Below are positions 1-64,000 of a stretch of 64,000 bases of DNA, piece after piece. Under the pieces are notes generated by a model. The model worked only from the letters and a program-made list of their open reading frames with translations, was not told the DNA's origin and searched no databases. The translations under genes and the position numbers were made by a program. Numbering within the stretch: position 1 is the stretch's first letter; the number at the start of each line of letters is the position of its first letter. Source of the stretch: Dokdonella sp. (GTDB lineage Bacteria > Pseudomonadota > Gammaproteobacteria > Xanthomonadales > Rhodanobacteraceae); the NCBI GenBank assembly GCA_016712865.1, contig JADJQH010000004.1, positions 226,904-290,903 on the forward strand. Direction: 5' to 3'.

Positions 1-172
1 CCCTACCTTGCCACGTCGGAATCAGCTGCTGGGTCATCGACCGTGAATTCGACCCCTGCGGTTGCCTTTGGTTCAGGCAGGTCGGATGGGCGATTCAAGC
101 CAACGCCAAATTGCTGATCCGGTCCGTAAAGTCTGCTTCGTCTGTAGAGCCGAGCTTGCTCGGCTATCGTCG
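1..172. other. Contig start, no convincing gene
   Basis: I see no supportable coding sequence here. The only recognisable item is a GTAG-type palindromic repeat at about 144-165, just beyond the stop codon of hrpB, where it could act as an mRNA 3'-end hairpin. Confidence 0.5.
144..165 (+). repeat. GTAG-type REP hairpin (family A), single copy
   Basis: The copy begins GTAGAGCCGAGCTTGCTCGG and forms a hairpin of AGCCGAGC with GCTCGGCT. The same sequence recurs at 2816, in the 18950-19605 array and from 59.8 kb. The leading GTAG followed by a hairpin is the hallmark of the SMAG/REP elements known from Stenotrophomonas. This copy lies just downstream of hrpB. Confidence 0.75.
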
Positions 173-2695
173 CTACCCGCGCGGCTTGGCCCGATGCGTT
201 GCGGTGGCGCTCCACGGATCATCGGGCCACGGATGTTTTGGATAGCGGCCCTTGAGTTCCTTCTTCACCTCCGGATAGGTGCGCTCCCAGAACCCACGCA
301 GGTCGCGGGTCACCTGGATCGGCCGTCCGGCCGGTGAAAGCAGATGCAGGGTGAGCGGGGTGCGACCCCGCGCGATGCGTGGTGTCTCGCCGAGGCCGAA
401 CAGCTCCTGCAATTTCACCGCGAGCACCGGAGATTCCTCGTTCGTGTAGTCGATGCGCCGCTGCATGCCGCTGGGAACCTGGATGGCCAGCGGCGCTTCC
501 GCATCGAGCAGGCGACGCTGTGCGTAGTCGAGCTGATCCGCCAGTGCCTGCGAGATTTCCTCCGCGCGCACGGCATCCAGGCGGCGCTTGTCGCGCAGCA
601 GGGGCGCAAGCCATGTTTCCAATGAGCCAAGCAGGGCCGCATCGGAAAAGTCCGGCAAGCCCGCGTCCGCAAGTTGTGCGCGCAGGAAGCACACGCGCTG
701 GCGCAGCGCGCTGGCGGAATCGCTCCATGGCAGGGTTTGCAGTCCCGACTCGCGCACGGCGGCCAGCAGGGCCGGGACGGTTTCCTCCTCGCGCGCAGGC
801 ACGCTGCGACGTTGCAGCACGATGGCGGCGAAATGGCGTTCCTCGAAGCATTCCACGGCGCGGGTCTCGCGGTTCCAGCGCACGACGCGACGCTCGCCAA
901 AGGCGTGGGCAAAATCACCGGCGAGGCGGGCTTCATCAAACGGCGCGGCGCCGAGAATCAGGCTGTCGCTGGTTTCGTGGCGCAAATCGACGATGACCAG
1001 CCAAGGCTCGCCAAACAACACGCTGTCCTCAAGCAGGCGCGCACCGCGGCCATTGGCCAACTGGTAGCGGCGCGGGTTTCCCGGATCCTGGCGTGCAATG
1101 CGATCCGGAAACGCGTGCATCAGCACATTGCCCACGGCCAGTGCATCGTCGGAGGCGGGATCATCACGGGCGAGGCCAAACCGACGCCGCCAGGCATCCG
1201 CACTCTGGCGGATTGCCGCCAGTGCCGAGCGATCGACCTGGAACGCGGAGCCATCGCGCGCATGCAAGGCAGCAACGCGCAGGCGGAAATCGTCGCGCCG
1301 TGCATCATCGCCGCGCAGCGGATTGCGCGCTTCCACCAGGGCCAGCAGATCACAGGCCAGCGCGCGCTCGCCGCCTTCGGCACGCACCAGCGCAGCAGCG
1401 AGGCGTGGATGGGTAGCGGCTGCGAGCAGGTGCCGACCCAGAGCCGTGATGGAATCGTGCGCATCCAGCGCACCTAGGGAACGCAGCAGATCACGCGCCT
1501 GCGCCAAGGCACCCGCAGGCGGTGCGTCCAGCCAATTCAAGTCTGCACCCCACTGGGCGAGTTCCAGGGCCAGCGCAGCCAGTTCAACTTGTGCAATCTC
1601 GGGTGTGCGGGAGACTTCCAAGCGCTGGCTCTGCGGCCACAGGCGATAGCAGATGCCCGCCGCGATACGGCCGGCGCGGCCGGCACGCTGGTCGGCGGAA
1701 GCCTGCGAGATGCTCACGGATTCAAGGCGCGAAAATCCCGAGTTCGGATCAAAGCGCGGTTCGCGCGCCAGCCCGCTGTCAATGACCACGCGCACGCCGG
1801 GCAGGGTCAGGCTTGATTCGGCGACATTGGTGGCCAGCACCACGCGACGCTGGCCTGGCGTGCCGGCCGCCAGTGCCGCCTGTTGCTCAGCCAGGTTCAA
1901 CTCGCCGTGCAGTTTCAAGAGTTCAAGGTCAAGGCCGGACAAGGCGGCGAATGCGAGATCAATCTCGCGGCGACCCGGCAGGAATACCAGCACGTCACCA
2001 TCCGATTCCTTCAGCGCCTGCGTGAGCGTGCGACGCAGATGGTTGGCCCAAGCCCGCTGCGGCCAGCGCTCGTCGTTGCGCGCCGGCGGATGCTCGATGC
2101 GCACCGGATGGCTACGGCCGGCGCTGGTCAGGCGCGGCGCGTCGAACCAACGCGCGATGCGCTCGCCATCGAGGGTGGCCGACATGATGACGAGGCGCAG
2201 GTCCGGGCGCAGGCTGGCCTGCACATCCAGGGCCAGCGCGGCACCGAGATCGCCGTGCAGGTGACGCTCATGGAACTCGTCGAACAGGATGGCGCCGACC
2301 GTGGGCAATTCCGGATCATCCTGCAACATGCGCGTGAGGATGCCCTCGGTGATGACTTCGATGCGGGTTGCCGCAGACACCTTCGACTCATGGCGAATGC
2401 GATAACCGACCGTTGCTCCCACGCTCTCGGTGCGTGCCGACGCCATGAACTCGGCCGCCGCGCGCGCGGCGATGCGTCGCGGCTCCAGCATCAGGATGCG
2501 GCGACCCGCAAGCCAGGGCTGATCGAGCAGGGCCGGCGGAACCCGCGTGGTCTTGCCCGCACCGGGCGGCGCTTCCAGCACCAGGCGTGGATGCACCGCG
2601 AGTGACGCCAGCACGTCGGGCATGATTTCGTCGATGGGGAACGCAGAGGGCGGCAAGGGCATCGGCTTCCGAACGGATGCCGCATTGTCGTCCAT
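173..2695 (-). CDS. hrpB: ATP-dependent RNA helicase HrpB (DEAH-like)
   Basis: Predicted cytoplasmic DExH-box helicase of the HrpB family, about 840 aa, the usual family length. From the chosen start, the Walker A stretch APPGAGKTT is at residues 41-49, the DEFH box at about 138-141, the SAT motif at about 171 and the QRAGRAGR motif further on. The C-terminus ends in the family-typical GRYPKHPWPDDPW. The reading frame stays open upstream to 2905, but that part translates a REP element, so I start at ATG 2695; ATG 2665 is an alternative just before the conserved region. E. coli HrpB is a helicase of poorly defined role. The gene is monocistronic, with repeats on both sides. Confidence 0.93.
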   Translation of the reverse strand: MDDNAASVRKPMPLPPSAFPIDEIMPDVLASLAVHPRLVLEAPPGAGKTTRVPPALLDQPWLAGRRILMLEPRRIAARAAAEFMASARTESVGATVGYRIRHESKVSAATRIEVITEGILTRMLQDDPELPTVGAILFDEFHERHLHGDLGAALALDVQASLRPDLRLVIMSATLDGERIARWFDAPRLTSAGRSHPVRIEHPPARNDERWPQRAWANHLRRTLTQALKESDGDVLVFLPGRREIDLAFAALSGLDLELLKLHGELNLAEQQAALAAGTPGQRRVVLATNVAESSLTLPGVRVVIDSGLAREPRFDPNSGFSRLESVSISQASADQRAGRAGRIAAGICYRLWPQSQRLEVSRTPEIAQVELAALALELAQWGADLNWLDAPPAGALAQARDLLRSLGALDAHDSITALGRHLLAAATHPRLAAALVRAEGGERALACDLLALVEARNPLRGDDARRDDFRLRVAALHARDGSAFQVDRSALAAIRQSADAWRRRFGLARDDPASDDALAVGNVLMHAFPDRIARQDPGNPRRYQLANGRGARLLEDSVLFGEPWLVIVDLRHETSDSLILGAAPFDEARLAGDFAHAFGERRVVRWNRETRAVECFEERHFAAIVLQRRSVPAREEETVPALLAAVRESGLQTLPWSDSASALRQRVCFLRAQLADAGLPDFSDAALLGSLETWLAPLLRDKRRLDAVRAEEISQALADQLDYAQRRLLDAEAPLAIQVPSGMQRRIDYTNEESPVLAVKLQELFGLGETPRIARGRTPLTLHLLSPAGRPIQVTRDLRGFWERTYPEVKKELKGRYPKHPWPDDPWSATATHRAKPRG

Positions 2696-3132
2696 GCGCG
2701 AATGAAGCGGTATCCGCGAATCGCAGGGATCCGTGCGCTTGTTCGCGTGCGCCGTTTTGAGCCGGCTCACAAGCACGCAAACGTTTACCGTTGCAGCGCC
2801 GAGCTTGCTCCGATGGTAGAGCCGAGCTTGCTCGGCTGTGGGCAGGCGGCAATCGGCAAGCGGAGCAAGTTCCGCTCTATGAAAAGCGTGAGGCATGCAG
2901 AGCAAACTTCGCTCCGCGCGTTTGACTGTTTAGGAAACTCTGAACAAGTACGGAACTCATTCGTCGCGAGCAAGCTCGCTCCCACAAAATCAAGCAATGG
3001 TGGGAGCGAGCTTGCTCGCGACAATACTTGTTCAGACCTTCCTTTACCATTCAACCAATGCATGTGCGATCACACCAACAAAAACGGCGCGAATTGCTCG
3101 CGCCGTTCTTGCTGTTTTGGTGAAACTTCAGA
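2696..3132. repeat. Intergenic repeat cluster: family A REP pair and family B element
   Basis: No gene. At 2816-2879 an inverted pair of GTAG hairpins is seen (GAGCCGAGCTTGCTCGGC and AGCGGAGCAAGTTCCGCT). At about 2930-3045 lies a family B element: outer arms of the type GGAAACTCTGAACAAGTA facing TACTTGTTCAGACCTTCC, enclosing two inverted hairpins with the core GGGAGCGAGCTTGCTCGCGA. Other family B copies lie near 12368, 17047 and 29476. The element separates hrpB from the next minus-strand gene. Confidence 0.8.
3083..3107 (-). terminator. Intrinsic terminator after the 3133-4326 gene
   Basis: Read on the minus strand, the sequence AACGGCGCGA, a 5-base loop and TCGCGCCGTT is followed by TTTGTTGG. 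This is a perfect 10-bp GC-rich stem with a short U-tract, 25 bases beyond the stop codon of the upstream minus-strand gene. Confidence 0.8.
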
Positions 3133-4326
3133 TCATTCGCAGGCCATCGCATTGACGTTGGCAAGGCGCAACCAGGTGCGCGTGCCATTGCCGGTGGGAA
3201 TGCCGGCCGGCAGGCCCGGGTTCGAGGCGTAGGTGAGGGTCATTGTGTTGCAGTCCGGGAAGCTGACCGTGGCCGTACCCCAAATGATGGGAGCGCTGGC
3301 CGCGCCGGAGTTGCCACCCAGTCCACCGTCGGTGCGATAGAACATGGTTGCGCTGGCGGACTTTGCTCCGCGCACGATGGTGGCCTGTCCCGACAACCAG
3401 AATGGAATGCCCGCCGGGTCGTAGGCAACCCAGGTGAAGGAAACGATCAGGTTCTGCGCATCGCCAACCGGCTCGAAGATCTGCATGGCCAGACCCTCGC
3501 CACTGGCAGCCGGATCATAGAAGTTGCTGGTCATGTAGCCGGAGATCGGCAGGTTCTGGAACGCCGCGGGATACGTGCCCGAGTTCGGGCTGTACGTGGG
3601 TACATCGAGGAAATACAAATCGCTGGCTCCGCCGGTGAGCAGGTTGTCGAAGCGCAGGCCGAAGGCGAGGTTGAAATCGAAGAATCCGGCGGCGGACGAA
3701 TCATAGTTCTCCAGCACGAATGTTGTGCTGAAGATGATCGGTGTATCCGTCAGGGTGTCGCTGATTACCGTATTGGGTTCGGTCGGCGAGCGGATCAGGT
3801 TGAGCACGTAGTTGGGATCATCGCTGAACACGATGTTGCCCTGCTTGGCCTGCAATGCCGGGAACAGCGGATAGATCACGGCATCGCCTTCAAACTGGCT
3901 CTGGCGCTGTATGCGCATCAGGGTGGCCGAGGTGAAGAAGGTGGAACTGCTGCAGGCCACGCGCCAGACGATGATGGTGACGCCTTCCGAAACGAACTGA
4001 CCGGAATTGCGATCAAATGCCGCCAGATTGACCGACTTGGAGTAGGTTGGGCCGAGGGTCTGGTCCGGCAAGGGATCGGCGAGGCAGCTGGGCGGATAGG
4101 CGCGTACCGCATTGGCACGCGGCAGCCCGGGCGTCGAAACATTGACGGCATTGCCGGCTTTTGGCGTCAGCGCCGGATTCAGCACCTGGCGATGCGCTGC
4201 CTGCTTGGCGCCGACGCGTTCGGCGCGGCCGCTGGCATCGATCGGGGCACTGCGTGGATCGGCAATTGCCGCTTGGGCAATGAAGAAACAAGCCGCTGCA
4301 AACAGGATGCGTGTCATCGTGAACAT
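3133..4326 (-). CDS. Secreted protein of unknown function with C-terminal GEGL/W-type domain
   Basis: A 397-aa protein with a clear Sec signal peptide (about residues 1-22, hydrophobic core ILFAAACFFIAQAAIA). The start ATG has a good Shine-Dalgarno (AAGGAG, six bases upstream). The middle part is rich in Asn, Ser and aromatic residues and has no motif I can name. The last ~120 residues contain NFYDPAASGEGLAMQIFEP, then WVAYDPAGIPFWLSG. This resembles a domain I have seen repeatedly in secreted proteins of Xanthomonadales; no function is established as far as I know. Probably periplasmic or extracellular. Monocistronic, with its own terminator at 3083-3107. Confidence 0.8.
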   Translation of the reverse strand: MFTMTRILFAAACFFIAQAAIADPRSAPIDASGRAERVGAKQAAHRQVLNPALTPKAGNAVNVSTPGLPRANAVRAYPPSCLADPLPDQTLGPTYSKSVNLAAFDRNSGQFVSEGVTIIVWRVACSSSTFFTSATLMRIQRQSQFEGDAVIYPLFPALQAKQGNIVFSDDPNYVLNLIRSPTEPNTVISDTLTDTPIIFSTTFVLENYDSSAAGFFDFNLAFGLRFDNLLTGGASDLYFLDVPTYSPNSGTYPAAFQNLPISGYMTSNFYDPAASGEGLAMQIFEPVGDAQNLIVSFTWVAYDPAGIPFWLSGQATIVRGAKSASATMFYRTDGGLGGNSGAASAPIIWGTATVSFPDCNTMTLTYASNPGLPAGIPTGNGTRTWLRLANVNAMACE

Positions 4327-4468
4327 GGAAGTCTCCTTACAAAGGCGAGCGAGTCGAAGGATACTCGCAGCGACCGGGTGAACGCGCTGTTAACCCCGGA
4401 CGAACCAGGGTGCTGTGCCGTTGCCGGGCAACAGATCATAATTCAAGCTTTTGTTCAACGGACTTCCA

Positions 4469-5263
4469 ATGCAATTGGTTGACATCGGCGCCAACCTCAC
4501 CCACGAATCGTTTCGGCCCGATTTCGATCGGGTGCTGGCGCGGGCGCGCGAGGCGGGCGTTGCGCAGATGGTGGTGACCGGGGCCAGCGCCGCCGGCAGC
4601 CGCATGGCCCTGTCGCTGGCGCAAAACCATCCGGGCGAGTTGTATGCCACTGCGGGCGTGCATCCACATCATGCGGTTGACTACGACCCTGCCACGGACG
4701 CCCTGATTCGCGAACTGCTCAGCCACGACGAAGTGAAGGCAGTCGGCGAGACCGGGCTCGACTATCACCGCAACTATTCGCCGCAGGCCGCGCAGATTTC
4801 CGCATTCGAGCAGCAGTTGCAGATTGCCGTGGATTGCGGCAAGCCCTTGTTCCTGCATCAACGCGACGCCCACGCCGACTTCATGGCGGTGCTCAGGCAT
4901 TTCCAGGGGCGCATCAGCCGCGCGGTGGTGCATTGCTTCACCGGCAGCCGCGAGGAAATGCACGACTACCTGGATGCCGGCTGGTACATCGGCATCACCG
5001 GCTGGCTGTGCGACGAACGCCGCGGCACGCACCTGCGCGACATGGTGCGCGACATTCCAGCCGAGCGCCTGATGATCGAGACCGATTCACCCTACCTGCT
5101 GCCGCGCACGGTCACCCCCAAGCCTTCGCACCGGCGCAACGAGCCCATGTACTTGCGCCATATCGCCTTCGAACTGGCGCGTGATCGCGGTGAATCGGTG
5201 GAACACACGGCGCGGGTCACCACCGCAAACAGCCGCGCATTTTTCGATCTGGAAGTGGCGTAA
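4469..5263 (+). CDS. tatD: TatD family metal-dependent DNase
   Basis: A 264-aa TatD-type hydrolase, a 3'-5' DNase/RNase linked in E. coli to DNA repair and quality control. The N-terminus MQLVDIGANLTHESF matches TatD proper, which lacks the first HxH metal motif of YcfH. Other motifs are VGETGLDYHRN (metal-binding Glu), FLHQRDAH, VVHCFTG and the ETDSPYLLPRT stretch with the catalytic Asp. I chose the ATG at 4469 because the homologous N-terminus begins there; an in-frame ATG at 4451 adds six unconserved residues. Convergent with the AraC gene; no obvious terminator between them. Confidence 0.93.
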   Translation: MQLVDIGANLTHESFRPDFDRVLARAREAGVAQMVVTGASAAGSRMALSLAQNHPGELYATAGVHPHHAVDYDPATDALIRELLSHDEVKAVGETGLDYHRNYSPQAAQISAFEQQLQIAVDCGKPLFLHQRDAHADFMAVLRHFQGRISRAVVHCFTGSREEMHDYLDAGWYIGITGWLCDERRGTHLRDMVRDIPAERLMIETDSPYLLPRTVTPKPSHRRNEPMYLRHIAFELARDRGESVEHTARVTTANSRAFFDLEVA

Positions 5264-5344
5264 TGTCTCAAGATCAACAGTGCGGCAGGCTTCCGGGCAA
5301 CGCATTTTGCAATTGTGCTTGCCCCCTGAAGAGATGGCTGCAGA

Positions 5345-6229
5345 TCACAGCGCCTCGTGGTTGTCGATGGCAGCGCATTTGTTTAGCCAAACCCGGGGGG
5401 GCATGCCGAGCTTCGCGGTGAATGCGCGCGACAGGGCCGAGGGACTGGCGTAGCCGAGTTCGTCCGCCAGGACCTTGATCGCCTGACCTTCGCGCAAACG
5501 GCTTTGTGCCAGCGACATTCGCCAGTCGCTCAGATAGTCCGCAGGAGTTTGACCGACCACTTCTCGAAAGGTGTTGGCAAAGGCAGTGCGTGACATGCCG
5601 GCACGTTCGGCCATGCGATGCAGTGGCCAGGAAGCGCCGGGTGCATCGTGCATGGCGACCAGGGCACGCGCAAGGCGCGGGTCGGAAAGGCCGGTAAGGA
5701 AACTGGGGCGCGTGCCCGCTTCCTGTGGATGATCCAGCAGCCAACGCAGCACCTGGATAACCACTACTTCGAACAATCGATCAGCAAGCAGGCGCTGGCC
5801 GCAACGCACACGATCAATTTCCGCGAACAGGAGTTCAAGCGCCTGGTCCAGGCCCGGCACGCGGGACAGCGGCAGGCAAATCAAGGGCGGCAGCGCACGC
5901 GCGAAGGGATTGTTCGCACCACCCTCGAAGTCCAGGCGCGCGCAGGTGAAATCCGAACCTTCGCTGGGTGGGTTGTGAAACCGGTGCGTGAGAGGACGCG
6001 GATACAACAACAGGGTCGGTTCGTTGAAATGCATCGATCGCGGCATGTCTCGCGCGCCCGGATGGCTCACACGCAAACGGCCGCGCCGTAACACATGCAA
6101 GAAGCCGTGCCCCGCGCCGGCGTCGAACTGGCTGGTGCCACACAAGGCGCCGGAATGATGCAGCCGGGCCTGCACGCGAAATCTTTCGAGGATGCCGGAA
6201 AGGCGATCAATGGCCACGGGGAATTGCAT
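5345..6229 (-). CDS. AraC family transcriptional regulator
   Basis: A 294-aa regulator. The N-terminal part (about 1-170) looks like a cupin-type AraC ligand-binding domain, with SQFDAGAGHGFLHVLRRGRLRV near its start. The C-terminal ~100 residues contain two helix-turn-helix motifs: MAERAGMSRTAFANTFREVV, then IKVLADELGYASPSALSRAF followed by GMPPRVW. The ATG at 6229 is chosen because homology starts at about QFPVAIDRLS; the frame stays open to 6310. It is divergent from the secreted protein gene at 6326 with about 96 bp between start codons, so that gene is the most likely target. The ligand is unknown. Confidence 0.88.
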   Translation of the reverse strand: MQFPVAIDRLSGILERFRVQARLHHSGALCGTSQFDAGAGHGFLHVLRRGRLRVSHPGARDMPRSMHFNEPTLLLYPRPLTHRFHNPPSEGSDFTCARLDFEGGANNPFARALPPLICLPLSRVPGLDQALELLFAEIDRVRCGQRLLADRLFEVVVIQVLRWLLDHPQEAGTRPSFLTGLSDPRLARALVAMHDAPGASWPLHRMAERAGMSRTAFANTFREVVGQTPADYLSDWRMSLAQSRLREGQAIKVLADELGYASPSALSRAFTAKLGMPPRVWLNKCAAIDNHEAL

Positions 6230-6325
6230 TGGAACGAATTGGTATGTTTTATGGACGTAATGATCCCTATCATACGCACAGCCCGACCATACTGCTCGCC
6301 CCGGACACATTCAGGCAGGCAGATC

Positions 6326-7078
6326 ATGAAATCACTGAAGCCAACCTTTTTCCTTGTGGCTCTGTTGGCAGGCCCCGCTGGCGGCGTGCTTGCACACGAA
6401 AGCGGCCACCTTGAGGGCATTGCAAGCCAAGCCAGCAAGGCCGTCAACGCGTCTTTCGACATCGTTCATACGCGAATTTCCACCGAGGGCAATCTGGCCA
6501 TTTTCCATATGGCCGTTTCCGGCAAGGCCGGTGCCAGCCGCCCATCCAAATCAGGCAAGCTTGCAGGCAGTTCGGTTTTTTCCTATGTGTGGCCGACCAG
6601 CCTGGACTCCTCTGTCGCTGGTTTCGAGCAGAAGGCGGGCATCCTGGCCTTTGCCGTCACTTCGCACGGCGACTTCGACGACACCCCGCTGTTCGACGAA
6701 AACGGCGATGGCAAGCTGGACAATGACGGTGATCTCTGGCACTCGCACTGGGTAGTCTTGCAGCCGGATCCATCTTGCGGGAAGGACGCGCTGAAAGTGG
6801 TGGACATTCCCGAAGGAAGCAAGCCACGACTTCCCAAGACCTGGCCTGGCCTGCCCATTCTTATCGACAGCCCGGGCTGGACGCCGACGTTCAAGAACGA
6901 GATGGTCGAAGTGCGCGTCCCGTTTGATGATATTGGCGTCGTCAAGACCACCCGTTTCGATGGCGTGACGGCCGCCCTTCGCGTCAATGCCAGCGTACAC
7001 AATCCTCTGCTATGCGTCGTCGACGTGTTCAAGATCGCCTCGAGCGATCTGTCGCTGCCCGGCAAGGTCGGGCAGTAG
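6326..7078 (+). CDS. Secreted protein of unknown function, possible Ca2+ loop
   Basis: A 250-aa protein with a signal peptide (KSLKPTFFLVALLAGPAGG, cleavage probably after VLA) followed by a His-rich mature N-terminus, HESGHLEG. Residues around 130-140 read DENGDGKLDNDGDLW, which resembles an EF-hand or dockerin-like calcium loop, next to HSHW. I do not recognise the family. It is divergently transcribed from the AraC gene and may be under its control. The start ATG at 6326 is the one that yields the signal peptide. The long upstream extension of the frame covers the AraC gene and is ignored. Confidence 0.8.
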   Translation: MKSLKPTFFLVALLAGPAGGVLAHESGHLEGIASQASKAVNASFDIVHTRISTEGNLAIFHMAVSGKAGASRPSKSGKLAGSSVFSYVWPTSLDSSVAGFEQKAGILAFAVTSHGDFDDTPLFDENGDGKLDNDGDLWHSHWVVLQPDPSCGKDALKVVDIPEGSKPRLPKTWPGLPILIDSPGWTPTFKNEMVEVRVPFDDIGVVKTTRFDGVTAALRVNASVHNPLLCVVDVFKIASSDLSLPGKVGQ

Positions 7079-7303
7079 GATTCGGACAGTCCATCTTCCG
7101 CTTGCAAACGTTCGGCAACGAATATCCGCGTCGCCCCTGAGCACTCGGACGCAAGCAAGCGGCTGGCAGATTGGATGCGATGTGGCGCGATCCCGTTGCT
7201 GGTTCGACAGGTCTGCCTCGAATGCAGGCCATCGATCAGGGCGCCTTGGGAAACTCCGATCAACTGCAGCTTTCGTCGTTGAGGAGAAAGCACACGAGCA
7301 AAA

Positions 7304-7693
7304 TCAGGGTTTCCCCTGGTCCCAGCGGTTGGAGTTGGAAGCGAAGCCGGGGTCCTGCGGACGAACCACGCAGAAACGCTGGCCGGTCGGTGCCTGCATC
7401 ACCCACCAGGAATGCACCTGCTTGATGCGTTTGGCGCCGAGGGCTTCCAGGCGTTTGACTTCCGCTTCGATGTCGTCACTTTCGATATCCAGGTGCACGC
7501 GGCTTTCGTGGGTGACCGCCTGCACTTCGACATGCAGGTTGCGTTGTGCGTCGTGCAGCTGGATGTAGTTGTTGCTGGCGCCGGATACCTCGCCAAGCGG
7601 CATGCCGAGTGCCGCGGACCAGAAGCGCGCCGCCTCGGCGAGGTCGCCGGTTTCGCAATCGATGATGAAACCGGAGAGCCGGCTCTTGTGCAT
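7304..7693 (-). CDS. VOC (glyoxalase-like) family protein
   Basis: A 129-aa single-module protein of the vicinal oxygen chelate superfamily (glyoxalase-like). Visible features are FIIDCETGDLAEAARFWSAAL at the N-terminus, the IQLHDAQRN strand, VHLDIESDDIEAEVKRLEAL and the C-terminal APTGQRFCVVRPQDPGF. Substrate cannot be read from the sequence; many relatives are uncharacterised. It lies in the same direction as the next two minus-strand genes (40 bp from the next), so co-transcription is possible. Confidence 0.85.
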   Translation of the reverse strand: MHKSRLSGFIIDCETGDLAEAARFWSAALGMPLGEVSGASNNYIQLHDAQRNLHVEVQAVTHESRVHLDIESDDIEAEVKRLEALGAKRIKQVHSWWVMQAPTGQRFCVVRPQDPGFASNSNRWDQGKP

Positions 7694-7733
7694 GGTGTCC
7701 CGTCCGAAGGATGCAGCGCGCGGGGAGTCCGCT

Positions 7734-8171
7734 TCAGTTGCCGCGGGTAATGTCCGGCAAGCCGGTGGTCAGCAGCCAGACCTTGTTTTCCTTGTCGTAC
7801 TTCCAGACCTGGCGGTCGATGATGCTGCGCGCCTGTTGCGAGTTCACGTTGACCAGACCGATTTCCACGGTCTGCCGAACTTCGAAATCGCCGACCGGGG
7901 TCGGTGCCGTCTCCGTGTACGAGGTGACGCGAACCTGCTTGTAACGCTCCCAGTCCAGCGCGCTCATCGGGTGTGCCGCGCGATAGGCGGGATCGACGAA
8001 GGATTCTGCCTGTTCAAACGAGCCCCAGCGGATGGTGGCGGCATACGTGCGCAGGGTGTCCTCGAGAATCTTCTTGCGTGACTTGGCAAGTGCGGGCGTG
8101 GCCAGGGCAAGCAACAACATCGACAGGGTTGCCACGAGACATGCGCCAACGGCGCGGCGGGACGGTTTCAT
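7734..8171 (-). CDS. Secreted protein of unknown function (145 aa)
   Basis: The start ATG at 8171 is preceded by AAGGAG. The first ~29 residues form a signal peptide (ACLVATLSMLLLALATPALA). The mature part has LRTYAATIRWGSFEQAESFVDP and ends with DKENKVWLLTTGLPDI, a layout common in small NTF2-like or lipoprotein-like periplasmic proteins of this group. There is no Cys lipobox. Function unknown. It lies 28 bp downstream of the thioesterase gene at 8200-8760 in the same direction. Confidence 0.8.
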   Translation of the reverse strand: MKPSRRAVGACLVATLSMLLLALATPALAKSRKKILEDTLRTYAATIRWGSFEQAESFVDPAYRAAHPMSALDWERYKQVRVTSYTETAPTPVGDFEVRQTVEIGLVNVNSQQARSIIDRQVWKYDKENKVWLLTTGLPDITRGN

Positions 8172-8199
8172 CAGACGTCTCCTTTGGGGCACCCGGTCT

Positions 8200-8760
8200 T
8201 CAGCGTCGTGCCGGATCTGGTGCAGGCGTGGATTGTGCCGGATCGGCGGCGAGCTTGCTGCGCAGGGCAACAAAGCGGGCCTCCAGCGTGCAGGCAGCAG
8301 TCCCGTCGGCCAGCGCAATCGAGCAGCGCGTGGCGATGCGCGCCTTGCCGCGCAGCGCCAGGGTGTCGAGGAAGTCGTCAAGCGACTGGCCATCGGCCAC
8401 CTGCGCGAAGGCGCGAAAATCATCCCAGACCGGGGCCAGATAGCGCACCGTGCTGTCCTGCACATAGATCTCGCATGCGAAACCCCGCTGATCCGCGGCC
8501 AACTTGATCAACGACCAGCAGGCCAGGGTCATCACGCTGACCAGGCTGCCACCAAAGGCGCATCCCTTGTCATTGACATTGGGTGCCAGCGGCGCATGCA
8601 GTTCCACCCGTTCGCCATCCCATTGCGCAATGGCCAATTGCATCGCCGCCGCCATGGGAATCTGCTCCAGCAGTTCCTTTTGCAGGTTGAGGCGCAGGGC
8701 ATCGCGTTGGATATAGTCGAAATCGGCGACAGGTGCAGTCGAAGACATGGAGGGAAGCAT
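8200..8760 (-). CDS. Hot-dog thioesterase, YiiD C-terminal-like
   Basis: A 186-aa protein whose core resembles the putative thioesterase domain found at the C-terminus of E. coli YiiD. The helix-loop NVNDKGCAFGGSLVSVMTLA is the typical active-site region, followed by IYVQDSTVRYLAPV. It probably acts on an acyl-CoA or acyl-ACP in the cytoplasm; the natural substrate is unknown. Two close start codons exist (8760 and 8748); neither has a clear Shine-Dalgarno. It heads a minus-strand run with the two genes below it, back-to-back with hemD. Confidence 0.85.
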   Translation of the reverse strand: MLPSMSSTAPVADFDYIQRDALRLNLQKELLEQIPMAAAMQLAIAQWDGERVELHAPLAPNVNDKGCAFGGSLVSVMTLACWSLIKLAADQRGFACEIYVQDSTVRYLAPVWDDFRAFAQVADGQSLDDFLDTLALRGKARIATRCSIALADGTAACTLEARFVALRSKLAADPAQSTPAPDPARR

Positions 8761-8894
8761 CCACGGGAAACAACCGGGGAGTGTGCGCAGGGCCCGCTAT
8801 CGATTCAAGTGCGGGCGTCCCCCTGCGCGGGGATGAGGGCAATAATCCCGCGTGGCCTTGAGTATCATCCACGGCAGTCGCAGCGGAATCTTGC

Positions 8895-9689
8895 ATGGCC
8901 GATGATCCCAAGCCAGTGCGTCGGGCCCTCGATGGCGCAAGCCTCATCATCACGCGGCCCTCGGCGAGTGCGCGCAGCCTGGCCGTACAGGCCAGGGCGC
9001 TGGGCGCGTGCGTGGTTCGCTTGCCCGCAACACGACTGTGCGCAGCGGCCAATCCGCACGTGGCGCGGGCCGGGTTGGAGCAAATGCAGGACGCCGATGC
9101 CTGGATCTTCACCAGTCCGGCGGCCGTCGCCTTTTGCTTCGAGCTGCTCGGGGCCGGCAACCCGCCGCGCGCCGCGCGACTGCTTGCGGTGGGCGCAGGT
9201 ACGGCGCGCGCCCTGCACGAGCAGGGCGTTGACGCCGACTTTCCAAGTGCAGCGCAGAGCAGTGCAGGTTTGCTGGATGAACCCGTGCTGGAAGCGCCGC
9301 AAGGCTGGACCATCGCCCTGATCGAGGCGCCGGGTGGCAGCGATCTGCTGGCAGACACCCTGCGCGGGCGGGGCGCCACGGTCGTGCGCGTGGACGTGTA
9401 TCAACGTCTCCGGCCTTGGCTGAGCGTTCGCCGCATGCAGTATCTCAAGCGGGCCCCGCGCCCGTGGATCAGTCTCCTCAGCAGTTCGGCCAGTCTCGAC
9501 AACCTGCTCGCGATCCTGCCTTCGGACGTGATCGCGCAATGGCAAAAAGAACCGCTGATCGCCAGCAGCGCACGCATCCAGGCGCATGCCCGCGCCTGCG
9601 GATTCGAGGACATCCATCCTGCGGCATCGGCACTGGATGCCGATCTTCTCGCCGCCGCCCGTGCGCTGCTGGCGCGCCACCGCATGTAG
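8895..9689 (+). CDS. hemD: Uroporphyrinogen-III synthase
   Basis: A 264-aa HemD: it closes and isomerises hydroxymethylbilane to uroporphyrinogen III in tetrapyrrole synthesis. HemD proteins vary greatly in sequence; supporting features are the N-terminal LIITRPSASARSLAVQARAL, the central WIFTSPAAVAFCFELL, the VVRVDVYQRLRP segment and the C-terminal PLIASSARIQAHARACGF. The identification is strengthened by the following hemX and hemY genes, the standard order in gammaproteobacteria (hemC is not adjacent in this window). First gene of a three-gene plus-strand operon. Confidence 0.9.
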   Translation: MADDPKPVRRALDGASLIITRPSASARSLAVQARALGACVVRLPATRLCAAANPHVARAGLEQMQDADAWIFTSPAAVAFCFELLGAGNPPRAARLLAVGAGTARALHEQGVDADFPSAAQSSAGLLDEPVLEAPQGWTIALIEAPGGSDLLADTLRGRGATVVRVDVYQRLRPWLSVRRMQYLKRAPRPWISLLSSSASLDNLLAILPSDVIAQWQKEPLIASSARIQAHARACGFEDIHPAASALDADLLAAARALLARHRM

Positions 9690-9726
9690 CAATTTTCACT
9701 GCCGCCAAACGACGTCTTCGGCTAGC

Positions 9727-10812
9727 ATGTGCAACATGGAAACCGAAACTCCGGCAACGCGGTCCACTCCAGCCACGCGCGAACCCGGCGGGCAGGGAAA
9801 AACGGGCACGCGTTCGCGTCGAACCGGCATGATCTGGCTGCTTGTGCTGCTGGCCGTTCTCATTGCCCTGGGCTGGTGGCTGCAACGGCAACTGCGCGAG
9901 CAGGGATCCGAGCAGACGCGCGTTCTGGAAACCCGGCTGGATCAGCTCGCGCGCAGCAACGAGCAGTTGCGCCGGGATCTTGAAAGCCTGCGCAGCCGCG
10001 ATGCCGATGCCAAAGCCATCAACCAGGGCATCCGCGAGGAACTGCTGGCCTACAACGAGCGTTCGCGCGCGCTGGAAGACGCCGTTGCCAATCTCGCTGA
10101 ACAACATCTCGGACATCGCGATGCGATGGCCCTCGATGAAGCCGAGTTCATCCTGCAATTGGCGGGCGAGCGGCTTGCGCTGTTTCGTGATGCCAATGGT
10201 GCGCTGGCGGCGTATCGCCTGGCCGACAGTGCGCTGGCTGCGGCAGAGGATCCGCTGTTTGCCAATGTGCGGCAAACCATTGCCGCGGAGATGCGCGCAC
10301 TGGAAGAAGCCAAGCCGGTGCAGGTGCGCGCCAGCCTGGATGCGCTGGTCGAACTCGGAGCCGGCCTGCATGGCTTGCCGCTGAAGAAGACAATCGCCAC
10401 GCCCGATGCCGGCAAGCGACCGCTTTCGCGTTGGCGCGAGATCCTCGGCCGCTTCGTGCGTATCAACGACGACAGCACGGCACCCCAGCTGTCCACCCGC
10501 AACGACGAGTTGAATCGCAGCCTGATTGCGGTGGATGTGCACATCGCCGAAACCATGTTGCTGGCACGCGATGAGCCGGGATTCAAGGCGGCACTCGCGC
10601 GCGTGCGCGGCGGCGTGGCCAATGCCTTCGATCCCGACGATGCGCGCGTGCAGGCGACCATGGCGACGCTTGATCGCCTGGCCGCCATGCCCATGGCGCC
10701 GGCGCTGCCGCAGCTTGGCAGCGCACTCGGCGAATTGCGCAACCTGCGCACCACGCGCGCCCTTTCACGACCGATACCGGCACCGATCCCGAACCAGGGA
10801 GCCACGCCATGA
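9727..10812 (+). CDS. hemX: HemX-like membrane protein (uroporphyrinogen-III C-methyltransferase-like)
   Basis: About 361 aa. A short polar N-terminus is followed by one transmembrane segment at about residues 35-52 (GMIWLLVLLAVLIALGWWL), a coiled-coil region to about residue 110 (ETRLDQLARSNEQLRRDLES) and a mostly helical HemX domain. Despite the historical name there is no methyltransferase motif; the protein is thought to be an accessory inner-membrane protein of the hem operon. ATG 9727 or 9736 could be the start; neither has a strong Shine-Dalgarno. It lies 37 bp after hemD, and its stop overlaps the hemY start as ATGA. Confidence 0.9.
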   Translation: MCNMETETPATRSTPATREPGGQGKTGTRSRRTGMIWLLVLLAVLIALGWWLQRQLREQGSEQTRVLETRLDQLARSNEQLRRDLESLRSRDADAKAINQGIREELLAYNERSRALEDAVANLAEQHLGHRDAMALDEAEFILQLAGERLALFRDANGALAAYRLADSALAAAEDPLFANVRQTIAAEMRALEEAKPVQVRASLDALVELGAGLHGLPLKKTIATPDAGKRPLSRWREILGRFVRINDDSTAPQLSTRNDELNRSLIAVDVHIAETMLLARDEPGFKAALARVRGGVANAFDPDDARVQATMATLDRLAAMPMAPALPQLGSALGELRNLRTTRALSRPIPAPIPNQGATP

Positions 10813-12068
10813 AGACCTGGATACTCGTCCTCGTACTGTTGCTTGTTGCCGCCGCCGCCGCGTTGGGTTGGCAGTGGGTGGCCGATGACCCGGGCTATGT
10901 GTTGATCCGCGTGCGCGGAACTTCCATCGAGACAAGCCTGGTGGTCGCGCTCGCCGCGCTCCTTCTCGTTTGGGCTGTCATCAGTCTCGGCTGGCGCCTG
11001 CTGCGCTGGCCCTTGCGTGCATGGAACCGCGTGCAGGACAAACGCGCGCGCGAAAACCTGGCCAATGGCCTGGCTGCGTTTGCGGAAGGGCGCAACGCGC
11101 ATGCCGAACGCCTGCTGATGAAGGCAAGCAAGCGTTCCGGCATCCGCGGACCGGCGTTTCTGGCCATGGCACGCGCCGCGCATGCGCGTGGCGAAGATGC
11201 ACGTGCTTGCGAATTCCTCGACCAGGCCGCGCTTGATGTGGAATCGGCAGCGCTTGCGCTGCGCGCGCGCTTCCTGCTTGATCGCGGGCGACCGGCGGAT
11301 GTGCTGGCCTTGCTCAAGCCGCGCATGGCCGATGCCAACTTCGCGCCGGTGGCGCGCGTATGCCTGATCGAAGCGGCGTTGGTCGGCAACGATGCGCAAC
11401 TGGCCCTGGATGCCTTGCCGGGCCTTGGCAAGTCGCAATCCCTTTCAAGCGTCAATCAGGCAGCGCTGGAAACGCGCGTGTATGTGCTGGCCATGCAGAG
11501 TGCGGCATCGCAGTCGCGCCTGAATGGCTTGTGGAGCGCCGCACCACGCAACCTGCGCAAGCAGCCGCAGATGATTGCCGCCTTCGCCCGGCGTGCCGCC
11601 GCATTCGGGCAGGTGCTGGCAGCCATGGATGAAATCGAATCGGCGCAGCGTCGCGAATGGGATGAATCATTGGCCCTGGTCTACGGTGAACTGGGTCCGG
11701 CGGAGCTCGCCACGCGCATGCGCAATGCCGAGGCCTGGCTTTCCATCGCACCCAACAGCAGCAACCTGCTGTGCACCCTGGGCCGCCTGTGCCGCGACCA
11801 GAAACTGTGGGGCAAGGGCATCCAGTTCCTCGAACGCGCGGTCGAAATCGAGAACTCCCTCAACGCCTGGGAAGCACTGGGCGATTGCTATGCAGGCAGC
11901 GGCGACGAGGCACGCGCGCTGCGTTGCTACAACAATGCGTTGCTGGTCCAGCGCGGCAAGCCGGCGCTTGCGTTGCAGGGCAAGTCATCCACGCGCGTCG
12001 ACACCCACGCCATGATCGTCGAGGAACGCGACCAGCACGGCGTACCGCGCCTGCCGAGAACCGGCTGA
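10809..12068 (+). CDS. hemY: HemY-type inner-membrane TPR protein
   Basis: A 419-aa protein with two N-terminal transmembrane helices (about residues 3-22 and 43-66) and a long TPR-rich C-terminal part (for example EIENSLNAWEALGDCYAGSG). It matches the E. coli HemY family, encoded in the hemCDXY cluster. The name is historical; this is not the Bacillus HemY protoporphyrinogen oxidase. Conserved in the HemY N-domain: VRGTSIETSL and the LANGLAAFAEGRNAHAERLL segment. Start codon overlaps the hemX stop (ATGA), so translation is probably coupled. Confidence 0.92.
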   Translation: MKTWILVLVLLLVAAAAALGWQWVADDPGYVLIRVRGTSIETSLVVALAALLLVWAVISLGWRLLRWPLRAWNRVQDKRARENLANGLAAFAEGRNAHAERLLMKASKRSGIRGPAFLAMARAAHARGEDARACEFLDQAALDVESAALALRARFLLDRGRPADVLALLKPRMADANFAPVARVCLIEAALVGNDAQLALDALPGLGKSQSLSSVNQAALETRVYVLAMQSAASQSRLNGLWSAAPRNLRKQPQMIAAFARRAAAFGQVLAAMDEIESAQRREWDESLALVYGELGPAELATRMRNAEAWLSIAPNSSNLLCTLGRLCRDQKLWGKGIQFLERAVEIENSLNAWEALGDCYAGSGDEARALRCYNNALLVQRGKPALALQGKSSTRVDTHAMIVEERDQHGVPRLPRTG

Positions 12069-12482
12069 GCTATTGATCCAACCACGCAAGCAGCTGAATT
12101 CGCGGGGCTAACCCAACGCTGATCAAATCCTGCGTGTTCATGGCGCATCGAAGGATGAGCGCATGGTGTCCTGATTCCGTTCATGGTTCGACGGGCTCAC
12201 CACGAACGGAATTGGGGCCCGGGAAGCGCTCTTGGCCGCTCGAAGAATGTGCGGATCTTGGCGCGAGTTCGTTCATGGTTCGACAGGCTCACCACGAACG
12301 GATTTTGGGGGTTCACCACGAACGGAATCCACATGACCAGCGTTGCCTTAAGGAAACTCTGATCAGCCTTAGGGAAGGTCTCAACAAGCATTGTCGCGAG
12401 CAAGCTCGCTCCCACCATTGCTTGATTTTGTGGGAGCGAGCTTGCTCGCGACGAATGAGTTCCGTACTTGTTCAGAGTTTCC
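12069..12482. repeat. Intergenic repeats: family E palindromes and a family B element
   Basis: No gene. Family E copies (GGTTCGACAGGCTCACCACG type, bounded by GTTCATGG and CGAACGG) lie at about 12179-12211, 12273-12302 and 12311-12331. A family B element follows at about 12368-12486, with hairpins around GGGAGCGAGCTTGCTCGCGA. Its right end, TTTCCTTAG, contains the stop codon of the minus-strand gene that ends at 12483. Confidence 0.8.
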
Positions 12483-13052
12483 TTAGCGCGGCGACGCCTC
12501 GGCCTGGCTCACCTTGCCATCGATCAGCAACAGGATTCGATTGAGCTGGTTATTGCCGAAGTCGTAGACCCATTCCTGCACGTTGCGTTCGCGCCATTCC
12601 TCGATGCCACGTGCCGGGCGAAACACGGTGCTCTCGCGTGCGTCGCGGCGCGAGCTGGGTGTCCCGCAGCGGGCCACCAGTTCACCACTGCTCAGGCCGA
12701 TGAAATTCATGTTCGGCCGGCACTTTTCGCCAAGCGCGCGCACGCCATGGCCCAGTGACTCCACGGCATAAAGCACGCCATCGCGAAAGCGCAGACGCTG
12801 CATCAGCGCATTCGGCCCGAAGTTGTAGTACCAGTCGATCCATTCGATTTCGCGATGACGTTCCAGCGGCGAATGCCGACCGATGATGTCGACGCCGAAC
12901 CAGGATTCGGTCCAGAACGGCTCACCACAGCGCTCGCGCACCTGGAAATCGCGATCACCCTCGTCCACCACGCGATTGCCGCAACGCAGGGCATGGGCGG
13001 ATGTGCAGGCCATCAGCAGGACCAGCGCAAGGATCGGGCGATATCGGGTCAT
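12483..13052 (-). CDS. DUF2845 domain secreted protein
   Basis: A 189-aa exported protein. The signal peptide covers about residues 1-21 (RYRPILALVLLMACTSAHA). Two copies of a small cysteine-containing motif follow: LRCGNRVVDEGDRDFQVRER with CGEP, and GLSSGELVARCGTPSSRR, which fit DUF2845. Four Cys residues suggest periplasmic disulphides. Function unknown. ATG 13052 is chosen over 13103 because it begins the signal peptide and has GGAG upstream. The TAA stop lies exactly at the end of a family B repeat element. Divergent from menI. Confidence 0.85.
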   Translation of the reverse strand: MTRYRPILALVLLMACTSAHALRCGNRVVDEGDRDFQVRERCGEPFWTESWFGVDIIGRHSPLERHREIEWIDWYYNFGPNALMQRLRFRDGVLYAVESLGHGVRALGEKCRPNMNFIGLSSGELVARCGTPSSRRDARESTVFRPARGIEEWRERNVQEWVYDFGNNQLNRILLLIDGKVSQAEASPR

Positions 13053-13143
13053 GGATGATCTCCGCAGACAAACAGGCACATTGTGGCGGATTCGCCCAGC
13101 CATGCGCTTGCTATCATCCGCGCGTATTCAGCGGAGGTTTGTC

Positions 13144-13584
13144 GTGGCCATCTGGAAGCAGTCGGTCGATCTGGATCGCATCAATGGCTGGAATGTCGGC
13201 AGCATGGTCGAGCATCTGGGCATGCGCGTCACCGAAGTCGGCGATGACTGGGTGCGCGGCACCATGCCGGTGGATGCGCGCACGCGCCAGCCCTTTGGCC
13301 TGCTGCACGGCGGGGCTTCGGTGGCACTGGCCGAGTCGCTGGGCAGCCTGGGTGCAAATCTCGTGCTGGAGGTGGACAAGGAAATGGCCGTGGGGCTCGA
13401 TATCAACGCCAACCATGTGCGCGCGGTGACCGGTGGCCTGGTCACCGGAACGGCCCGACCAATTCACCTGGGTCGCTCGACCCAGGTCTGGGAAATCCGC
13501 ATCGAGGATGAGCAGCAGCAATTGACCTGCATCTCGCGCCTGACCATGGCGGTGGTGCCACGGCGCTCGCCCAAGGCCGTGTGA
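13144..13584 (+). CDS. menI: Hot-dog acyl-CoA thioesterase (MenI/YdiI type)
   Basis: A 146-aa hot-dog thioesterase closely resembling E. coli MenI (YdiI), which hydrolyses 1,4-dihydroxy-2-naphthoyl-CoA and other aryl/acyl-CoAs. The family core RQPFGLLHGGASVALAESLG is present (catalytic Glu in LAES), then GLDINANHVRAV and HLGRSTQVWEIRI. The start is a GTG at 13144 with GGAGG eight bases upstream; no conserved residues lie before it. Whether the cell makes menaquinone is not shown here, so the physiological substrate is open. The gene lies 1 bp before srkA, probably in one transcript. Confidence 0.88.
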   Translation: MAIWKQSVDLDRINGWNVGSMVEHLGMRVTEVGDDWVRGTMPVDARTRQPFGLLHGGASVALAESLGSLGANLVLEVDKEMAVGLDINANHVRAVTGGLVTGTARPIHLGRSTQVWEIRIEDEQQQLTCISRLTMAVVPRRSPKAV

Positions 13585-13585
13585 G

Positions 13586-14533
13586 TTGGAACGTGATACG
13601 CCGTATGCGGGGCTCGATCCGGACCTGATCCTGGATGCGGTGGCCGAGGCCGGCTTCGAACCGGATGGGCGCATGCTGGCGCTGGGCAGTTACGAGAACC
13701 GCGTCTATCAGGTGGGTATCGAAGGTGCGCCCGCGCTGGTCGTGAAGTTTTATCGGCCGGGACGTTGGAGCGACGCCGCGATTGCCGAGGAGCATGCCTT
13801 TGCCCTCGAGCTTGCAACAGCCGAATTGCCGGTGGTGGCGCCGCTGTTGATCGAGGGCCGCAGCCTGTTTGCGCTCGATGGATTTCGTTACAGCCTGTAT
13901 CCGCGCCAGGGTGGGCGCGAGCCGGAGCTGGAGTCGAAGCAGAACCTGGAATGGATGGGTCGTCTGCTCGCGCGCATCCATGGCGTCGGATCACGCGCCA
14001 CCTTCACCCAGCGTGGGCGCATCGATGTGCAGACCTTCCTGCGGGATCCGTCACGCGAGGTGCTGGACTCGACGCTGCTGCCGACACACCTGCATTCGCG
14101 CTACCGCAAGCTGGTCGATGGGCTGGCGCAGCGGATCGACAGGCGGTTTGCCGATTGCGCGCCCCTGCGGCAGATCCGACTGCACGGTGACTGTCATCGC
14201 GGCAATGTGCTGTGGACGGACGCCGGCCCGCATTTCGTGGATCTGGATGATGCGCGCATGGGCCCGGCGGTCCAGGACCTGTGGATGCTGGCGCCTTCAG
14301 CGCAAGCACTCGACAGCGTGCTCGAAGGCTATGCCGAATTCCGCGATTTTGATCATGGCGAGCTGGCCCTGATCGAACCCTTGCGCATCATGCGCCAGGT
14401 GCACTGGGCGGGCTGGGTTGCGCGGCGCTGGAGCGATCCCGCATTTCCGCGCGCATTTGCCCAGGTTGGCGAGCCGCGTTGGTGGGAGGAACACTGCAGC
14501 GATCTCGCCGAAGCGCTGAATCGCTTGGACTGA
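13586..14533 (+). CDS. srkA: Stress response kinase A (YihE/RdoA family)
   Basis: A 315-aa protein kinase-like enzyme matching E. coli SrkA, a Ser/Thr kinase that protects cells from stress-induced death. Landmarks: GSYENRVYQVG near residue 35, VVKFYRPGRW (the ATP-binding Lys), the catalytic segment LHGDCHRGNVLW, the metal-binding FVDLDDARMGPAVQDLWML and WVARRWSDPAFP near the end. The start appears to be TTG at 13586, one base after the menI stop. The gene ends just before a GTCGGGCTTCAGCCCGAC hairpin at 14560-14577. Confidence 0.93.
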   Translation: MERDTPYAGLDPDLILDAVAEAGFEPDGRMLALGSYENRVYQVGIEGAPALVVKFYRPGRWSDAAIAEEHAFALELATAELPVVAPLLIEGRSLFALDGFRYSLYPRQGGREPELESKQNLEWMGRLLARIHGVGSRATFTQRGRIDVQTFLRDPSREVLDSTLLPTHLHSRYRKLVDGLAQRIDRRFADCAPLRQIRLHGDCHRGNVLWTDAGPHFVDLDDARMGPAVQDLWMLAPSAQALDSVLEGYAEFRDFDHGELALIEPLRIMRQVHWAGWVARRWSDPAFPRAFAQVGEPRWWEEHCSDLAEALNRLD

Positions 14534-14979
14534 ACGCGGAGTTGGCCGTGTGGTTGTGGGTCGGGCTTCAGCCCGACACCGTCACGCATTGCGAACGCGT
14601 CGAGTAAAACCCGAACGTCGGGATTGCGCCATACCTCATCGGCTCCGACCCTACGCGCCTTGAGCCGACCTGCGTGCCGCGAAACTGCGGGCTTTCGTTC
14701 GATATGGAGACAGGCGCTGGAAATGCATCAGGGTTGGCAGCCGGGGGGCCCGGGGGGGGGGGGGGGGGGGCCGGGGGGGGGGGCCCCTTTTCCCCCCCCG
14801 CTGGCCGGAGAGACACCCCGGGGGGGGGGGGGGGGGGAAAAGTTTGTTCGGGGCGGGGTCATTCCCGCCCACCCATCCCAAAATCCGACAGGCTGCTAGT
14901 GCAATCAGTCCATTGGTTCGTTTGATCATGCAGGCCCCTGTCCAGTTGCCCGATCCATTTCCGGTACGATAATGCGCCG
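14534..14979. other. Intergenic region with anomalous poly-G/poly-C tract
   Basis: No gene. A palindrome GTCGGGCTTCAGCCCGAC at 14560-14577 could terminate the srkA transcript. At about 14745-14842 the sequence collapses into long G and C runs around a readable core CTGGCCGGAGAGAC. The core resembles the repeat seen near 41450 (CTCTCCCGCTGGCGGGAGAG), so this is probably a miscalled or badly assembled copy of that repeat rather than real sequence. Confidence 0.7.
14560..14577 (+). terminator. Hairpin downstream of srkA
   Basis: Perfect 7-bp stem GTCGGGC/GCCCGAC with loop TTCA, 26 bases past the srkA stop codon. There is no U-tract, so it may be a REP-like element or a Rho-dependent end rather than a classical terminator. 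Confidence 0.45.
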
Positions 14980-15786
14980 ATGAATTCCACCGCTGACAGC
15001 CCCGAGACGATGCCGCGCAAGGACGCCTGGCGACCGCTGCGCTACCTCGTGCGCACGCCCTTCGTGTTGCTCCATGTTTTCGTCGGACTGCCGATGACCG
15101 TGCTTGCCCTGTCGCCGCCCTTGGCCGGGATTCCAATCGGCCGCAAGCGCCTTGGGCACGCCATGACCAGTTGGTGGTCGGGCACCTTCGTGCGCCTGTT
15201 CGGTTTCCGCATCCGCGTGTTCGGCAAGGCGCAAGCGGGCGCTGTCATGTATGTGGCCAATCACCTCTCGTGGCTGGACATCGAGCTCATGCACAGCCAG
15301 CGCGCGATCTCGTTCGTAGCCAAGAGCGAAATCGAACGCTGGCCCGTGGTTGGCTGGCTGGCTACCCGGGGCGGCACCATCTATCACCGGCGCGGAAGCA
15401 ACGATTCGATGGCCAATGTCGTTGCCCAGGCCACGGATCGACTGCGCGACGGCCTTGCCGTTGGCATATTTCCGGAAGGTGGCACGGGCCGCGGCGACGT
15501 GGTGCGCACCTTCCACGCGCGCATCTTCCAGGCTGCGCTGGATGCCGAGGTGCCGGTGCAGCCGGTGGCCTTGCGCTATGGGCGCAACGGACGCCAGGAT
15601 CTTTCCATGCCCTTTGCCGCGAAGGAGCCGTTCTTCGTCAACCTGCTGCGCGTGCTCGGCAATCCGTCGATGGATGCCGAAGTGCATTTCCTCGACGTGG
15701 TGGAACCCGCGCCCGACGCACGTCGGCGCATGGCCGAACAAAGCCGCGCGCGCATCGTGGACACCCTCGGCTACGGCGATCCATGA
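14980..15786 (+). CDS. Lysophospholipid (1-acylglycerol-3-phosphate) acyltransferase, PlsC family
   Basis: A 268-aa membrane-associated acyltransferase. The catalytic HX4D motif is NHLSWLD at about residues 93-99. The acceptor-binding FPEGGTG is at about 164-170, with VQPVALRYG after it. A hydrophobic stretch at about residues 25-50 probably anchors it to the inner membrane. It should transfer an acyl chain to a lysophospholipid or related acceptor. E. coli PlsC is similar in length, but this could also be a paralogue for ornithine-lipid or another lipid. The TGA overlaps the ATG of the next gene (ATGA). Confidence 0.88.
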   Translation: MNSTADSPETMPRKDAWRPLRYLVRTPFVLLHVFVGLPMTVLALSPPLAGIPIGRKRLGHAMTSWWSGTFVRLFGFRIRVFGKAQAGAVMYVANHLSWLDIELMHSQRAISFVAKSEIERWPVVGWLATRGGTIYHRRGSNDSMANVVAQATDRLRDGLAVGIFPEGGTGRGDVVRTFHARIFQAALDAEVPVQPVALRYGRNGRQDLSMPFAAKEPFFVNLLRVLGNPSMDAEVHFLDVVEPAPDARRRMAEQSRARIVDTLGYGDP

Positions 15787-16862
15787 GTCGCCGGCTTGCA
15801 TCGAACGTGGCGGCATCGACGTCCGCTGCGCACGCACGAGCTTCCCTGAGGGCGGGCGATTTCGAGCCGCCTCGCTGGCTGCGCAATCCGCATGTGCAAT
15901 CGGTGCTGGCATCCAGTGGCGTGCGGCGTCTGTTGCATGGTTCGCGGCTGGCGGCATTGGAGCGTTGCGCGAGCGAACATCTGCTCGATTGTGGCCAGGG
16001 CGTGCGCCTGCTCGGCGTGCACACGCCACAGCAACGCCTGCCGCGCGCCCGCGGCCTGGTGGTGTTGTTGCACGGCTGGGAAGGCAGCGTGCAATCGAGC
16101 TATCTCCTGCACACCGGATCGCGCCTGCTGGCCGAAGGCTTCGATGTGTTTCGCCTGAACTTCCGCGATCACGGCGAAACCCATCATCTCAACGCACAAC
16201 TGTTCCATTCCTGTCGCATCGATGAAGTCGTCGGTGCCGTGCGCGCCATCTCGCGAAAGCACGAACGCCTGCCCTTGGCCATTGCCGGATTCTCGCTGGG
16301 CGGCAACTTTGCCTTGCGCGTTGCCCTGCGTGCCGAGGCGGCGGGCATTCCCCTGCGCTACGCGCTGGCGGTGTGTCCGGCCATCAGTCCGGCCGATGCC
16401 ATGAACGCGATCGAACGCGCGCCGTGGTTCTACGAGGCGTATTTCCTGCGCAAGTGGCGACGTTCACTGGCCCGCAAGCAGCGTGCATTCCCACAGCCGG
16501 AATTGTTTTCCGCCGAGGACTTGCGCGGAAACCTGCGCGAAATGACCCGCGCCATGGTGCTCAGGCACACGGACTTCGCCTCGCTGGATGCCTACTTCGA
16601 CGGCTACTGCGTTGCCGGTGATCGGCTGGCCAGCTTGCGCGTGCCGACCACCATCCTCACCGCAGAAGATGATCCGGTGATCCCGGTTGCGCAATTCCGC
16701 GCGCTGCAGCTGCCGGACTGCGTCGAACTGGACATCGCCCCGACCGGCGGCCACTGCGGCTTCATCCGCGATCTTTCACTGCGCAGCTGGACCGAGGATT
16801 ACATTGCCGAGCGCATGCGGCAGTGGCTTGCGCAGGACGATGACCGCCTGCGGTCCGAGTGA
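15783..16862 (+). CDS. YheT-like alpha/beta hydrolase
   Basis: A 359-aa alpha/beta-hydrolase of the YheT/EMB8 type. Motifs: PRWLRNPHVQSVLAS at the N-terminus, the oxyanion region VVLLHGWEGS, the nucleophile elbow IAGFSLGGNFALR (Ser), TAEDDPVIPV (acid) and PTGGHCGFI (His). It is presumably an esterase or lipase acting on short acyl esters or lipids. The start is ATG 15783, overlapping the acyltransferase stop; the pair is likely translationally coupled, pointing to a role in lipid turnover. The long open frame upstream of 15783 overlaps the acyltransferase and is not used. Confidence 0.88.
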   Translation: MSRRLASNVAASTSAAHARASLRAGDFEPPRWLRNPHVQSVLASSGVRRLLHGSRLAALERCASEHLLDCGQGVRLLGVHTPQQRLPRARGLVVLLHGWEGSVQSSYLLHTGSRLLAEGFDVFRLNFRDHGETHHLNAQLFHSCRIDEVVGAVRAISRKHERLPLAIAGFSLGGNFALRVALRAEAAGIPLRYALAVCPAISPADAMNAIERAPWFYEAYFLRKWRRSLARKQRAFPQPELFSAEDLRGNLREMTRAMVLRHTDFASLDAYFDGYCVAGDRLASLRVPTTILTAEDDPVIPVAQFRALQLPDCVELDIAPTGGHCGFIRDLSLRSWTEDYIAERMRQWLAQDDDRLRSE

Positions 16863-16882
16863 GCCTGCGCCACGTCGCTTGG

Positions 16883-17050
16883 CCAGGAGCCTGCGCGGCA
16901 GAATGAATTCGAAGCGAAACGGCGCTGGCGCGATTCAGCGGATCAATCGGAAGGTGCGCATGGCGGGCTCCATGAAGGCCTGACGATTGATCCGATCAGC
17001 CGATGACAGCGTCGTTGCAGCCGGATGGCTTCTGCCGCGCAGGCTCCCAG
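16883..17050. mobile_element. Family C palindromic element (168 bp), copy 1
   Basis: Bounded by CAGGAGCCTGCGCGGCAGAA and TTCTGCCGCGCAGGCTCC, inverted terminal repeats of 18 bp. The same 168-bp element, about 90 percent identical by eye and in the opposite orientation, lies at 30087-30254. There is no coding capacity, so it is MITE-like. Its right end shares CCAG with the left end of the family B element that follows. Confidence 0.8.
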
Positions 17051-17164
17051 GGAAGGTCTGAACACGTATTGTCGCGAGCAAGCTCGCTCCCACCATTGCT
17101 TGATTTTGTGGGAGCGAGCTTGCTCGCGACGAATGAGTTCCGTACTTGTTCAGAGTTTTCCTAG
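17047..17164. mobile_element. Family B palindromic element, abutting a stop codon
   Basis: Left end CCAGGGAAGGTCTGAACA, right end CTTGTTCAGAGTTTTCCTAG, with two facing hairpins of the GGGAGCGAGCTTGCTCGCGA type in between. The terminal CTAG supplies the TAG stop of the minus-strand gene that ends at 17161. It may also terminate that transcript. Confidence 0.8.
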
Positions 17165-18180
17165 GGGTCGAACCCATCCGCAAACAGCAGGTCGTTGTTC
17201 TCATACGCGCCGATGTCGACGTGTGCGCCGGAAAAGCGCGGGCGAAACAGCAGATCCAGTTCGCCGGGGTTGAAGTCGGCCCAGGCTTCGTCATTGCCGG
17301 CGTCGACCAGGGGTGAGGCGGGATCCAGATCCCAATCCGTGCAGAAAAAGGGACATTCGGCAAACTCCGGATCGACAGAAAGCTCATCCAGGACATAGTC
17401 GGGCGGAGTCGAGTTGGCGACGAACCCGATATCGTTGCTGCGCCGACCATGTGCCGCATCACCGCGGAAATCGGCGCCACCCGCAGATGCATTGCCCCAG
17501 ATGATGTTGTTGGCCACGTCGAAGCTGCCGCTGCCCTGCACGAGCACGCCAGCGGGTGAGCTGGGTGAATCGGTAACGTTGGAAAAAATGGTGTTGTTGA
17601 GGACCAGGCTGTCGCCGCCTGCGCCAAGATTCAGGCCGCCGACGGCACCACCCCGGTTTTGCACCACCAGATTGCCGACGGCAAACAAGCGACCCGTTCC
17701 GGTGGAAACCTGCGCTGCACCGCCGCTGCTTGTGCTGCGGTTGCCGCTGAAGCGGTTCTTGTCCAGGATGATGTTGGCGCTGGTGGCAACCAATTGCAGG
17801 CCACCCCCCGCACCATTGGCAAATCCGTCGGCAAAGTACATGCGTCGGATGCTGACGCTGCCGCCGGTCACGAAAATCGATAGCGGCCTGACCGCGTCGT
17901 TGCCGTCGAGCAGGGAATTGCCAATGACTGAATTGCAGCCGTCGTCGTATCCGCCCACGATACTGAGGATGCGATTCTCGCTTGAGCTGTGCAGCAATTC
18001 GCTGCTCAACGAGTAGACACCCCAGTGCACATTGATGTAGTCATCATCAGCATTGTTTTCCGCCGCGCTCAGTGCGGCCTGCAGGGTCGCCACCGAATCG
18101 ACGCAGGTGATCGTTGCCGCTACGGCTTGCTGGACCGTTCCGAGGCCGAGCAGCACGGCCAGCAGTCTTGAAGTTTGCAT
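17161..18180 (-). CDS. Secreted right-handed beta-helix protein with C-terminal LFADGFDP motif
   Basis: A 339-aa secreted protein. The signal peptide covers about residues 1-21 (RLLAVLLGLGTVQQAVAA). The body has regularly spaced Asn/Gly-rich turns (SIVGGYDDGCNSVIGNSLLD, IILDKNRFSGNRST, LVLNNTIFSNV, FDVANNIIWGNASAGG) typical of parallel beta-helix (pectate-lyase-like) proteins, ending in HVDIGAYENND. The final residues LLFADGFDP recur in two other secreted proteins of this window. No enzymatic residues can be assigned. The TAG stop lies inside the CTAG end of a family B element. Confidence 0.82.
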   Translation of the reverse strand: MQTSRLLAVLLGLGTVQQAVAATITCVDSVATLQAALSAAENNADDDYINVHWGVYSLSSELLHSSSENRILSIVGGYDDGCNSVIGNSLLDGNDAVRPLSIFVTGGSVSIRRMYFADGFANGAGGGLQLVATSANIILDKNRFSGNRSTSSGGAAQVSTGTGRLFAVGNLVVQNRGGAVGGLNLGAGGDSLVLNNTIFSNVTDSPSSPAGVLVQGSGSFDVANNIIWGNASAGGADFRGDAAHGRRSNDIGFVANSTPPDYVLDELSVDPEFAECPFFCTDWDLDPASPLVDAGNDEAWADFNPGELDLLFRPRFSGAHVDIGAYENNDLLFADGFDP

Positions 18181-18332
18181 GTCGATCTCCCGTGGTCCTG
18201 ATCAGGGAAACGGGGTTTGGCGGGATTTCGGACAGGCCCGTTCCACGCTGGCGAAAGCGCCGCAGCATGGCTCTGCGCTATGCTGCCGTCCGGGCAATCG
18301 CGGCAAGGCAAGGTACTGCCGGGGAGGGGGTC

Positions 18333-18899
18333 TTGATCGATCAGGTTCCACTCACCGCCTGGTTGCGTGCCGCAGGCGGCGGCGACCGCGACGCCGCGGA
18401 GCGCGCCTATGCGAGCATCCACGCGGAGTTGCGCCGCTTGGCGGCGCGCCAGCTGGGACGCAACGCAGGCCCGGCCACGCTGACTCCGACCGCGCTGGTC
18501 AACGAGGCCTACCTGAAGCTGGCCAATGGCCGACTCGAGGCCATCAGCGATCGCCGCCACTTTTTCAACCTTGCCGCGCGCGCCATGCGCCAGACCGTGA
18601 TCGACCACGCACGCGAGCGCCTGGCCGAGAAGCGCGGCGGCCAACTGGTGCGTACCGAACTGGACGAGCAACTGCCCGGATCAGGCATGGATGCGCAGCA
18701 ATCCCTGGCCCTGCAGCAGGCGCTCGATGTGCTGGAAAAACAGGACGCCGAACTTGCCGAGTGCCTGATCCTGCGCGCATTCGGTGGCCTGAGCGCCAGC
18801 GAAATTGCCGAGCTGCGTGGAGTCAACGAGCGCACCGTCAACCGTGACCTGGTGCTGGCACGCAACTACCTGCGCATGGTGCTGGAGCCCCCCGGCTGA
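18333..18899 (+). CDS. ECF-type RNA polymerase sigma factor (Sig-70_X6/TIGR02999-like)
   Basis: About 188 aa. Region 2 is seen in ELRRLAARQLGRNAGPATLT and PTALVNEAYLKLANG, and RHFFNLAARAMRQTVIDHAR is typical of the TIGR02999 family. Region 4 is ILRAFGGLSASEIAELRGVN with ERTVNRDLVLARNYLR. I favour the TTG at 18333, which sits five bases after GGGGAGGGGG and fits the family N-terminus; ATG 18267 is the alternative. No anti-sigma gene is adjacent, so control is unknown. Divergent from the beta-helix protein gene. Confidence 0.85.
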   Translation: MIDQVPLTAWLRAAGGGDRDAAERAYASIHAELRRLAARQLGRNAGPATLTPTALVNEAYLKLANGRLEAISDRRHFFNLAARAMRQTVIDHARERLAEKRGGQLVRTELDEQLPGSGMDAQQSLALQQALDVLEKQDAELAECLILRAFGGLSASEIAELRGVNERTVNRDLVLARNYLRMVLEPPG

Positions 18900-18949
18900 C
18901 CCGCTGACGGTGCAATCATCGGACTCGTATAGCAGCGCCTGTTCCGCTT

Positions 18950-19605
18950 GTAGAGCCAGGCTTGCTCGGCTGTCGCGTCAGGCAATGCAATCAGCGGAGC
19001 AAGCTCCGCTCTACCAAAGCGCGATGTAATTCGTAGAGCCGAGCTTGCTCGGCTGTCGCGTCAGGCAATGCAATCAGCGGAGCAAGCTCCGCTCTACAAA
19101 AGCGCGATGTAATTCGTAGAGCCGAGCTTGCTCGGCTGTCGCGTTAGGCAATGCAATCAGCGGAGCAAGCTCCGCTCTACCAAAGCGCGATGTGTCTCGT
19201 AGAGCCAAGCTTGCTCGGCTGTCGCGTCAGGCAATGCAATCAGCGGAGCAAGCTCCGCTCTACCAAAGCGCGATGTATCTCGTAGAGCCGAGCTTGCTCG
19301 GCTGTCGTCTCGGGCGCCGCAATGAGCGGAGCAAGCTCCGCTCTACAAAAGCGCGATGTATCTGGTAGAGCCGAGCTTGCTCGGCTGTCGCGTCAGGCAA
19401 TGCAATCAGCGGAGCAAGCTCCGCTCTACAAAAGCGCGATGTATCTCGTAGAGCCAAGCTTGCTCGGCTGTCGCGTCAGGCAGTGCAATCAGCGGAGCAA
19501 GCTCCGCTCTACGAACAAATATCGGGGCGCCGGTGCTTTTGTAGAGCCGAGCTTGCTCGGCTGTCGCGTCAGGCAATGCAATCAGCGGAGCAAGCTCCGC
19601 TCTAC
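18950..19605 (+). repeat. Tandem array of eight GTAG-REP pairs, 83-bp period
   Basis: Units start at 18950, 19033, 19116, 19199, 19282, 19365, 19448 and 19541: seven steps with an exact period of 83 bp for the first six and 93 bp for the last. Each unit is GTAGAGCCGAGCTTGCTCGG, a ~20-bp linker (TCGCGTCAGGCAATGCAATC) and the inverted partner AGCGGAGCAAGCTCCGCTCT. Both hairpins vary slightly between units (GAG/AAG/AGG). This is a BIME-like array of family A; it separates the sigma factor from the convergent lipoprotein-like gene. Confidence 0.95.
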
Positions 19606-19635
19606 AATGGCAAGAGTGTGCGTACGCAGAGTCTG

Positions 19636-20479
19636 TCAACTGCCGCCGTGCTTGGTGGATTCCTTGGCCAATTTCCATGCGCCACCCTCGCGCTGCATGG
19701 TGACGACGGAGGTCACAGCGCCGCCATCGGCATCCGTTCCGCTGTATTCCAGCGTTGCGGTGTCACCCTTGCTGTTGCCATTCACGTACTTCGGATTCTT
19801 CAGCGCCATGCCCTGGATGAAGGAGAACATCTCCTTGAAATCGGCATCGTTGCGGTGGGCAAGCAGTTCATCCGCGCGCGATTGGGTCATGGTCTTGGCC
19901 AGCGCATCGATATCGCCCTTGGCCAGGGCCTTGCTGTAGGCCAGGTAGGCCTTGCCGGCGTCGCCGCCGCCAGCCGGCAAGGCGGCACCGAGGTCGGCCG
20001 CGCCGGGCAAATCGAGGGCGAAGCCGAGGTCGTAGTAGCGCCCCTGAGGTCTTGTCTTCCTCGTCGTTGCTGCGGAAACTGCCTTCGATGCGCGCATCGT
20101 CGTTTTGCTTGAGGTCCAGCGTGTACCAGCCACTACCGCTGGTGGAACCGCTGTAGCCATCCATCTGGATGTTGAGGTTCTGCACATTGCCGTCAGCTTC
20201 GATGTTGAGTTCGACCCGGGTTGCGCCACGCAGCTGGTCATCCAGGACGTCGCCGCGATCCGTGGCATCGGCCAAAGCCGCCGCGTCGATGGCCTTGTCG
20301 CTGAACACCACGCTGGTGATCTGCTGGCCCTTGTTGAATCGATCAGCGGTTCGGTAGGCGTAGGCGTAAGGCAAGGCAATGGCCTTGCCATCGTTGTACA
20401 TGGTGCCGGAACCATCGGCGTACGCCGCACTGCTCACGCAACCGAGCATCACGGCCAAGATCAGTGGAATGCGTTTCAT
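19636..20479 (-). pseudogene. Exported protein of unknown function, interrupted by one frameshift
   Basis: The start ATG 20479 has AGGAG nine bases upstream and a signal peptide (MKRIPLILAVMLGCVSSAAY). The frame reads through NIQMDGYSGSTSGSGWYTLD to NDEEDKTSG at about 20050. It then continues in another frame from RYYDLGFALDLPGAADLG to KLAKESTKHGGS at 19636. Removing one G from the GGGG run at about 20042-20046 restores one ~280-aa protein. The C-terminal half (YLAYSKALAKGDIDALAKTM) resembles small periplasmic NTF2-like proteins. The break may be a homopolymer sequencing error or a true mutation. Function unknown. Confidence 0.75.
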
Positions 20480-20611
20480 GGACATGCTCCTGAATGGAAG
20501 ATGCCGCTTCACCCCGGGAATCTCCCGGCCGGCATCACGCCAGGAGGATTCGAGCGCGCATCTTGCTCGCTGCGGATTGCCCGCGTCAAAACCTGGTGAG
20601 CATGGCTGATG

Positions 20612-22411
20612 TCACGCCGGCCACAGCAGTGGCGCAATGCAGGCAACCGCGATGCCCAGCATCACCGTAAGTGGCGTGCCGACGCGTACAAAATCGACAA
20701 AACGATAATTGCCCGGTTCGTACACCAGCAGGTTGCCGTGATGGCCGATGGGGGTGATGAAGGCGGCCACCGAACCCATGGCAACGCTGATCACCGTGGC
20801 GGCGGCGGAAATGTCGAGCGGGTCCGACATGCCGATGGCAATGGGTGCCAGCAGGATCGTGGTTGCCGTATCCGAAAGGATCTGGGTCAGCAGCGCGGCG
20901 GCAGCGAACAAGGCGAGCAGAACCCAGGTCACCTCCCAGTGGGCAACCAGTGGCGACAGCCAGTCGGCAAACAGGTTGGCCGTTCCGGAACGTTGCATGG
21001 CAAGACCCAGCGGAATCGCGCCGGCAATGAACACGAACAGCCTCGCCTCGATGGATTCGTAGGCCTGCTTCAAGCTCAGGCATCCACTCAGGACCATGGT
21101 CGACGCGCCGGCCAGAAAGGCAATGGACACCGGCAGCAGCTCGGTCGCTGCGCTGGCGACGCTGGCGCCCATGATGAGCGCAGCGAGCCACGCCTTGCCC
21201 GGCTTGGCGCGCGCGCGACCCTCGAATGGCAGCAGCAACAGGAACGAGCCGTGGTCGGCGAGGCGTTGCGCCGCATCCTGACCGCCCCACATCACCACCA
21301 CGTCACCGGGTCGCAGTTCCAGTTTGGACAGCTCGCGATACATGAATCCGTGCTTGCGCCACAGGCCGACAACGACCAGTCCGTAGCGGCCGAGGAAATC
21401 GATCTCGCTGATGCTGCGCCCGGCAAATTCGGAATCGGGTGCGATCACGGCCTGCACCAAACGCTCATTGCGTTGCGCCGTCCTTCCGTCTTCCTCGGCC
21501 AGTTCATCGCCGTACTGGACCACGGCATGCAAAGCCAGACCCTGTTCGCGATCCAGGGCGGCCAGCTCATCCGGAGCGGCGTGCACCAGCAACAGGTCGC
21601 CACTGGCCAAAGGCTTGTCCGCCCATGGCCTTGCAAGCGAGCGTCCGTCGCGCAGCCAATCCACCACCGTGAATCGCTCGCTGTGCTCCTTGCAGAACGC
21701 AGTCATGGCCTTGCCCGCCTGCGCCGACTGCTCAAGCACCAGCAATTCGGTGAAATAGCGATTCAGCTGGAATCGGTCCTCCTCGGCCTTCGCGCCTTCA
21801 CGTTGCGGCAGCAACCAGCGTCCGCACACGAGGACATAGAGCGTGCCGATCAGGCACAGGGCGATGCCGAGCGGGGCAATGGAAAAGATGCCAAGCGTCG
21901 CCGCACCGGCGCGCTCAGGTTGGTCGCGCGCAACGAGAAAGGCCGGAGCGGCAATCACGGTTACCGTGGTGCCCAGCGATGCGGCCAGGGCCATTGGCAT
22001 CAGCAGACGAGGCGCCGGCAGCTTGTGGCTGCGGCTCAACGTGAGCAACACCGGCAACATCAGTGCGGAAACCATCAGGTGGTGGCTAAATGCCGCCATC
22101 AGGGCAACGCTTGGCATGATCACCAGCACCGCGCGCCACACCCGGTCTCCGGACAAGCGCCCGATCCACCCGCCCAGGCGACCGGCCAGCCCGGTGTGAT
22201 TCAAGCCGCCGGAAAGCACGAACATCGAAACCAGCAGGATCGCCGGCTCGCTGGAGAATCCCGACAAGGCCTCGGTTGGCGACAGCAAGCCGCTGGCGGC
22301 CAGCGCGATGACGATCAGCATCGCGGTCAGGTCGAGGCGGATCCACTCGCTCACCAGCAGCACCAGGGCGCTGCCGAGAATCAGCAAGAACACGATCTGT
22401 TGCGGGTCCAT
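20612..22411 (-). CDS. SLC13/DASS-type permease with central TrkA-C-like domains
   Basis: About 599 aa. Two blocks of transmembrane helices (about residues 5-200 and 400-598) flank a soluble middle of ~190 residues. The middle holds two regions like TrkA-C domains (VVDWLRDGRSLARPWADKPL; APDSEFAGRSISEIDFLG), as in many bacterial SLC13 permeases. The two signature hairpins are present but altered: AAFSHHLMVSALMLPVLLTL in the first half, and LSDTATTILLAPIAIG with ITPIGHHGNLLVY in the second. It should be a Na+- or H+-coupled anion or dicarboxylate carrier; the substrate is not predictable. Start at ATG 22411, giving DPQQIVFLLILGSAL. Confidence 0.88.
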   Translation of the reverse strand: MDPQQIVFLLILGSALVLLVSEWIRLDLTAMLIVIALAASGLLSPTEALSGFSSEPAILLVSMFVLSGGLNHTGLAGRLGGWIGRLSGDRVWRAVLVIMPSVALMAAFSHHLMVSALMLPVLLTLSRSHKLPAPRLLMPMALAASLGTTVTVIAAPAFLVARDQPERAGAATLGIFSIAPLGIALCLIGTLYVLVCGRWLLPQREGAKAEEDRFQLNRYFTELLVLEQSAQAGKAMTAFCKEHSERFTVVDWLRDGRSLARPWADKPLASGDLLLVHAAPDELAALDREQGLALHAVVQYGDELAEEDGRTAQRNERLVQAVIAPDSEFAGRSISEIDFLGRYGLVVVGLWRKHGFMYRELSKLELRPGDVVVMWGGQDAAQRLADHGSFLLLLPFEGRARAKPGKAWLAALIMGASVASAATELLPVSIAFLAGASTMVLSGCLSLKQAYESIEARLFVFIAGAIPLGLAMQRSGTANLFADWLSPLVAHWEVTWVLLALFAAAALLTQILSDTATTILLAPIAIGMSDPLDISAAATVISVAMGSVAAFITPIGHHGNLLVYEPGNYRFVDFVRVGTPLTVMLGIAVACIAPLLWPA

Positions 22412-22596
22412 GCAGCGGCACGATGTCATTTGGGCCTGTCATGGTAATCGCAATGCGGCGCGGCGCGCGCCCGTGCGGCAATCGATACAGCCTGACCCGC
22501 AGGCATATGCTGATGCCGGATCAGCCGAATCCTTGCCCTTGATCGACAGCCTCGAGCTGGATGGTCTGCACCTGCACGAATTCGTGGCGCGTTGCT

Positions 22597-24082
22597 TCAA
22601 TCCGCCGGCACGGTGCGTTCACGTGCCCATTCACGCAGGGCCGCCACGCGGTCGGCCATCATCACCGACAGGGGTTTGGTGTTGGCCGCCTCGTCGAGCA
22701 GGTGCTGCGTGTTCAGGGCCTTGTTTTCGGCGGCAGCGGTGTACTGCGCGGCAACGATCAACTGTTCGATCTCGGCACCGGAGAATCCGTCACTGGCCTG
22801 GGCAATGGCGGGCAGGTCGAAGTCGGTCACCTTCAGTTCGCGCTTGAGGAGGTGGATGCGCAGGATCTCCATGCGAGCCTCCGTATCCGGTAGGTCAACA
22901 AAGAAGGTTTCGTCGAAGCGACCCTTGCGCAACAGTTCGGCGGGCAAGACGGAAACATCATTGGCCGTGGCCACCAGGAATACCTGGCCCTTGCGTTCGG
23001 CCATCCAGGTGAGCAAATAGCCGAGCACGCGGCGTGAGACGCCATCGTCGCTGCCTTCGGTGGACAAAGCCTTCTCGATCTCGTCCAGCCACAGCACGCA
23101 GGGCGAGAGCATCTCGGCGTTCTTGAGTGCCGCACGCAGGTTGCGCTCGGTTTCGCCGTGGTACTTGTTGTACAGGGTGCCGATATCGAGCCGCAGCAGC
23201 GGCACGCCGAAACCACCGGCAACCGCCTTGGCCGCAAGGCTCTTGCCGCAACCCTGGACACCCAGCAGCAGGATGCCCTTGGGCGGATCGAGCTTGGCCG
23301 CCTGCTTCTTGCCGATGAACGCGGGCACGCGTTTCTGTACCCACTGCTTGAGCCGATTCAGGCCGGCGACATCGGCAAAACTGGCGGTTTCATATTCGTA
23401 GTGCAGCAGGTTCTCACGGTCGAGCAGCTCGCACTTGGCCTTGCCAAGGCCGGGCAGGTCGGCCGGACCCAGCGCGCCATCCGCGTGGATCAGTTTGCGC
23501 ACGATGCGTCGGGCGTCGATCAGGGTCAGCCCGACCAGATTGCGCACGATGGTGCGCGCGGCATCGGCATCCACCTCGACACGGCGCCCGGTTTCCCGCG
23601 AGTAGTTGAATGCTTCTTCGCGCACCAGCGCGGCCATGGCCTGGATATCCGGCAGCGCCAGTTGAAAGGGCGTAGCCAGCGGCACCAGGTCATCGGGCAG
23701 CTCGTAACGCGCACCGACCAGCGCAAGGGTATGTTCCGGACTTGGCCTGGCGCAGCACGATCTCGCGCATCAGGCGCAAGGCCATCGGGTAACGCAGGTA
23801 AGGCTGGAAATCGAGCAGCAGGAAAACCGCCGATTCGCCGTGTTGCTTGATGAAACCCAGCATTTGCGACGCGTCGCCGTACGAGCCTTCCTCGGACTCG
23901 GCATCGGCATCCATATCAAGGCGCTTCAAGCCCTGGGTGATGCTCCAACTGAACAGGGGTCGCAGCGACTGCGCGATGGCATGCCGGAAACTCTCGATGA
24001 CGCGCCCTTCCTCGGCTGATTCGATAACCAGCAAGGGAGTGCGCGCACGCAGCAGGGTGACCAGATCCTGATTGGCACTCAT
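22597..24082 (-). pseudogene. Ycf46-like AAA+ ATPase, one frameshift
   Basis: Resembles the cyanobacterial/plastid Ycf46 family in layout. The N-terminal part (from ATG 24082, SANQDLVTLLRARTPLLVIE) runs to QAKSG at about 23740. The frame then shifts to EHTLALVGARYELPDDLVPL and continues to 22597. The AAA+ module has Walker A GVQGCGKSLAAKA, Walker B VLWLDEIEKAL, sensor-1 VATANDV and the RKGRFDETFFVDLP arginine-finger region; the small domain contains DGFSGAEIEQLI. One extra G in TCCGGAAC is enough to explain the break, so this may be an intact ~495-aa gene with a sequencing error. Role in bacteria is poorly defined. Confidence 0.82.
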
Positions 24083-24244
24083 GGGGCCCCGGACTCCATG
24101 CGGCAAAGCGCGCAAGCCTACCATGGCGCCTTGCGGCATAATGGCGGACTGACTCGCTCCGGCCGGACCCCATGCCTGTCGCCGCGGGAGCTCCCCCCAA
24201 ATTCAAGTCGCACCGGCACCCGCTGCCCAAAGAGCCAATTCACC

Positions 24245-26323
24245 ATGCTTAGAGAAGCCATCGAACTCCATCGCCAGGGTCGCCTGGAAGAAGCCGAAAC
24301 TGCTTACCGCGCGGCGCTGCAAGGCAATCCGAACGACGGCGAAGCCTTGCGTGGCCTCGGCGCCGTGCGACGCATGCGCGGTGATCTGGCCGAAAGCGCA
24401 GCGTTGATTTCGCGTGCCCATGTGCTGGCTCCCGAACAGCCCAAGCTGCTCATGATGCTCGGTGCCGTGCAGTTCGAGTTGGGCAACGCGGACGCCTCGC
24501 GCGATGCTTATGAGCGCGTGCTTGCCCTGGACCCCAACACCGCGGGAGCGCACACGGCGCTCGGTCACATTGCCATGATGCAAGGCAATCCGACCTTGGC
24601 CGAACAGTATTTCCGCACCGCGATGCGGGTCAACGAAGATCCGCAGGCGCTGGCCGGACTCGGCACGCTTGCGCTGGACCGTGATGATCCGGAAACCGCC
24701 ATCAAGTACCTGACACGCGCCTCCGATCTGGCGCCGAAGGATGCCGGCATCGCCTATGCGTTGGGTCGTGGATTTGCCAAGCGCGGCATGATTGCCTTTG
24801 CCGAGCAGGCCTTCCGCAATGCACTGCGCCTGCGGCCCGGGCAGCCGAATGCAACCAGTGCACTCGGCCAGTTGCTGGTCCAGGAAAAGCGCCCGGGTGA
24901 AGCCGAACCCTACTTCCGCTCGCTGCTCGGCAAGCGCGGCTTCGATCTGGTCGCCGAACTCGGCATGGGCGATGTCGCGCGCCAGCAGGAGCGTTTCGAA
25001 GAAGCCGTTGAATCCTACAAGCGCGCCCTGGCTCTCAAGCCGGATCATGCGCTTGCCTTTGAAACCCTGATCGCCTGCCTCGGCAAACTCGGTCGCGGTT
25101 CCGACATTCTTCAATTGCTCAACCAGCGTCTCGGCGAGCATCCCGAACAGGATCGCTGGCGCGTCATGCGTGCGCGCGTGTTTGAAGCCGGTGGTCGCAT
25201 CGGCGAGGCCATTGCGGACTGGAAGTGGCTGCACGACAAACATCCGCAGAACGGCGAGGCCGTGGCGGAACTGGCCCGCGCGCACGAGCTCAATGGCGAT
25301 CTCGACCTTGCCGCCAGCCTGGCGGAAAGCGCCGCCACCCTGAATCCGGACAATCCCGCGCTCACGGTCGTGCGCGTGCGCGCCCTCATGCGCAAGGGCG
25401 AAAACGAGCGTGCGCGTGAATTGCTTGCGGGCATCAGCCTGAGCCAGGTCGAACAGAACCTGTCTCGTACCTGCATGAACCTCTATGGTCACTTGCATGA
25501 TCGCGCCGGGCAGATGGTCGAGGCATGCGACTACTTCCGCGAATCGCAGAATGCACTGCCGCTGGTGCTGCCATCGCTCGATCCGCTGCCGGAAAACTTC
25601 GAGGCCGAACTGGCAAGGGTTGACGGCCAAGCCTGGTCGCAGGCGCCGATCCTGCTGGTCGGTGCGCCGGGCAGCGGCGTCGAACGCATCGCCGCGTTGC
25701 TGGCCGAGCAACCCGGGTTTAACGTGTTGCGTGATCGCGTGCAAGGCGTGCGCAACGACTGCTTCGATGGTGCGGCCGTGGACCTCAGTGCCGACAGCAT
25801 GCCGGAAGCGGATGCCGCAGCGCATCGCGAAACCTACCAGGCCAGCCTGCGCGCGCGCGGCCTCGATCTCGACAAACCGCTGATCGACTGGATCCCGCGT
25901 TTCGATGCACGCTACCTGCTGGTGGCACGCCACGTGATGCCCGGCACCCGCATCATCATCGTCGATGCCGACCCGCGCGAAGCCATGCTCAACTGGCTGG
26001 CGTTCGGTTGGCTGCCCTTTGCCGGCATGAGCGATTTCGACAATTGCGTGGACTGGCTGGCGCGCGCCACCGCGCACCTGCGTTTCGCCGCAAACCAGAA
26101 CGTGGTGCCGGGCATTGTCGTGGATGCGGAAAAGGTGATGGCGGATCCCGCCAAGGCCGGTGCCGATCTCGCCCGTTTCCTCGGCCTGGAAACCCTCAAG
26201 GCCGGATCGCTCAGCAAGAGTTTCGAAAGCGGCCTCGGCGGAATGCCGGCACGCTTCGCCAAGGGTCATTGGCAGGCCTATGCCGAAGCCCTGGCGGAAC
26301 CCTTCGCCAAGCTGCCTGTTTGA
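24245..26323 (+). CDS. TPR protein with degenerate sulfotransferase-like C-terminal domain
   Basis: 692 aa. Residues 1-430 are a run of tetratricopeptide repeats (YRAALQGNPNDGEALRGLGA, YERVLALDPNTAGAHTALGH, and so on). The C-terminal ~200 residues align by eye with the TPR-sulfotransferase at 31437, but key motifs are lost. The PAPS 5'-phosphosulfate loop reads LVGAPGSGVERIAALL instead of VGxPRxGTTLLxxLL, and the 3'-phosphate motif reads DADPREAMLNWL instead of RRDIRATALSLW. It may therefore be a scaffold rather than an enzyme. The start is ATG 24245; the upstream extension is not conserved-looking. Divergent from the Ycf46-like gene. Confidence 0.85.
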   Translation: MLREAIELHRQGRLEEAETAYRAALQGNPNDGEALRGLGAVRRMRGDLAESAALISRAHVLAPEQPKLLMMLGAVQFELGNADASRDAYERVLALDPNTAGAHTALGHIAMMQGNPTLAEQYFRTAMRVNEDPQALAGLGTLALDRDDPETAIKYLTRASDLAPKDAGIAYALGRGFAKRGMIAFAEQAFRNALRLRPGQPNATSALGQLLVQEKRPGEAEPYFRSLLGKRGFDLVAELGMGDVARQQERFEEAVESYKRALALKPDHALAFETLIACLGKLGRGSDILQLLNQRLGEHPEQDRWRVMRARVFEAGGRIGEAIADWKWLHDKHPQNGEAVAELARAHELNGDLDLAASLAESAATLNPDNPALTVVRVRALMRKGENERARELLAGISLSQVEQNLSRTCMNLYGHLHDRAGQMVEACDYFRESQNALPLVLPSLDPLPENFEAELARVDGQAWSQAPILLVGAPGSGVERIAALLAEQPGFNVLRDRVQGVRNDCFDGAAVDLSADSMPEADAAAHRETYQASLRARGLDLDKPLIDWIPRFDARYLLVARHVMPGTRIIIVDADPREAMLNWLAFGWLPFAGMSDFDNCVDWLARATAHLRFAANQNVVPGIVVDAEKVMADPAKAGADLARFLGLETLKAGSLSKSFESGLGGMPARFAKGHWQAYAEALAEPFAKLPV

Positions 26324-26351
26324 CGGGCATCACGCACTGCGGAATCTCCCG

Positions 26352-26552
26352 ATGGCTGAGCGTTGCACGCAGTGTGGGGAACGGACCGCAGTGCGAGGTG
26401 CGCTCAAGTGGTACGGTCGCTTGTTTGTGGGATCGTGGTTCGATTCGAGAATGTGGTGCGCGGACTGCGCGGGCGGATTGAATTTCATCGGTTTGCTGGC
26501 TCTTTCAGCCATTGCGCTTGCCGCGTTCGTGTTGATCGTGATCAGCGGTTAG
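26352..26552 (+). CDS. Small zinc-ribbon-like membrane protein (66 aa)
   Basis: Starts at ATG 26352, 28 bp after the TPR gene. It has two CxxC pairs (CTQC at about 6-9 and CADC at about 36-39), which could form a zinc ribbon, followed by a single hydrophobic segment (FIGLLALSAIALAAFVLIVI) at the C-terminus. Good codon usage supports a real gene. I do not recognise the family; it is probably a tail-anchored inner-membrane protein, possibly co-transcribed with the TPR gene. Confidence 0.55.
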   Translation: MAERCTQCGERTAVRGALKWYGRLFVGSWFDSRMWCADCAGGLNFIGLLALSAIALAAFVLIVISG

Positions 26553-26946
26553 ACAACTGATTTCAAGATCCACCACTCACGCAGGGATCCGAGAGGAAGA
26601 TTCCCCGCCCGCGTGGACCACAGGACACGTAATGAGACCCTACCCTCAATTCGGGAATTCGAAAGCAGGGTCTGTCGAGCGGCGACGAGCCTCCGGGTTT
26701 CCGCGATACACAACGCTCGGCCGCCTGTGCATTGAGAATCCCGGGGGAAATCGAGCGCGGCCATCGCCATTCAATGAATTGACCAGAGTTGCGCAACAGG
26801 CTCATCATTGATCCGAAATATTGATCTTGCGGTCAATTCAAAAATGGGCCAAGTTGCAATGGAACTATTCGAGCTGGTTCTTAGCAGATGTCTTCACAAG
26901 TGACGTGATGGCGTGAGCCGCATCAATGGGATGGGGACAATCAGGC
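26553..26946. other. Intergenic region, nothing recognisable
   Basis: About 390 bp with lower GC than its neighbours. I see no convincing reading frame, hairpin terminator or member of the repeat families found elsewhere in the window. It probably holds the promoter of the Rieske-like gene that follows. Confidence 0.5.
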
Positions 26947-27504
26947 ATGCAACGGCGGGATCTGCTGAGGTGGGTCGTCACAGTCATGGGCTTGCTTGGC
27001 ATTGGCTTGGCCACAATACCCTTCTTCCGCTCTATGTCGCCCTCCTCTTCCATCAAAGCCAATGCCAAGTTTGTCGTTGACCTGTCCGATCTTCGACCCG
27101 GCGTGCTCAAGATCGTGGAAACTCCAGTTGGACCGGTGTTCATCCTGCGCCCAAATGCCGAACAACTCCGCTCTATCGCAAGCCTTGATGCGCATGTCTG
27201 GCATCCCGAGCAGATTGCCTATTCGAAAGAGGTGGATGCGTTCATCTACTGGGGCATAAGCACCCGGTTCGGTTGTGAGCTTCTGGAGAAGAAGGCACCA
27301 CGATCAATCCTAACTGAGTTTTATGACAGTGGAACATGGCTGGGCGGATACTGGGATCCGGCTTGCGAAGTCAGTTACGACTATGCCGGACGGGCCATCA
27401 AGAACGGCGAATTCACCTTCAACGGATACAACATGGAGTATCCGAATCTCGACGTGCCGAGATTCAAGCGGCATGGTGACAAACTGATTATCTTCAGGTT
27501 GTGA
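26947..27504 (+). CDS. Rieske-fold protein lacking all Fe-S ligands
   Basis: About 185 aa. The N-terminus MQRRDLLRWVVTVMGLLGIG is an Arg-pair plus transmembrane anchor as in the iron-sulfur subunit of cytochrome bc1. KFVVDLSDLRPG and GPVFILRPNAEQLR match the same subunit. In the cluster-binding loops the family motif GxCTHLGC reads GISTRFGC, and GGxFCPCHGSxYDxSGR reads GGYWDPACEVSYDYAGR. So the two Cys and two His ligands are Ser, Asp, Arg and Glu, while the two disulphide cysteines remain. It cannot hold a normal [2Fe-2S] cluster. ATG 26926 is an alternative start. It precedes two small genes in the same direction. Confidence 0.8.
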   Translation: MQRRDLLRWVVTVMGLLGIGLATIPFFRSMSPSSSIKANAKFVVDLSDLRPGVLKIVETPVGPVFILRPNAEQLRSIASLDAHVWHPEQIAYSKEVDAFIYWGISTRFGCELLEKKAPRSILTEFYDSGTWLGGYWDPACEVSYDYAGRAIKNGEFTFNGYNMEYPNLDVPRFKRHGDKLIIFRL

Positions 27505-27546
27505 GCAAGTCGTGGGAATGACAGCGATATTCAAAAAGGAATCACG

Positions 27547-27960
27547 ATGAGACAAATTGCCAAAGGAGCCTTTGATGTCCATCTGCGACCCTTGCCATTC
27601 GAGGGCGCGGAGCCGGAATGGAAGCTCGGGCGCATGTCCATCGACAAGCAGTTCAGCGGCGATCTGGTCGCAACGAGCCAGGGCCAGATGCTCAGCGCGA
27701 TGACCGATACCGCTGGATCCGCGGGCTATGTGGCGATTGAGCGGGTTTCCGGTGTGCTGAATGGAAAACAGGGCACGTTTGTTCTCCAGCACAACGGGTT
27801 CATGAATCGCGGAGTGCCGGCACTCTCGGTTGCGGTCATTCCGGATTCGGGGACCGGGGAGCTTGAAGGACTGGAAGGTGATTTCAAGATCATCATCGAG
27901 GGCGGTAAGCATCGCTACGAGTTCAGCTATGGTCTGCCGCATGGCAAGGCTCCGCGGTGA
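27547..27960 (+). CDS. DUF3224 domain protein
   Basis: A 137-aa protein matching DUF3224, a small beta-barrel family of unknown function. Features: KGAFDVHLRPLPFEGAEPEW, the FSGDLVATSQGQML strand with MDTAGSAGYVAIER-like continuation, GKQGTFVLQHNGFMNRG and GTGELEGLEGDFKIIIEGGK near the end. The start ATG has AAGGA seven bases upstream. The stop overlaps the GTG start of the next gene (GTGA), so these two are translationally coupled. Confidence 0.88.
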   Translation: MRQIAKGAFDVHLRPLPFEGAEPEWKLGRMSIDKQFSGDLVATSQGQMLSAMTDTAGSAGYVAIERVSGVLNGKQGTFVLQHNGFMNRGVPALSVAVIPDSGTGELEGLEGDFKIIIEGGKHRYEFSYGLPHGKAPR

Positions 27961-28397
27961 AGCGTATCGAACCCACGTTGGGTGACATCGACGAAGTTCT
28001 CCAAGCCGACGCTTCTGGCGGGCGCTCGCTCACGCGGACCCCGGAAAGCGCTTCAGATCGAGTCTGGATCACTTTTGCGAGCCTGCTCACATTGCTCAGT
28101 GTCATCACGCCGTATGCGCTGCTGCATAGCGGAAGAATCGGTAACGCGGTTGGCGAAAGTGCTTCGATTCTGGTTCCGAAATCCCTGGTGCTCGGAGGAA
28201 TCGCCATATTGTGGTCGATCTATCTTTTGGGCATCGTCGCTTTGTTCAGCCGCAGCTTCACAAGGGGTGTCCTGTCCTTGCTGCTGCCCGGACACTGGTT
28301 CTTTGCCTTGCCCAGGGAGGGACTGTGGCTGTCCTTCGTCGGATTTACCTATCTTGGGTTTGCCTTTTGTGTGCTTGGTGCGCTGCATCTTGCCTGA
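27957..28397 (+). CDS. Polytopic membrane protein of unknown function (146 aa)
   Basis: GTG start at 27957 within the DUF3224 stop. A polar N-terminal ~35 residues (MKRIEPTLGDIDEVLQADAS) is followed by about four hydrophobic segments (ITFASLLTLLSVITPYALL, SLVLGGIAILWSIYLLGIVA, VLSLLLPGHWFFALP, FVGFTYLGFAFCVLGALHLA). No family recognised. Third gene of the Rieske-like/DUF3224 group, so it may provide a membrane partner for one of them. Confidence 0.7.
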   Translation: MKRIEPTLGDIDEVLQADASGGRSLTRTPESASDRVWITFASLLTLLSVITPYALLHSGRIGNAVGESASILVPKSLVLGGIAILWSIYLLGIVALFSRSFTRGVLSLLLPGHWFFALPREGLWLSFVGFTYLGFAFCVLGALHLA

Positions 28398-28433
28398 TAT
28401 TTCCGCATTGGGACTGCTCCAATGCCGACTGGT

Positions 28434-28685
28434 CTAGCCCGCATTATTCATGAACGTCGCAGGAAAACGCCCGTGAGCTTGATGACGCAATGCAATCTGG
28501 CAATTCGCAAATTCAATAAGGTGTTCGATGCGTTTTCCTGCTGGCACGGCCCTCGCGGGTCTTTTGTCCCAAGCGCTGCGTTGCTTGTCGCCCCAATGGA
28601 ACCACCATTGCGGCTCCGCGCGCCTTGCGCTTGGGGCAAAATCCTCCGCGATCTTCCGCGCCCGTTCATGAATAATGCGGGCTAG
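28434..28685. mobile_element. Family D palindromic element (252 bp), copy 1
   Basis: Ends are CTAGCCCGCATTATTCATGA and its exact reverse complement, giving 23-bp perfect inverted terminal repeats that both finish in CTAG. The interior has no credible gene and includes short palindromes (GGCACGGCCCTCGCGGGTC; CGCCTTGCGCTTGGGGC). A second, composite copy is at 29737-30090. It is MITE-like, placed between the membrane protein gene and the PEBP gene. Confidence 0.85.
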
Positions 28686-28830
28686 GCAGACTCTGCAGGT
28701 GCATAGATTCGCATCTTCGGCCGGAAACGCAGTTCACACGGCAGCACGATGCACCTTACAGTGCGCATGCGGCGCGTTTGCCGTCATTGGCCAACGTTGA
28801 AGGTGAACCGCTTCAGGAGGGGGAACAGCT

Positions 28831-29463
28831 ATGTACATCCGCAGCAAAAGCTTTCACGACATGCAACCGATCCCGGCCGAGTTTGCCTTCGGCAAGCCGG
28901 GGCCGAATGGCGAGCCCTGCGTGTTTTCCGACAACCGCAATCCGCACCTGATCTGGGGCGACGTGCCGGAGGGTACCCGTTCCTTCGTGCTGACCTGCAT
29001 CGATTCCGATGTGCCGACGGTTGGCGATGACGTCAACCAACCCGGTCGTCGCGTGCGCGCAGACCTGCCGCGCGGCGAGTTCGTGCACTGGTTGATGATC
29101 GACATTCCCGCCGAGTTCCGTGAGCTGGGCGAAGGCGCCTGTGCGGAAGGTGTAGTGGCGCGCGGCAAGCAGTCGCCGCACGGTCCACCGGGATCCCGCC
29201 AGGGCGTGAACGACTACACGGGATGGTTTGCCGGTGATGCCGACATGAAGGGCGAATACCTTGGCTACGATGGCCCGTGTCAACCCTGGAATGATGATCG
29301 CCTGCATCACTACCACTTTCGTGTGCATGCGCTGGATTGCGCATCGCTCGGGCTGGAGGGTCGCATCGACATCACCGCCGTGCGCAAGGCGATGCAGGGC
29401 CACGAGCTCGGCTCGGCGGAAGTGGTCGGCACCTACACATTGAATGCCGCGCTGCGGCGATAG
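28831..29463 (+). CDS. YbhB/YbcL family PEBP (Raf kinase inhibitor-like) protein
   Basis: A 210-aa member of the phosphatidylethanolamine-binding protein family. Visible: SDNRNPHLIWGDVPEGTRSF (the conserved NPHLxW region), CIDSDVP, the GEFVHWLMIDIPAE strand with the conserved HW, GVNDYTGWF and HHYHFRVHALD. Bacterial members are cytoplasmic or periplasmic and of unclear function; here no signal peptide is seen. Strong Shine-Dalgarno AGGAGGGGG before ATG 28831. Flanked on both sides by mobile palindromic elements. Confidence 0.9.
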   Translation: MYIRSKSFHDMQPIPAEFAFGKPGPNGEPCVFSDNRNPHLIWGDVPEGTRSFVLTCIDSDVPTVGDDVNQPGRRVRADLPRGEFVHWLMIDIPAEFRELGEGACAEGVVARGKQSPHGPPGSRQGVNDYTGWFAGDADMKGEYLGYDGPCQPWNDDRLHHYHFRVHALDCASLGLEGRIDITAVRKAMQGHELGSAEVVGTYTLNAALRR

Positions 29464-29475
29464 GACTTGTTTCCC

Positions 29476-29595
29476 CAAGGGAAACTCTGAACAAGTACGG
29501 AACTCATTCGTCGCGAGCAAGCTCGCTCCCACAAAATCAAGCAATGGTGGGAGCGAGCTTGCTCGAGACAACACTTGTTAAGGCCTTCCTCAAGG
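29476..29595. mobile_element. Family B palindromic element, copy near 29.5 kb
   Basis: Starts AAGGGAAACTCTGAACAAGT and ends CTTGTTAAGGCCTTCCTCAA, enclosing the two facing GGGAGCGAGCTTGCTCG hairpins. It begins about 12 bp after the PEBP stop codon, another case of this family sitting at a gene 3' end. Confidence 0.8.
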
Positions 29596-29736
29596 CAACA
29601 CGGATCAAATCGTCTTTCCGGCAAACGCCGGGATCCATCTTGATTTCAACGGCAAGTTTGTAAAGCCCAAATGAATTCCGTCTTGCGCCGGAATGACGGC
29701 AGCAGCAAATTGTTGGGCGTTGCCTTGGACAGGCTC

Positions 29737-30090
29737 CTAGCCCGCATTATTCATGAACGTCGCGGGAAAACGGTCGAAGCCCAGGTGTGACAACGTATTA
29801 CGACGATCAATGGATTCAACAGTGTGTACGCCTGAGTGTCCCGAGTGACCCCGAAAATCATCATTCCGAGAAGGCAAGCGTCTGGTGAGAAATGTCTGCC
29901 GCGAACATCCACGCCCGCTCATGAATAGTGCCGGTTGAAGCCTGGTGGATGCGCTGCGCTTATCCACCCTACAACGGTGGAAAGGGCTTTCGTAGGGTGG
30001 ATAAGCGCAGCGCATCCACCGGTTATGGAGTGTGGAACAGAAGAATTCCTCCGCGATCATCCGCGCCCGCTCATGAATAAAGCGGGCTAG
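29737..30090. mobile_element. Family D element, composite copy with nested repeat
   Basis: Left end CTAGCCCGCATTATTCATGA at 29737, right end TCATGAATAAAGCGGGCTAG at 30090. An internal right-end-like half (GCCCGCTCATGAATAGTGCC) near 29920 suggests a second insertion or duplication. Between about 29940 and 30022 sits an inverted pair of GTAGGGTGGATAAGCGCAGC hairpins, another known-looking REP type also present singly at 34500. The right CTAG is shared with the family C element that follows. Confidence 0.75.
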
Positions 30091-30254
30091 GAGCCTGCGC
30101 GGCAGAAGCCATCCGGCTGCAACGCCGCTGCCATCGATTGATTGGGTCAATCGTCAGGGTTGCATAGTGCCCGCTATGCGCACCTTCCGATTGATCCACT
30201 GAATCGCGTCAGCGTCGTTTCGCTTCGAATTCATTCTGCCGCGCAGGCTCCTAG
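30087..30254. mobile_element. Family C palindromic element (168 bp), copy 2, overlapping the uppP stop
   Basis: Begins CTAGGAGCCTGCGCGGCAGA and ends TTCTGCCGCGCAGGCTCCTAG-type (positions 30234-30254). It is exactly the same length as copy 1 (16883-17050) and inverted relative to it. The final CTAG at 30251-30254 contains the TAG stop codon of the minus-strand uppP gene. Confidence 0.85.
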
Positions 30255-31036
30255 CGCGGCATCAGCAGCAGCAAGGCCAGCCCGAACACGATGCGGTACC
30301 AGGCAAACGCATTGAAGGTGTGCGTACGGATATAGCCGAGCAGCCATTTCACGACGACGAAGGCGGTGACGGTCGAGGCAGCAAATCCGATCGCAATGGC
30401 CAGCCAATCCTCATGCACGCCCGGCTGGTTCAACTGCTTGAGGATCTCGTAACCGCTGGCCGCAAACATGGTCGGAATGCCGACCAGGAAGGCAAACTCG
30501 GTCGCTGCCGGACGATCATTGGTGCCGGCCAGCATGGCGGTGAAAATGGTGGCAGCCGAGCGCGAAGTGCCGGGAAAGATGGCGGCCACGATCTGCGCAA
30601 GCCCGACCAGGATGGCCACGGTCCAGGTGATGCGCGTGCTCGGCGGACGCTTCGCGCTCCAGTGCTCGGCGGCGAAGATCCAGAAGCCGCCGACCACCAG
30701 GGCAATGGCGATCGGCCACACTTGGTCCGGCAGGGAAAAGCCCAGTTTGGCCACCAGCAGGCCCAGCACGGCAGTGATCAGGAACGACAGCAGCAGCTTC
30801 AGCAGGTAATCCCGGTTGTCCGCGTCACGCCAACCGGTGGCCAGTTGCCAAAGCCGCTTCCAGTAAATGAGCGTCACCGCGAGGATGGCGCCGGCCTGGA
30901 TCACGATGTTGAAGGCATCCGAGCGCGCGCCCAGCCAGTGTTGGGCAATCAGGAGATGCCCGGTGCTGGAAATCGGCAGGAATTCGGTGATGCCCTCGAT
31001 GATGCCGAGCAGGATGACGTTGACGAGATCGGGCAT
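30251..31036 (-). CDS. uppP: Undecaprenyl-diphosphatase UppP (BacA)
   Basis: A 261-aa polytopic inner-membrane enzyme that dephosphorylates undecaprenyl diphosphate to recycle the lipid carrier of peptidoglycan synthesis; it also confers bacitracin tolerance. Signature motifs: IIEGITEFLPISSTGHLLIA near residue 12 and FPGTSRSAATI near 155. About eight hydrophobic segments. ATG 31036 begins the conserved MPDLVNVILLGIIEG; the frame stays open upstream without homology. The TAG stop is contained in the end of a mobile element. Confidence 0.95.
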   Translation of the reverse strand: MPDLVNVILLGIIEGITEFLPISSTGHLLIAQHWLGARSDAFNIVIQAGAILAVTLIYWKRLWQLATGWRDADNRDYLLKLLLSFLITAVLGLLVAKLGFSLPDQVWPIAIALVVGGFWIFAAEHWSAKRPPSTRITWTVAILVGLAQIVAAIFPGTSRSAATIFTAMLAGTNDRPAATEFAFLVGIPTMFAASGYEILKQLNQPGVHEDWLAIAIGFAASTVTAFVVVKWLLGYIRTHTFNAFAWYRIVFGLALLLLMPR

Positions 31037-31436
31037 GCGCGGTTCCGGGCGGGCAAAGATGCAAGCATAATGAAAAGCACACGAGGAATGCGTCACGGAT
31101 CAACTGGGACTTCTTCTGTGCAGTTCGCCCCTGATTGTCGAAAGCGATGGAGCACCCTCAGCGGTTGAAAGATCCTGTCCCGTGGGCCGACTGCCTCTGG
31201 CCAGGAATGTTCACCGATGCATTGCCGCGGTGGGGATGTCGGGATGTCATGTCATCCTGCGCGAAGTCGCAGGATCCACTCGCGCTTCGGCGGTTGCTTG
31301 GCATGGATGCTGCGACTGCGCTTTGCTGCGCGCAGCATGACAATTTCGAGGCGCCGAAATTTGTCGGGGTGTTAGCGCCAGCGGGGGCATGTGTGATGCA
31401 AACGAAAACCGCAAGGCATTGTCTTCCTGAGCAGGC
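31037..31436. other. Intergenic region with one palindrome
   Basis: No credible gene in 400 bp between the divergent uppP and TPR-sulfotransferase genes. At 31254-31275 there is a hairpin ATCCTGCG/CGCAGGAT around CGAAGT, another short REP-like palindrome. Confidence 0.6.
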
Positions 31437-33071
31437 ATGAGAGTGAGTCCGTCATTGTTCCCCACCGCGCTTGCCCGACTCGCCCAGGACGCCACCCTTC
31501 CTGTCGAACAGGTAGAGCGCCTGCGCGCCGGGACAGCAACGGTGGAGGAGTGGTGCAACGCGGGCGAAAAGCTGCTGGGCATCGACCCGCGCCTGGCGCG
31601 TGCCCTGCTCGAGCGCGCCGCACAGCTGCAGCCGAACATCCCCAATGTGCACTACCTGCTCGGCAACGCGCTGCGCATGCTGGGCCAGGCGCAGGTGGCG
31701 GAAGCCTCGTTGCGCAAGGCTATTGCATTGCGTCCCGCGCATGCGGACGCCAGCCTGTCGCTGGCCTTCCTGTTGCGTGAGCAGGGTCGCATGCAGGCGC
31801 TGGCCGACGTCATGCTGGACTTGTGGCGAAACGAACCGCGCAGCCTGGATTCCGACCGGCGCACGCTGGCCTTTCTTTGCGAGTGCGGACGATTCGGCGA
31901 GGCGCGGCAGATCCTGCCAGCCATGCTGGAGGCGCATCCGCACGAGGCCGAGTTGTTGCGCAGGGCCGGTGAAATCGCGTTGGTGCTGGGACACTTCGAT
32001 GCGGCACGCGATCATCTGAACGCAAGCCTGGACCGTGATCCGCGCCAGGCCTCGGCGTGGTTGCGCTTGGCCCACACGCATCGTTTTGCGTCGGAGCAGG
32101 AGCCCGACCTGATCCGCCTGCGCCAAGCGGCGACGCGTGTCGATCTGGGCGCCGACGCGCAATCCGCCGTCGGCTTTGCGCTGGGCAAGGCACTGGATGA
32201 TCTTGATCAGATCGAGGAAGCCAGCCGCGTGCTGGGCGAAGCCAACGCACGCTGGCGCGCAAGCCATCCGTGGAACGCGGCGCCATTTCTTGCGCAGGTG
32301 GATCAGCCGCCGCAACCGTCACGAGCAGAAAGCGCGGAGCCGGCACACTCCGCGAGCGCGCTGTTCATCGTCGGCTTGCCGCGCGCGGGCACCACGCTGC
32401 TGGAAACCTTGCTGTGCCGCGATCCTGCGCTGCGCAGTCGCGGCGAACTGAACTGGATCGACGCACTGGCGCGCAAGCTGGGGCCACAGCCGAGCACGGC
32501 CATGCTGCGATCCGCGGGCGAGTTCTATCTGGCCCAACTGCGCCAGGATGATGCCCCGGCTTCGATCTACATCGACAAGAATCCGCTCAACTTCCGTTAC
32601 CTCGGACTGGTTGCGGCGATGTTGCCGCGCGCCCGCGTCATCCATTGTCGTCGCGACATTCGCGCCACCGCGCTTTCCCTGTGGAGCCAGCACTTCGCCC
32701 ATGAATCCATGGCCTGGAGCTATTCCTTCGAGGACATCGCAAGGTTTGCGCATGGCTACCAACAGTTGATGGCGCATTGGTTGGCAACCGCGCCGCTGCC
32801 CATCCATGAGCTGGACTACGAATCGCTGGCGCGCGAACCCGAATCGGTGATTGCTGGCGTGCGCAACTTTCTCGATCTTGGGGCAGACGAGAGTCCGTCA
32901 ACTTCGAAGTCCGCTGCTGCGATTGCCACGGCCAGTGTCTGGCAGGCGCGCCAGCAGGTACACACGCGCTCGATCGAACGCTGGCGACGTTATGAGCCGT
33001 TCCTGCCGCAACTCGCCGACATGCAGGCTGTCGTGTCACCTTCTCCCGCTGGCGTACCCAAAAGGGCATGA
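31437..33071 (+). CDS. TPR-sulfotransferase fusion protein
   Basis: 544 aa. Residues ~50-270 are TPR repeats (VHYLLGNALRMLGQAQVAEA, ASLRKAIALRPAHADASLSL). The C-terminal half is a P-loop sulfotransferase: the PAPS-binding FIVGLPRAGTTLLETLL at about 310, the 3'-phosphate motif HCRRDIRATALSLWSQHF at about 405, and PIHELDYESLAREPESVI near 460. It should transfer a sulfonyl group from PAPS to an unknown protein or metabolite. The last ~11 residues (SPSPAGVPKRA) and the stop are translated from a CTCCCGCTGGCG-type repeat, so the original C-terminus may have been replaced. Confidence 0.87.
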   Translation: MRVSPSLFPTALARLAQDATLPVEQVERLRAGTATVEEWCNAGEKLLGIDPRLARALLERAAQLQPNIPNVHYLLGNALRMLGQAQVAEASLRKAIALRPAHADASLSLAFLLREQGRMQALADVMLDLWRNEPRSLDSDRRTLAFLCECGRFGEARQILPAMLEAHPHEAELLRRAGEIALVLGHFDAARDHLNASLDRDPRQASAWLRLAHTHRFASEQEPDLIRLRQAATRVDLGADAQSAVGFALGKALDDLDQIEEASRVLGEANARWRASHPWNAAPFLAQVDQPPQPSRAESAEPAHSASALFIVGLPRAGTTLLETLLCRDPALRSRGELNWIDALARKLGPQPSTAMLRSAGEFYLAQLRQDDAPASIYIDKNPLNFRYLGLVAAMLPRARVIHCRRDIRATALSLWSQHFAHESMAWSYSFEDIARFAHGYQQLMAHWLATAPLPIHELDYESLAREPESVIAGVRNFLDLGADESPSTSKSAAAIATASVWQARQQVHTRSIERWRRYEPFLPQLADMQAVVSPSPAGVPKRA

Positions 33072-33364
33072 AGGAGAGGGCTGGGGTGAGGGTGGTAGCG
33101 CAGTCATCTCAAGCCATCGTGTGTCGCGATTTTCTCCGGATGATTCTCCAAAAGTAGTGGCGTAGCCCGAATGAGGCGCTGCGCAATCGGGGATGGGTTT
33201 CGCTCTTGGCCGCTCGAAGAATGCGCGGAAGTTGGCATGTGTCCGTTCATGGTTCCCTTCGACAAGCTCAGGACAGGCTCTGGCTCACCTCGAACGGAGC
33301 CGTAGGTCGGTTCAAGCAGCGCAGCTGCGGAACCGACATGCGCAAGGCTCCTGGCGTGATCGAT
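33041..33364. repeat. Intergenic repeats, families F and E and a GTAG hairpin
   Basis: Family F (CCTTCTCCCGCTGGCG facing AGGAGAGGGCTGGGGTGAGG) at 33041-33097 overlaps the end of the sulfotransferase gene. A family E palindrome (CCGTTCATGG facing CTCGAACGG, with TTCGACAAGCTCAGGACAGG inside) is at about 33243-33297. GTAGGTCGGTTC facing GGAACCGAC at 33302-33336 is a further GTAG-type hairpin. No gene. Confidence 0.7.
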
Positions 33365-34462
33365 TCAAAACAACTCGCCTTGTGCCGTTGGCTTGCGCGG
33401 GGCAACGAATCGCGTGCAATCCAGATCCAGTTGCCGCGAGCGGCCCAGCCCATGCTTGCGGCAGGCCAAGGCAAATCGCTGGGCGATGATTTCTGCATAA
33501 GCGCCTTCACCGCGCATGCGTGAACCAAAGCGAGCATCGTTTTCCTTGCCGCCACGCATTTGCCGGATCAGGCTCATCACGTGTTCGGCACGTTGCGGCA
33601 CGTGGATTTCCAGCCATTCGCGGAACAGGTCCTTCAATTCATGTGGCAGGCGCAACATCGCGTAACCGGCGATGTTGGCACCGGACTCGGCCGCCTGCTT
33701 CAGCACTTCTTCGATGTGCATGTCGGTGACCGCCGGAATCACCGGCGCGACCAGCACGCCGCAAGGCACGCCGGCGGCATTGAGCGTGGCAATTGCCTGC
33801 ATGCGCCGATGCGGTGCACTGGCGCGCGGTTCCAGTGAGCTGGCCAAATGGTTGTCCAGCGCATTGATGGAAACGAACACCTGCACCAGACGCTGTTCGG
33901 CCATCGGCGCAAGCAGGTCGATGTCGCGCTCGACCAGCGCGTTTTTGGTCAGGATGGTCAGCGGATGCCTGCACTCGGCCAGCACCTCGATGATCGATCG
34001 GGTGATGCGGTACTCGCGTTCGATCGGCTGATAGCAATCCGTGTTGGCACCCAGGGTGATCGGGCTCACCACGTGTCCGGGCTTGCGCAGTTCCTCGCGC
34101 AGCAGTTCGGCGGCATTGGTCTTGGCAAACAGGCGTGTCTCGAAATCCAGTCCCGGCGACAGGTTCAGGTACGAATGACTCGGCCGCGCATAGCAGTAGT
34201 TGCAACCGTGTTCGCAGCCGCGATACGGATTGATCGAAAGACTGAAGGGAAGATCCGGCGACTCGTTGTGGCTGAGGATGGAGCGCCCCTGCTCAACGCG
34301 CACCTGGGTGGCTGGCCGATGAACGCCTTCATCATCGCGATGCCAGCCATCGTCCTCGATGGATTTTGCCAACGCCTCGAAGCGGCCTTCGCGATTGCTG
34401 GCCGCACCGCGCCCCTTGATGCGTTGCGGGCGATTGAGATCGGTTGGATCCTGATCGTGCAT
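33365..34462 (-). CDS. PA0069-family radical SAM protein
   Basis: 365 aa. The SAM/[4Fe-4S] motif is GCEHGCNYCYARPSH (CX3CX2C) at about residues 82-96, followed by SYLNLSPGLDFETRLFAKTN, ITLGANTDCYQPIEREYRIT and VFVSINALDN. This matches the PA0069 group of radical SAM proteins related to the spore photoproduct lyase family; the reaction is unknown. Usual length for the group. It lies downstream of the cyanophycin operon in the same direction but is separated by about 100 bp containing a repeat, so it is probably a separate unit. Confidence 0.9.
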   Translation of the reverse strand: MHDQDPTDLNRPQRIKGRGAASNREGRFEALAKSIEDDGWHRDDEGVHRPATQVRVEQGRSILSHNESPDLPFSLSINPYRGCEHGCNYCYARPSHSYLNLSPGLDFETRLFAKTNAAELLREELRKPGHVVSPITLGANTDCYQPIEREYRITRSIIEVLAECRHPLTILTKNALVERDIDLLAPMAEQRLVQVFVSINALDNHLASSLEPRASAPHRRMQAIATLNAAGVPCGVLVAPVIPAVTDMHIEEVLKQAAESGANIAGYAMLRLPHELKDLFREWLEIHVPQRAEHVMSLIRQMRGGKENDARFGSRMRGEGAYAEIIAQRFALACRKHGLGRSRQLDLDCTRFVAPRKPTAQGELF

Positions 34463-34498
34463 GCGCCGAGTATGCGCCGAAGCGGGCGATTTGCCCTT

Positions 34499-34530
34499 CG
34501 TAGGGTGGATAAGCGCAGCGCATCCACCAT
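34499..34530 (+). repeat. GTAGGGTGG-type REP hairpin
   Basis: GTAGGGTGGATAAGCGCAGC with its complementary arm GCGCATCCACC: one copy, in the gap between the radical SAM gene and the operon end. The same unit occurs as an inverted pair inside the family D element near 29.95-30.02 kb. Confidence 0.7.
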
Positions 34531-34561
34531 GAATCCACCGGCGAGCGCACGCCTGGGCAAT

Positions 34562-36316
34562 TCAGGCCGAAAGCGGCTCACCCGCCCACCAGCCATTGCT
34601 GGCCAAAGTCTCCAGGAGTTGCCGCACCTCGTCCTTGGCCTTGCGCGCATGCACCGGTAAAACCAGCACGTCGCCGGATCGTGCCCAATCGAGCGCGTGG
34701 CGTGCGGCGTCGAGATCGGTGCTGCGCATGGGTAGCCGCGAATCCGCGAGTCCGTGCTCGCGCAAGACGTCACGCAGCAGGCTGGCCACTTCGTTCTGTT
34801 CGCGCCCGCGCAGATAGCCTTCCATGTCCTTGAGCACGATCAGCTCGGGCGAAAAGGAAGCGGCAACGGCGGCCAGTTCGCGGATCTGCGCATCGCCGCG
34901 ATTGCCGGCCTGACCGAGCATCAAGCCCAGCCGGCCCGTGCCGCGCAAGGCCTGTGCGATGTCGAGCAGTCCGTGCAGACCGTCGGGATTGTGTGCGTAA
35001 TCCATGATCACGCGGATGCCGCCGAAGCGCCAGGTTTCCAGCCGCCCCGGGTTGTCGAGGCCCGTGCTGCCAAAGCGCGCCAGCACCTGGGCGATGGTGG
35101 CGGCGGAGATGCCCAGCGCTGCGGCCAGCAGGCTGGCACCAGCCATGTTGGCGATGTTGTAGCGGGCGAGGCCATTCAAGCTGAGCGGCATGTCCGTGAT
35201 GACACCGAGCGCATGACGCTGATTCGCAAGAGTCAGTACAAGCTCACCCGCATCGACCGCGCAGGTAGCCTCACCGCGACTGCGTGCGTTGATCAGCTGT
35301 GGATGCGCATCATCCAGCGCAAACCAGGCCTTCGTGTGGTTCAAGCCTTGTGCGTGGCGCAGCAGTTGCGCGTCGTCGGCATTGAGCACCAGCACGCCGT
35401 GATCCTTCAGCGCATGCGCAACCACGGCTTTCGCTGCGGTCAGTCCATCAAGATCGTCGATGCCGTATTCGCCGAAATGATCGGCGCTGATGTTGGTGAT
35501 GATGGCGGCACCCGCGTGATCCACGGCAAGGCCCCGGCGCAGGATGCCGCCGCGCGCGGTTTCCAGTACGGCAGCCTCGGCATCGGCCATGCGCAGCACC
35601 GTGCGTGCACCCGCCGGGCCGGAATAGTCGCCGCTGTCGAACACCTCGCCATCGCGGAACACGCCATCCGTGCAACTGAAAGCCGTGCGCAGGCCGTGGG
35701 CATGCAGCATCGCGGCGAGCAGACGCACCGTGGTGGTTTTGCCGTTGGAGCCGGTGACCAATGCGGTTGGTATGCCGCGCAGATCGTTCCAAGGCACCTG
35801 CTCCACGGCAGGCAGTGCATCCAGCGGCCAACTGCGCCCAGCGCAGCCACTGCCCAGGGTCAGCAGATCGTCATCCAGCACGGTTGGAATGTGGCGTGCG
35901 TGCGCGGCGTCGAGCAGGGCCAGCAGTTCGGGCCGGCGTTCGGCGCGCGCAAACAGGCGCAGGGTATGGCGGGCGGAATCCGCATCGGTGGCCAGTGCGT
36001 GACCGGGCGCAAACATCTCGGCCTCGCCGCGTGCACACTGCCATGCCCACTCATTGACTTCGGTTGCGCTGAACAATTGATCGACGGGTGCCGTCAGCGC
36101 CAGTGAATGGCCGCTGGCATGCGCACGCACGTGCAACTCGACATCCGCCCAGCCAAGTTCCGCACTCATGGCGCGCACATTGATCCGCCATTGCTCGATC
36201 ACGTCCTTGGGCACGGCATCGACGCCCAGTGCCTCCAGCACCGCGCCAGGTCGGGCGAAGAACAGGTTGGGTCCGGTCAGGCGGCGCGAGTCCTCGAAGG
36301 AAGCCGTCTCTTCCAC
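34562..36316 (-). CDS. CphA-like Mur ligase lacking the ATP-grasp domain
   Basis: 584 aa, GTG start two bases after the cphA stop. Residues 1-~170 resemble the CphA N-domain (LLDAAHARHIPTVLDDDLLT corresponds to VKAAEERNIPWLRLNDQSLV in CphA). Next comes a complete-looking Mur-ligase module: P-loop LVTGSNGKTTTVRLL at about 185, then AAVLETARGGILRRGLAVDH, NISADHFGEYGIDDL, the C-terminal-domain entry PGRLETWRFGGIRVIMDYAH and HARKAKDEVRQL. The ATP-grasp region (~270 residues) of CphA is absent. CphA uses ATP-grasp to add Asp and the Mur module to add Arg, so this paralogue might act only in an amide ligation to a side-chain carboxylate, or assist CphA. Specificity unknown. Confidence 0.85.
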   Translation of the reverse strand: MEETASFEDSRRLTGPNLFFARPGAVLEALGVDAVPKDVIEQWRINVRAMSAELGWADVELHVRAHASGHSLALTAPVDQLFSATEVNEWAWQCARGEAEMFAPGHALATDADSARHTLRLFARAERRPELLALLDAAHARHIPTVLDDDLLTLGSGCAGRSWPLDALPAVEQVPWNDLRGIPTALVTGSNGKTTTVRLLAAMLHAHGLRTAFSCTDGVFRDGEVFDSGDYSGPAGARTVLRMADAEAAVLETARGGILRRGLAVDHAGAAIITNISADHFGEYGIDDLDGLTAAKAVVAHALKDHGVLVLNADDAQLLRHAQGLNHTKAWFALDDAHPQLINARSRGEATCAVDAGELVLTLANQRHALGVITDMPLSLNGLARYNIANMAGASLLAAALGISAATIAQVLARFGSTGLDNPGRLETWRFGGIRVIMDYAHNPDGLHGLLDIAQALRGTGRLGLMLGQAGNRGDAQIRELAAVAASFSPELIVLKDMEGYLRGREQNEVASLLRDVLREHGLADSRLPMRSTDLDAARHALDWARSGDVLVLPVHARKAKDEVRQLLETLASNGWWAGEPLSA

Positions 36317-36318
36317 GC

Positions 36319-39114
36319 TCAGTCGTCCTGCTCCCGGGTCAGGTGGATGCCGCGCTCATCGCGCACCACGCCGTCCCAGGCGCTTGCCTCGAATACGGGC
36401 TCGACCTGAACAGGAATGGCTTGAGGTGCAGGGGCTTTCTCGACCACCCTGGTGTCCTGCACTCCATTTGGCTTGAACTTGATCACCTGTTTCCACGAAC
36501 GCACCAGCGCATCGGCAAACACCAGCAACAAGTCGCCCGCCTGGCTCATGGCAAGGCCCGCCTCGATGGCTTCCTGCTCATCCGGGATGATCGAGATCGC
36601 CGAATCGGCGATCCCCAGTTCGCGCAAGCGCGCGGCCTGGATCTTCGGCACCTCGTCGGAGTCGCGACCGCGCAGCGAATCATCGCGACGGCAGATGTAG
36701 TGATCGAAGCGGCCGGCCACCGCATCGGCAATCTCGCGCAGATCCTGGTCGCGGCGGTCACCGGGTCCGGCCAGCACCACGATGCGCCGCCCGACCACAT
36801 CCAGGCGTTGCGCCAGATCGGCCATCACGCCGACCGCATGGGCATTGTGGCCGTAGTCGAACAGCACCTTGAACGGATGCTCGTTGAACACGTTCATGCG
36901 ACCCGGCGCCTGGAAGAAGGTGGTGTCGAAGGTGCGCAGGCCCTGGCGGATGGCATCCAGCTTGATGCCCATGGAGAAAGCCATGGCGGCGGCCACCATG
37001 GCATTTTGCACATTGTGCATGGCTCGACCTTCCAGCGTGGCCGGAATCAGGTGCGTCCACAGCAACGGAATATGCCCGCCCTTGTCGTACAGGGTAATCA
37101 TCTGGCCATTGACGCCGGCTTCCAGTGCGCAGGCGCGGCCGCCGGCACGGATGTGCTCGCGCACCAGGCCGTGTTGCGGATTCATGGTGACGTAGCAGAT
37201 CACCTTGGCATCGGTGTAACCGGACATCTTCAGCACCAGCGGATCATCGGCATTGAGCACCGCGCAATCCTCGGCCACCTCGACGATGATGCGCTTGATC
37301 TCGGCGAGTTGTTCGAGGGTATCGATGCCTTTCATGCCCAGATGATCGGACTGCACGTTGAGCACCGCGCCGACATTCACCGAAGGCACGCCCATGCCGG
37401 CACGCAGCAGGCCACCGCGCGCAATTTCGAGTACCGCAAGATCAATCTGCGGATCGGCCAACACCATGCGCGTGGAGACCGGCCCGGTCATGTCGCCTTC
37501 CACGGTGCGCTGGCCGTCGATGTAGACGCCATCAGTGGTGGTGAGGCCGGGCGTGTAGCCGGCCATCTTGGCGATGTGGGCGAGCATGCGCGCCGTGGTG
37601 GTCTTGCCGTTGGTGCCGGTAACCGCGGCAATCGGCACGCGCGAAGGCGTGCCCGCGGGGAACAGCATGTCGATCACCGGGCCAGCCACATCGCGCGACT
37701 TGCCTTCGCTCGGCGCCACGTGCATGCGGAATCCGGGTGCCGCATTGCACTCGCAGATGCCGCCGCCGATCGACTTGTAGCTCTCGGCAATGTTGGTGGA
37801 AAGAAAATCCACGCCGCCGACATCCAGGCCAATGGCGCGGATGGCACGGATCGCCATGTCGCGATTGTCCGGGTGGATGATGTCGGTCACATCCGTTGCC
37901 GTACCGCCGGTGGACAGGTTGGCGGTGGAACGCAGGTAGACGATGCGGTCCTTCTCCGGCACGCTTGCCGCCGTCATCTCCATGCGTGCCATCATCATGT
38001 CGGCCTGCGCATCGAGTTCGAGTTTGGTCAGCACTTTTTCATGGCCGACACCGCGGCGTGGATCGGTGTTCACTTCCTCGACCAGTTGCGCGATGGTGTG
38101 CTCGCCATCACCCACCACATGACCCGGCGTGCGTCGGGTTGCTGCAACCAGTTCACCATTGACCACCAGCAGGCGGTGGTCATCACCTTCGAGGAAGGTT
38201 TCCACGATCACGGAGCGTGAATGCTCGCGCGCCTTGGCAAAGCCCTCGGCCACTTCCTCAGGGCTGGTCAGGCGAATGGAAATGCCGCGCCCGTGGTTGC
38301 CGTTGTACGGCTTGGTGACTACTGGAAACCCGAGTCGGCGCGCGGCGGATTGCGCGCCTTCCACGCTCTGCACCAGTTCCTGGCGCGGCACCGGCAGGCC
38401 GAGCGAGCCCAGGATCTTGTTGGTTTCTTCCTTGTCGCTGGCCAGTTCCACGGCAATGTGCGAGGTCTTGCCGGTCACCGTAGCCTGGATGCGTTGCTGG
38501 AAGCGGCCATGCCCGAGTTGCACCAGTGACTGGTCATTCAAACGCAGCCACGGAATGTTGCGTTCCTCGGCGGCCTTGACCAGCGAAGCCGTCGAAGGCC
38601 CGAGCGCACGGCGCTGCGCGTAGCGGATGAAGGCGTCGCGCGCTTCCGGCCAGTTCCAGTCTTCCGGCACGCTGTCGGCAGGGCGGATTGCGGGCGGCAG
38701 CAGCGAACACAACAGGCGCATGGCCAGTTCACCGGCAGCAATGCCTTCCTCACGCTGTGCATACTCATAAACCACCGAATACACGCCGGGGCGCTCATCG
38801 ATGCTGCGCGTCTTGCCGAAAGTGACGTCTTCACCGGCCACGTTCTGCAGCTCGATGGCGACATGTTCGAGCACATGCCCGAGCCAGGTGCCCTCGTCCT
38901 CCAGCATGCGCCGGATGAAGCCGCCCGGTTCGCGGTACGAGCACCCGTGTTCGCGCAATCCCGGCAGGGCTTCGACCAGGGCATCGACAAACCCCTTGCC
39001 GAGTTTCGCCGTTGGCCAGCTCTCCAGTTCGCCCAGATCAAGGATCAGGCGGATCACCGGAAAGTGGGCAAAGGTCGAAGGACCCACGTACACCGAACGA
39101 TCGAGAATGCGCAT
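36319..39114 (-). CDS. cphA: Cyanophycin synthetase
   Basis: 931 aa, the normal length for CphA1-type enzymes, which polymerise Asp and Arg into multi-L-arginyl-poly-L-aspartate with ATP. N-domain: RILDRSVYVGPSTFAHFPVI to about 200. ATP-grasp domain about 210-470 with the ATP-binding KPYNGNHGRGISIRLTSPEE. Mur-ligase domain with P-loop AVTGTNGKTTTARMLAHIAK at about 495, then LAVLEIARGGLLRAGMGVPS and VLFDYGHNAHAVG. All catalytic regions seem intact. AAGGAG lies before ATG 39114, overlapping the cphB stop region. Third gene of iadA-cphB-cphA-Mur ligase. The product is a cytoplasmic nitrogen/carbon storage granule. Confidence 0.96.
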   Translation of the reverse strand: MRILDRSVYVGPSTFAHFPVIRLILDLGELESWPTAKLGKGFVDALVEALPGLREHGCSYREPGGFIRRMLEDEGTWLGHVLEHVAIELQNVAGEDVTFGKTRSIDERPGVYSVVYEYAQREEGIAAGELAMRLLCSLLPPAIRPADSVPEDWNWPEARDAFIRYAQRRALGPSTASLVKAAEERNIPWLRLNDQSLVQLGHGRFQQRIQATVTGKTSHIAVELASDKEETNKILGSLGLPVPRQELVQSVEGAQSAARRLGFPVVTKPYNGNHGRGISIRLTSPEEVAEGFAKAREHSRSVIVETFLEGDDHRLLVVNGELVAATRRTPGHVVGDGEHTIAQLVEEVNTDPRRGVGHEKVLTKLELDAQADMMMARMEMTAASVPEKDRIVYLRSTANLSTGGTATDVTDIIHPDNRDMAIRAIRAIGLDVGGVDFLSTNIAESYKSIGGGICECNAAPGFRMHVAPSEGKSRDVAGPVIDMLFPAGTPSRVPIAAVTGTNGKTTTARMLAHIAKMAGYTPGLTTTDGVYIDGQRTVEGDMTGPVSTRMVLADPQIDLAVLEIARGGLLRAGMGVPSVNVGAVLNVQSDHLGMKGIDTLEQLAEIKRIIVEVAEDCAVLNADDPLVLKMSGYTDAKVICYVTMNPQHGLVREHIRAGGRACALEAGVNGQMITLYDKGGHIPLLWTHLIPATLEGRAMHNVQNAMVAAAMAFSMGIKLDAIRQGLRTFDTTFFQAPGRMNVFNEHPFKVLFDYGHNAHAVGVMADLAQRLDVVGRRIVVLAGPGDRRDQDLREIADAVAGRFDHYICRRDDSLRGRDSDEVPKIQAARLRELGIADSAISIIPDEQEAIEAGLAMSQAGDLLLVFADALVRSWKQVIKFKPNGVQDTRVVEKAPAPQAIPVQVEPVFEASAWDGVVRDERGIHLTREQDD

Positions 39115-39119
39115 CGCAT

Positions 39120-39962
39120 CTACTCCTTGGAGGTGTTCAGGCTACCGGCACTGGCGCGTCGTGTGTGCAGGTTGAAGGTGGCCCCGCGCACCAGGATATG
39201 GATGTTGAGACCGAGCAGGCACACCGGTTCGCCATCATCGATGCGATCCAGTGAGGAAAATTGCAATTGCGAGGCATCGACCACGGTGATGGCGCCGCTG
39301 CCTTCGACTTCCAGGGTGTTGTCCGGGCCGATGAAAGCCGCGGTGTCTTCGTCGAGGCCAATGCCCACCGCAAACGGATTGAAGGCAAGCGCCGTGGTCA
39401 GGCGGCCGAGGCGATCACGCTGGCGGAAATGCTGGTCGATGATGAAGCGGTTGGTCAGGCCGAGCCCGGGCGACAGGCCAACGCTGCCGGCCCTGGGTGA
39501 TCCGCCTTCCTCGCCGAAGGCGATCATGTGTTCGCTGAGCACCGCGGCACCGGCACTGGTACCGGCCACGTGCATGCCGTGGGCATTGCGTTCGCGGATC
39601 AGTTTCGCAACCGGTGTGCCGCCAATCAGGGTGGTGATGCGCAGCTGGTTTCCGCCGGTGAAGAACACGCCACTGGCGCGCGCGATGCGATCCAGGCGAT
39701 TGCTCTCCGCGCAGTCGCGGCGCGTATCGAAATCCACCGCGCTGACGTCGGCGGCACCGAGTTCGCGGAAGATCCTCTCGTAACGCGCGCCGGTGTCTTG
39801 CAGGCGACTGGCCGTTGGCAGCACCACGATGTCGGCGTTTTCTCCACCACACAATTCAACGAATCGTTGCAGGATCAGCGGATCGTTCTGTTTTTCCTCG
39901 GCACCGCCAATGGGAATGATGAAACCGCGCACCGCGCCGTCGGGGACCCTGCTTGGACACAT
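39120..39962 (-). CDS. cphB: Cyanophycinase
   Basis: 280-aa serine exopeptidase of family S51 that cleaves cyanophycin to beta-Asp-Arg dipeptides. Features: IIPIGGAEEKQNDPLILQRF at the N-terminus (the PIGGAEDK motif of CphB), VLPTASRLQD, GVFFTGGNQLRIT (the Gln-containing substrate loop), the nucleophile elbow VAGTSAGAAVLSEHM with Ser at about residue 135, and GLGLTNRFIIDQHFRQRDRL with the active-site His region. No signal peptide, so the intracellular form. The ATG overlaps the iadA stop (TGATG), and the stop is 5 bp before cphA. Confidence 0.96.
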   Translation of the reverse strand: MCPSRVPDGAVRGFIIPIGGAEEKQNDPLILQRFVELCGGENADIVVLPTASRLQDTGARYERIFRELGAADVSAVDFDTRRDCAESNRLDRIARASGVFFTGGNQLRITTLIGGTPVAKLIRERNAHGMHVAGTSAGAAVLSEHMIAFGEEGGSPRAGSVGLSPGLGLTNRFIIDQHFRQRDRLGRLTTALAFNPFAVGIGLDEDTAAFIGPDNTLEVEGSGAITVVDASQLQFSSLDRIDDGEPVCLLGLNIHILVRGATFNLHTRRASAGSLNTSKE

Positions 39963-41182
39963 CAGTTGTTACCGTTTCCTGGATCAAATGGAGGGGGACT
40001 TGAATCAAGGGGACCACGCGCCACGGACTGGCCTTCGCGTACCTGCCAGCGACCGCCGAGCATCACGTCGCAGATGCGCGATTGCTCATCGAGCACCAGC
40101 AGATCGGCATCGGCACCGGCAGCCAGTACGCCCTTGCGCGGCAGGCGCAGCAGTTCGGCCACATTGCGGGTGAAGGCGGGCAGGATCTGCTGCAAAGGCA
40201 GTCCGCGACCGAGCAGTTCCCGAATCGTCGCGAGCAGCGCGCCGGGGCTGCCGATATCCATGTGGCTCATGCGGCCTTGCGCATCGAAGCAGGGCAGGCA
40301 GCCGCCGGCATCGGAACTCACGCTGACGCGCTCTGCCGGTGCGCCACTTTCAAGATAGCCTTGCAGGGCATCGGCCGCCGACCAGGCATCTTCACCTTCA
40401 TCCACCGGAAATGCCGTGATGTCGACATGGCAGCCGTGCCGGGCCAGTTCGATGGATTCCGCAAACAACGCACGGCGACGATTGACGTGGGTCGGGTTGA
40501 ACACGCGCGCGGGCAGTTCGCTTTGCGCAAGCGCACGGCGCACCAGGTCCAGGCCGCGCACGCCATCGCCGAGGTGCAGGTGCACGATGCCGGCCTTGCC
40601 GCTCATCAATCCGCCGACATGCGCTTCGGAGGCCACGCGCAGGAGTTCATCGAGGGTCGGTTGGCTGCTGCGATGGTCACTGATCGCCAGTTCGCCGACA
40701 CCGAGTATCGGGTCGATGAAGGCGATGTCGCTGCGCACATCGCCGCTGAGCGTGGCCGGCGGCAGGTGATAGCCGCCGCACCAGGCCCAGGCCCCCAGGC
40801 CCTGTTCGCGCAGGCCCAGCACGGTCGCCACCAGTTCGCGCACCGTGCGTGCGCAATCATCGGTGCCGAGCAGTCCGACCACCGAGGTGACGCCGTTGTG
40901 GGTGTAGCGATGCAGCGGCAGCGGCGGTATGCGCGTGGCGAAACCACCCTCGCCACCGCCGCCGGTGACATGCACATGGCCGTCGATAAATCCGGGTACG
41001 ACGCGCCGACCGTGCAAATCAATGATCTCGACCGCGATGCCACGCGGGGACTCGGCCCCTTGTTCGCGGATTTCCAGCACACGCCCGGCACCGATCAACA
41101 CCTGGCATTTGCCCTGTGCGTCGGGCGCAAACAGCTCGGCGTTCTTGAGCAGAATCAGTGGTGCGGAATCGGCGGACGACAT
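39962..41182 (-). CDS. iadA: Isoaspartyl dipeptidase (M38)
   Basis: 406 aa, amidohydrolase family. Metal-site residues visible: GFIDGHVHVTGGGGEGGF (H69, H71), the Lys that is carbamylated in the family within MSGKAGIVHLHLGDG, the His in HLHLGD, NPTHVNR and the catalytic Asp in SSDAGGCLPCFD. E. coli IadA cleaves beta-aspartyl dipeptides; in this operon the expected substrate is beta-Asp-Arg released by CphB. I start at ATG 41182 because conservation begins at APLILLKNAEL. First gene of the cyanophycin operon; its promoter should lie in 41183-41300, but I see no clear operator. Confidence 0.94.
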   Translation of the reverse strand: MSSADSAPLILLKNAELFAPDAQGKCQVLIGAGRVLEIREQGAESPRGIAVEIIDLHGRRVVPGFIDGHVHVTGGGGEGGFATRIPPLPLHRYTHNGVTSVVGLLGTDDCARTVRELVATVLGLREQGLGAWAWCGGYHLPPATLSGDVRSDIAFIDPILGVGELAISDHRSSQPTLDELLRVASEAHVGGLMSGKAGIVHLHLGDGVRGLDLVRRALAQSELPARVFNPTHVNRRRALFAESIELARHGCHVDITAFPVDEGEDAWSAADALQGYLESGAPAERVSVSSDAGGCLPCFDAQGRMSHMDIGSPGALLATIRELLGRGLPLQQILPAFTRNVAELLRLPRKGVLAAGADADLLVLDEQSRICDVMLGGRWQVREGQSVARGPLDSSPPPFDPGNGNN

Positions 41183-41639
41183 ATCCGCCGACTCTATCAG
41201 GTCGCGGTTTTCAGGTGGGAATCGAACAATACGCCTCAAACACGGATGACAGAACGCAGAGAAGCGGGTGGTGCGGTCAGCGGCCTCCGCAGTTTCGATT
41301 GGAACCGGACTCCACCCTCACCCGCCGCTGCGCGTCGGCCTCTCCTTCATGCCCTTTTGGGTACGCGAGCGGGAGAGGCAAAATACCCCGAATCCCGGTG
41401 TTCAACGGCCGAACGGCCGGCTATCCGTCAGGCGCGACAAAGAGTTTCCCTCTCCCGCTGGCGGGAGAGGGTCAGGGTGAGGGTGGTGCAACACGCAAGC
41501 ACAAGACTTCGAGCAAACCCGGACTCCACCCTCACCCGCCGCTGCGCGTCGGCCGCTCCCTTGTGTCTTCTTCGGTACGCCCGCGGGAGAGGCTATAAAA
41601 ATCGCATCTCACGCCCTACATCCCCAATCTCGCCTCGAC
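41183..41639. repeat. Intergenic family F repeat cluster
   Basis: No gene. Three copies of family F: 41313-41380 (CACCCTCACCCGCCGCTGCG then CGAGCGGGAGAGGC), 41448-41488 (CCCTCTCCCGCTGGCGGGAG then GTCAGGGTGAGGGTGG) and 41526-41593 (as the first). Copies alternate in orientation and could fold into large hairpins. The first ~80 bp upstream of iadA are free of repeats and probably hold the operon promoter. Confidence 0.75.
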
Positions 41640-42506
41640 TTAGCGCGGGATCTGGCCGAAGCGCCCCGAGTTGAAGTCGAGGATCGCCTGCTGGATCTCG
41701 GCTTGGGTGTTCATCACGAACGGGCCATAGCCGGCAATCGGTTCGTTGATCGGCTCTCCACTGAGCAACAGCACGCTGGCGTCGGTGCCGGCCTCCAGGG
41801 CCACCGAATGGCCTTCGATGCCCAGCACCGCCATTTGCGACTCGGCAACCACGCGCTCGGCGTTGACCCGGATCGAACCCTTGAGCACGACCAGGGCCAG
41901 GCTGCGACCCTCCGGCACGCCCAGTGTGGTCGGCACGTTCGCGTTCAGGCGCAGGTCCCACACATCCATGGGCGTGAAGGTCAGCGCCGGTCCGTGTCGG
42001 CCCGCGAACTCGCCGGCAATCACGCGCAGGCTGCCGGCCGCGTTGTCCAGTTCGATCACCGGAATGTCGCTGGCGAGCAGGGTCTGGTAGCGCGGTGCGG
42101 TCATCTTGTCGCGCGCAGGCAGGTTGACCCACAGCTGCACCATTTCCAGGGTGCCGCCGGTGCGGGTGAAATTATGCGAGTGGAATTCCTCGTGAATGAT
42201 TCCGGAAGCCGCCGTCATCCACTGCACATCGCCCGGGCCGATCTTGCCGCCGGCACCGGTGGAATCCTTGTGCTCGACTTCGCCCTGGTAAACGATGGTG
42301 ACGGTTTCAAATCCGCGATGCGGATGCTGGCCCACGCCGCGCGGACGCACGGCCGGATCGAAGTGCGCGGGGCCTGCGTGGTCAAGCAGCAGGAACGGGC
42401 TCAGGAAGCGGTCCGGGTTGTGGTAGGAAAACATCGAGCGCACCGGGAATCCGTCGCCTACCCAGTGCGGCGCGGGTGCGTCCTTGATCTTGAGGATCTT
42501 CTTCAT
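41640..42506 (-). CDS. Pirin family protein
   Basis: 288-aa bicupin. The metal-binding N-terminal cupin shows QHPHRGFETVTIVYQGEVEH and HKDSTGAGGKIGPGDVQWM, with EEFHSH for the later ligands, all conserved in bacterial pirins such as the quercetin 2,3-dioxygenase YhhW. The C-terminal cupin is present but less conserved. Physiological substrate unknown. GGGAG lies eight bases before ATG 42506. Monocistronic. Confidence 0.93.
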   Translation of the reverse strand: MKKILKIKDAPAPHWVGDGFPVRSMFSYHNPDRFLSPFLLLDHAGPAHFDPAVRPRGVGQHPHRGFETVTIVYQGEVEHKDSTGAGGKIGPGDVQWMTAASGIIHEEFHSHNFTRTGGTLEMVQLWVNLPARDKMTAPRYQTLLASDIPVIELDNAAGSLRVIAGEFAGRHGPALTFTPMDVWDLRLNANVPTTLGVPEGRSLALVVLKGSIRVNAERVVAESQMAVLGIEGHSVALEAGTDASVLLLSGEPINEPIAGYGPFVMNTQAEIQQAILDFNSGRFGQIPR

Positions 42507-42677
42507 GGCAATCTCCCTGGATGACGGACACCGGCCCGTCTGCGATTGCCCCTACATGGGGGCGGCAATCAGCGCTATTACCCCACAGCCAGCGACAGAT
42601 TGTTCACGCAACTCGTACTTTGCGAGGCGGATCAAGTCCAGCTCACCACGAACGGGAACTGAGCATTCAGCGTTGCC

Positions 42678-43289
42678 CTATGCATCCCCGGTTGCGCCCA
42701 CGCCGCGGTACTTGCCCTGCCAGGGCGCATAAAACGCCCGCAGCTTTGCAAGGTCGGCAGCGCAATCCTCACCCGGATGAAACAAGGAACCGATGCCGAT
42801 GCGACGCTCCGGATAGTGGAAGTACACCGGCAGGATCGGCACCCCGGCGGCGCGCGCGATATGCCAGAAACCCGAGCGCCACTTCTTCACCGGCTTGCGC
42901 GTGCCCTCTGGCGCCACGCCCACCCACAGGCAGGAGGACTGTTGAAGGCGCGCCGCCATCTGCTCGACCACGCCATGCGTGCTGGAGCGTTCGATGGGAA
43001 TGCCGCCCAGTTTGCGCAGCATCCAGCCCAGCGGACCGACGAACAATTCGCGCTTGGCCATGAAGGAAATGTCGATGCCGATGGCCACCTTGATCAGCAA
43101 ACCCCATACGCCATCCCACCAGGAAGAATGCGGCGCCGCGATCAGGACCAGGCGCGGCACGTCGGGAAACTCACCGCCGAGGCTCCAGCCGCAGCGGGTC
43201 ACGATCCAGCGCGCGAGGCGACGACCTGCGTGATTGCCGAGTTTCGGTACCAAGGCCGGCAAGGCATCGGGCAAGGTGCCGCGCTTCAA
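42678..43289 (-). CDS. Small 1-acylglycerol-3-phosphate acyltransferase-like protein
   Basis: 203-aa acyltransferase of the PlsC superfamily. The catalytic HX4D is APHSSWWDG at about 53-61. IPIERSSTHGVVEQMAARL is followed by the VAPEGTRKPVKKWRSGFW block (acceptor site), then GVPILPVYFHYPERRIGIG. The short form with WKSGFY-like sequence is frequent in proteobacteria; the acyl acceptor is not known. Starts within the end of arfB (4-bp overlap), so co-translated with it. Confidence 0.88.
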   Translation of the reverse strand: MKRGTLPDALPALVPKLGNHAGRRLARWIVTRCGWSLGGEFPDVPRLVLIAAPHSSWWDGVWGLLIKVAIGIDISFMAKRELFVGPLGWMLRKLGGIPIERSSTHGVVEQMAARLQQSSCLWVGVAPEGTRKPVKKWRSGFWHIARAAGVPILPVYFHYPERRIGIGSLFHPGEDCAADLAKLRAFYAPWQGKYRGVGATGDA

Positions 43290-43711
43290 TCGCCGCTCCA
43301 GGTCTGCCTGCCACGGCCGGACTTGATACCGGCGCGGTTCTTCTTTTCGCTGATGCGGCGTTCCTTGGAGGCGCGCGTCGGTTTGGTTGCCACCCGCTTC
43401 TTCGGCACGCGCTGCGCGGCACGGATCAACTCGACCAGGCGCGCCCGCGCATCCTCGCGGTTTTTGGCCTGGTCGCGAAAGCGACTGGCCTGGATCACCA
43501 GCACGCCTTCTGCCGTCAAGCGCCGGTCACGCCGCGCCAGCAGGCGTGCGCGCAGCGCATCCGGCAAGGCCGCCGAATTCACCACGTCGAAGCGCAACTC
43601 GACCGCGCTGGCCACCTTGTTGACGTTCTGCCCACCCGGCCCCGACGCGCGCACGAAACGCTCGATGAGCTCCGCATCGTCAATTTGCAACTGGTCGTCG
43701 ATTTCAAGCAT
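43286..43711 (-). CDS. arfB: Alternative ribosome-rescue factor / peptidyl-tRNA hydrolase ArfB
   Basis: 141-aa ArfB (YaeJ) protein that hydrolyses peptidyl-tRNA on ribosomes stalled without a stop codon. The catalytic GGQ lies in ASGPGGQNVNKVASAVELRF at residues 26-28, like class I release factors. The basic C-terminal tail (KKRVATKPTRASKERRISEK, then GRGRQTW) is the part that probes the empty mRNA channel. Length equals that of E. coli ArfB. Overlaps the acyltransferase start by 4 bp. Confidence 0.95.
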   Translation of the reverse strand: MLEIDDQLQIDDAELIERFVRASGPGGQNVNKVASAVELRFDVVNSAALPDALRARLLARRDRRLTAEGVLVIQASRFRDQAKNREDARARLVELIRAAQRVPKKRVATKPTRASKERRISEKKNRAGIKSGRGRQTWSGD

Positions 43712-44542
43712 GCCGCCATTCTAGCCAGATGGCGCTGCGTGCATGCGGCCGTTCGCGTTTGCCGCCGTGATGTTGCTGGTCCATCCCTTTCCGCTCATGG
43801 TTCCCTTCGACAGGCGTGTCCTGAGATTCCATGTTGCCCGTCACGCAGCATTGAGCAAAAAATTCCGTTCGTGGTGAGCCTGTCGAACCATGAGCGGAAC
43901 GAAGGCGCCATGCGCTCATGTGTAGATGCGCTCCAGACAGGCAGGATCTGATCAGCGTTGCCTTGATGGTCGACAGAGCGGGTTGACGCGTGGTTCGAGA
44001 CGGCGGTGCTCGACCTCCGGTCTCGACGTCGCCTCCTCACCACGAACGGTCTACTTGGTTCATGGTTCGACGGGCTCACCACGAACGGAACTGACGGGCT
44101 CACCACGAACGGAATTGACGGGCTCACCACGAACGGAACTGACGGGCGCACCATGAACGGATTCAGGGCAATGCTGATCAAGTGGCTACCGTTCGTGGTG
44201 AGCCTGTCGAACCATGAACGGACTCGTGCCGAAATCCGTTCATTTCCCGAGAGGGTCGCAATGATATTTCCCCGAATTGCGCTGCGCTTCATCCATGCTA
44301 CGCCACTGATTGCGGTCGGGGTGCGCTCCCAAGCCCCGTTCGTGGTGAGCGCAGTCGAAGGGTTCAGGACAGGCTCGTTGAAGGACTTGCCACGCACAGA
44401 GCCTGCAGGCAAACCACGAGCGAAGTATCCGATCGGGTGGTTTCTGCGGTAGCACAATATCTGTCATCTGCCTAGCTGTCAGAACTGACAGGTAGTCAAA
44501 ACTGAAAAACATCATTAACGTGCGCGGCTCGCGAGACTGGCA
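43712..44542. repeat. Intergenic family E repeat cluster with 24-bp tandem units
   Basis: About 830 bp with no credible gene. Family E palindromes (CCGTTC-TGGTGAGCCTGTCGAACCATGAACGG type) lie near 43795-43900, 44037-44065, 44190-44222 and 44337-44372. At about 44068-44161 the half-unit GACGGGCTCACCACGAACGG is repeated four times with a 24-bp period. The 3' end (from about 44450) is repeat-free and holds the putative promoter of the RHS gene. Confidence 0.8.
44474..44493. promoter_or_regulatory. lux/las-box-like palindrome upstream of the RHS gene
   Basis: AGCTGTCAGAACTGACAGGT contains a perfect CTGTCAG/CTGACAG dyad with a 2-bp centre. Its layout matches the 20-bp sites bound by LuxR-type quorum-sensing regulators such as the lasB operator (CTGCCAG-TT-CTGGCAG). 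It lies about 130-150 bp before the most likely start codon of the RHS toxin gene. No luxR/luxI gene is in this window, so the regulator is inferred. Confidence 0.45.
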
Positions 44543-47500
44543 TTGTCAGCAATTTGCCGATCCTCCCGGCATGCACATGTTCCGTTGTCCGTCAATTCCG
44601 ACTTTCCCTGGAGTCGTTTCCGTGATGAGTGCAATTCAATTCCAAGTGAGCCCCCCCCCGCGAGGCTCGCTGATCGTCGTTGGAGCCTGATTCAATTCAG
44701 GGCTCTGGTCCTGGTCGCCATGCTTGGCGTTTTGATCGCGCCTTTGGCTCATGCCGGCAAGAACGACGAAGACCTTCCGACAACTCCGATGGAGTCAGTT
44801 CTGGTAACGGCCGACCCGGTACCGGAGCCGTCCCCATTCACTCACGGCGTAGCCACCTCATTCGCGATGGGAGTTCAGCGAAACCCTAACAGTGACCGCC
44901 GCGACTTTCGTGAGAACGACGGTGAAGATGAGGAGGTCACCGACGCAAGCTATTCCGGCCCGTGTCCTGAATCAGCGGACGGCACTGACGGCGCCGCTTC
45001 CAACCCGGCCACCGGCAACCCCATCGTGCTGGCCACAGGCAACAAGGTGGAGACCGAGCTGGATTTCGCGTCCGCTGGTGAAATGCCGCTGACCCTCTCG
45101 CGCACCTACAACCACTACTGGCGATATCGGGGCCTGTTCGGCAAGCACTGGGTGAGCAGCTTTGACTACTCCCTTGTCTGGCTGCCGGGTGAAGGCACTG
45201 TCTACGCGCAGCGTCCGGACGGCCGCCGCATCAAATTCGTCAGGCCACCGCCCGACAAAAATGAGCGCAGCAAGAAATGGTTCGAAGACAAGCCCGATCC
45301 CGTGGCCTATATCCAGAGGGCGCCGCGAATCGGCGGTGGCGCGTCCAACTGGATCCTGTACTCCGAATCCGGATCGGTGGAGACCTACGAAGGCAGCGGC
45401 CGCGCGCTTTCCATCAAGAACGAACACGGCATCGGCTGGACCTACAGCTACGCGGGCAACTACCTGTACCGCATCACGCACACCAATGGACGCTATGTCG
45501 AGTTCACCTGGAGTCAGATACTCGACCAGACCAATCAGCTGCTCACGGTCCGCGCACCGGATGGCAGCGTGTTCAATTACACCTATCTGGCGCACATGTT
45601 CGGAATCAATGATCCGGCATTGAAAGAAAGCATCCGCCCGGCCGCCGCGGGTAACCCGGCTTTGACCATTCGCTATCACTACGACAGCGACCTCCCGGGT
45701 GCCCTGACTGGCAAGAGCTTCAACGGCGTGCGCTATTCCACGTTTACCTACGATACCGAATGCCGGGCCACCTCAAGCGAGCATGCCGGCGGAGTCGAGC
45801 ACTACGGTTACGCCTATACCGTCACTGTGCCCGGGCCGGGGCCCACCAATCCGCCACCGGACCCGCCGCCACCGGGAGCAAGCTGCGATCCCGCGACGCA
45901 CGTGTGCGTGCCGCCGCAGGCGGTGGACGGTGCGGCGATCTCCCCTGAAATCGCATTGAACGCTCTGCGCGCCGCCGAGGAAGACGCCATCATCGACGGC
46001 ATCCGCGTGGCACAAGGTTCGACCGAAGAAACCAACCCGCTCGGCATGGTGACCACCTACACCTTCGTCGATGGCCAACTCACCGACGTCGCGGGCATTG
46101 GCACGGCCAATTGCGCGGCGCGTTCGCGTTCTCGCCGCTACGACCTCAACGGCAACGAGGACTACACGGACGACTTCGACGGCAACCGCACCAACTACAC
46201 GATCAACGGTTCCGGTCAAACCAGCCAGATCATCACGGGCCAGGGCAGCGCCACGCCGGTCACCAGCCAATACCTTTGGGATGGCGCGTCCAGTCGCGTT
46301 TCCAGGGTCACGGTGCTGGGCGACAGCGAAACCAGCTACGCTTATTGGACTGACTACCGCCTGAAATCGATCACGGTCAAGAACCTGTCGGCCAACGGCG
46401 TTGCCAATCAGACCCATGCGTGGACCTACACCTACACCAAGTACCCCAATGGCCTTGTCCAGCAGATGGTTGCCAAGGGTCCGGACAACGTGGCGGTTAC
46501 CTACAACTACAACACCCTGGGTGACCTCACCAGCGTGAGCAATGCGCTCGGCCATACCACCAGCTATTCCAACTACAACGACTTGGGCCAACCGGGGCGT
46601 GTGACCGGCCCGAATGGGGACATCGTCGACTATGCCTACTACCCCGGTGGTGAGCTCAAGTCGGCAACCACTTACGTCAACGGCGCGGCAACCACCAGCT
46701 ACACCTACCTCAATGGTTTGCTGAACACTACTACCTCGGGCGATGGCATCGTCACCACCTTCGAATACGACGATGCGCGACGCCTGGAAAGTGTCTCCCG
46801 ACCCGAGCTGAACGGTACGGCCAAGCAGGAGTTCGGCTACAACAACAACAGCAACCAGACCTCGGTCAAGACATACCGCGACGCCACCCTGCGTTTCAGT
46901 GCCTTTACCGATTACGATGAACTCGGTCGGCCCATCAAGCGCTATGGCAACAACAATCAGAACGTCCGCTACGCCTACACTGCAGGGGGAAACCTCGACT
47001 ACACGCTGGATTCGCAAAGCAAGAAAACCGACTACAGCTACGACGCTCTGGGTCGGGTGACCTCGGTCACCGATCCGTTGCTGGGCGTGACCGCGTATCA
47101 ATACGATGCTGCCGACCGCGTGATTCAGGTCACCGACCCGCGCAATCTGGCCACCGTTTACACGTACGACGGCTTTGGCCAGCTCTGGTCGCAGTCCAGC
47201 CCGGATACCGGCACCACGATCTTCAGCTACCTCTCCAATGGTCGCCTGAACACCATGACGCGCGCCGATAGCGCGGTGACAAGCTATGGGTATGACAGCC
47301 TGGGCCGGGTTTCCAGTGTTTCTGCCGGTGGCGAAATGCAAACGTTCACGTACGACGCCTGCAGCAATGGCAAGGGCCGCCTGTGCATGGTCACCGACGA
47401 TTCGGGTAGCTCGAGTTACCAGTACACCGACTACGGACAGACAAGCCAGATCCACGTGGACTTCAACACCAAGCTGGGCGGTTTTCTCGGCACGGGAACC

Positions 47501-49024
47501 ATGAACTACGAGTACGACAAGATGGGGCGACTGACCGGCATTCATGGCAACGGCGCACCCACCGAACTGGTCTACAGCTACAGCTCCGGCCAACTCTCCG
47601 GGGTCAGCTTCACCAGTGGCAGCGGCACGCAACCCCTGGCCAGCGCGTTCAGCTATGAGCCGATGGGCCCGGTTACCGGCTACACCTACGGCAACGGCCT
47701 CAAGCGCGTCATCAGCTACGATTCGGATGGTCGCCGCACCAGTACCCAGGTCAAGAACGGCGCCGCGTTCGTGCAAAACCTGGGGTATGGTTGGAACAGC
47801 AACAACCTGATGACCTCGCTCACCGATGCCCTGTATCCCAGCCAGACCCAGAACTACGGTTACGATGACCTGGGTCGCTTGACCAGTGCCACCTCATCTT
47901 CCGGCAACCGCAGTTTCAGCTACGATGCCACCGGCAATCGATTGACCCACAAACTCAACAACGTGACCACGAACTACGCCACCGCCATCGGCAGCAACCG
48001 CCTCATGAGCTTGAGCGGTGGCAACACGCGCAGCTACCAATACACGGCCAATGGCAATGTCAGCAGCTATTCCGGTGCCGGTGCCGCCAGCTTCACCTAC
48101 GATCCCTTCAACCGCCTGAAGTACGCGACCAGCGCGGGCCACACCGCGGCCTATCAGGTCAACGCCCTCGGCCAGCGCAAGGTCAAGTTCATCGATGGCG
48201 TACCGGTGTCGCTGTACACCCACGATCCGGCCGGCAATGTGCTGCTGGAATATGAAACCGGCACCGTCAACAACTGGACCTGGACCATCCGCCTGTTCGG
48301 TGAACCGCTGGTGCTGCGCAGAAGCAACCAGAACTATTTCATCCACACCGATCACCTGGGCCGCCCGGAACTGATGAGCAATGCATCCAAAGCCATCGTC
48401 TGGCGGGCGAACAACTACGCGTTCGACCGCAGCGTGGCCTATGACAGCATTGGCGGCATGAAATCCGGCTACCCCGGCCAATCGAAAGACGACGAAACCG
48501 GCCTGTGGCACAACTACATGCGCGACTACGATGGGCTGACTGGGCGATACATCCAATCCGACCCGATCGGCTTGCAGGGTGGGTTGAACACGTATGCCTA
48601 TGTGGGCGGGAATCCGGTTAGCAACATTGATCCGTTGGGATTGCGTGCGTTGACGGAATGCGAGCAATCACTGCTTGAGCCTTACATTCCGAAGGAAGAT
48701 CTCGACAACGCGGATATTCACGATGGAAGTGTCCCGTGGTACACGCCCGACGACATGGCTGGGATTACCCGAGGGAACAATATCTATTTCAGGCCCGGCG
48801 TGTATGCACAAGGAACCGCTGCGGGTACTGCGCTACTGGGTCACGAGCTTGTGCATGTTGGGCAATACCGAAATGGTATGAATTGGATCAAATACCTTTG
48901 GTCAGTCCGCGGAGGGTACTCCAGAGACAGCAAATATGAGAAGCCTGCGTATGATCTAGAAGATCAGGTGTTGGGCGATCTCAACCGTGCTGGGACAGAT
49001 TGCACGTGCGGACAAGGACAATGA
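44543..49024 (+). CDS. RHS-repeat polymorphic toxin with Sec signal and HExxH C-terminal tip
   Basis: About 1490 aa. A signal-like hydrophobic segment ([19 protein letters not shown]) precedes a DUF6531-like start ([20 protein letters not shown], then [10 protein letters not shown]), many YD/RHS repeats ([20 protein letters not shown] and others) and the RHS core ending [11 protein letters not shown] ... [20 protein letters not shown] and DPLGL. The ~128-residue tip after DPLGL contains [12 protein letters not shown], a zinc-peptidase-like HExxH, and a possible third ligand in [10 protein letters not shown]. In this frame the first start is a TTG at 44543; the better start (GTG 44622/ATG 44625 with GGAG) is out of frame because of a C9 tract at 44651-44659. 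The immunity-like gene overlaps the stop. Confidence 0.88.
44651..44659 (+). other. C9 homopolymer between the best RHS start codon and its signal peptide
   Basis: Nine C residues follow GTGAG. With C9, translation from GTG 44622/ATG 44625 (GGAG eight bases before the GTG) stops after about 24 codons. With C10 (or C7) it runs into the RHS frame as [20 protein letters not shown] followed by the signal sequence. Either a phase-variable switch or a miscounted homopolymer. Confidence 0.6.
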
Positions 49025-49518
49025 ATGCCCGCAGCCTTTTCTTGTTGTTAATCTCCTTCTTGGCGGGGTGTGCCAGTTCGCGCATAGAAGGTGTCGATGT
49101 ATCTGCCGCGCGGGCGTTCTACAAGCAGCCCACTGCACAACAGTTGAAGACCTTTCGTCAGAACACCGTAAGCGATCAGCTCAATTTATATTTCTTTGGC
49201 AACCAAGTTCGCCATCCGCCGGCGATCTACCTTGCACGCTGCTTTGCGCTCAATGGCAAGTCTGCTGTAGTACTTCTCCGTTCAAAGTTGGTTGAGGCCA
49301 GCGGCGATCTTACAGTGCGCGATATAACCATGCTTTTTGCAACAATCGACGCAATGGGGACATATGACGTTGCAGGAGACGTGCAACTGATGCGTGCCCT
49401 TAGTGCTCGAGTTGCCAAGATGCAGGATGAGGGTTGGCGTGACACAGCCGAGAAGAAAATTGCCAGCATTGGCCATGAAAGAAACGAGCGTTATGGCAAC
49501 GCACCTGAGTGTAGTTAA
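49021..49518 (+). CDS. Putative immunity lipoprotein of the full-length RHS toxin
   Basis: 165 aa, ATG overlapping the RHS stop codon (ATGA). The N-terminus [20 protein letters not shown] is a lipoprotein signal with lipobox LAGC. The rest is helical and without known domain ([40 protein letters not shown]). Position and overlap directly after a toxin tip are typical of cognate immunity genes; a lipoprotein would protect on the periplasmic side. Function inferred from context only. Confidence 0.72.
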
Positions 49519-49748
49519 CGGAACGGTGTTGGGTCAGGTTCACTTACTGCAATACGATCATTGGCGATCATTGGGGTCAGAGTCATTGATCCCGATTCCG
49601 TGTTTCCCAGCCAGTCGCAAAGCTACGGTTACGATGACTGGATCATTGGGGTCAGAGTCATTGATCCCGGATCATTGGGGTCAGGATCATTGGGGTCAGA
49701 GTCATTGATTCCCGGATCATTGGGGTCAGAGTCATTGATCCCGATTCC
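49519..49748. repeat. Junction repeat cluster between RHS cassettes
   Basis: At least four copies of ATTGGGGTCAGAGTCATTGA (near 49565, 49645, 49695, 49725), some flanked by GGATC/GATCC, interleaved with short pieces of RHS core (CCAGTCGCAAAGCTACGGTT). The same unit occurs at the other cassette junctions, 52160 and 53870. No gene of its own. Confidence 0.85.
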
Positions 49749-50987
49749 GTGTTTCCCAGCCAGTCGCAAAGCTACGTCTACGATGACCTGGGCCGCCTGA
49801 CCAGTGCCACCTCATCCTCGGGGAACCGCGGGTTTACCTATGACGCGACGGGCAACCGCAAGACGCATACACTGGGCGGCGTGACCACGACCTACGCCAC
49901 CGCCATCGGCAGCAACCGCTTGAACACCTTGAGCGGCGGCAACACGCGTGGTTACCAGTACACGCTCAATGGCAATGTCAGCAGCTATTCCGGTGCCGGT
50001 GCCGCCAGCTTCACTTACGATCCCTTCAACCGCCTCAAGTACGCCACCAGCGCGGGTCATACCGCGGCCTATCAGGTCAACGCCCTCGGCCAGCGCAAGG
50101 TCAAGTTCATCGATGGCGTACCGGTGTCGCTGTACACCCACGATCCGGCCGGCAATGTGCTGCTGGAATATGAAGCCGGCACCGTCAACAACTGGACCTG
50201 GACCATCCGCCTGTTTGGTGAACCGCTGGTGCTGCGCCGGAGCAACCAGAACTATTACATCCACACCGATCACCTGGGCCGCCCGGAACTGATGACCAAT
50301 GCCTCAAAGGCCATCGTCTGGCGCGCGAACAACTACGCGTTCGATCGCAGCGTGGCCTATGACAGCATTGGCGGCATGAAATCCGGCTACCCCGGCCAAT
50401 CAAAGGACAACGAAACCGGCCTGTGGCACAACACCATGCGCGACTATGACGGCCTCACCGGACGCTACATCCAGAGTGACCCGATTGGCTTGCAGGGCGG
50501 GTTGAACACCTATGCCTATGTGGGCGGGAATCCGGTGAGAAATTCAGATCCCTCTGGACTCACTCCTCAAGCAGCGGGTGTGGGTGTAGGCAGTTGCGTA
50601 ATCGGACTAGCATCGGGTTACATGGCAGTTGATGGCGTAAAGGCTGCAGTCCAGGATTTCAATGAGCTGCAAGATGCGCGCAATGAAAACAGTGAAGGAC
50701 CCAACTGCCCTCGTGAAGACGGCATTGAAACATCCACTTCCAACGAAAACCCCACCCAACCCCTACTGGATGGAGTTGGCAAAGTCACCGATGGATTCTC
50801 AGCTTTTGCAAACCAAGGCGCCTCTTTGGCACGAATTGCAGCCTTCGGAGGGCTTTCCGTCACGTTGGGTGCATTGCCTTGCTCGGTGATCGGAGGTGGA
50901 GCCGCAGGTTTGTTTGGCAATGGCGGCGCAACACGTGCGTTGGATACCTGGATGGGAGATGCGGCCGCGTGGCTTGGGAGCCATTGA
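49749..50987 (+). CDS. Orphan RHS 3' cassette 2 with hydrophobic C-terminal tip
   Basis: 412 codons open, no signal peptide and no 5' RHS region. From [20 protein letters not shown] to the [20 protein letters not shown] motif it is nearly identical to residues ~1095-1360 of the full-length RHS protein. After DPSGL the tip is unrelated: Gly/Ala-rich hydrophobic segments (AAGVGVGSCVIGLASGYMAV; AAFGGLSVTLGALPCSVIGG) around an acidic Asn/Pro-rich part, ending TWMGDAAAWLGSH. Family not recognised; it might be a membrane-active toxin. Probably silent unless recombined into the full-length gene. The listed start (GTG 49749) is only the first in-frame codon. Confidence 0.8.
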   Translation: MFPSQSQSYVYDDLGRLTSATSSSGNRGFTYDATGNRKTHTLGGVTTTYATAIGSNRLNTLSGGNTRGYQYTLNGNVSSYSGAGAASFTYDPFNRLKYATSAGHTAAYQVNALGQRKVKFIDGVPVSLYTHDPAGNVLLEYEAGTVNNWTWTIRLFGEPLVLRRSNQNYYIHTDHLGRPELMTNASKAIVWRANNYAFDRSVAYDSIGGMKSGYPGQSKDNETGLWHNTMRDYDGLTGRYIQSDPIGLQGGLNTYAYVGGNPVRNSDPSGLTPQAAGVGVGSCVIGLASGYMAVDGVKAAVQDFNELQDARNENSEGPNCPREDGIETSTSNENPTQPLLDGVGKVTDGFSAFANQGASLARIAAFGGLSVTLGALPCSVIGGGAAGLFGNGGATRALDTWMGDAAAWLGSH

Positions 50988-51355
50988 TGAACATTTTCAA
51001 ATCAGTGTGGGTCAATCTGTGCTCGGCCGTCGGACTCATCATTCTCATCAGTTTTCCAATCTCAGAGTTGTTTGGCACTTTCATTGTTGCCTTGGCCGGA
51101 GACGCGCGCCTAGCACAAGCCCCTTGGATTGATGTTGTTGGTCGCGCCTTCGGAGTCTCCATACTCGTTCTGCTCGGGATTGGGGCGGTCTTGGTTCCCT
51201 TGGAGTTGCTCAACTACGGCCGCTTTTATGAAAAGAATATGGATGACACCAAGTACTGGAGAGGTGTGACACGCCAGTTCCTGCTGATCGCGATCAGCGT
51301 ATTTTCCGTTGCGTCTATCATTTTGTTCTGTGTGATCTTTTCTCGGTTTACGTGA
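50987..51355 (+). CDS. Putative membrane immunity protein of cassette 2
   Basis: 122 aa, ATG overlapping the cassette 2 stop by one base (TGATG). Three hydrophobic segments (CSAVGLIILISFPISELFGT, AFGVSILVLLGIGAVLVPLE and FLLIAISVFSVASIILFCVI) indicate a small integral membrane protein. No known family. As the gene directly after a toxin tip it is most likely the immunity protein, and its membrane topology fits a tip acting in the membrane. Confidence 0.7.
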   Translation: MNIFKSVWVNLCSAVGLIILISFPISELFGTFIVALAGDARLAQAPWIDVVGRAFGVSILVLLGIGAVLVPLELLNYGRFYEKNMDDTKYWRGVTRQFLLIAISVFSVASIILFCVIFSRFT

Positions 51356-51370
51356 ACATCCGCGATGTAA

Positions 51371-51600
51371 ACGACCTCATCCTCGGGGAACCGCGCGTTC
51401 ACCTACGACGCCACCGGCAATCGACTGACGCACACGCTCAACAACGTGACCACGAACTACGCCATGCGCCGGCCATGATTTCCGCGCAAGACACAGTCGC
51501 ATGCATGATTCAGCGCAAGTCGCCCCGCCAGCGGCGGGCAACGTGCTGCTCGAATACGAAACCGGCACCGTCAACAAACTGACCCTGCGCGGCACGCGAG
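51371..51600 (+). pseudogene. RHS core remnant within duplicated segment A
   Basis: Starts at TCATCCTCGGGGAACCGCGC and encodes [20 protein letters not shown] out of context, then after a deletion a second scrap [13 protein letters not shown] in another frame. Nearly identical sequence recurs at 53954-54184. It is the leftover 3' end of an older RHS gene abutting the ubiM region. Confidence 0.8.
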
Positions 51601-51628
51601 GCTGGCAGAAAACGGATGCCCGCGTGAT

Positions 51629-52159
51629 TCAGGTGTGCGGGCGTCCGGATCCGATGCGCGGCCGCAAGACATTGAGTGCCACGCGCAGGTGGCGTGCGAT
51701 GGAGGCCGGGCGCGGCCCGTCGTCAACGAGGTTGGCTGCCAGGGCGCGGCGCAGTGCCGGTACGCGTGAGCCGGCGGACATGACCATGCGGCGCAATGAA
51801 CGCAAGAATGCGTGTGGACCGGTGAACACGCCAAGCAGCAACTGGGTGCCGGCAAACATCGGCGCACTGCTCATACGATGGCGGCGCTGGTAGCGTGCCA
51901 GCAGTGCCGCATCGCCGGGATCGCCGTGCCGTCGCCATCCATCGCCGGCGGCCTGGGCCAGGTGTTCGACGCTGGCAAGCCCGAGATTGAAGCCATGCGC
52001 GGTCACCGGATGCATGCCGACCGCGGCATCACCGGCGAGCGCAAAGCGTGGCCCGACGAAGCGCCGCGACCAGGTCGCGACCAGCGGATAGCGGTGGATG
52101 GTGCTGGCCAGCGACATGCTGCCCAGCCGACCTTCGTAATGCGTCGTCACTTCGCGCGA
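51629..52159 (-). pseudogene. ubiM: Truncated 3' copy of ubiM (duplicated segment A)
   Basis: Encodes only the C-terminal ~175 residues of the monooxygenase at 54214-55470 ([20 protein letters not shown] to RIGSGRPHT), with about three amino-acid differences (S/P, M/V, I/L). It breaks off at 52159, where the junction repeat ATTGGGGTCAGAGTCATTGA begins. It lacks the FAD-binding N-terminus and cannot be functional. Confidence 0.9.
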
Positions 52160-52191
52160 TCATTGGGGTCAGAGTCATTGATCCCGATTCC

Positions 52192-53370
52192 GTGTTTCCC
52201 AGCCAGTCGCAAAGCTACGGTTACGATGACTTGGGCCGCTTGACCAGTGCCACCTCATCCTCGGGCAACCGCGGGTTTACCTATGACGCGACGGGCAACC
52301 GCAAGACGCATACACTGGGCGGCGTGACCACGACCTACGCCACCGCCATCGGCAGCAACCGCTTGAACACCTTGAGCGGCGGCAACACGCGTGGTTACCA
52401 GTACACGCTCAATGGCAATGTCAGCAGCTATTCCGGTGCCGGTGCCTCCAGCTTCACTTACGATCCCTTCAACCGCCTGAAGTACGCCACCAGCGCGGGT
52501 CATACCGCGGCCTATCAGGTCAACGCCCTCGGCCAGCGCAAGGTCAAGTTCATCGATGGCGTACCGGTGTCGCTGTACACCCACGATCCGGCCGGCAATG
52601 TGCTGCTGGAATATGAAGCCGGCACCGTCAACAACTGGACCTGGACCATCCGCCTGTTTGGTGAACCGCTGGTGCTGCGCCGGAGCAACCAGAACTATTA
52701 CATCCACACCGATCACCTGGGCCGCCCGGAACTGATGACCAATGCCTCAAAGGCCATCGTCTGGCGCGCGAACAACTACGCGTTCGATCGCAGCGTGGCC
52801 TATGACGCCGTTGGCGGCATGAAATCCGGCTACCCCGGCCAATCGAAAGACGACGAAACCGGCCTGTGGCACAACCTCATGCGCGACTACGACGGACTGA
52901 CCGGGCGATACATCCAATCCGACCCGATTGGCTTGCAGGGTGGGTTGAACACGTATGGGTATGTCGGGGGGAATCCGGTTAGCAACATCGATCCGTTGGG
53001 GTTGGCACCTGCGTCAGGTGCGATGGCTGACTGCTTGTCGCAGATATTCGGTCAGTCTGTTTCTGGCGTGAATGTCAGGAATAAGACTGTCGTCAATAAC
53101 GATTTCGTGACGACGCGGAGAAACTCAATCCGTCTCCCTCGCAGCTTGTCGGTAGATGAGTTTTTTGCCGATCACAGCTTGGTTTTGCATGAGTACTATC
53201 ATGTGCTGCAACAATGGAATACAGGAGAGTTATCGCGCGGGGCTTATGCGGCAGAATTCATGCGAAATGGATCAGGCGAAGGAAATCGTTTCGAGGATCC
53301 CGCAAATGAGTTTGCCAAGAGCCATGCCGAGGCGCTCAAGAAATGCCTTGAGGAGGGATGCGACAAATGA
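52192..53370 (+). CDS. Orphan RHS 3' cassette 3 with HExxH tip
   Basis: About 392 aa from GTG 52192. The RHS core ([20 protein letters not shown] to [20 protein letters not shown]) is almost identical to cassette 2. The tip after DPLGL (~120 aa) has [20 protein letters not shown], an HExxH zincin-like motif, and [20 protein letters not shown], where Glu could be the third ligand. Overall sequence differs from the tip of the full-length protein although both show HExxH. No signal peptide or 5' RHS part, so it is a silent cassette or is expressed only after recombination. Confidence 0.82.
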
Positions 53371-53732
53371 AAACTATGTTGCCAATTCTCTTGGGAACAT
53401 TGATGACTGCTGGGTGCACCGCTTTCGGCGGTGACCTGATTGTTCGGGTATCGGGATCAGTGCCAATATCAGGGTTGACGGAGAAGTCGGAAGACCAATG
53501 CGAGCTTGGAATGGTCTCCGCAGAGACTGGCGAGCAGTCGTCAACCCGGGATATACATCCTGATTTTTCTACAACCATGATGGTGGTTGCTGGCCCGAAA
53601 CCGAAGCTCTACTACTTTGTTGCTGCATGCGGTGACGGTCGCGAGTTTCGCTCAGATAAGGTTGCCGTCAGTAGTCGCAATTCGTACAGCAGGAATTTTT
53701 ATTTGGGAACGCTTGTCGAGCACGTTCCGTAA
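53367..53732 (+). CDS. Putative immunity lipoprotein of cassette 3
   Basis: 121 aa, ATG overlapping the cassette 3 stop (ATGA). Signal peptide with lipobox: [20 protein letters not shown]. The mature part is a probable beta-sandwich ([40 protein letters not shown]). No family recognised. Like the gene after the full-length RHS it is a lipoprotein next to an HExxH tip, supporting a periplasmic site of action. Confidence 0.7.
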
Positions 53733-54213
53733 TCCAGCGTCAGGAACGGGGCTCGGGGTCACACGCGCGCTCCACGGGCTCGGGACTCGGGGTCAAGTCT
53801 GTTTTGCCACATGGACCAGCGGCCATACAGCTCGAGCCAGCTCTCCGGAGTCACTTTCACCAGCAATCAATGGGGTCAGAGTCATTTGATCCCGATTCCG
53901 TGTTTCCCAGCCAGTCGCAAAGCTACGTCTACGACGACCTGGGCCGCTTGACCAGCGCGACTTCATCCTCGGGGAACCGCGCGTTCACCTACGACGCCAC
54001 CGGCAATCGACTGACGCACACGCTCAACAACGTGACCATGAACTACGCCATGCGCCGGCCATGATTTCCGCGCAAGACACAGTCGCATGCATGATTCAGC
54101 GCAAGTCGCCCGCCAGCGGCGGGCAACGTGCTGCTCGAATACGAAACCGGCACCGTCAACAAACTGACCCTGCGCGGCACGCGAGGCTGGCAGAAAACGG
54201 ATGCCCGCGTGAT
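53733..54213. pseudogene. RHS remnants and junction repeat (start of duplicated segment B)
   Basis: Pieces of RHS core in order but out of frame: CAGCTCTCCGGAGTCACTTT near 53840 (matches 47590 in the full gene), a junction repeat ATGGGGTCAGAGTCATTTGA at 53868, then [20 protein letters not shown] and [20 protein letters not shown]. From about 53954 it is ~98 percent identical to 51371 onward. No intact gene. Confidence 0.8.
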
Positions 54214-54744
54214 TCAGGTGTGCGGGCGTCCGGATCCGATGCGCGGCCGCAAGACATTGAGTGCCACGCGCAGGTGGCGTGCGAGGGAAGCCGGGCGCGG
54301 CCCGTCGTCAACGAGGTTGGCTGCCAGGGCGCGGCGCAGTGCCGGTACGCGTGAGCCGGCGGACATGACCACGCGGCGCAATGGACGCAAGAATGCGTGT
54401 GGACCGGTGAACACGCCAAGCAGCAACTGGGTGCCGGCAAACATCGGCGCACTGCTCATACGATGGCGGCGCTGGTAGCGTGCCAGCAGTGCCGCATCGC
54501 CGGGATCGCCGTGCCGTCGCCATCCATCGCCGGCGGCCTGGGCCAGGTGTTCGACGCTGGCAAGCCCGAGATTGAAGCCATGCGCCGTCACCGGATGCAT
54601 GCCGACGGCGGCATCACCGGCGAGCGCAAAGCGTGGCCCGACGAAGCGCCGCGACCAGGTCGCGACCAGCGGATAGCGGTGGATGGTGCTGGCCAGCGAC
54701 ATGCTGCCCAGCCGACCTTCGTAATGCGTCGTCACTTCGCGCGC
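53954..54744. repeat. Direct repeat, copy B of a ~0.79-kb duplication (copy A 51371-52159)
   Basis: Constant offset of about 2585 bp to copy A, with only a few substitutions and single-base indels. It includes the RHS remnant and the last ~530 bp of ubiM. The two copies flank cassette 3 and its immunity gene, defining a ~2.6-kb tandem duplication unit that homologous recombination could delete or amplify. Confidence 0.88.
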
Positions 54745-55470
54745 GAAATCCTCGGCGGAAAGACGCATCAATGCCTGTGCTTCGGCATCCGGCAAGGTCA
54801 GCACCACCGATGAGAGGTGTTCGCCCAGTGGCAGCAATGCACGCGTCATTCCGTTGCCGAACCATTCCCATGCGGTACCGGCAGTGGACGCATCATGCTG
54901 CATGCGGCATACCAGCATGCTCTTGCCGAAATCGTGCATGTGGGCAGGAATGCCCATGCCGCGGCGCGCTTCGGAAAAGCGACTGTCTGCCGCGACCAGC
55001 AAGGGCGCGCGCAATTCCTTTCCGTCGCCCAGATGGGCGCTGGCGAAATCGCCCTGGCAACTCACCGACTCGACCCGGGCATCGGCATGCACGCGGATGC
55101 GCGCTTGTGCCGTCACGGCTTTCCACGCGGCCGCACGAATGATGTGATTGGAAACCAGCGTGCCCAGGTGATCGTGGCCCAAGGCCGTGCCATCGACTTT
55201 GAAGTGCGCGCGTGCGCCATCCATGATGCATGCGCGGCGGATCGGGGAAATCTCGTCTTCCGCGATGTGTTGCCAGACTCCAAGCGTGCGCAGCAGGCGC
55301 ATCGAGGCATGCGTCAGCGCAATCTCGCGGCCGTCGAAGCCGGGTTCGGCCAGCGCATCGGCGCCCTGGCGTTCGATCACATCGACCTGCATGCCCTGTT
55401 GGGCCAGGGCCAGGGACAGACACAGGCCGGCGGGACCAGCACCGATGATGACGACATGACGAGTTTGCAT
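54214..55470 (-). CDS. ubiM: UbiM-like FAD-dependent ubiquinone-biosynthesis hydroxylase
   Basis: 418 aa, class A flavin monooxygenase. FAD motif HVVIIGAGPAGLCLSLALAQ at the N-terminus, DGREIALTHASMRLLRTLGV, the AADSRFSEARRGMGI segment, and the second FAD motif [21 protein letters not shown]. These match UbiM, the broad-specificity hydroxylase described from Neisseria that adds ring hydroxyls in ubiquinone synthesis; UbiH/UbiF-type assignment is the alternative. GGAGG lies four bases before ATG 55470. Its 3' end is duplicated at 51629-52159. Confidence 0.87.
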   Translation of the reverse strand: MQTRHVVIIGAGPAGLCLSLALAQQGMQVDVIERQGADALAEPGFDGREIALTHASMRLLRTLGVWQHIAEDEISPIRRACIMDGARAHFKVDGTALGHDHLGTLVSNHIIRAAAWKAVTAQARIRVHADARVESVSCQGDFASAHLGDGKELRAPLLVAADSRFSEARRGMGIPAHMHDFGKSMLVCRMQHDASTAGTAWEWFGNGMTRALLPLGEHLSSVVLTLPDAEAQALMRLSAEDFAREVTTHYEGRLGSMSLASTIHRYPLVATWSRRFVGPRFALAGDAAVGMHPVTAHGFNLGLASVEHLAQAAGDGWRRHGDPGDAALLARYQRRHRMSSAPMFAGTQLLLGVFTGPHAFLRPLRRVVMSAGSRVPALRRALAANLVDDGPRPASLARHLRVALNVLRPRIGSGRPHT

Positions 55471-55686
55471 GATTTCCTCCGCGGGCCGCATGCGCGGCCA
55501 AAGCACGCCTTGGGCGAGTCTATGCGGGCGCCAGAAGCCGTCTTTGATCTGGATCAAGACGGATGAAAGTCCATGCGGCGTAACGGCTTGCGACCGGGTT
55601 TTGCGCACGAGGCCAGAAATCACCCACCGCTTGGCCCCTGAGTGGCGCCTTTTCCGTTCTTTGGGAAAGCAAAGCGGAGATCGAAC

Positions 55687-56687
55687 ATGCTGATCATGTC
55701 CTGGGTACGTATTGCCTTGGTTACCGGAACACTGGCCCTGGCCACGGCTGCGCATGCCGATACAGTCACCATTCCCAACGTCTTCAGCGCCAACACGCCG
55801 GCGCGTGCGGCCGAGGTCAATGACAACTTCAGCGCGGTCGCCAGCGCGGTCAACGACAACGCCGCAGACATCGGCGTGAGCAGCGGCCTAATCGCGGACC
55901 AGGCTGCGCAGATCCTTGCCCTGCAGAGCGCACTTGCCGACCAGCAGGCAGCCATCGATGTGCTGACCGCCAGCGTGGCCACGCTGGCCACGCAACTGTC
56001 CGCAATCCAGAACAGTTCGGTGATGGCGCTGGCGAGCAATCTGGAACTCATCCAGGTTCCCGATCCCAACCAGGCTGGCGTGGAGTACCTGACGGCCGAG
56101 TTTCACGGCATCAACATCCGCATCGTCAACGGCCAAGGCAGCACGGCAAGCGCGAATGGCCTTGGCAACCTGACCGTGGGTTACAACGAGACCGATGCCA
56201 ACGCGGCGGAAGTGTGTTCCGACGGCGCCCAGGAAACCCAGCCCAACTGCGTGAACTTCGGTGGCAGCTGGGCGCGCAACCACCGCAGCGGCTCGCATAA
56301 CCTGATCGTCGGCAGCGGCAATGCCTACTCGCAATACGGCGGCCTGCTGGCGGGCAACCGCAATGCCGTGACGCGCGCCTATGCAACCGTCAGCGGTGGA
56401 CGCGACAACCTGGCGCGGGGTGAAAACGCCATCGTGGCGGGCGGCAATTCCAACACCGCAGCAGCCGCTACACCACGGTGGCTGGCGGCGGCTACAACAG
56501 GGCCATTGTGGTCGGCGCATCGGTCGCCGGCGGATACACGAATTCCTCGGCGGCCAACTATGCCAACGTCAGCGGCGGCTTTGGCAATACCGCGACCGGC
56601 AACTACGCAACCGTCGGTGGTGGCAGGGAGCGCAGTGCCAGCGGCGACTACGACTGGCGCGCCGGCACCTTGTTCGAGAACCAGTGA
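55687..56687 (+). pseudogene. Secreted trimeric-autotransporter-head-like protein, one frameshift
   Basis: Signal peptide MLIMSWVRIALVTGTLALAT with cleavage after AHA; GGAG about ten bases upstream of ATG 55687. A heptad-rich region (about 45-110) is followed by YadA-head-like short repeats (SGSHNLIVGSGNAYSQYGGL, AVTRAYATVSGGRDNLARGE). At about 56460 the frame changes to RYTTVAGGGYNRAIVVGASV and then YANVSGGFGNTATGNYATVG, ending LFENQ at 56687. The whole would be ~333 aa. One-base indel in the GCAGCAGCC stretch explains the break. No membrane anchor domain is seen, so it is secreted or surface-bound by other means. Confidence 0.75.
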
Positions 56688-57118
56688 TGTCGATGCTGGC
56701 ACGGTTGCTGTGCACACTCGGCCTGCTCGTTCTGGCCTGGTCGACACCCGCCAGCGCAGGTGCGGGCGATACGCTGTTCGCCGATGGCTTTGATCCGTGC
56801 TGCCGACTGGTGGTGGCGTGCTCGGCCTTGAGGGCAACGGCTTGTCGCTGCGCCCTGGTCGCTGGCGCGATCAACGAGGTGAAATCGATCACGCCGCAGG
56901 CGGGTCAGCCACGTCGCTACGCTTTCAGCAGCAGCGTGCCGGGCGGGACGAACTACAGCGTCTCGGTGGCCAATCCGCCAAGCGGTCAAACCTGCACGCT
57001 GCAGAATTCCGGCGGCACCGTTGGCAGTGCGGCAATCGAGAACATTGACGTGAGCTGCGTGGCGCGCCCCGGCTTGATCTGGGATCAGGGCAACTGGGAC
57101 GCGGCGGATTGGCAGTAA
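56687..57118 (+). CDS. Secreted protein with early LFADGFDP motif, possibly frameshifted
   Basis: 143 aa, ATG overlapping the preceding stop (TGATG). Signal peptide LARLLCTLGLLVLAWSTPAS. The mature N-terminus has TLFADGFDP, a motif found at the C-termini of other secreted proteins in this window. The C-terminal part GTNYSVSVANPPSGQTCTLQ, ending in DVSCVA, resembles a short repeat domain common in secreted proteins of this group. Between them another frame reads VLGLEGNGLSL, so one or two indels may have scrambled residues 38-55. Function unknown. Confidence 0.6.
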   Translation: MSMLARLLCTLGLLVLAWSTPASAGAGDTLFADGFDPCCRLVVACSALRATACRCALVAGAINEVKSITPQAGQPRRYAFSSSVPGGTNYSVSVANPPSGQTCTLQNSGGTVGSAAIENIDVSCVARPGLIWDQGNWDAADWQ

Positions 57119-57219
57119 AGACTCCCGGGTCAGCACAATCGGCAGCAGAACTGGGATGCAGCGCATTGCGGCGGTGCACGGGACGGGGTATTTTCCCGCT
57201 TTTGAGTCAGGGGAATTCC

Positions 57220-59809
57220 ATGCGCCAAGCACTGCTCGCGATCAGCATCGCGCTGGCCGCAACTGCCGCAAGCACGGCCCACGCCGAGTCCACGGAGTGG
57301 GTGGTCGAGGCGAAGTATGCGGATGCCTCGCGCTGGCGCGTGCCGCCTCGCACTTCCAGCATGTGCGCGTGAATCGCAAGCAGCAGACCTTGCGCGTGGA
57401 AACCGACGAGGGCGGCATCGAGCTGCTGCGTTCGGAAGGTTTGGACGTGACGGTCGATTTGGTCGCCAGTGCAGAACTGCATCAGGCGATGGCGCGAGCC
57501 GAGGGTGCACGGCGCGCGGGTGTGGTCGAGTTTGGCTCCAGCGGCTATCCGGGCATTCCCGGCTTTGCCTGCTATCGCACTGTCGAGGGTACCTACCAGA
57601 CCATGGATGACCTGGTGGCCGCGCATCCGGGTCTGGTCGAGATCGACGCCATCGGTCCAAGCTGGAAGAAAAACCCAGAACGCCGCGCAAGGCTACGAGA
57701 TGCGCGCGCTGCGCATCACCAACCTGGCCACCGCGGCCGCTGACCCGGACCGCCCCAAGCTGGTCGCGTTCAGCTCCATCCACGCGCGCGAGTACGCACC
57801 GGCCGAATTGATGACGCGCTTCGCCGAATGGCTGGTCAATGGCTATGGTATCGATCCGGAAGCCACCTGGCTGGTCGATCACAATGATTTCCGCCTGATC
57901 CTGCAGGCCAACCCGGACGGACGCAAGCAGGCGGAAACCGGATTATCCTGGCGCAAGAACACCAACAACATCGACGGTGCCTGCGGCAGCGGCAACAGCA
58001 TAGGCATCGACCTCAACCGCAATTTTCCGTTTCACTGGAACATCACCGGCGGCGTAGGTTCCAGCGGCAACACGTGCAGCGAAACCTTTCGCGGTCCGTT
58101 GCGCCAGTCCGAGCCGGAAACCGACAACCTGATGGGCTATGTGGCGGGCACCTGCAATCTTGCAGGTGAATGCAGTGGCGGCGTATTCGCCGACCGCCGC
58201 AGCGGATCGATCGATCCGGCCAGCGGCAATGACGATGGCGGTGCCGCGCCGGATGACACCCGCGGCATCTTCTTCGACATGCACAGCTATTCGGATCTCG
58301 TGTTGTGGTCCTGGGGCGACACCGCCGCGCTGGCGCCCAATGGCACTCAACTGCGCACGCTGGGCCGACGCATGGCCTGGTTCAACCAGTACGACCCACA
58401 GCCCGCCGTGGAGTTGTATCCCACCGATGGCACCACCGACGACAGCATGTATGGCTTGCTCGGCGTCCCTGCCTACACCTTTGAACTCGACGATGCGTTC
58501 TTTCAGTCCTGCGGCAGCTTCGAAGGCGACACCTTGCCGAAAACATCAATGCCCTGCGCTACTCCGCCCGCGCATTGCATGCGCCCTACTTGCTGCCGAA
58601 AGGGCCGGACACAGTGGTCGTCGACGCCAACGGCGCCGATCTGGTTGAAATCGGTACTGCGGTGGACATCAGCGCGCAGATCGACAGCAGCCGCTTCCGC
58701 CAGGCAACCCCGCGGAACCGGTGTATCCCATCGCCAGCGTGAATGCCTACCTCGACCAGTTGCCGTGGGAGGCAAGTGCGAGCGCCATGGCAATGACTGC
58801 CGCCGATGGCGCCTTCGACTCAAACAGCGAGACCGCCACGCTCAGTCTCGAGCACCACGGGTTGGAGTTCCGGTCGTCACTTTGTCCATGTGCAGGGCGT
58901 TGCCGCCAGCACCGGACAGGCCGGTACGCCGAATGCGGCCTACGTCGATGTCGCGGCTGCCGGCGACATCGCGACCCTCGGCGGGCACTGTCACCGCGCA
59001 GGGCCAGCGGCGCGCCGCTTGCGGCGACTGTCACCGTATCGAATGCGGCAACGGGCGAGATCCGCAGTGCTGACACCAATCCGGCAGATGGTGCCTACAC
59101 CCGCCGCATGCTGGCCGGCAATGTTGCCGTGCACGTCAGCGCGCCGGGCTATCTGGACGAAGATCTTCCCGCCGTGGCTCTTGTCGGTACGCAAACCACG
59201 GTGCGCAATTTTGCGATGGTGTCGCGCTGCACCGTGTTCGAGGACGCCATGGAAAACGGCAGCGCGGACTGGGTTGCACAGGCGCCCTGGTCCATCGTCG
59301 GCAACGTGCCGGGCAACACCACCCAGGTCTGGAGCACCGGCACCTATGCCAACAACTCCGACACCCGCCTGACCACCAGTGCCACGATGGACCTGACGGG
59401 CTTCGATGCGATTGCCCTGGAATTCGATGACCGCTGCGACACCGAGAACAGCTACGATTTTGGCTATGCCGAGTACAGCATTGATGGCGGCAGCCAGTGG
59501 ACGAGCGTCTACGCATGCGACGGCCGGCCCAGTTGGCAGACCCAGCATGTCGCGCTTCCCGCCAGCGTGGATGGCAGCAGCGGTTTCAAGCTGCGTTTCC
59601 GCCTGGAGAGTGACAGCAATGTCACTCGCCCCGGCTGGTCCATCGACAATGTGCGCGTGACGGCAGGCGGCGAAGCCTGTCGTGCCCAGCAACTGGATGA
59701 CGCCATTTTCGTCGATGGCTTCGACAACCCTGAGTGCAGCGCCTGCAACACGCCTCCGATGCAGAGCCGAGCTTGTTCGGCTCGGACCACGACGCTGAAT
59801 GCGGGGTAG
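57220..59809 (+). pseudogene. Secreted M14 zinc carboxypeptidase, broken by several frameshifts
   Basis: Signal peptide MRQALLAISIALAATAASTA at ATG 57220. The catalytic domain is assembled from several frames: VFSSIHAREYAP-type zinc motif (SSIHAREYAPAEL), LQANPDGRKQAETGLSWRKN, GIDLNRNFPFHW, the third zinc His in DMHSYSDLVLWSWG and the catalytic Glu in AYTFELDDAFF. After it come ENINALRYSARALHAPYLLP, beta-sandwich domains (VTVSNAATGEIRSADTNPAD, VFEDAMENGSADWVAQAPWS) and a C-terminal DAIFVDGFDNPECSAC motif. Breaks lie near 57340, 57680, 58540, 58710, 58870 and 59000. Their density suggests consensus errors rather than decay. Confidence 0.78.
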
Positions 59810-60649
59810 AGCCGAGCTTGCTCGGCTGGTTGCATGCGGCAGCACCGCTGGGCGGCAAGCTGCTGCCGACTCGCACAGCGCAGCAAGCTGCGCTCTACAG
59901 CTGCGGGTGGGGGTAGAGCCGAGCTTGCTCGGCTGGTTGCATGCGGCAGTACCGCCGGGCGGCAAGCTGCTGTCGATCGCACAAGACGCCGCACGCCTGC
60001 GCTCTACAGCTGCGGGTGGGGTAGAGCCGAGCTTGCTCGGCTGCGGCGGCCCCGGGCGCGGCCGCCCCGCGCGCCCCGCCGGGCGCTCTGCATGCGAGCG
60101 TGCTCGGCTGGTTGCATGCGGGCGCCGGGGCCGGGCGCGGCGCTGCGCGCCGCGGCGCGGCGCGCGCCGCGGCCGGGGGGGGGAGGCCGGCGCCCGGCCG
60201 GGCAGCGGCGGCGGCGGGGGGGGGGCGCGGCTGGCGGGGGGGGCTGCCCGCGGGTGGGGTGCGGGTGCGTCGGTACCGCTGGGCAGCAAGCCGCTGCCGA
60301 TCGCCACAAGCGCAGCACGCTGCCGCGGGGGCCGCGTGAAGCGCTGGTTGCATGTGGCAGCTGCCGGGCGGCGAGCTGCTGTAGATCGCACGCGCATGAG
60401 GCTGCGCTCTCAGCTGCGGGGTGGGGTGGGGGACGCTCGGCTGGTTGCATGCGACGGTACCGCCGGGCGGCAAGCCGCTGTCGATCGCTACAAGCGCAGC
60501 AAGCTGCGCTCTACAGCTGCGGGTGGGGTAGAGCCGAGCGCTCGGCTGGTTGCCTCGCGAGGCCGGTACCCCGGGCGGCGACTGCTGTCGCCCACGCACA
60601 AGCCGCGGCGCCTGCTGCGCACCGCGGGTGGGGTGGAGCGAACTTGCTC
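59761..60649 (+). repeat. Degenerate GTAG-REP array with G-rich corrupted part
   Basis: Family A hairpins recur with a ~100-107-bp period (starts near 59806, 59914, 60013, 60526), here with a different linker (GGTTGCATGCGGCAGCACCG, then CAAGCTGCTGCCGACTCGCA, then GCTGCGCTCTACAGCTGCGG). Between about 60040 and 60270 the sequence degenerates into G-rich low-complexity text that does not match either flank and is probably miscalled. All open frames across it are repeat translations, not genes. Confidence 0.8.
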
Positions 60650-61055
60650 GGCTGGTTGCATGCGGCAGCAACCAGCCAAAGGCATGCAACACGCGGGTGA
60701 ACTCCGCATCCAGCGGCGCTTCGATGCACAGGCGCTGGCCCGGTCAGCCGGATGATCGAAGCTCAGGCTGTGCGCGTGCAGCAGCAGGCGGTGTGAACCG
60801 AAGTACCGCTTTGAACAGGCGGTTGTGTTCGGTGTGGCCGTGGCTGGTATCGCCGATCAGCGGATGGCGAAGGTGCGCGAAGTGGCGACGGATCTGCCGG
60901 TAGCGACCGGTTTCCGGCGTGATCTCCACCAGCGAATAGCGTTGCTGCGGATAGCGGTTGACGGCAACGGATACTTCCGTGGTTTGCAGTCGTCGCCAAT
61001 GCGTGATGGCCGCCTTGCGTTCGCTGTTTTCACGCACGCCGGGCAAGGGATAGTC
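60650..61055 (-). pseudogene. truC: C-terminal part of tRNA pseudouridine-65 synthase TruC
   Basis: Encodes GTLDYPLPGVRENSERKAAI, then RYSLVEITPETGRYRQIRRH and FAHLRHPLIGDTSHGHTEHN, the C-terminal half of TruC-type (RluA family) pseudouridine synthases. A frameshift near 60793 leads to HRLLLHAHSLSFDHPADRAS and VLHAFGWLL. The N-terminal half with the catalytic HRLDRPTSG motif is missing: upstream the frame is joined directly to the end of ubiB at about 61055. Either a deletion or a misassembly. Confidence 0.72.
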
Positions 61056-62553
61056 GAGCGTGCCACGCGCATTGCGCTGGCTGTTGTCGGCCAGTGTGCG
61101 CAGATCCGCGGAGGCGATGCGCACCTCCAGCTCGCCATTGGCAACCTGTTCGCGGTAACGATGCATCAATTGCGGCATGTCGGTGCCGCGGCCAGCCATT
61201 CCGGCACGCGCCTCAAGCGCTTGAACATCGCGCGGCCCCCGCGACGCTGGCGCCAGATCTTCTCAGCACCGGTTTGGCCACGGCCCAGATGTCGATCTGC
61301 GGATGCAAGAGACGACCGACGCCTTCGATGTTGAGCAGGGTTTTCTGCAGCAGGATCAATTGCGGTTGCAGGGGGAGCTCGTGGCGGCGCGCCACCTGGA
61401 ACAACAGTCACCACTTCGGCCAGCGAGATCTCGCTCCAGGGCCGTGAAGTAGGGTTCGCACACGGCGCGGATGGCGGATTCGAGCTCGTCCATGCGCGTG
61501 CGCCGCGGCACCCAGCCGGCTTCCACGTGAAGTTCGGCGATGCGCTGGTATTCCTGGCGGAAGAGCGCAAGGGAAATTCTCGGCGAGCCAGTATTGGTCG
61601 CGCTCCGGCAAAGGTGCCCCCTGATGCCGAAGTTGAGCGCAATGAAGCTGGGTTGTCCGCGTGCGCCGCATCCACCCAAATGTTGCCGGCGTGCGCATCG
61701 GCGTGAAGAAAGTTGTCGCGAAACACCTGGGTGTAAAACAACTGCACCCCTTCTCGGCCAGGCGCACGCGGTCGATGCCGGCGCTGCGTCCAGCGCGGCG
61801 AGATCGTCCACCGGAATGCCATGCACGCGCGCCAGAGTGAAAGTACCTCGGCCGTCGAATGCGACCGGATCACTTCCGGAACCATGAGGTCATCGGAATC
61901 GCGGAAATTGCGCCGCAACAGGCTGGCGTTGGCACCCCGCGCGCTGCAAGTCGAGCTCGTTGCGCAGGGTCAGTTCCAGTTCCGCCACCACGTCCAGCGG
62001 TCGGATCTTGTCGGCATTCGGATGCACGCGATCGACCAGCTCGCCGATGCCGCGCAACAAAGCGATGTCGCGTGCGCTGCGCACGCGGATATCCGGACGC
62101 AGCCCCTTGACCACCACGGAACGGCCATCGGCGAGGCTCGCCGCGTGCACCTGCGCGATAGATGCCGATGCCAGGGTGTCTCGTCGAAACCGGCAAAGCT
62201 CTGGCGACCGGCTTGCTGAGTGCGCGCTCGACAGCCTGGCGCGCCCTGCGCACCAGGGAACGGGGCAACCTTGTCCCTGGCGCGGTGAGTGCATCGGCGA
62301 TGTCATCGGGCAGGAGATCCCGCCGTGTCGATAACCCTTGGCCGAACTTGACGAAGATCGGACCCAGTTCGGTGAGTGCGAGTACCACCGTTCGCCGCGT
62401 GGAAGCTGGTCGATCTGTGCACTCGCGCGCGGAACTACCCAGCGTGCCCAGCGCAACACGCAGAAGGCGATGCGCGTCATCGACCACTTCATCCAGGCGG
62501 TAGCGCACCAGCACGACGGCGATGCGCAGCAGTGAAGCCACCGGCAAGCTCAT
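61056..62553 (-). pseudogene. ubiB: UbiB (AarF/ABC1 kinase-like) ubiquinone biosynthesis protein, multiple frameshifts
   Basis: Reconstructed from all three frames. It opens with [20 protein letters not shown] and [20 protein letters not shown], the KxGQ motif of the ABC1/UbiB kinase-like family. Then [20 protein letters not shown] (the Ala-rich nucleotide loop), [71 protein letters not shown] and GELEVRIASADLRTLADNSQ. UbiB is an ATPase needed for coenzyme Q synthesis. The usual C-terminal transmembrane helices are absent because the frame runs into truC. ATG 62553 overlaps the ubiJ stop (ATGA), the usual ubiJ-ubiB order. Breaks are probably sequencing errors. Confidence 0.8.
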
Positions 62554-63153
62554 GCGCGCGCGGCCGGGTCGATGCGGCGAACGCGCGCCGCCAGCCGATC
62601 GGCGCGCTCACGCAGGGCATCGACCTCGTCGAAAAACTGTTCAAGCTCCGGTCTTGCCACCAGATCCCGGCTTTCCTCGACCAGGTATTCGAAGCTGGTG
62701 CGCAGGAGGCGAGAAGTCGATTTTCTGACGCCGGCGAGGCTCCGTGGAAACCGCGCGCAAGCTGGAATCCGATCACATCAACAAATGCACGGGCGAAGGC
62801 TTCGTCGAAATCCGGCCCAAAGCGCGAGGCCAGGCGTTCTGCGCCGCGCCAAATCGGCGTCGCCGGAAATCCACCTGGCCCGGTGGCAAAGCGGCATCGG
62901 CATCCCGCACGCAATCGCGCCGCCGCCATTGCCAGCAGGCTACCGGGGTGGCGCTGACGCAGCTGACTGGCGCCGGCCAACGCCGGCCCCACACGCAGTT
63001 GGCCGGAGTCAACCGCAATGCGTATGGCCAACGCGCTGCCGCCCGAACGCAATCGTGACCGAGCGATCATCCAAGGCACGCGGGCATCGAGGGTTTCCGG
63101 ATCCGTGCTCAACACCCGGTTGAGGGGTGGCCTCAAGGCCGCGACCCAGCATG
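62550..63153 (-). pseudogene. ubiJ: UbiJ (SCP2-domain ubiquinone biosynthesis accessory factor), frameshifted
   Basis: About 200 aa. LNRVLSTDPETLDARVPWMI and ALAIRIAVDSGQLRVGPALA match the SCP2-like lipid-binding domain of UbiJ. ASRFGPDFDEAFARAFVDVI with GFQLARGFHGA follows, and after a frame change near 62730 the helical tail SFEYLVEESRDLVARPELEQ, FFDEVDALRERADRLAARV. The N-terminus also needs one C removed near 63135 to join ATG 63153 (MLGRGLEAT). UbiJ binds ubiquinone intermediates in the Ubi metabolon. Stop overlaps the ubiB start. Confidence 0.72.
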
Positions 63154-63304
63154 CCTAGGATCGGGTTGGGTGCGCGTCGGTGGTCGCAGTGGACGGATTC
63201 ATGCGCGCATTCTAGCCCGATGCGCAACCAGGATCGGTCTTGCCTTGACTGGACCGCTTCCTCACCATTGCGTCGCCCGCACCCACCGCACCTTGGAGAA
63301 TGAC

Positions 63305-64000
63305 ATGGCCAGCACCAGCGCGGCACAAGCCGGCACACAGGCAGGCACGGCGCTGAGCCAGGGCCACAGGGAAAGTGATCTTCGCCTCCAGCCTCGGCAC
63401 GGTTTTCGAGTGGTGCGACTTCTATCTTCACGGCTCGCTCGCAGCCATCATCGCCAGGCAGTTATTTTTCAGCACTCAACCCACCAGCGGATCCATCTTC
63501 GCTCTGCTTGCCTTTGCCGCAGGTTTTTGCGGTGCGCCCGTTCGGCGCGCTGGTATTCGGTCGCCTCGGTGACTGATCAGGGAAATGCACCTTCTCGCCA
63601 CCATCGTGCTGATGGGATTGTCGGCGACATTCCCGGTCGGCGTGCTGCCGGCTTACACCAGCATCGGCATCGCCGCACCCATCATCTCATCAGCTTGCGC
63701 CTGCTGCAGGAATCGCGCTCGGCGGCGAGTACGGCGGCGCGGCAACGTATGTGGCGGAACATGCACCGAACGGGAAACGGGGCCTCTACACCAGCTTCAT
63801 CCAGACCACGGCCACGCTGGACTTTTCCTGTCGCTGCTGGTGATTCTCGGCGTGCGTACCTGGCTGGGTGCCGAGGCATTCGAGGGGCCTGGGGCTGGCG
63901 CATTCCCTTCCTGTTGTCGGCGATCCTGCTCGGCATCTCGGTGTGGATTCGCCTGCAGTTGAACGAATCACCCCTGTTCCAGCAGATGAAGGCGGAAGGC
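63305..64000 (+). pseudogene. MFS metabolite:H+ symporter, frameshifted and cut by the window end
   Basis: N-terminal half of a major facilitator of the ProP/shikimate-type MHS family. Fragments in different frames: VIFASSLGTVFEWCDFYLHG (TM1), FALLAFAAGF (TM2), FLVTIVLMGLSATF-like text, ALGGEYGGAATYVAEHAPNG with KRGLYTSFIQTTATL (the family GGExGGA...AP motif), SLLVILGVRTWLG and WIRLQLNESPLFQQMKAEG at the edge. ATG 63305 follows GGAG. At least five indels. Substrate unknown; divergent from ubiJ. Confidence 0.72.

Follow-up and report, generated by a model that had tools for sequence, protein, structure and literature searches.

NirD is a soluble subunit of nitrite reductase. Rieske-type proteins with replaced cluster ligands are on record, among them the NirD of Bacillus bataviensis, in which two key residues are replaced (PMC3475470), and PSB33 of Arabidopsis, an integral membrane protein annotated as Rieske that is devoid of the Fe-S-binding residues which its Chlamydomonas ortholog keeps, and which helps PSII-LHCII organisation and has a supercomplex role (PMC6006212). 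That the bc1 Rieske head can fold without its cluster is documented by the Zn-form of T. tepidum PetA, which holds zinc at the cluster site (PMC10492824). Ligand loss in Rieske-type proteins already has precedents in PSB33 and one NirD; no description of a bacterial bc1-type Rieske protein with all four ligands replaced and with evidence of selection was found in the open-access literature searched.

The window, as we call the whole stretch of 64,000 nucleotides of Dokdonella sp. DNA analysed here, encodes a membrane-anchored protein of this kind, derived from the bc1 Rieske protein (PetA). Within the samples searched, its family comprises five ligand-less copies, spread over four genomes from two families: one copy in the window genome, one in a sister species (G003) and, in another family than these, two in genome G434 (G434a and G434b) and one in G561. 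The protein appears unable to hold the cluster, its ligands being lost, and the gene is yet kept by selection, so that it has probably been recruited to a non-redox task in binding or structure.

Descent from PetA and loss of the cluster ligands

The open frame at 26947-27504 has an alternative in-frame ATG at 26926, which would add seven residues. At E up to 1, its sole NCBIfam match is TIGR01416, the proteobacterial bc1 Rieske family (residues 2-180, E 7e-16; 58.7 bits, below the cut-off of 97.4), a family matched at that threshold by all five members. In Pfam only the N-terminal PF10399 matches (E 0.02, below cut-off); the Rieske domain PF00355 does not appear among the matches with E up to 1, and the protein is also absent from the four PF00355 matches in its own genome. 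The twin-arginine/transmembrane anchor claimed in an earlier note on this DNA is present at the N-terminus, inside the TIGR01416 match, with RR at residues 3-4 and a helix at 3-22 in alignment and model, and we take it to be Tat-like. The top PDB chain is the Pseudomonas aeruginosa bc1 Rieske protein (8smr_C) with E 9e-9, and with a profile of the five members this chain reaches E 4e-13.

The window genome has its own normal petA (VGICTHLGC ... FFCPCHKSRFD) on another contig, adjoining a cytochrome b-like frame recognised by eye. The two proteins share 30% identity over 162 alignment columns, and twelve residues of the own PetA ahead of box 1 are missing from the window protein in the MAFFT alignment. 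The relation is not confined to the anchor, as the head of the window protein alone (residue 39 on) scores 43.5 bits against an HMM of 71 petA (HMMER), and the heads of G003, G434a and G561 score 45.4, 28.1 and 21.5 bits. The best of 100 shuffled members, shuffled at full length and not as heads, reached 2.3 bits, about the value of the head of G434b (2.4 bits), the most divergent member, whose whole sequence scores 23.1 bits.

Structure prediction with AF2 gave two models of low confidence, with mean pLDDT of 47.1 from an alignment of two rows, none a true petA, and 48.8 from three rows, one a true petA; a search of viral_contigs for further rows yielded a single contig encoding petA. Foldseek returned 257 and 411 matches for these models (pLDDT 47-49) with a limit of E 10, and the best 50 of each set are bc1/complex III or Rieske entries by title, with TM-scores by query length of 0.29-0.42. 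As Foldseek also uses sequence, the matches are support and not proof of the fold. A prediction without a Rieske fold was not obtained: for each of the two models, low in confidence as they are, the best matches are bc1 Rieske chains.

The ligand columns were read in an alignment of the five members with 71 petA, drawn from 87 petA of a ligand-motif search after near-copies were dropped. Ligand and disulphide columns read C, H, C, C, C, H in 71/71 petA, which is true by construction because the motif search picking them requires the ligands. Among 99 fetched loci from PetA-type searches, 86 were motif-picked; the other 13 divide into eight petA with intact ligands and the five ligand-less family loci (Table 1).

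In the window protein the four ligand columns hold Ser105, Arg107, Asp137 and Cys140, no Cys or His ligand is kept in place, and in each of the five members no ligand residue stands at any of the four columns. Both motifs read in the earlier note, GISTRFGC and DPACEVSYD, are present in the 185-codon frame, and its claim that all four ligands are replaced holds as to their loss; it had taken the fourth replacement for Glu and both disulphide cysteines for conserved. However, WLGGYWDPACEVSYD pairs gap-free with WKGGFFCPCHGSxFD in MAFFT and HMMER alike, which leaves Cys110 in place, Ala139 at the second disulphide column and the second cysteine one residue further on, at the former His ligand, so that the replacements are Ser, Arg, Asp and Cys; the former reading would need one insertion and one deletion. 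Boxes 1 and 2 are YWGHSSKWGC and WLGGYWDWLCEVSYDYSGR in G434a, YWGLTRYRL and WLGGYVESPWGGSSYDYAGR in G561, and VWGGGRWAT and WLGGYWLARDLRYWVPTGCYDYAGR in G434b.

The disulphide of T. tepidum PetA joins Cys129 to Cys154, and His155 is named beside it (PMC10492824). Judged from sequence, Cys110 and Cys140 of the window protein may form a shifted disulphide. A thiol or metal site, in which the two cysteines would meet at the tip as a redox-active disulphide or a single-metal binder, would accord with their being both invariant in three of the five members and with the capacity of PetA itself to hold zinc at the cluster site (PMC10492824), but the two remaining members lack both cysteines at those columns and do without them, and no His is found at the ligand columns of any member, so that we regard such a site as distinctly unlikely.

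Table 1. Coordinates of the features discussed (positions in the window unless a locus, L, is named)
Feature	Position	Strand	Basis or remark
Ligand-less Rieske-like protein, 185 aa	26947..27504	+	frame, profile match, sister-species conservation
RR motif and transmembrane anchor, residues 1-28	26947..27030	+	weak PF10399 match, E 0.02; helix 3-22 in model
Box 1, GISTRFGC, residues 103-110	27253..27276	+	ligand Cys to Ser105, ligand His to Arg107, disulphide Cys110 kept
Box 2, WLGGYWDPACEVSYDYAGR, residues 131-149	27337..27393	+	ligand Cys to Asp137, disulphide Cys to Ala139, ligand His to Cys140
Longer segment replacing PetA Pro-loop (PAPxNL), residues 153-168	27403..27450	+	MAFFT alignment
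2507-bp stretch, GC 55.9%	26324..28830	.	between TPR-protein gene (24098-26323) and PEBP gene (28831-29463)
Probable remnant, start of 251-aa gene preceding the Rieske-like gene in sister	26844..26889	+	one pairwise DNA alignment
251-aa frame beside Rieske-like gene, G003	L035 5603-6358	-	secretion-like start by eye
DUF3224 gene, neighbour	27547..27960	+	E 4e-40
146-aa membrane-like frame, neighbour	27957..28397	+	frame list; membrane segments by eye
petA loci with intact ligands, outside motif selection	L048, L053, L081, L085, L086, L105, L107, L108		
Ligand-less family loci	L076, L113, L114, L119, L121		three known by coordinates, failing even loose motif

A small family and purifying selection between two species

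The window protein is matched in 194 of 197 related genomes, but high scores are confined to the window genome (424 bits) and G003 (290 bits, 71% identity), all others among the matches listed scoring at most 49.4 bits; 28 of the lower-scoring matches were fetched and read, and all have the ligands. A scan of genome contigs gave one relative, SHNG01000084.1, with the same protein as that of G003. With a two-row profile, 281 of 369 genomes of the class match, including G434 with its two copies (158 and 69 bits), and the search of 95 relatives of G434 added G561 (99 bits). A five-row profile recovered only the three copies (243-301 bits) from 20 genomes of the order of G434, others scoring at most 65, and only the window genome (G000) and G003 (306-309 bits; next 63) from 233 genomes of the own family; at E 1e-20 it found only G434 in 369 genomes of the class, largely the same as in the two-row scan, and nothing new above 66 bits in 398 genomes of the phylum. 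The few matches make the family rare and patchy within these samples. The other four members are 70, 39, 35 and 31% identical to the window protein, and a tree with 76 rows sets the five apart as one clade by a branch supported at 100/100, for which the tree program flags long branches and unsettled bootstrap. G434 also contains a fourth, short match (G434:C32:38433-38600, residues 3-60, 20 bits, E 9e-4).

A homologue with the same four replacements, which the earlier note suggested looking for, was found in the sister species, at the same locus and with 70-71% identity; a homologue with an intact CxH...CxxH motif was not found in this neighbourhood, the nearest one there being also ligand-less. 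Between the two species dN is 0.195 and dS 0.925, giving dN/dS of 0.21 (NG86), with 0.28 (YN00) and 0.23 (LWL85) by other methods, and purifying selection acts on the gene. The earlier note's proposal of a fold retained by selection after the redox centre was lost is thereby well supported, by the same replacements in the sister, by dN/dS of 0.21-0.28 and by the three distant ligand-less copies.

At 0.92, the dS of the gene (window 26947-27501 vs L035 5041-5595) is roughly double the values of four neighbours (0.34-0.47), for which separate acquisition, exchange or different codon constraint may be responsible.

A decaying, functionless PetA copy is very improbable in the light of these values. 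It would be in keeping with the gene being less like its sister (70% identity) than the neighbouring genes are (83-94%), and with the low GC and the apparent loss of an upstream gene from the window, but the frame is open in five copies, dN/dS is 0.21-0.28 and the family motifs are common to members at 31-39% identity.

Conservation is uneven along the protein. Window and sister proteins are identical at 13/15 residues of box 1 (98-112) and 21/22 of box 2 (131-152), vs 30/38 (1-38), 25/37 (39-75), 12/22 (76-97), 13/18 (113-130) and 15 of 30 aligned residues (153-185) elsewhere, so that the two boxes are most alike and the region of the former Pro-loop, whose replacement segment ends in NL in the MAFFT alignment, is among the least; G434a agrees with the window protein at 19/22 positions of 131-152. 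With the first Met excluded, 21 positions have the same residue in at least four of the five members and in at most five of the 71 petA. Seven of them are aromatic (W85, Y101, W102, W136, Y146, F156, Y161), another, where the His ligand used to be, is Arg or Lys107, and four (124, 160, 161, 166) lie in segments which petA lacks and have no petA counterpart. With only five sequences, two of them close, such conservation rests on few independent lineages.

The genomic locus and its neighbours

The gene lies in a stretch of lower GC (55.9%; the gene itself 53.4%, the window 62.7%) between a TPR-protein and a PEBP gene. Of seven congener stretches fetched for comparison, G002 being left out because its contig ends there, four have the TPR-protein and PEBP genes adjacent, with 26-123 bp between tblastn ends (G001, G004, G007, G008), and for the three others (G005, G006, G009) the search did not recover the two genes together. 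The site is thus empty in four congeners, and in the window genome and G003 other genes stand between the two.

In the sister species the Rieske-like frame begins where a 251-aa frame ends, at 5603 (5619 for the longest form, 5595 at the Met used). Judging by the recognisable first codons, the rest of this 251-aa gene was probably lost in the window. The frame matches one of 197 genomes, G003 itself, and its only Pfam match has E 0.22.

The neighbours named in the earlier note, a DUF3224 gene and a small membrane frame and not petBC, are indeed those of the window, with the own petA on another contig. As a link, this neighbourhood is local: DUF3224 follows the Rieske-like gene in window and sister, at 85% identity, but the 146-aa gene is confined to the window, the contig of the sister giving no match to it, and by eye neither gene is seen beside the other three copies, where the frames look unrelated. 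With DUF3224 in 9/10 genus genomes and the Rieske-like gene in 2/10, an operon with DUF3224 as a general link is rejected, and as the neighbours differ between members, by eye, gene context gives no function.

Carriage by a virus or plasmid was likewise rejected: no relative of the family was found in viral_contigs; at E up to 0.1 neither PHROGs nor PADLOC had a match to the window protein, G434a, the sister's 251-aa protein or the 146-aa protein, nor PADLOC to DUF3224; and the 28 plasmid records that match are all below 60% identity, eight of the ten listed being annotated petA and two having no listed gene.

Some further features were observed at these loci. The island holds one copy of a 66-aa frame that combines Cys pairs with a membrane-like tail (window 26352-26552) and has two matches in G003 (L035 6649-6846 and 4732-4926). 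Repeats of 24-48 bp, 92-100% alike, lie at the island's right end and recur beyond it on the same side (28434-28469, 28639-28686, 29737-29772, 30044-30091). Just upstream of G434a is a 126-aa membrane-like frame (L099 8479-8859, minus strand) with weak phage-family matches, the best to phrog_12086 (E 1e-4).

Proposed role and comparison with known systems

A normal Rieske redox role is disfavoured, as far as sequence can tell, and a non-redox, membrane-anchored binding or docking protein is the best explanation, which we consider reasonably probable. Beyond what was computed (descent, ligand loss, selection, conservation, empty site), we infer an orientation, the absence of iron, a binding role and a partner. 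The protein would be a neofunctionalised relative of PetA with a single span and a probably periplasm-facing Rieske-fold head unable to carry a [2Fe-2S] cluster, in which the loops once enclosing the cluster (box 1, box 2 and the Pro-loop) would have been remodelled into a strongly conserved surface rich in aromatic residues. Most likely this surface serves to bind a partner at the membrane, either a protein or a small molecule, and the role would be docking, scaffolding or ligand binding rather than electron transfer.

A rival reading is a blank Rieske subunit: using its anchor and hinge, the protein would still take the place of PetA in the cytochrome bc1 complex and, because it cannot pass electrons, would modulate, protect or pause the complex. 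Anchor and hinge do follow petA well, with mean identities to the 71 petA of 0.38 (residues 1-38) and 0.36 (39-75), PDB matches of the five-member profile mostly span residues 2-73 to 2-80, and the window genome, G003, G434 and G561 each carry a further petA-like match. However, box 2 is equally petA-like (0.40), so that the anchor is not specially kept, petA-like matches occur in most genomes searched, so that co-occurrence says little, and the gene is not near petBC. The Pro-loop and box 1, which in bc1 touch cytochrome b and c1, are altered in the window protein. We consider such a subunit unlikely, and less likely still its elaboration, in which it would compete with PetA for bc1 from a small variable genomic island, the redox-dead tip being a brake, an assembly placeholder or a Q-cycle protector. 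If docking on bc1 were true, nature would have supplied a redox-dead probe for following how the Rieske protein moves.

Rieske proteins are defined by their cluster, and a clade of bacterial proteins in which selection retains the bc1-type scaffold with its anchor although every ligand is gone shows that the scaffold is reusable for non-redox work; automatic labels such as 'ubiquinol-cytochrome c reductase iron-sulphur subunit' can also be wrong.

Among the described systems, the NirD of B. bataviensis has two residues replaced vs four in the window protein, and the Zn-form of T. tepidum PetA is an immature state of normal PetA with the ligands present, in contrast to the window protein, which is without them. 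PSB33 is the nearest published analogue in kind; unlike the window protein it is a plastid protein of photosystem II organisation, likened by description and a functional precedent only. From PetA (TIGR01416) the window protein differs in having no Cys/His ligands in place, the second disulphide Cys shifted or, in other members, lost, about 12 residues fewer before box 1, a replaced Pro-loop and a gene apart from petBC, whereas the N-terminal RR/transmembrane anchor, the hinge, the strand order and the WxGG[FY] ... [FY]DxxGR framework are those of PetA.
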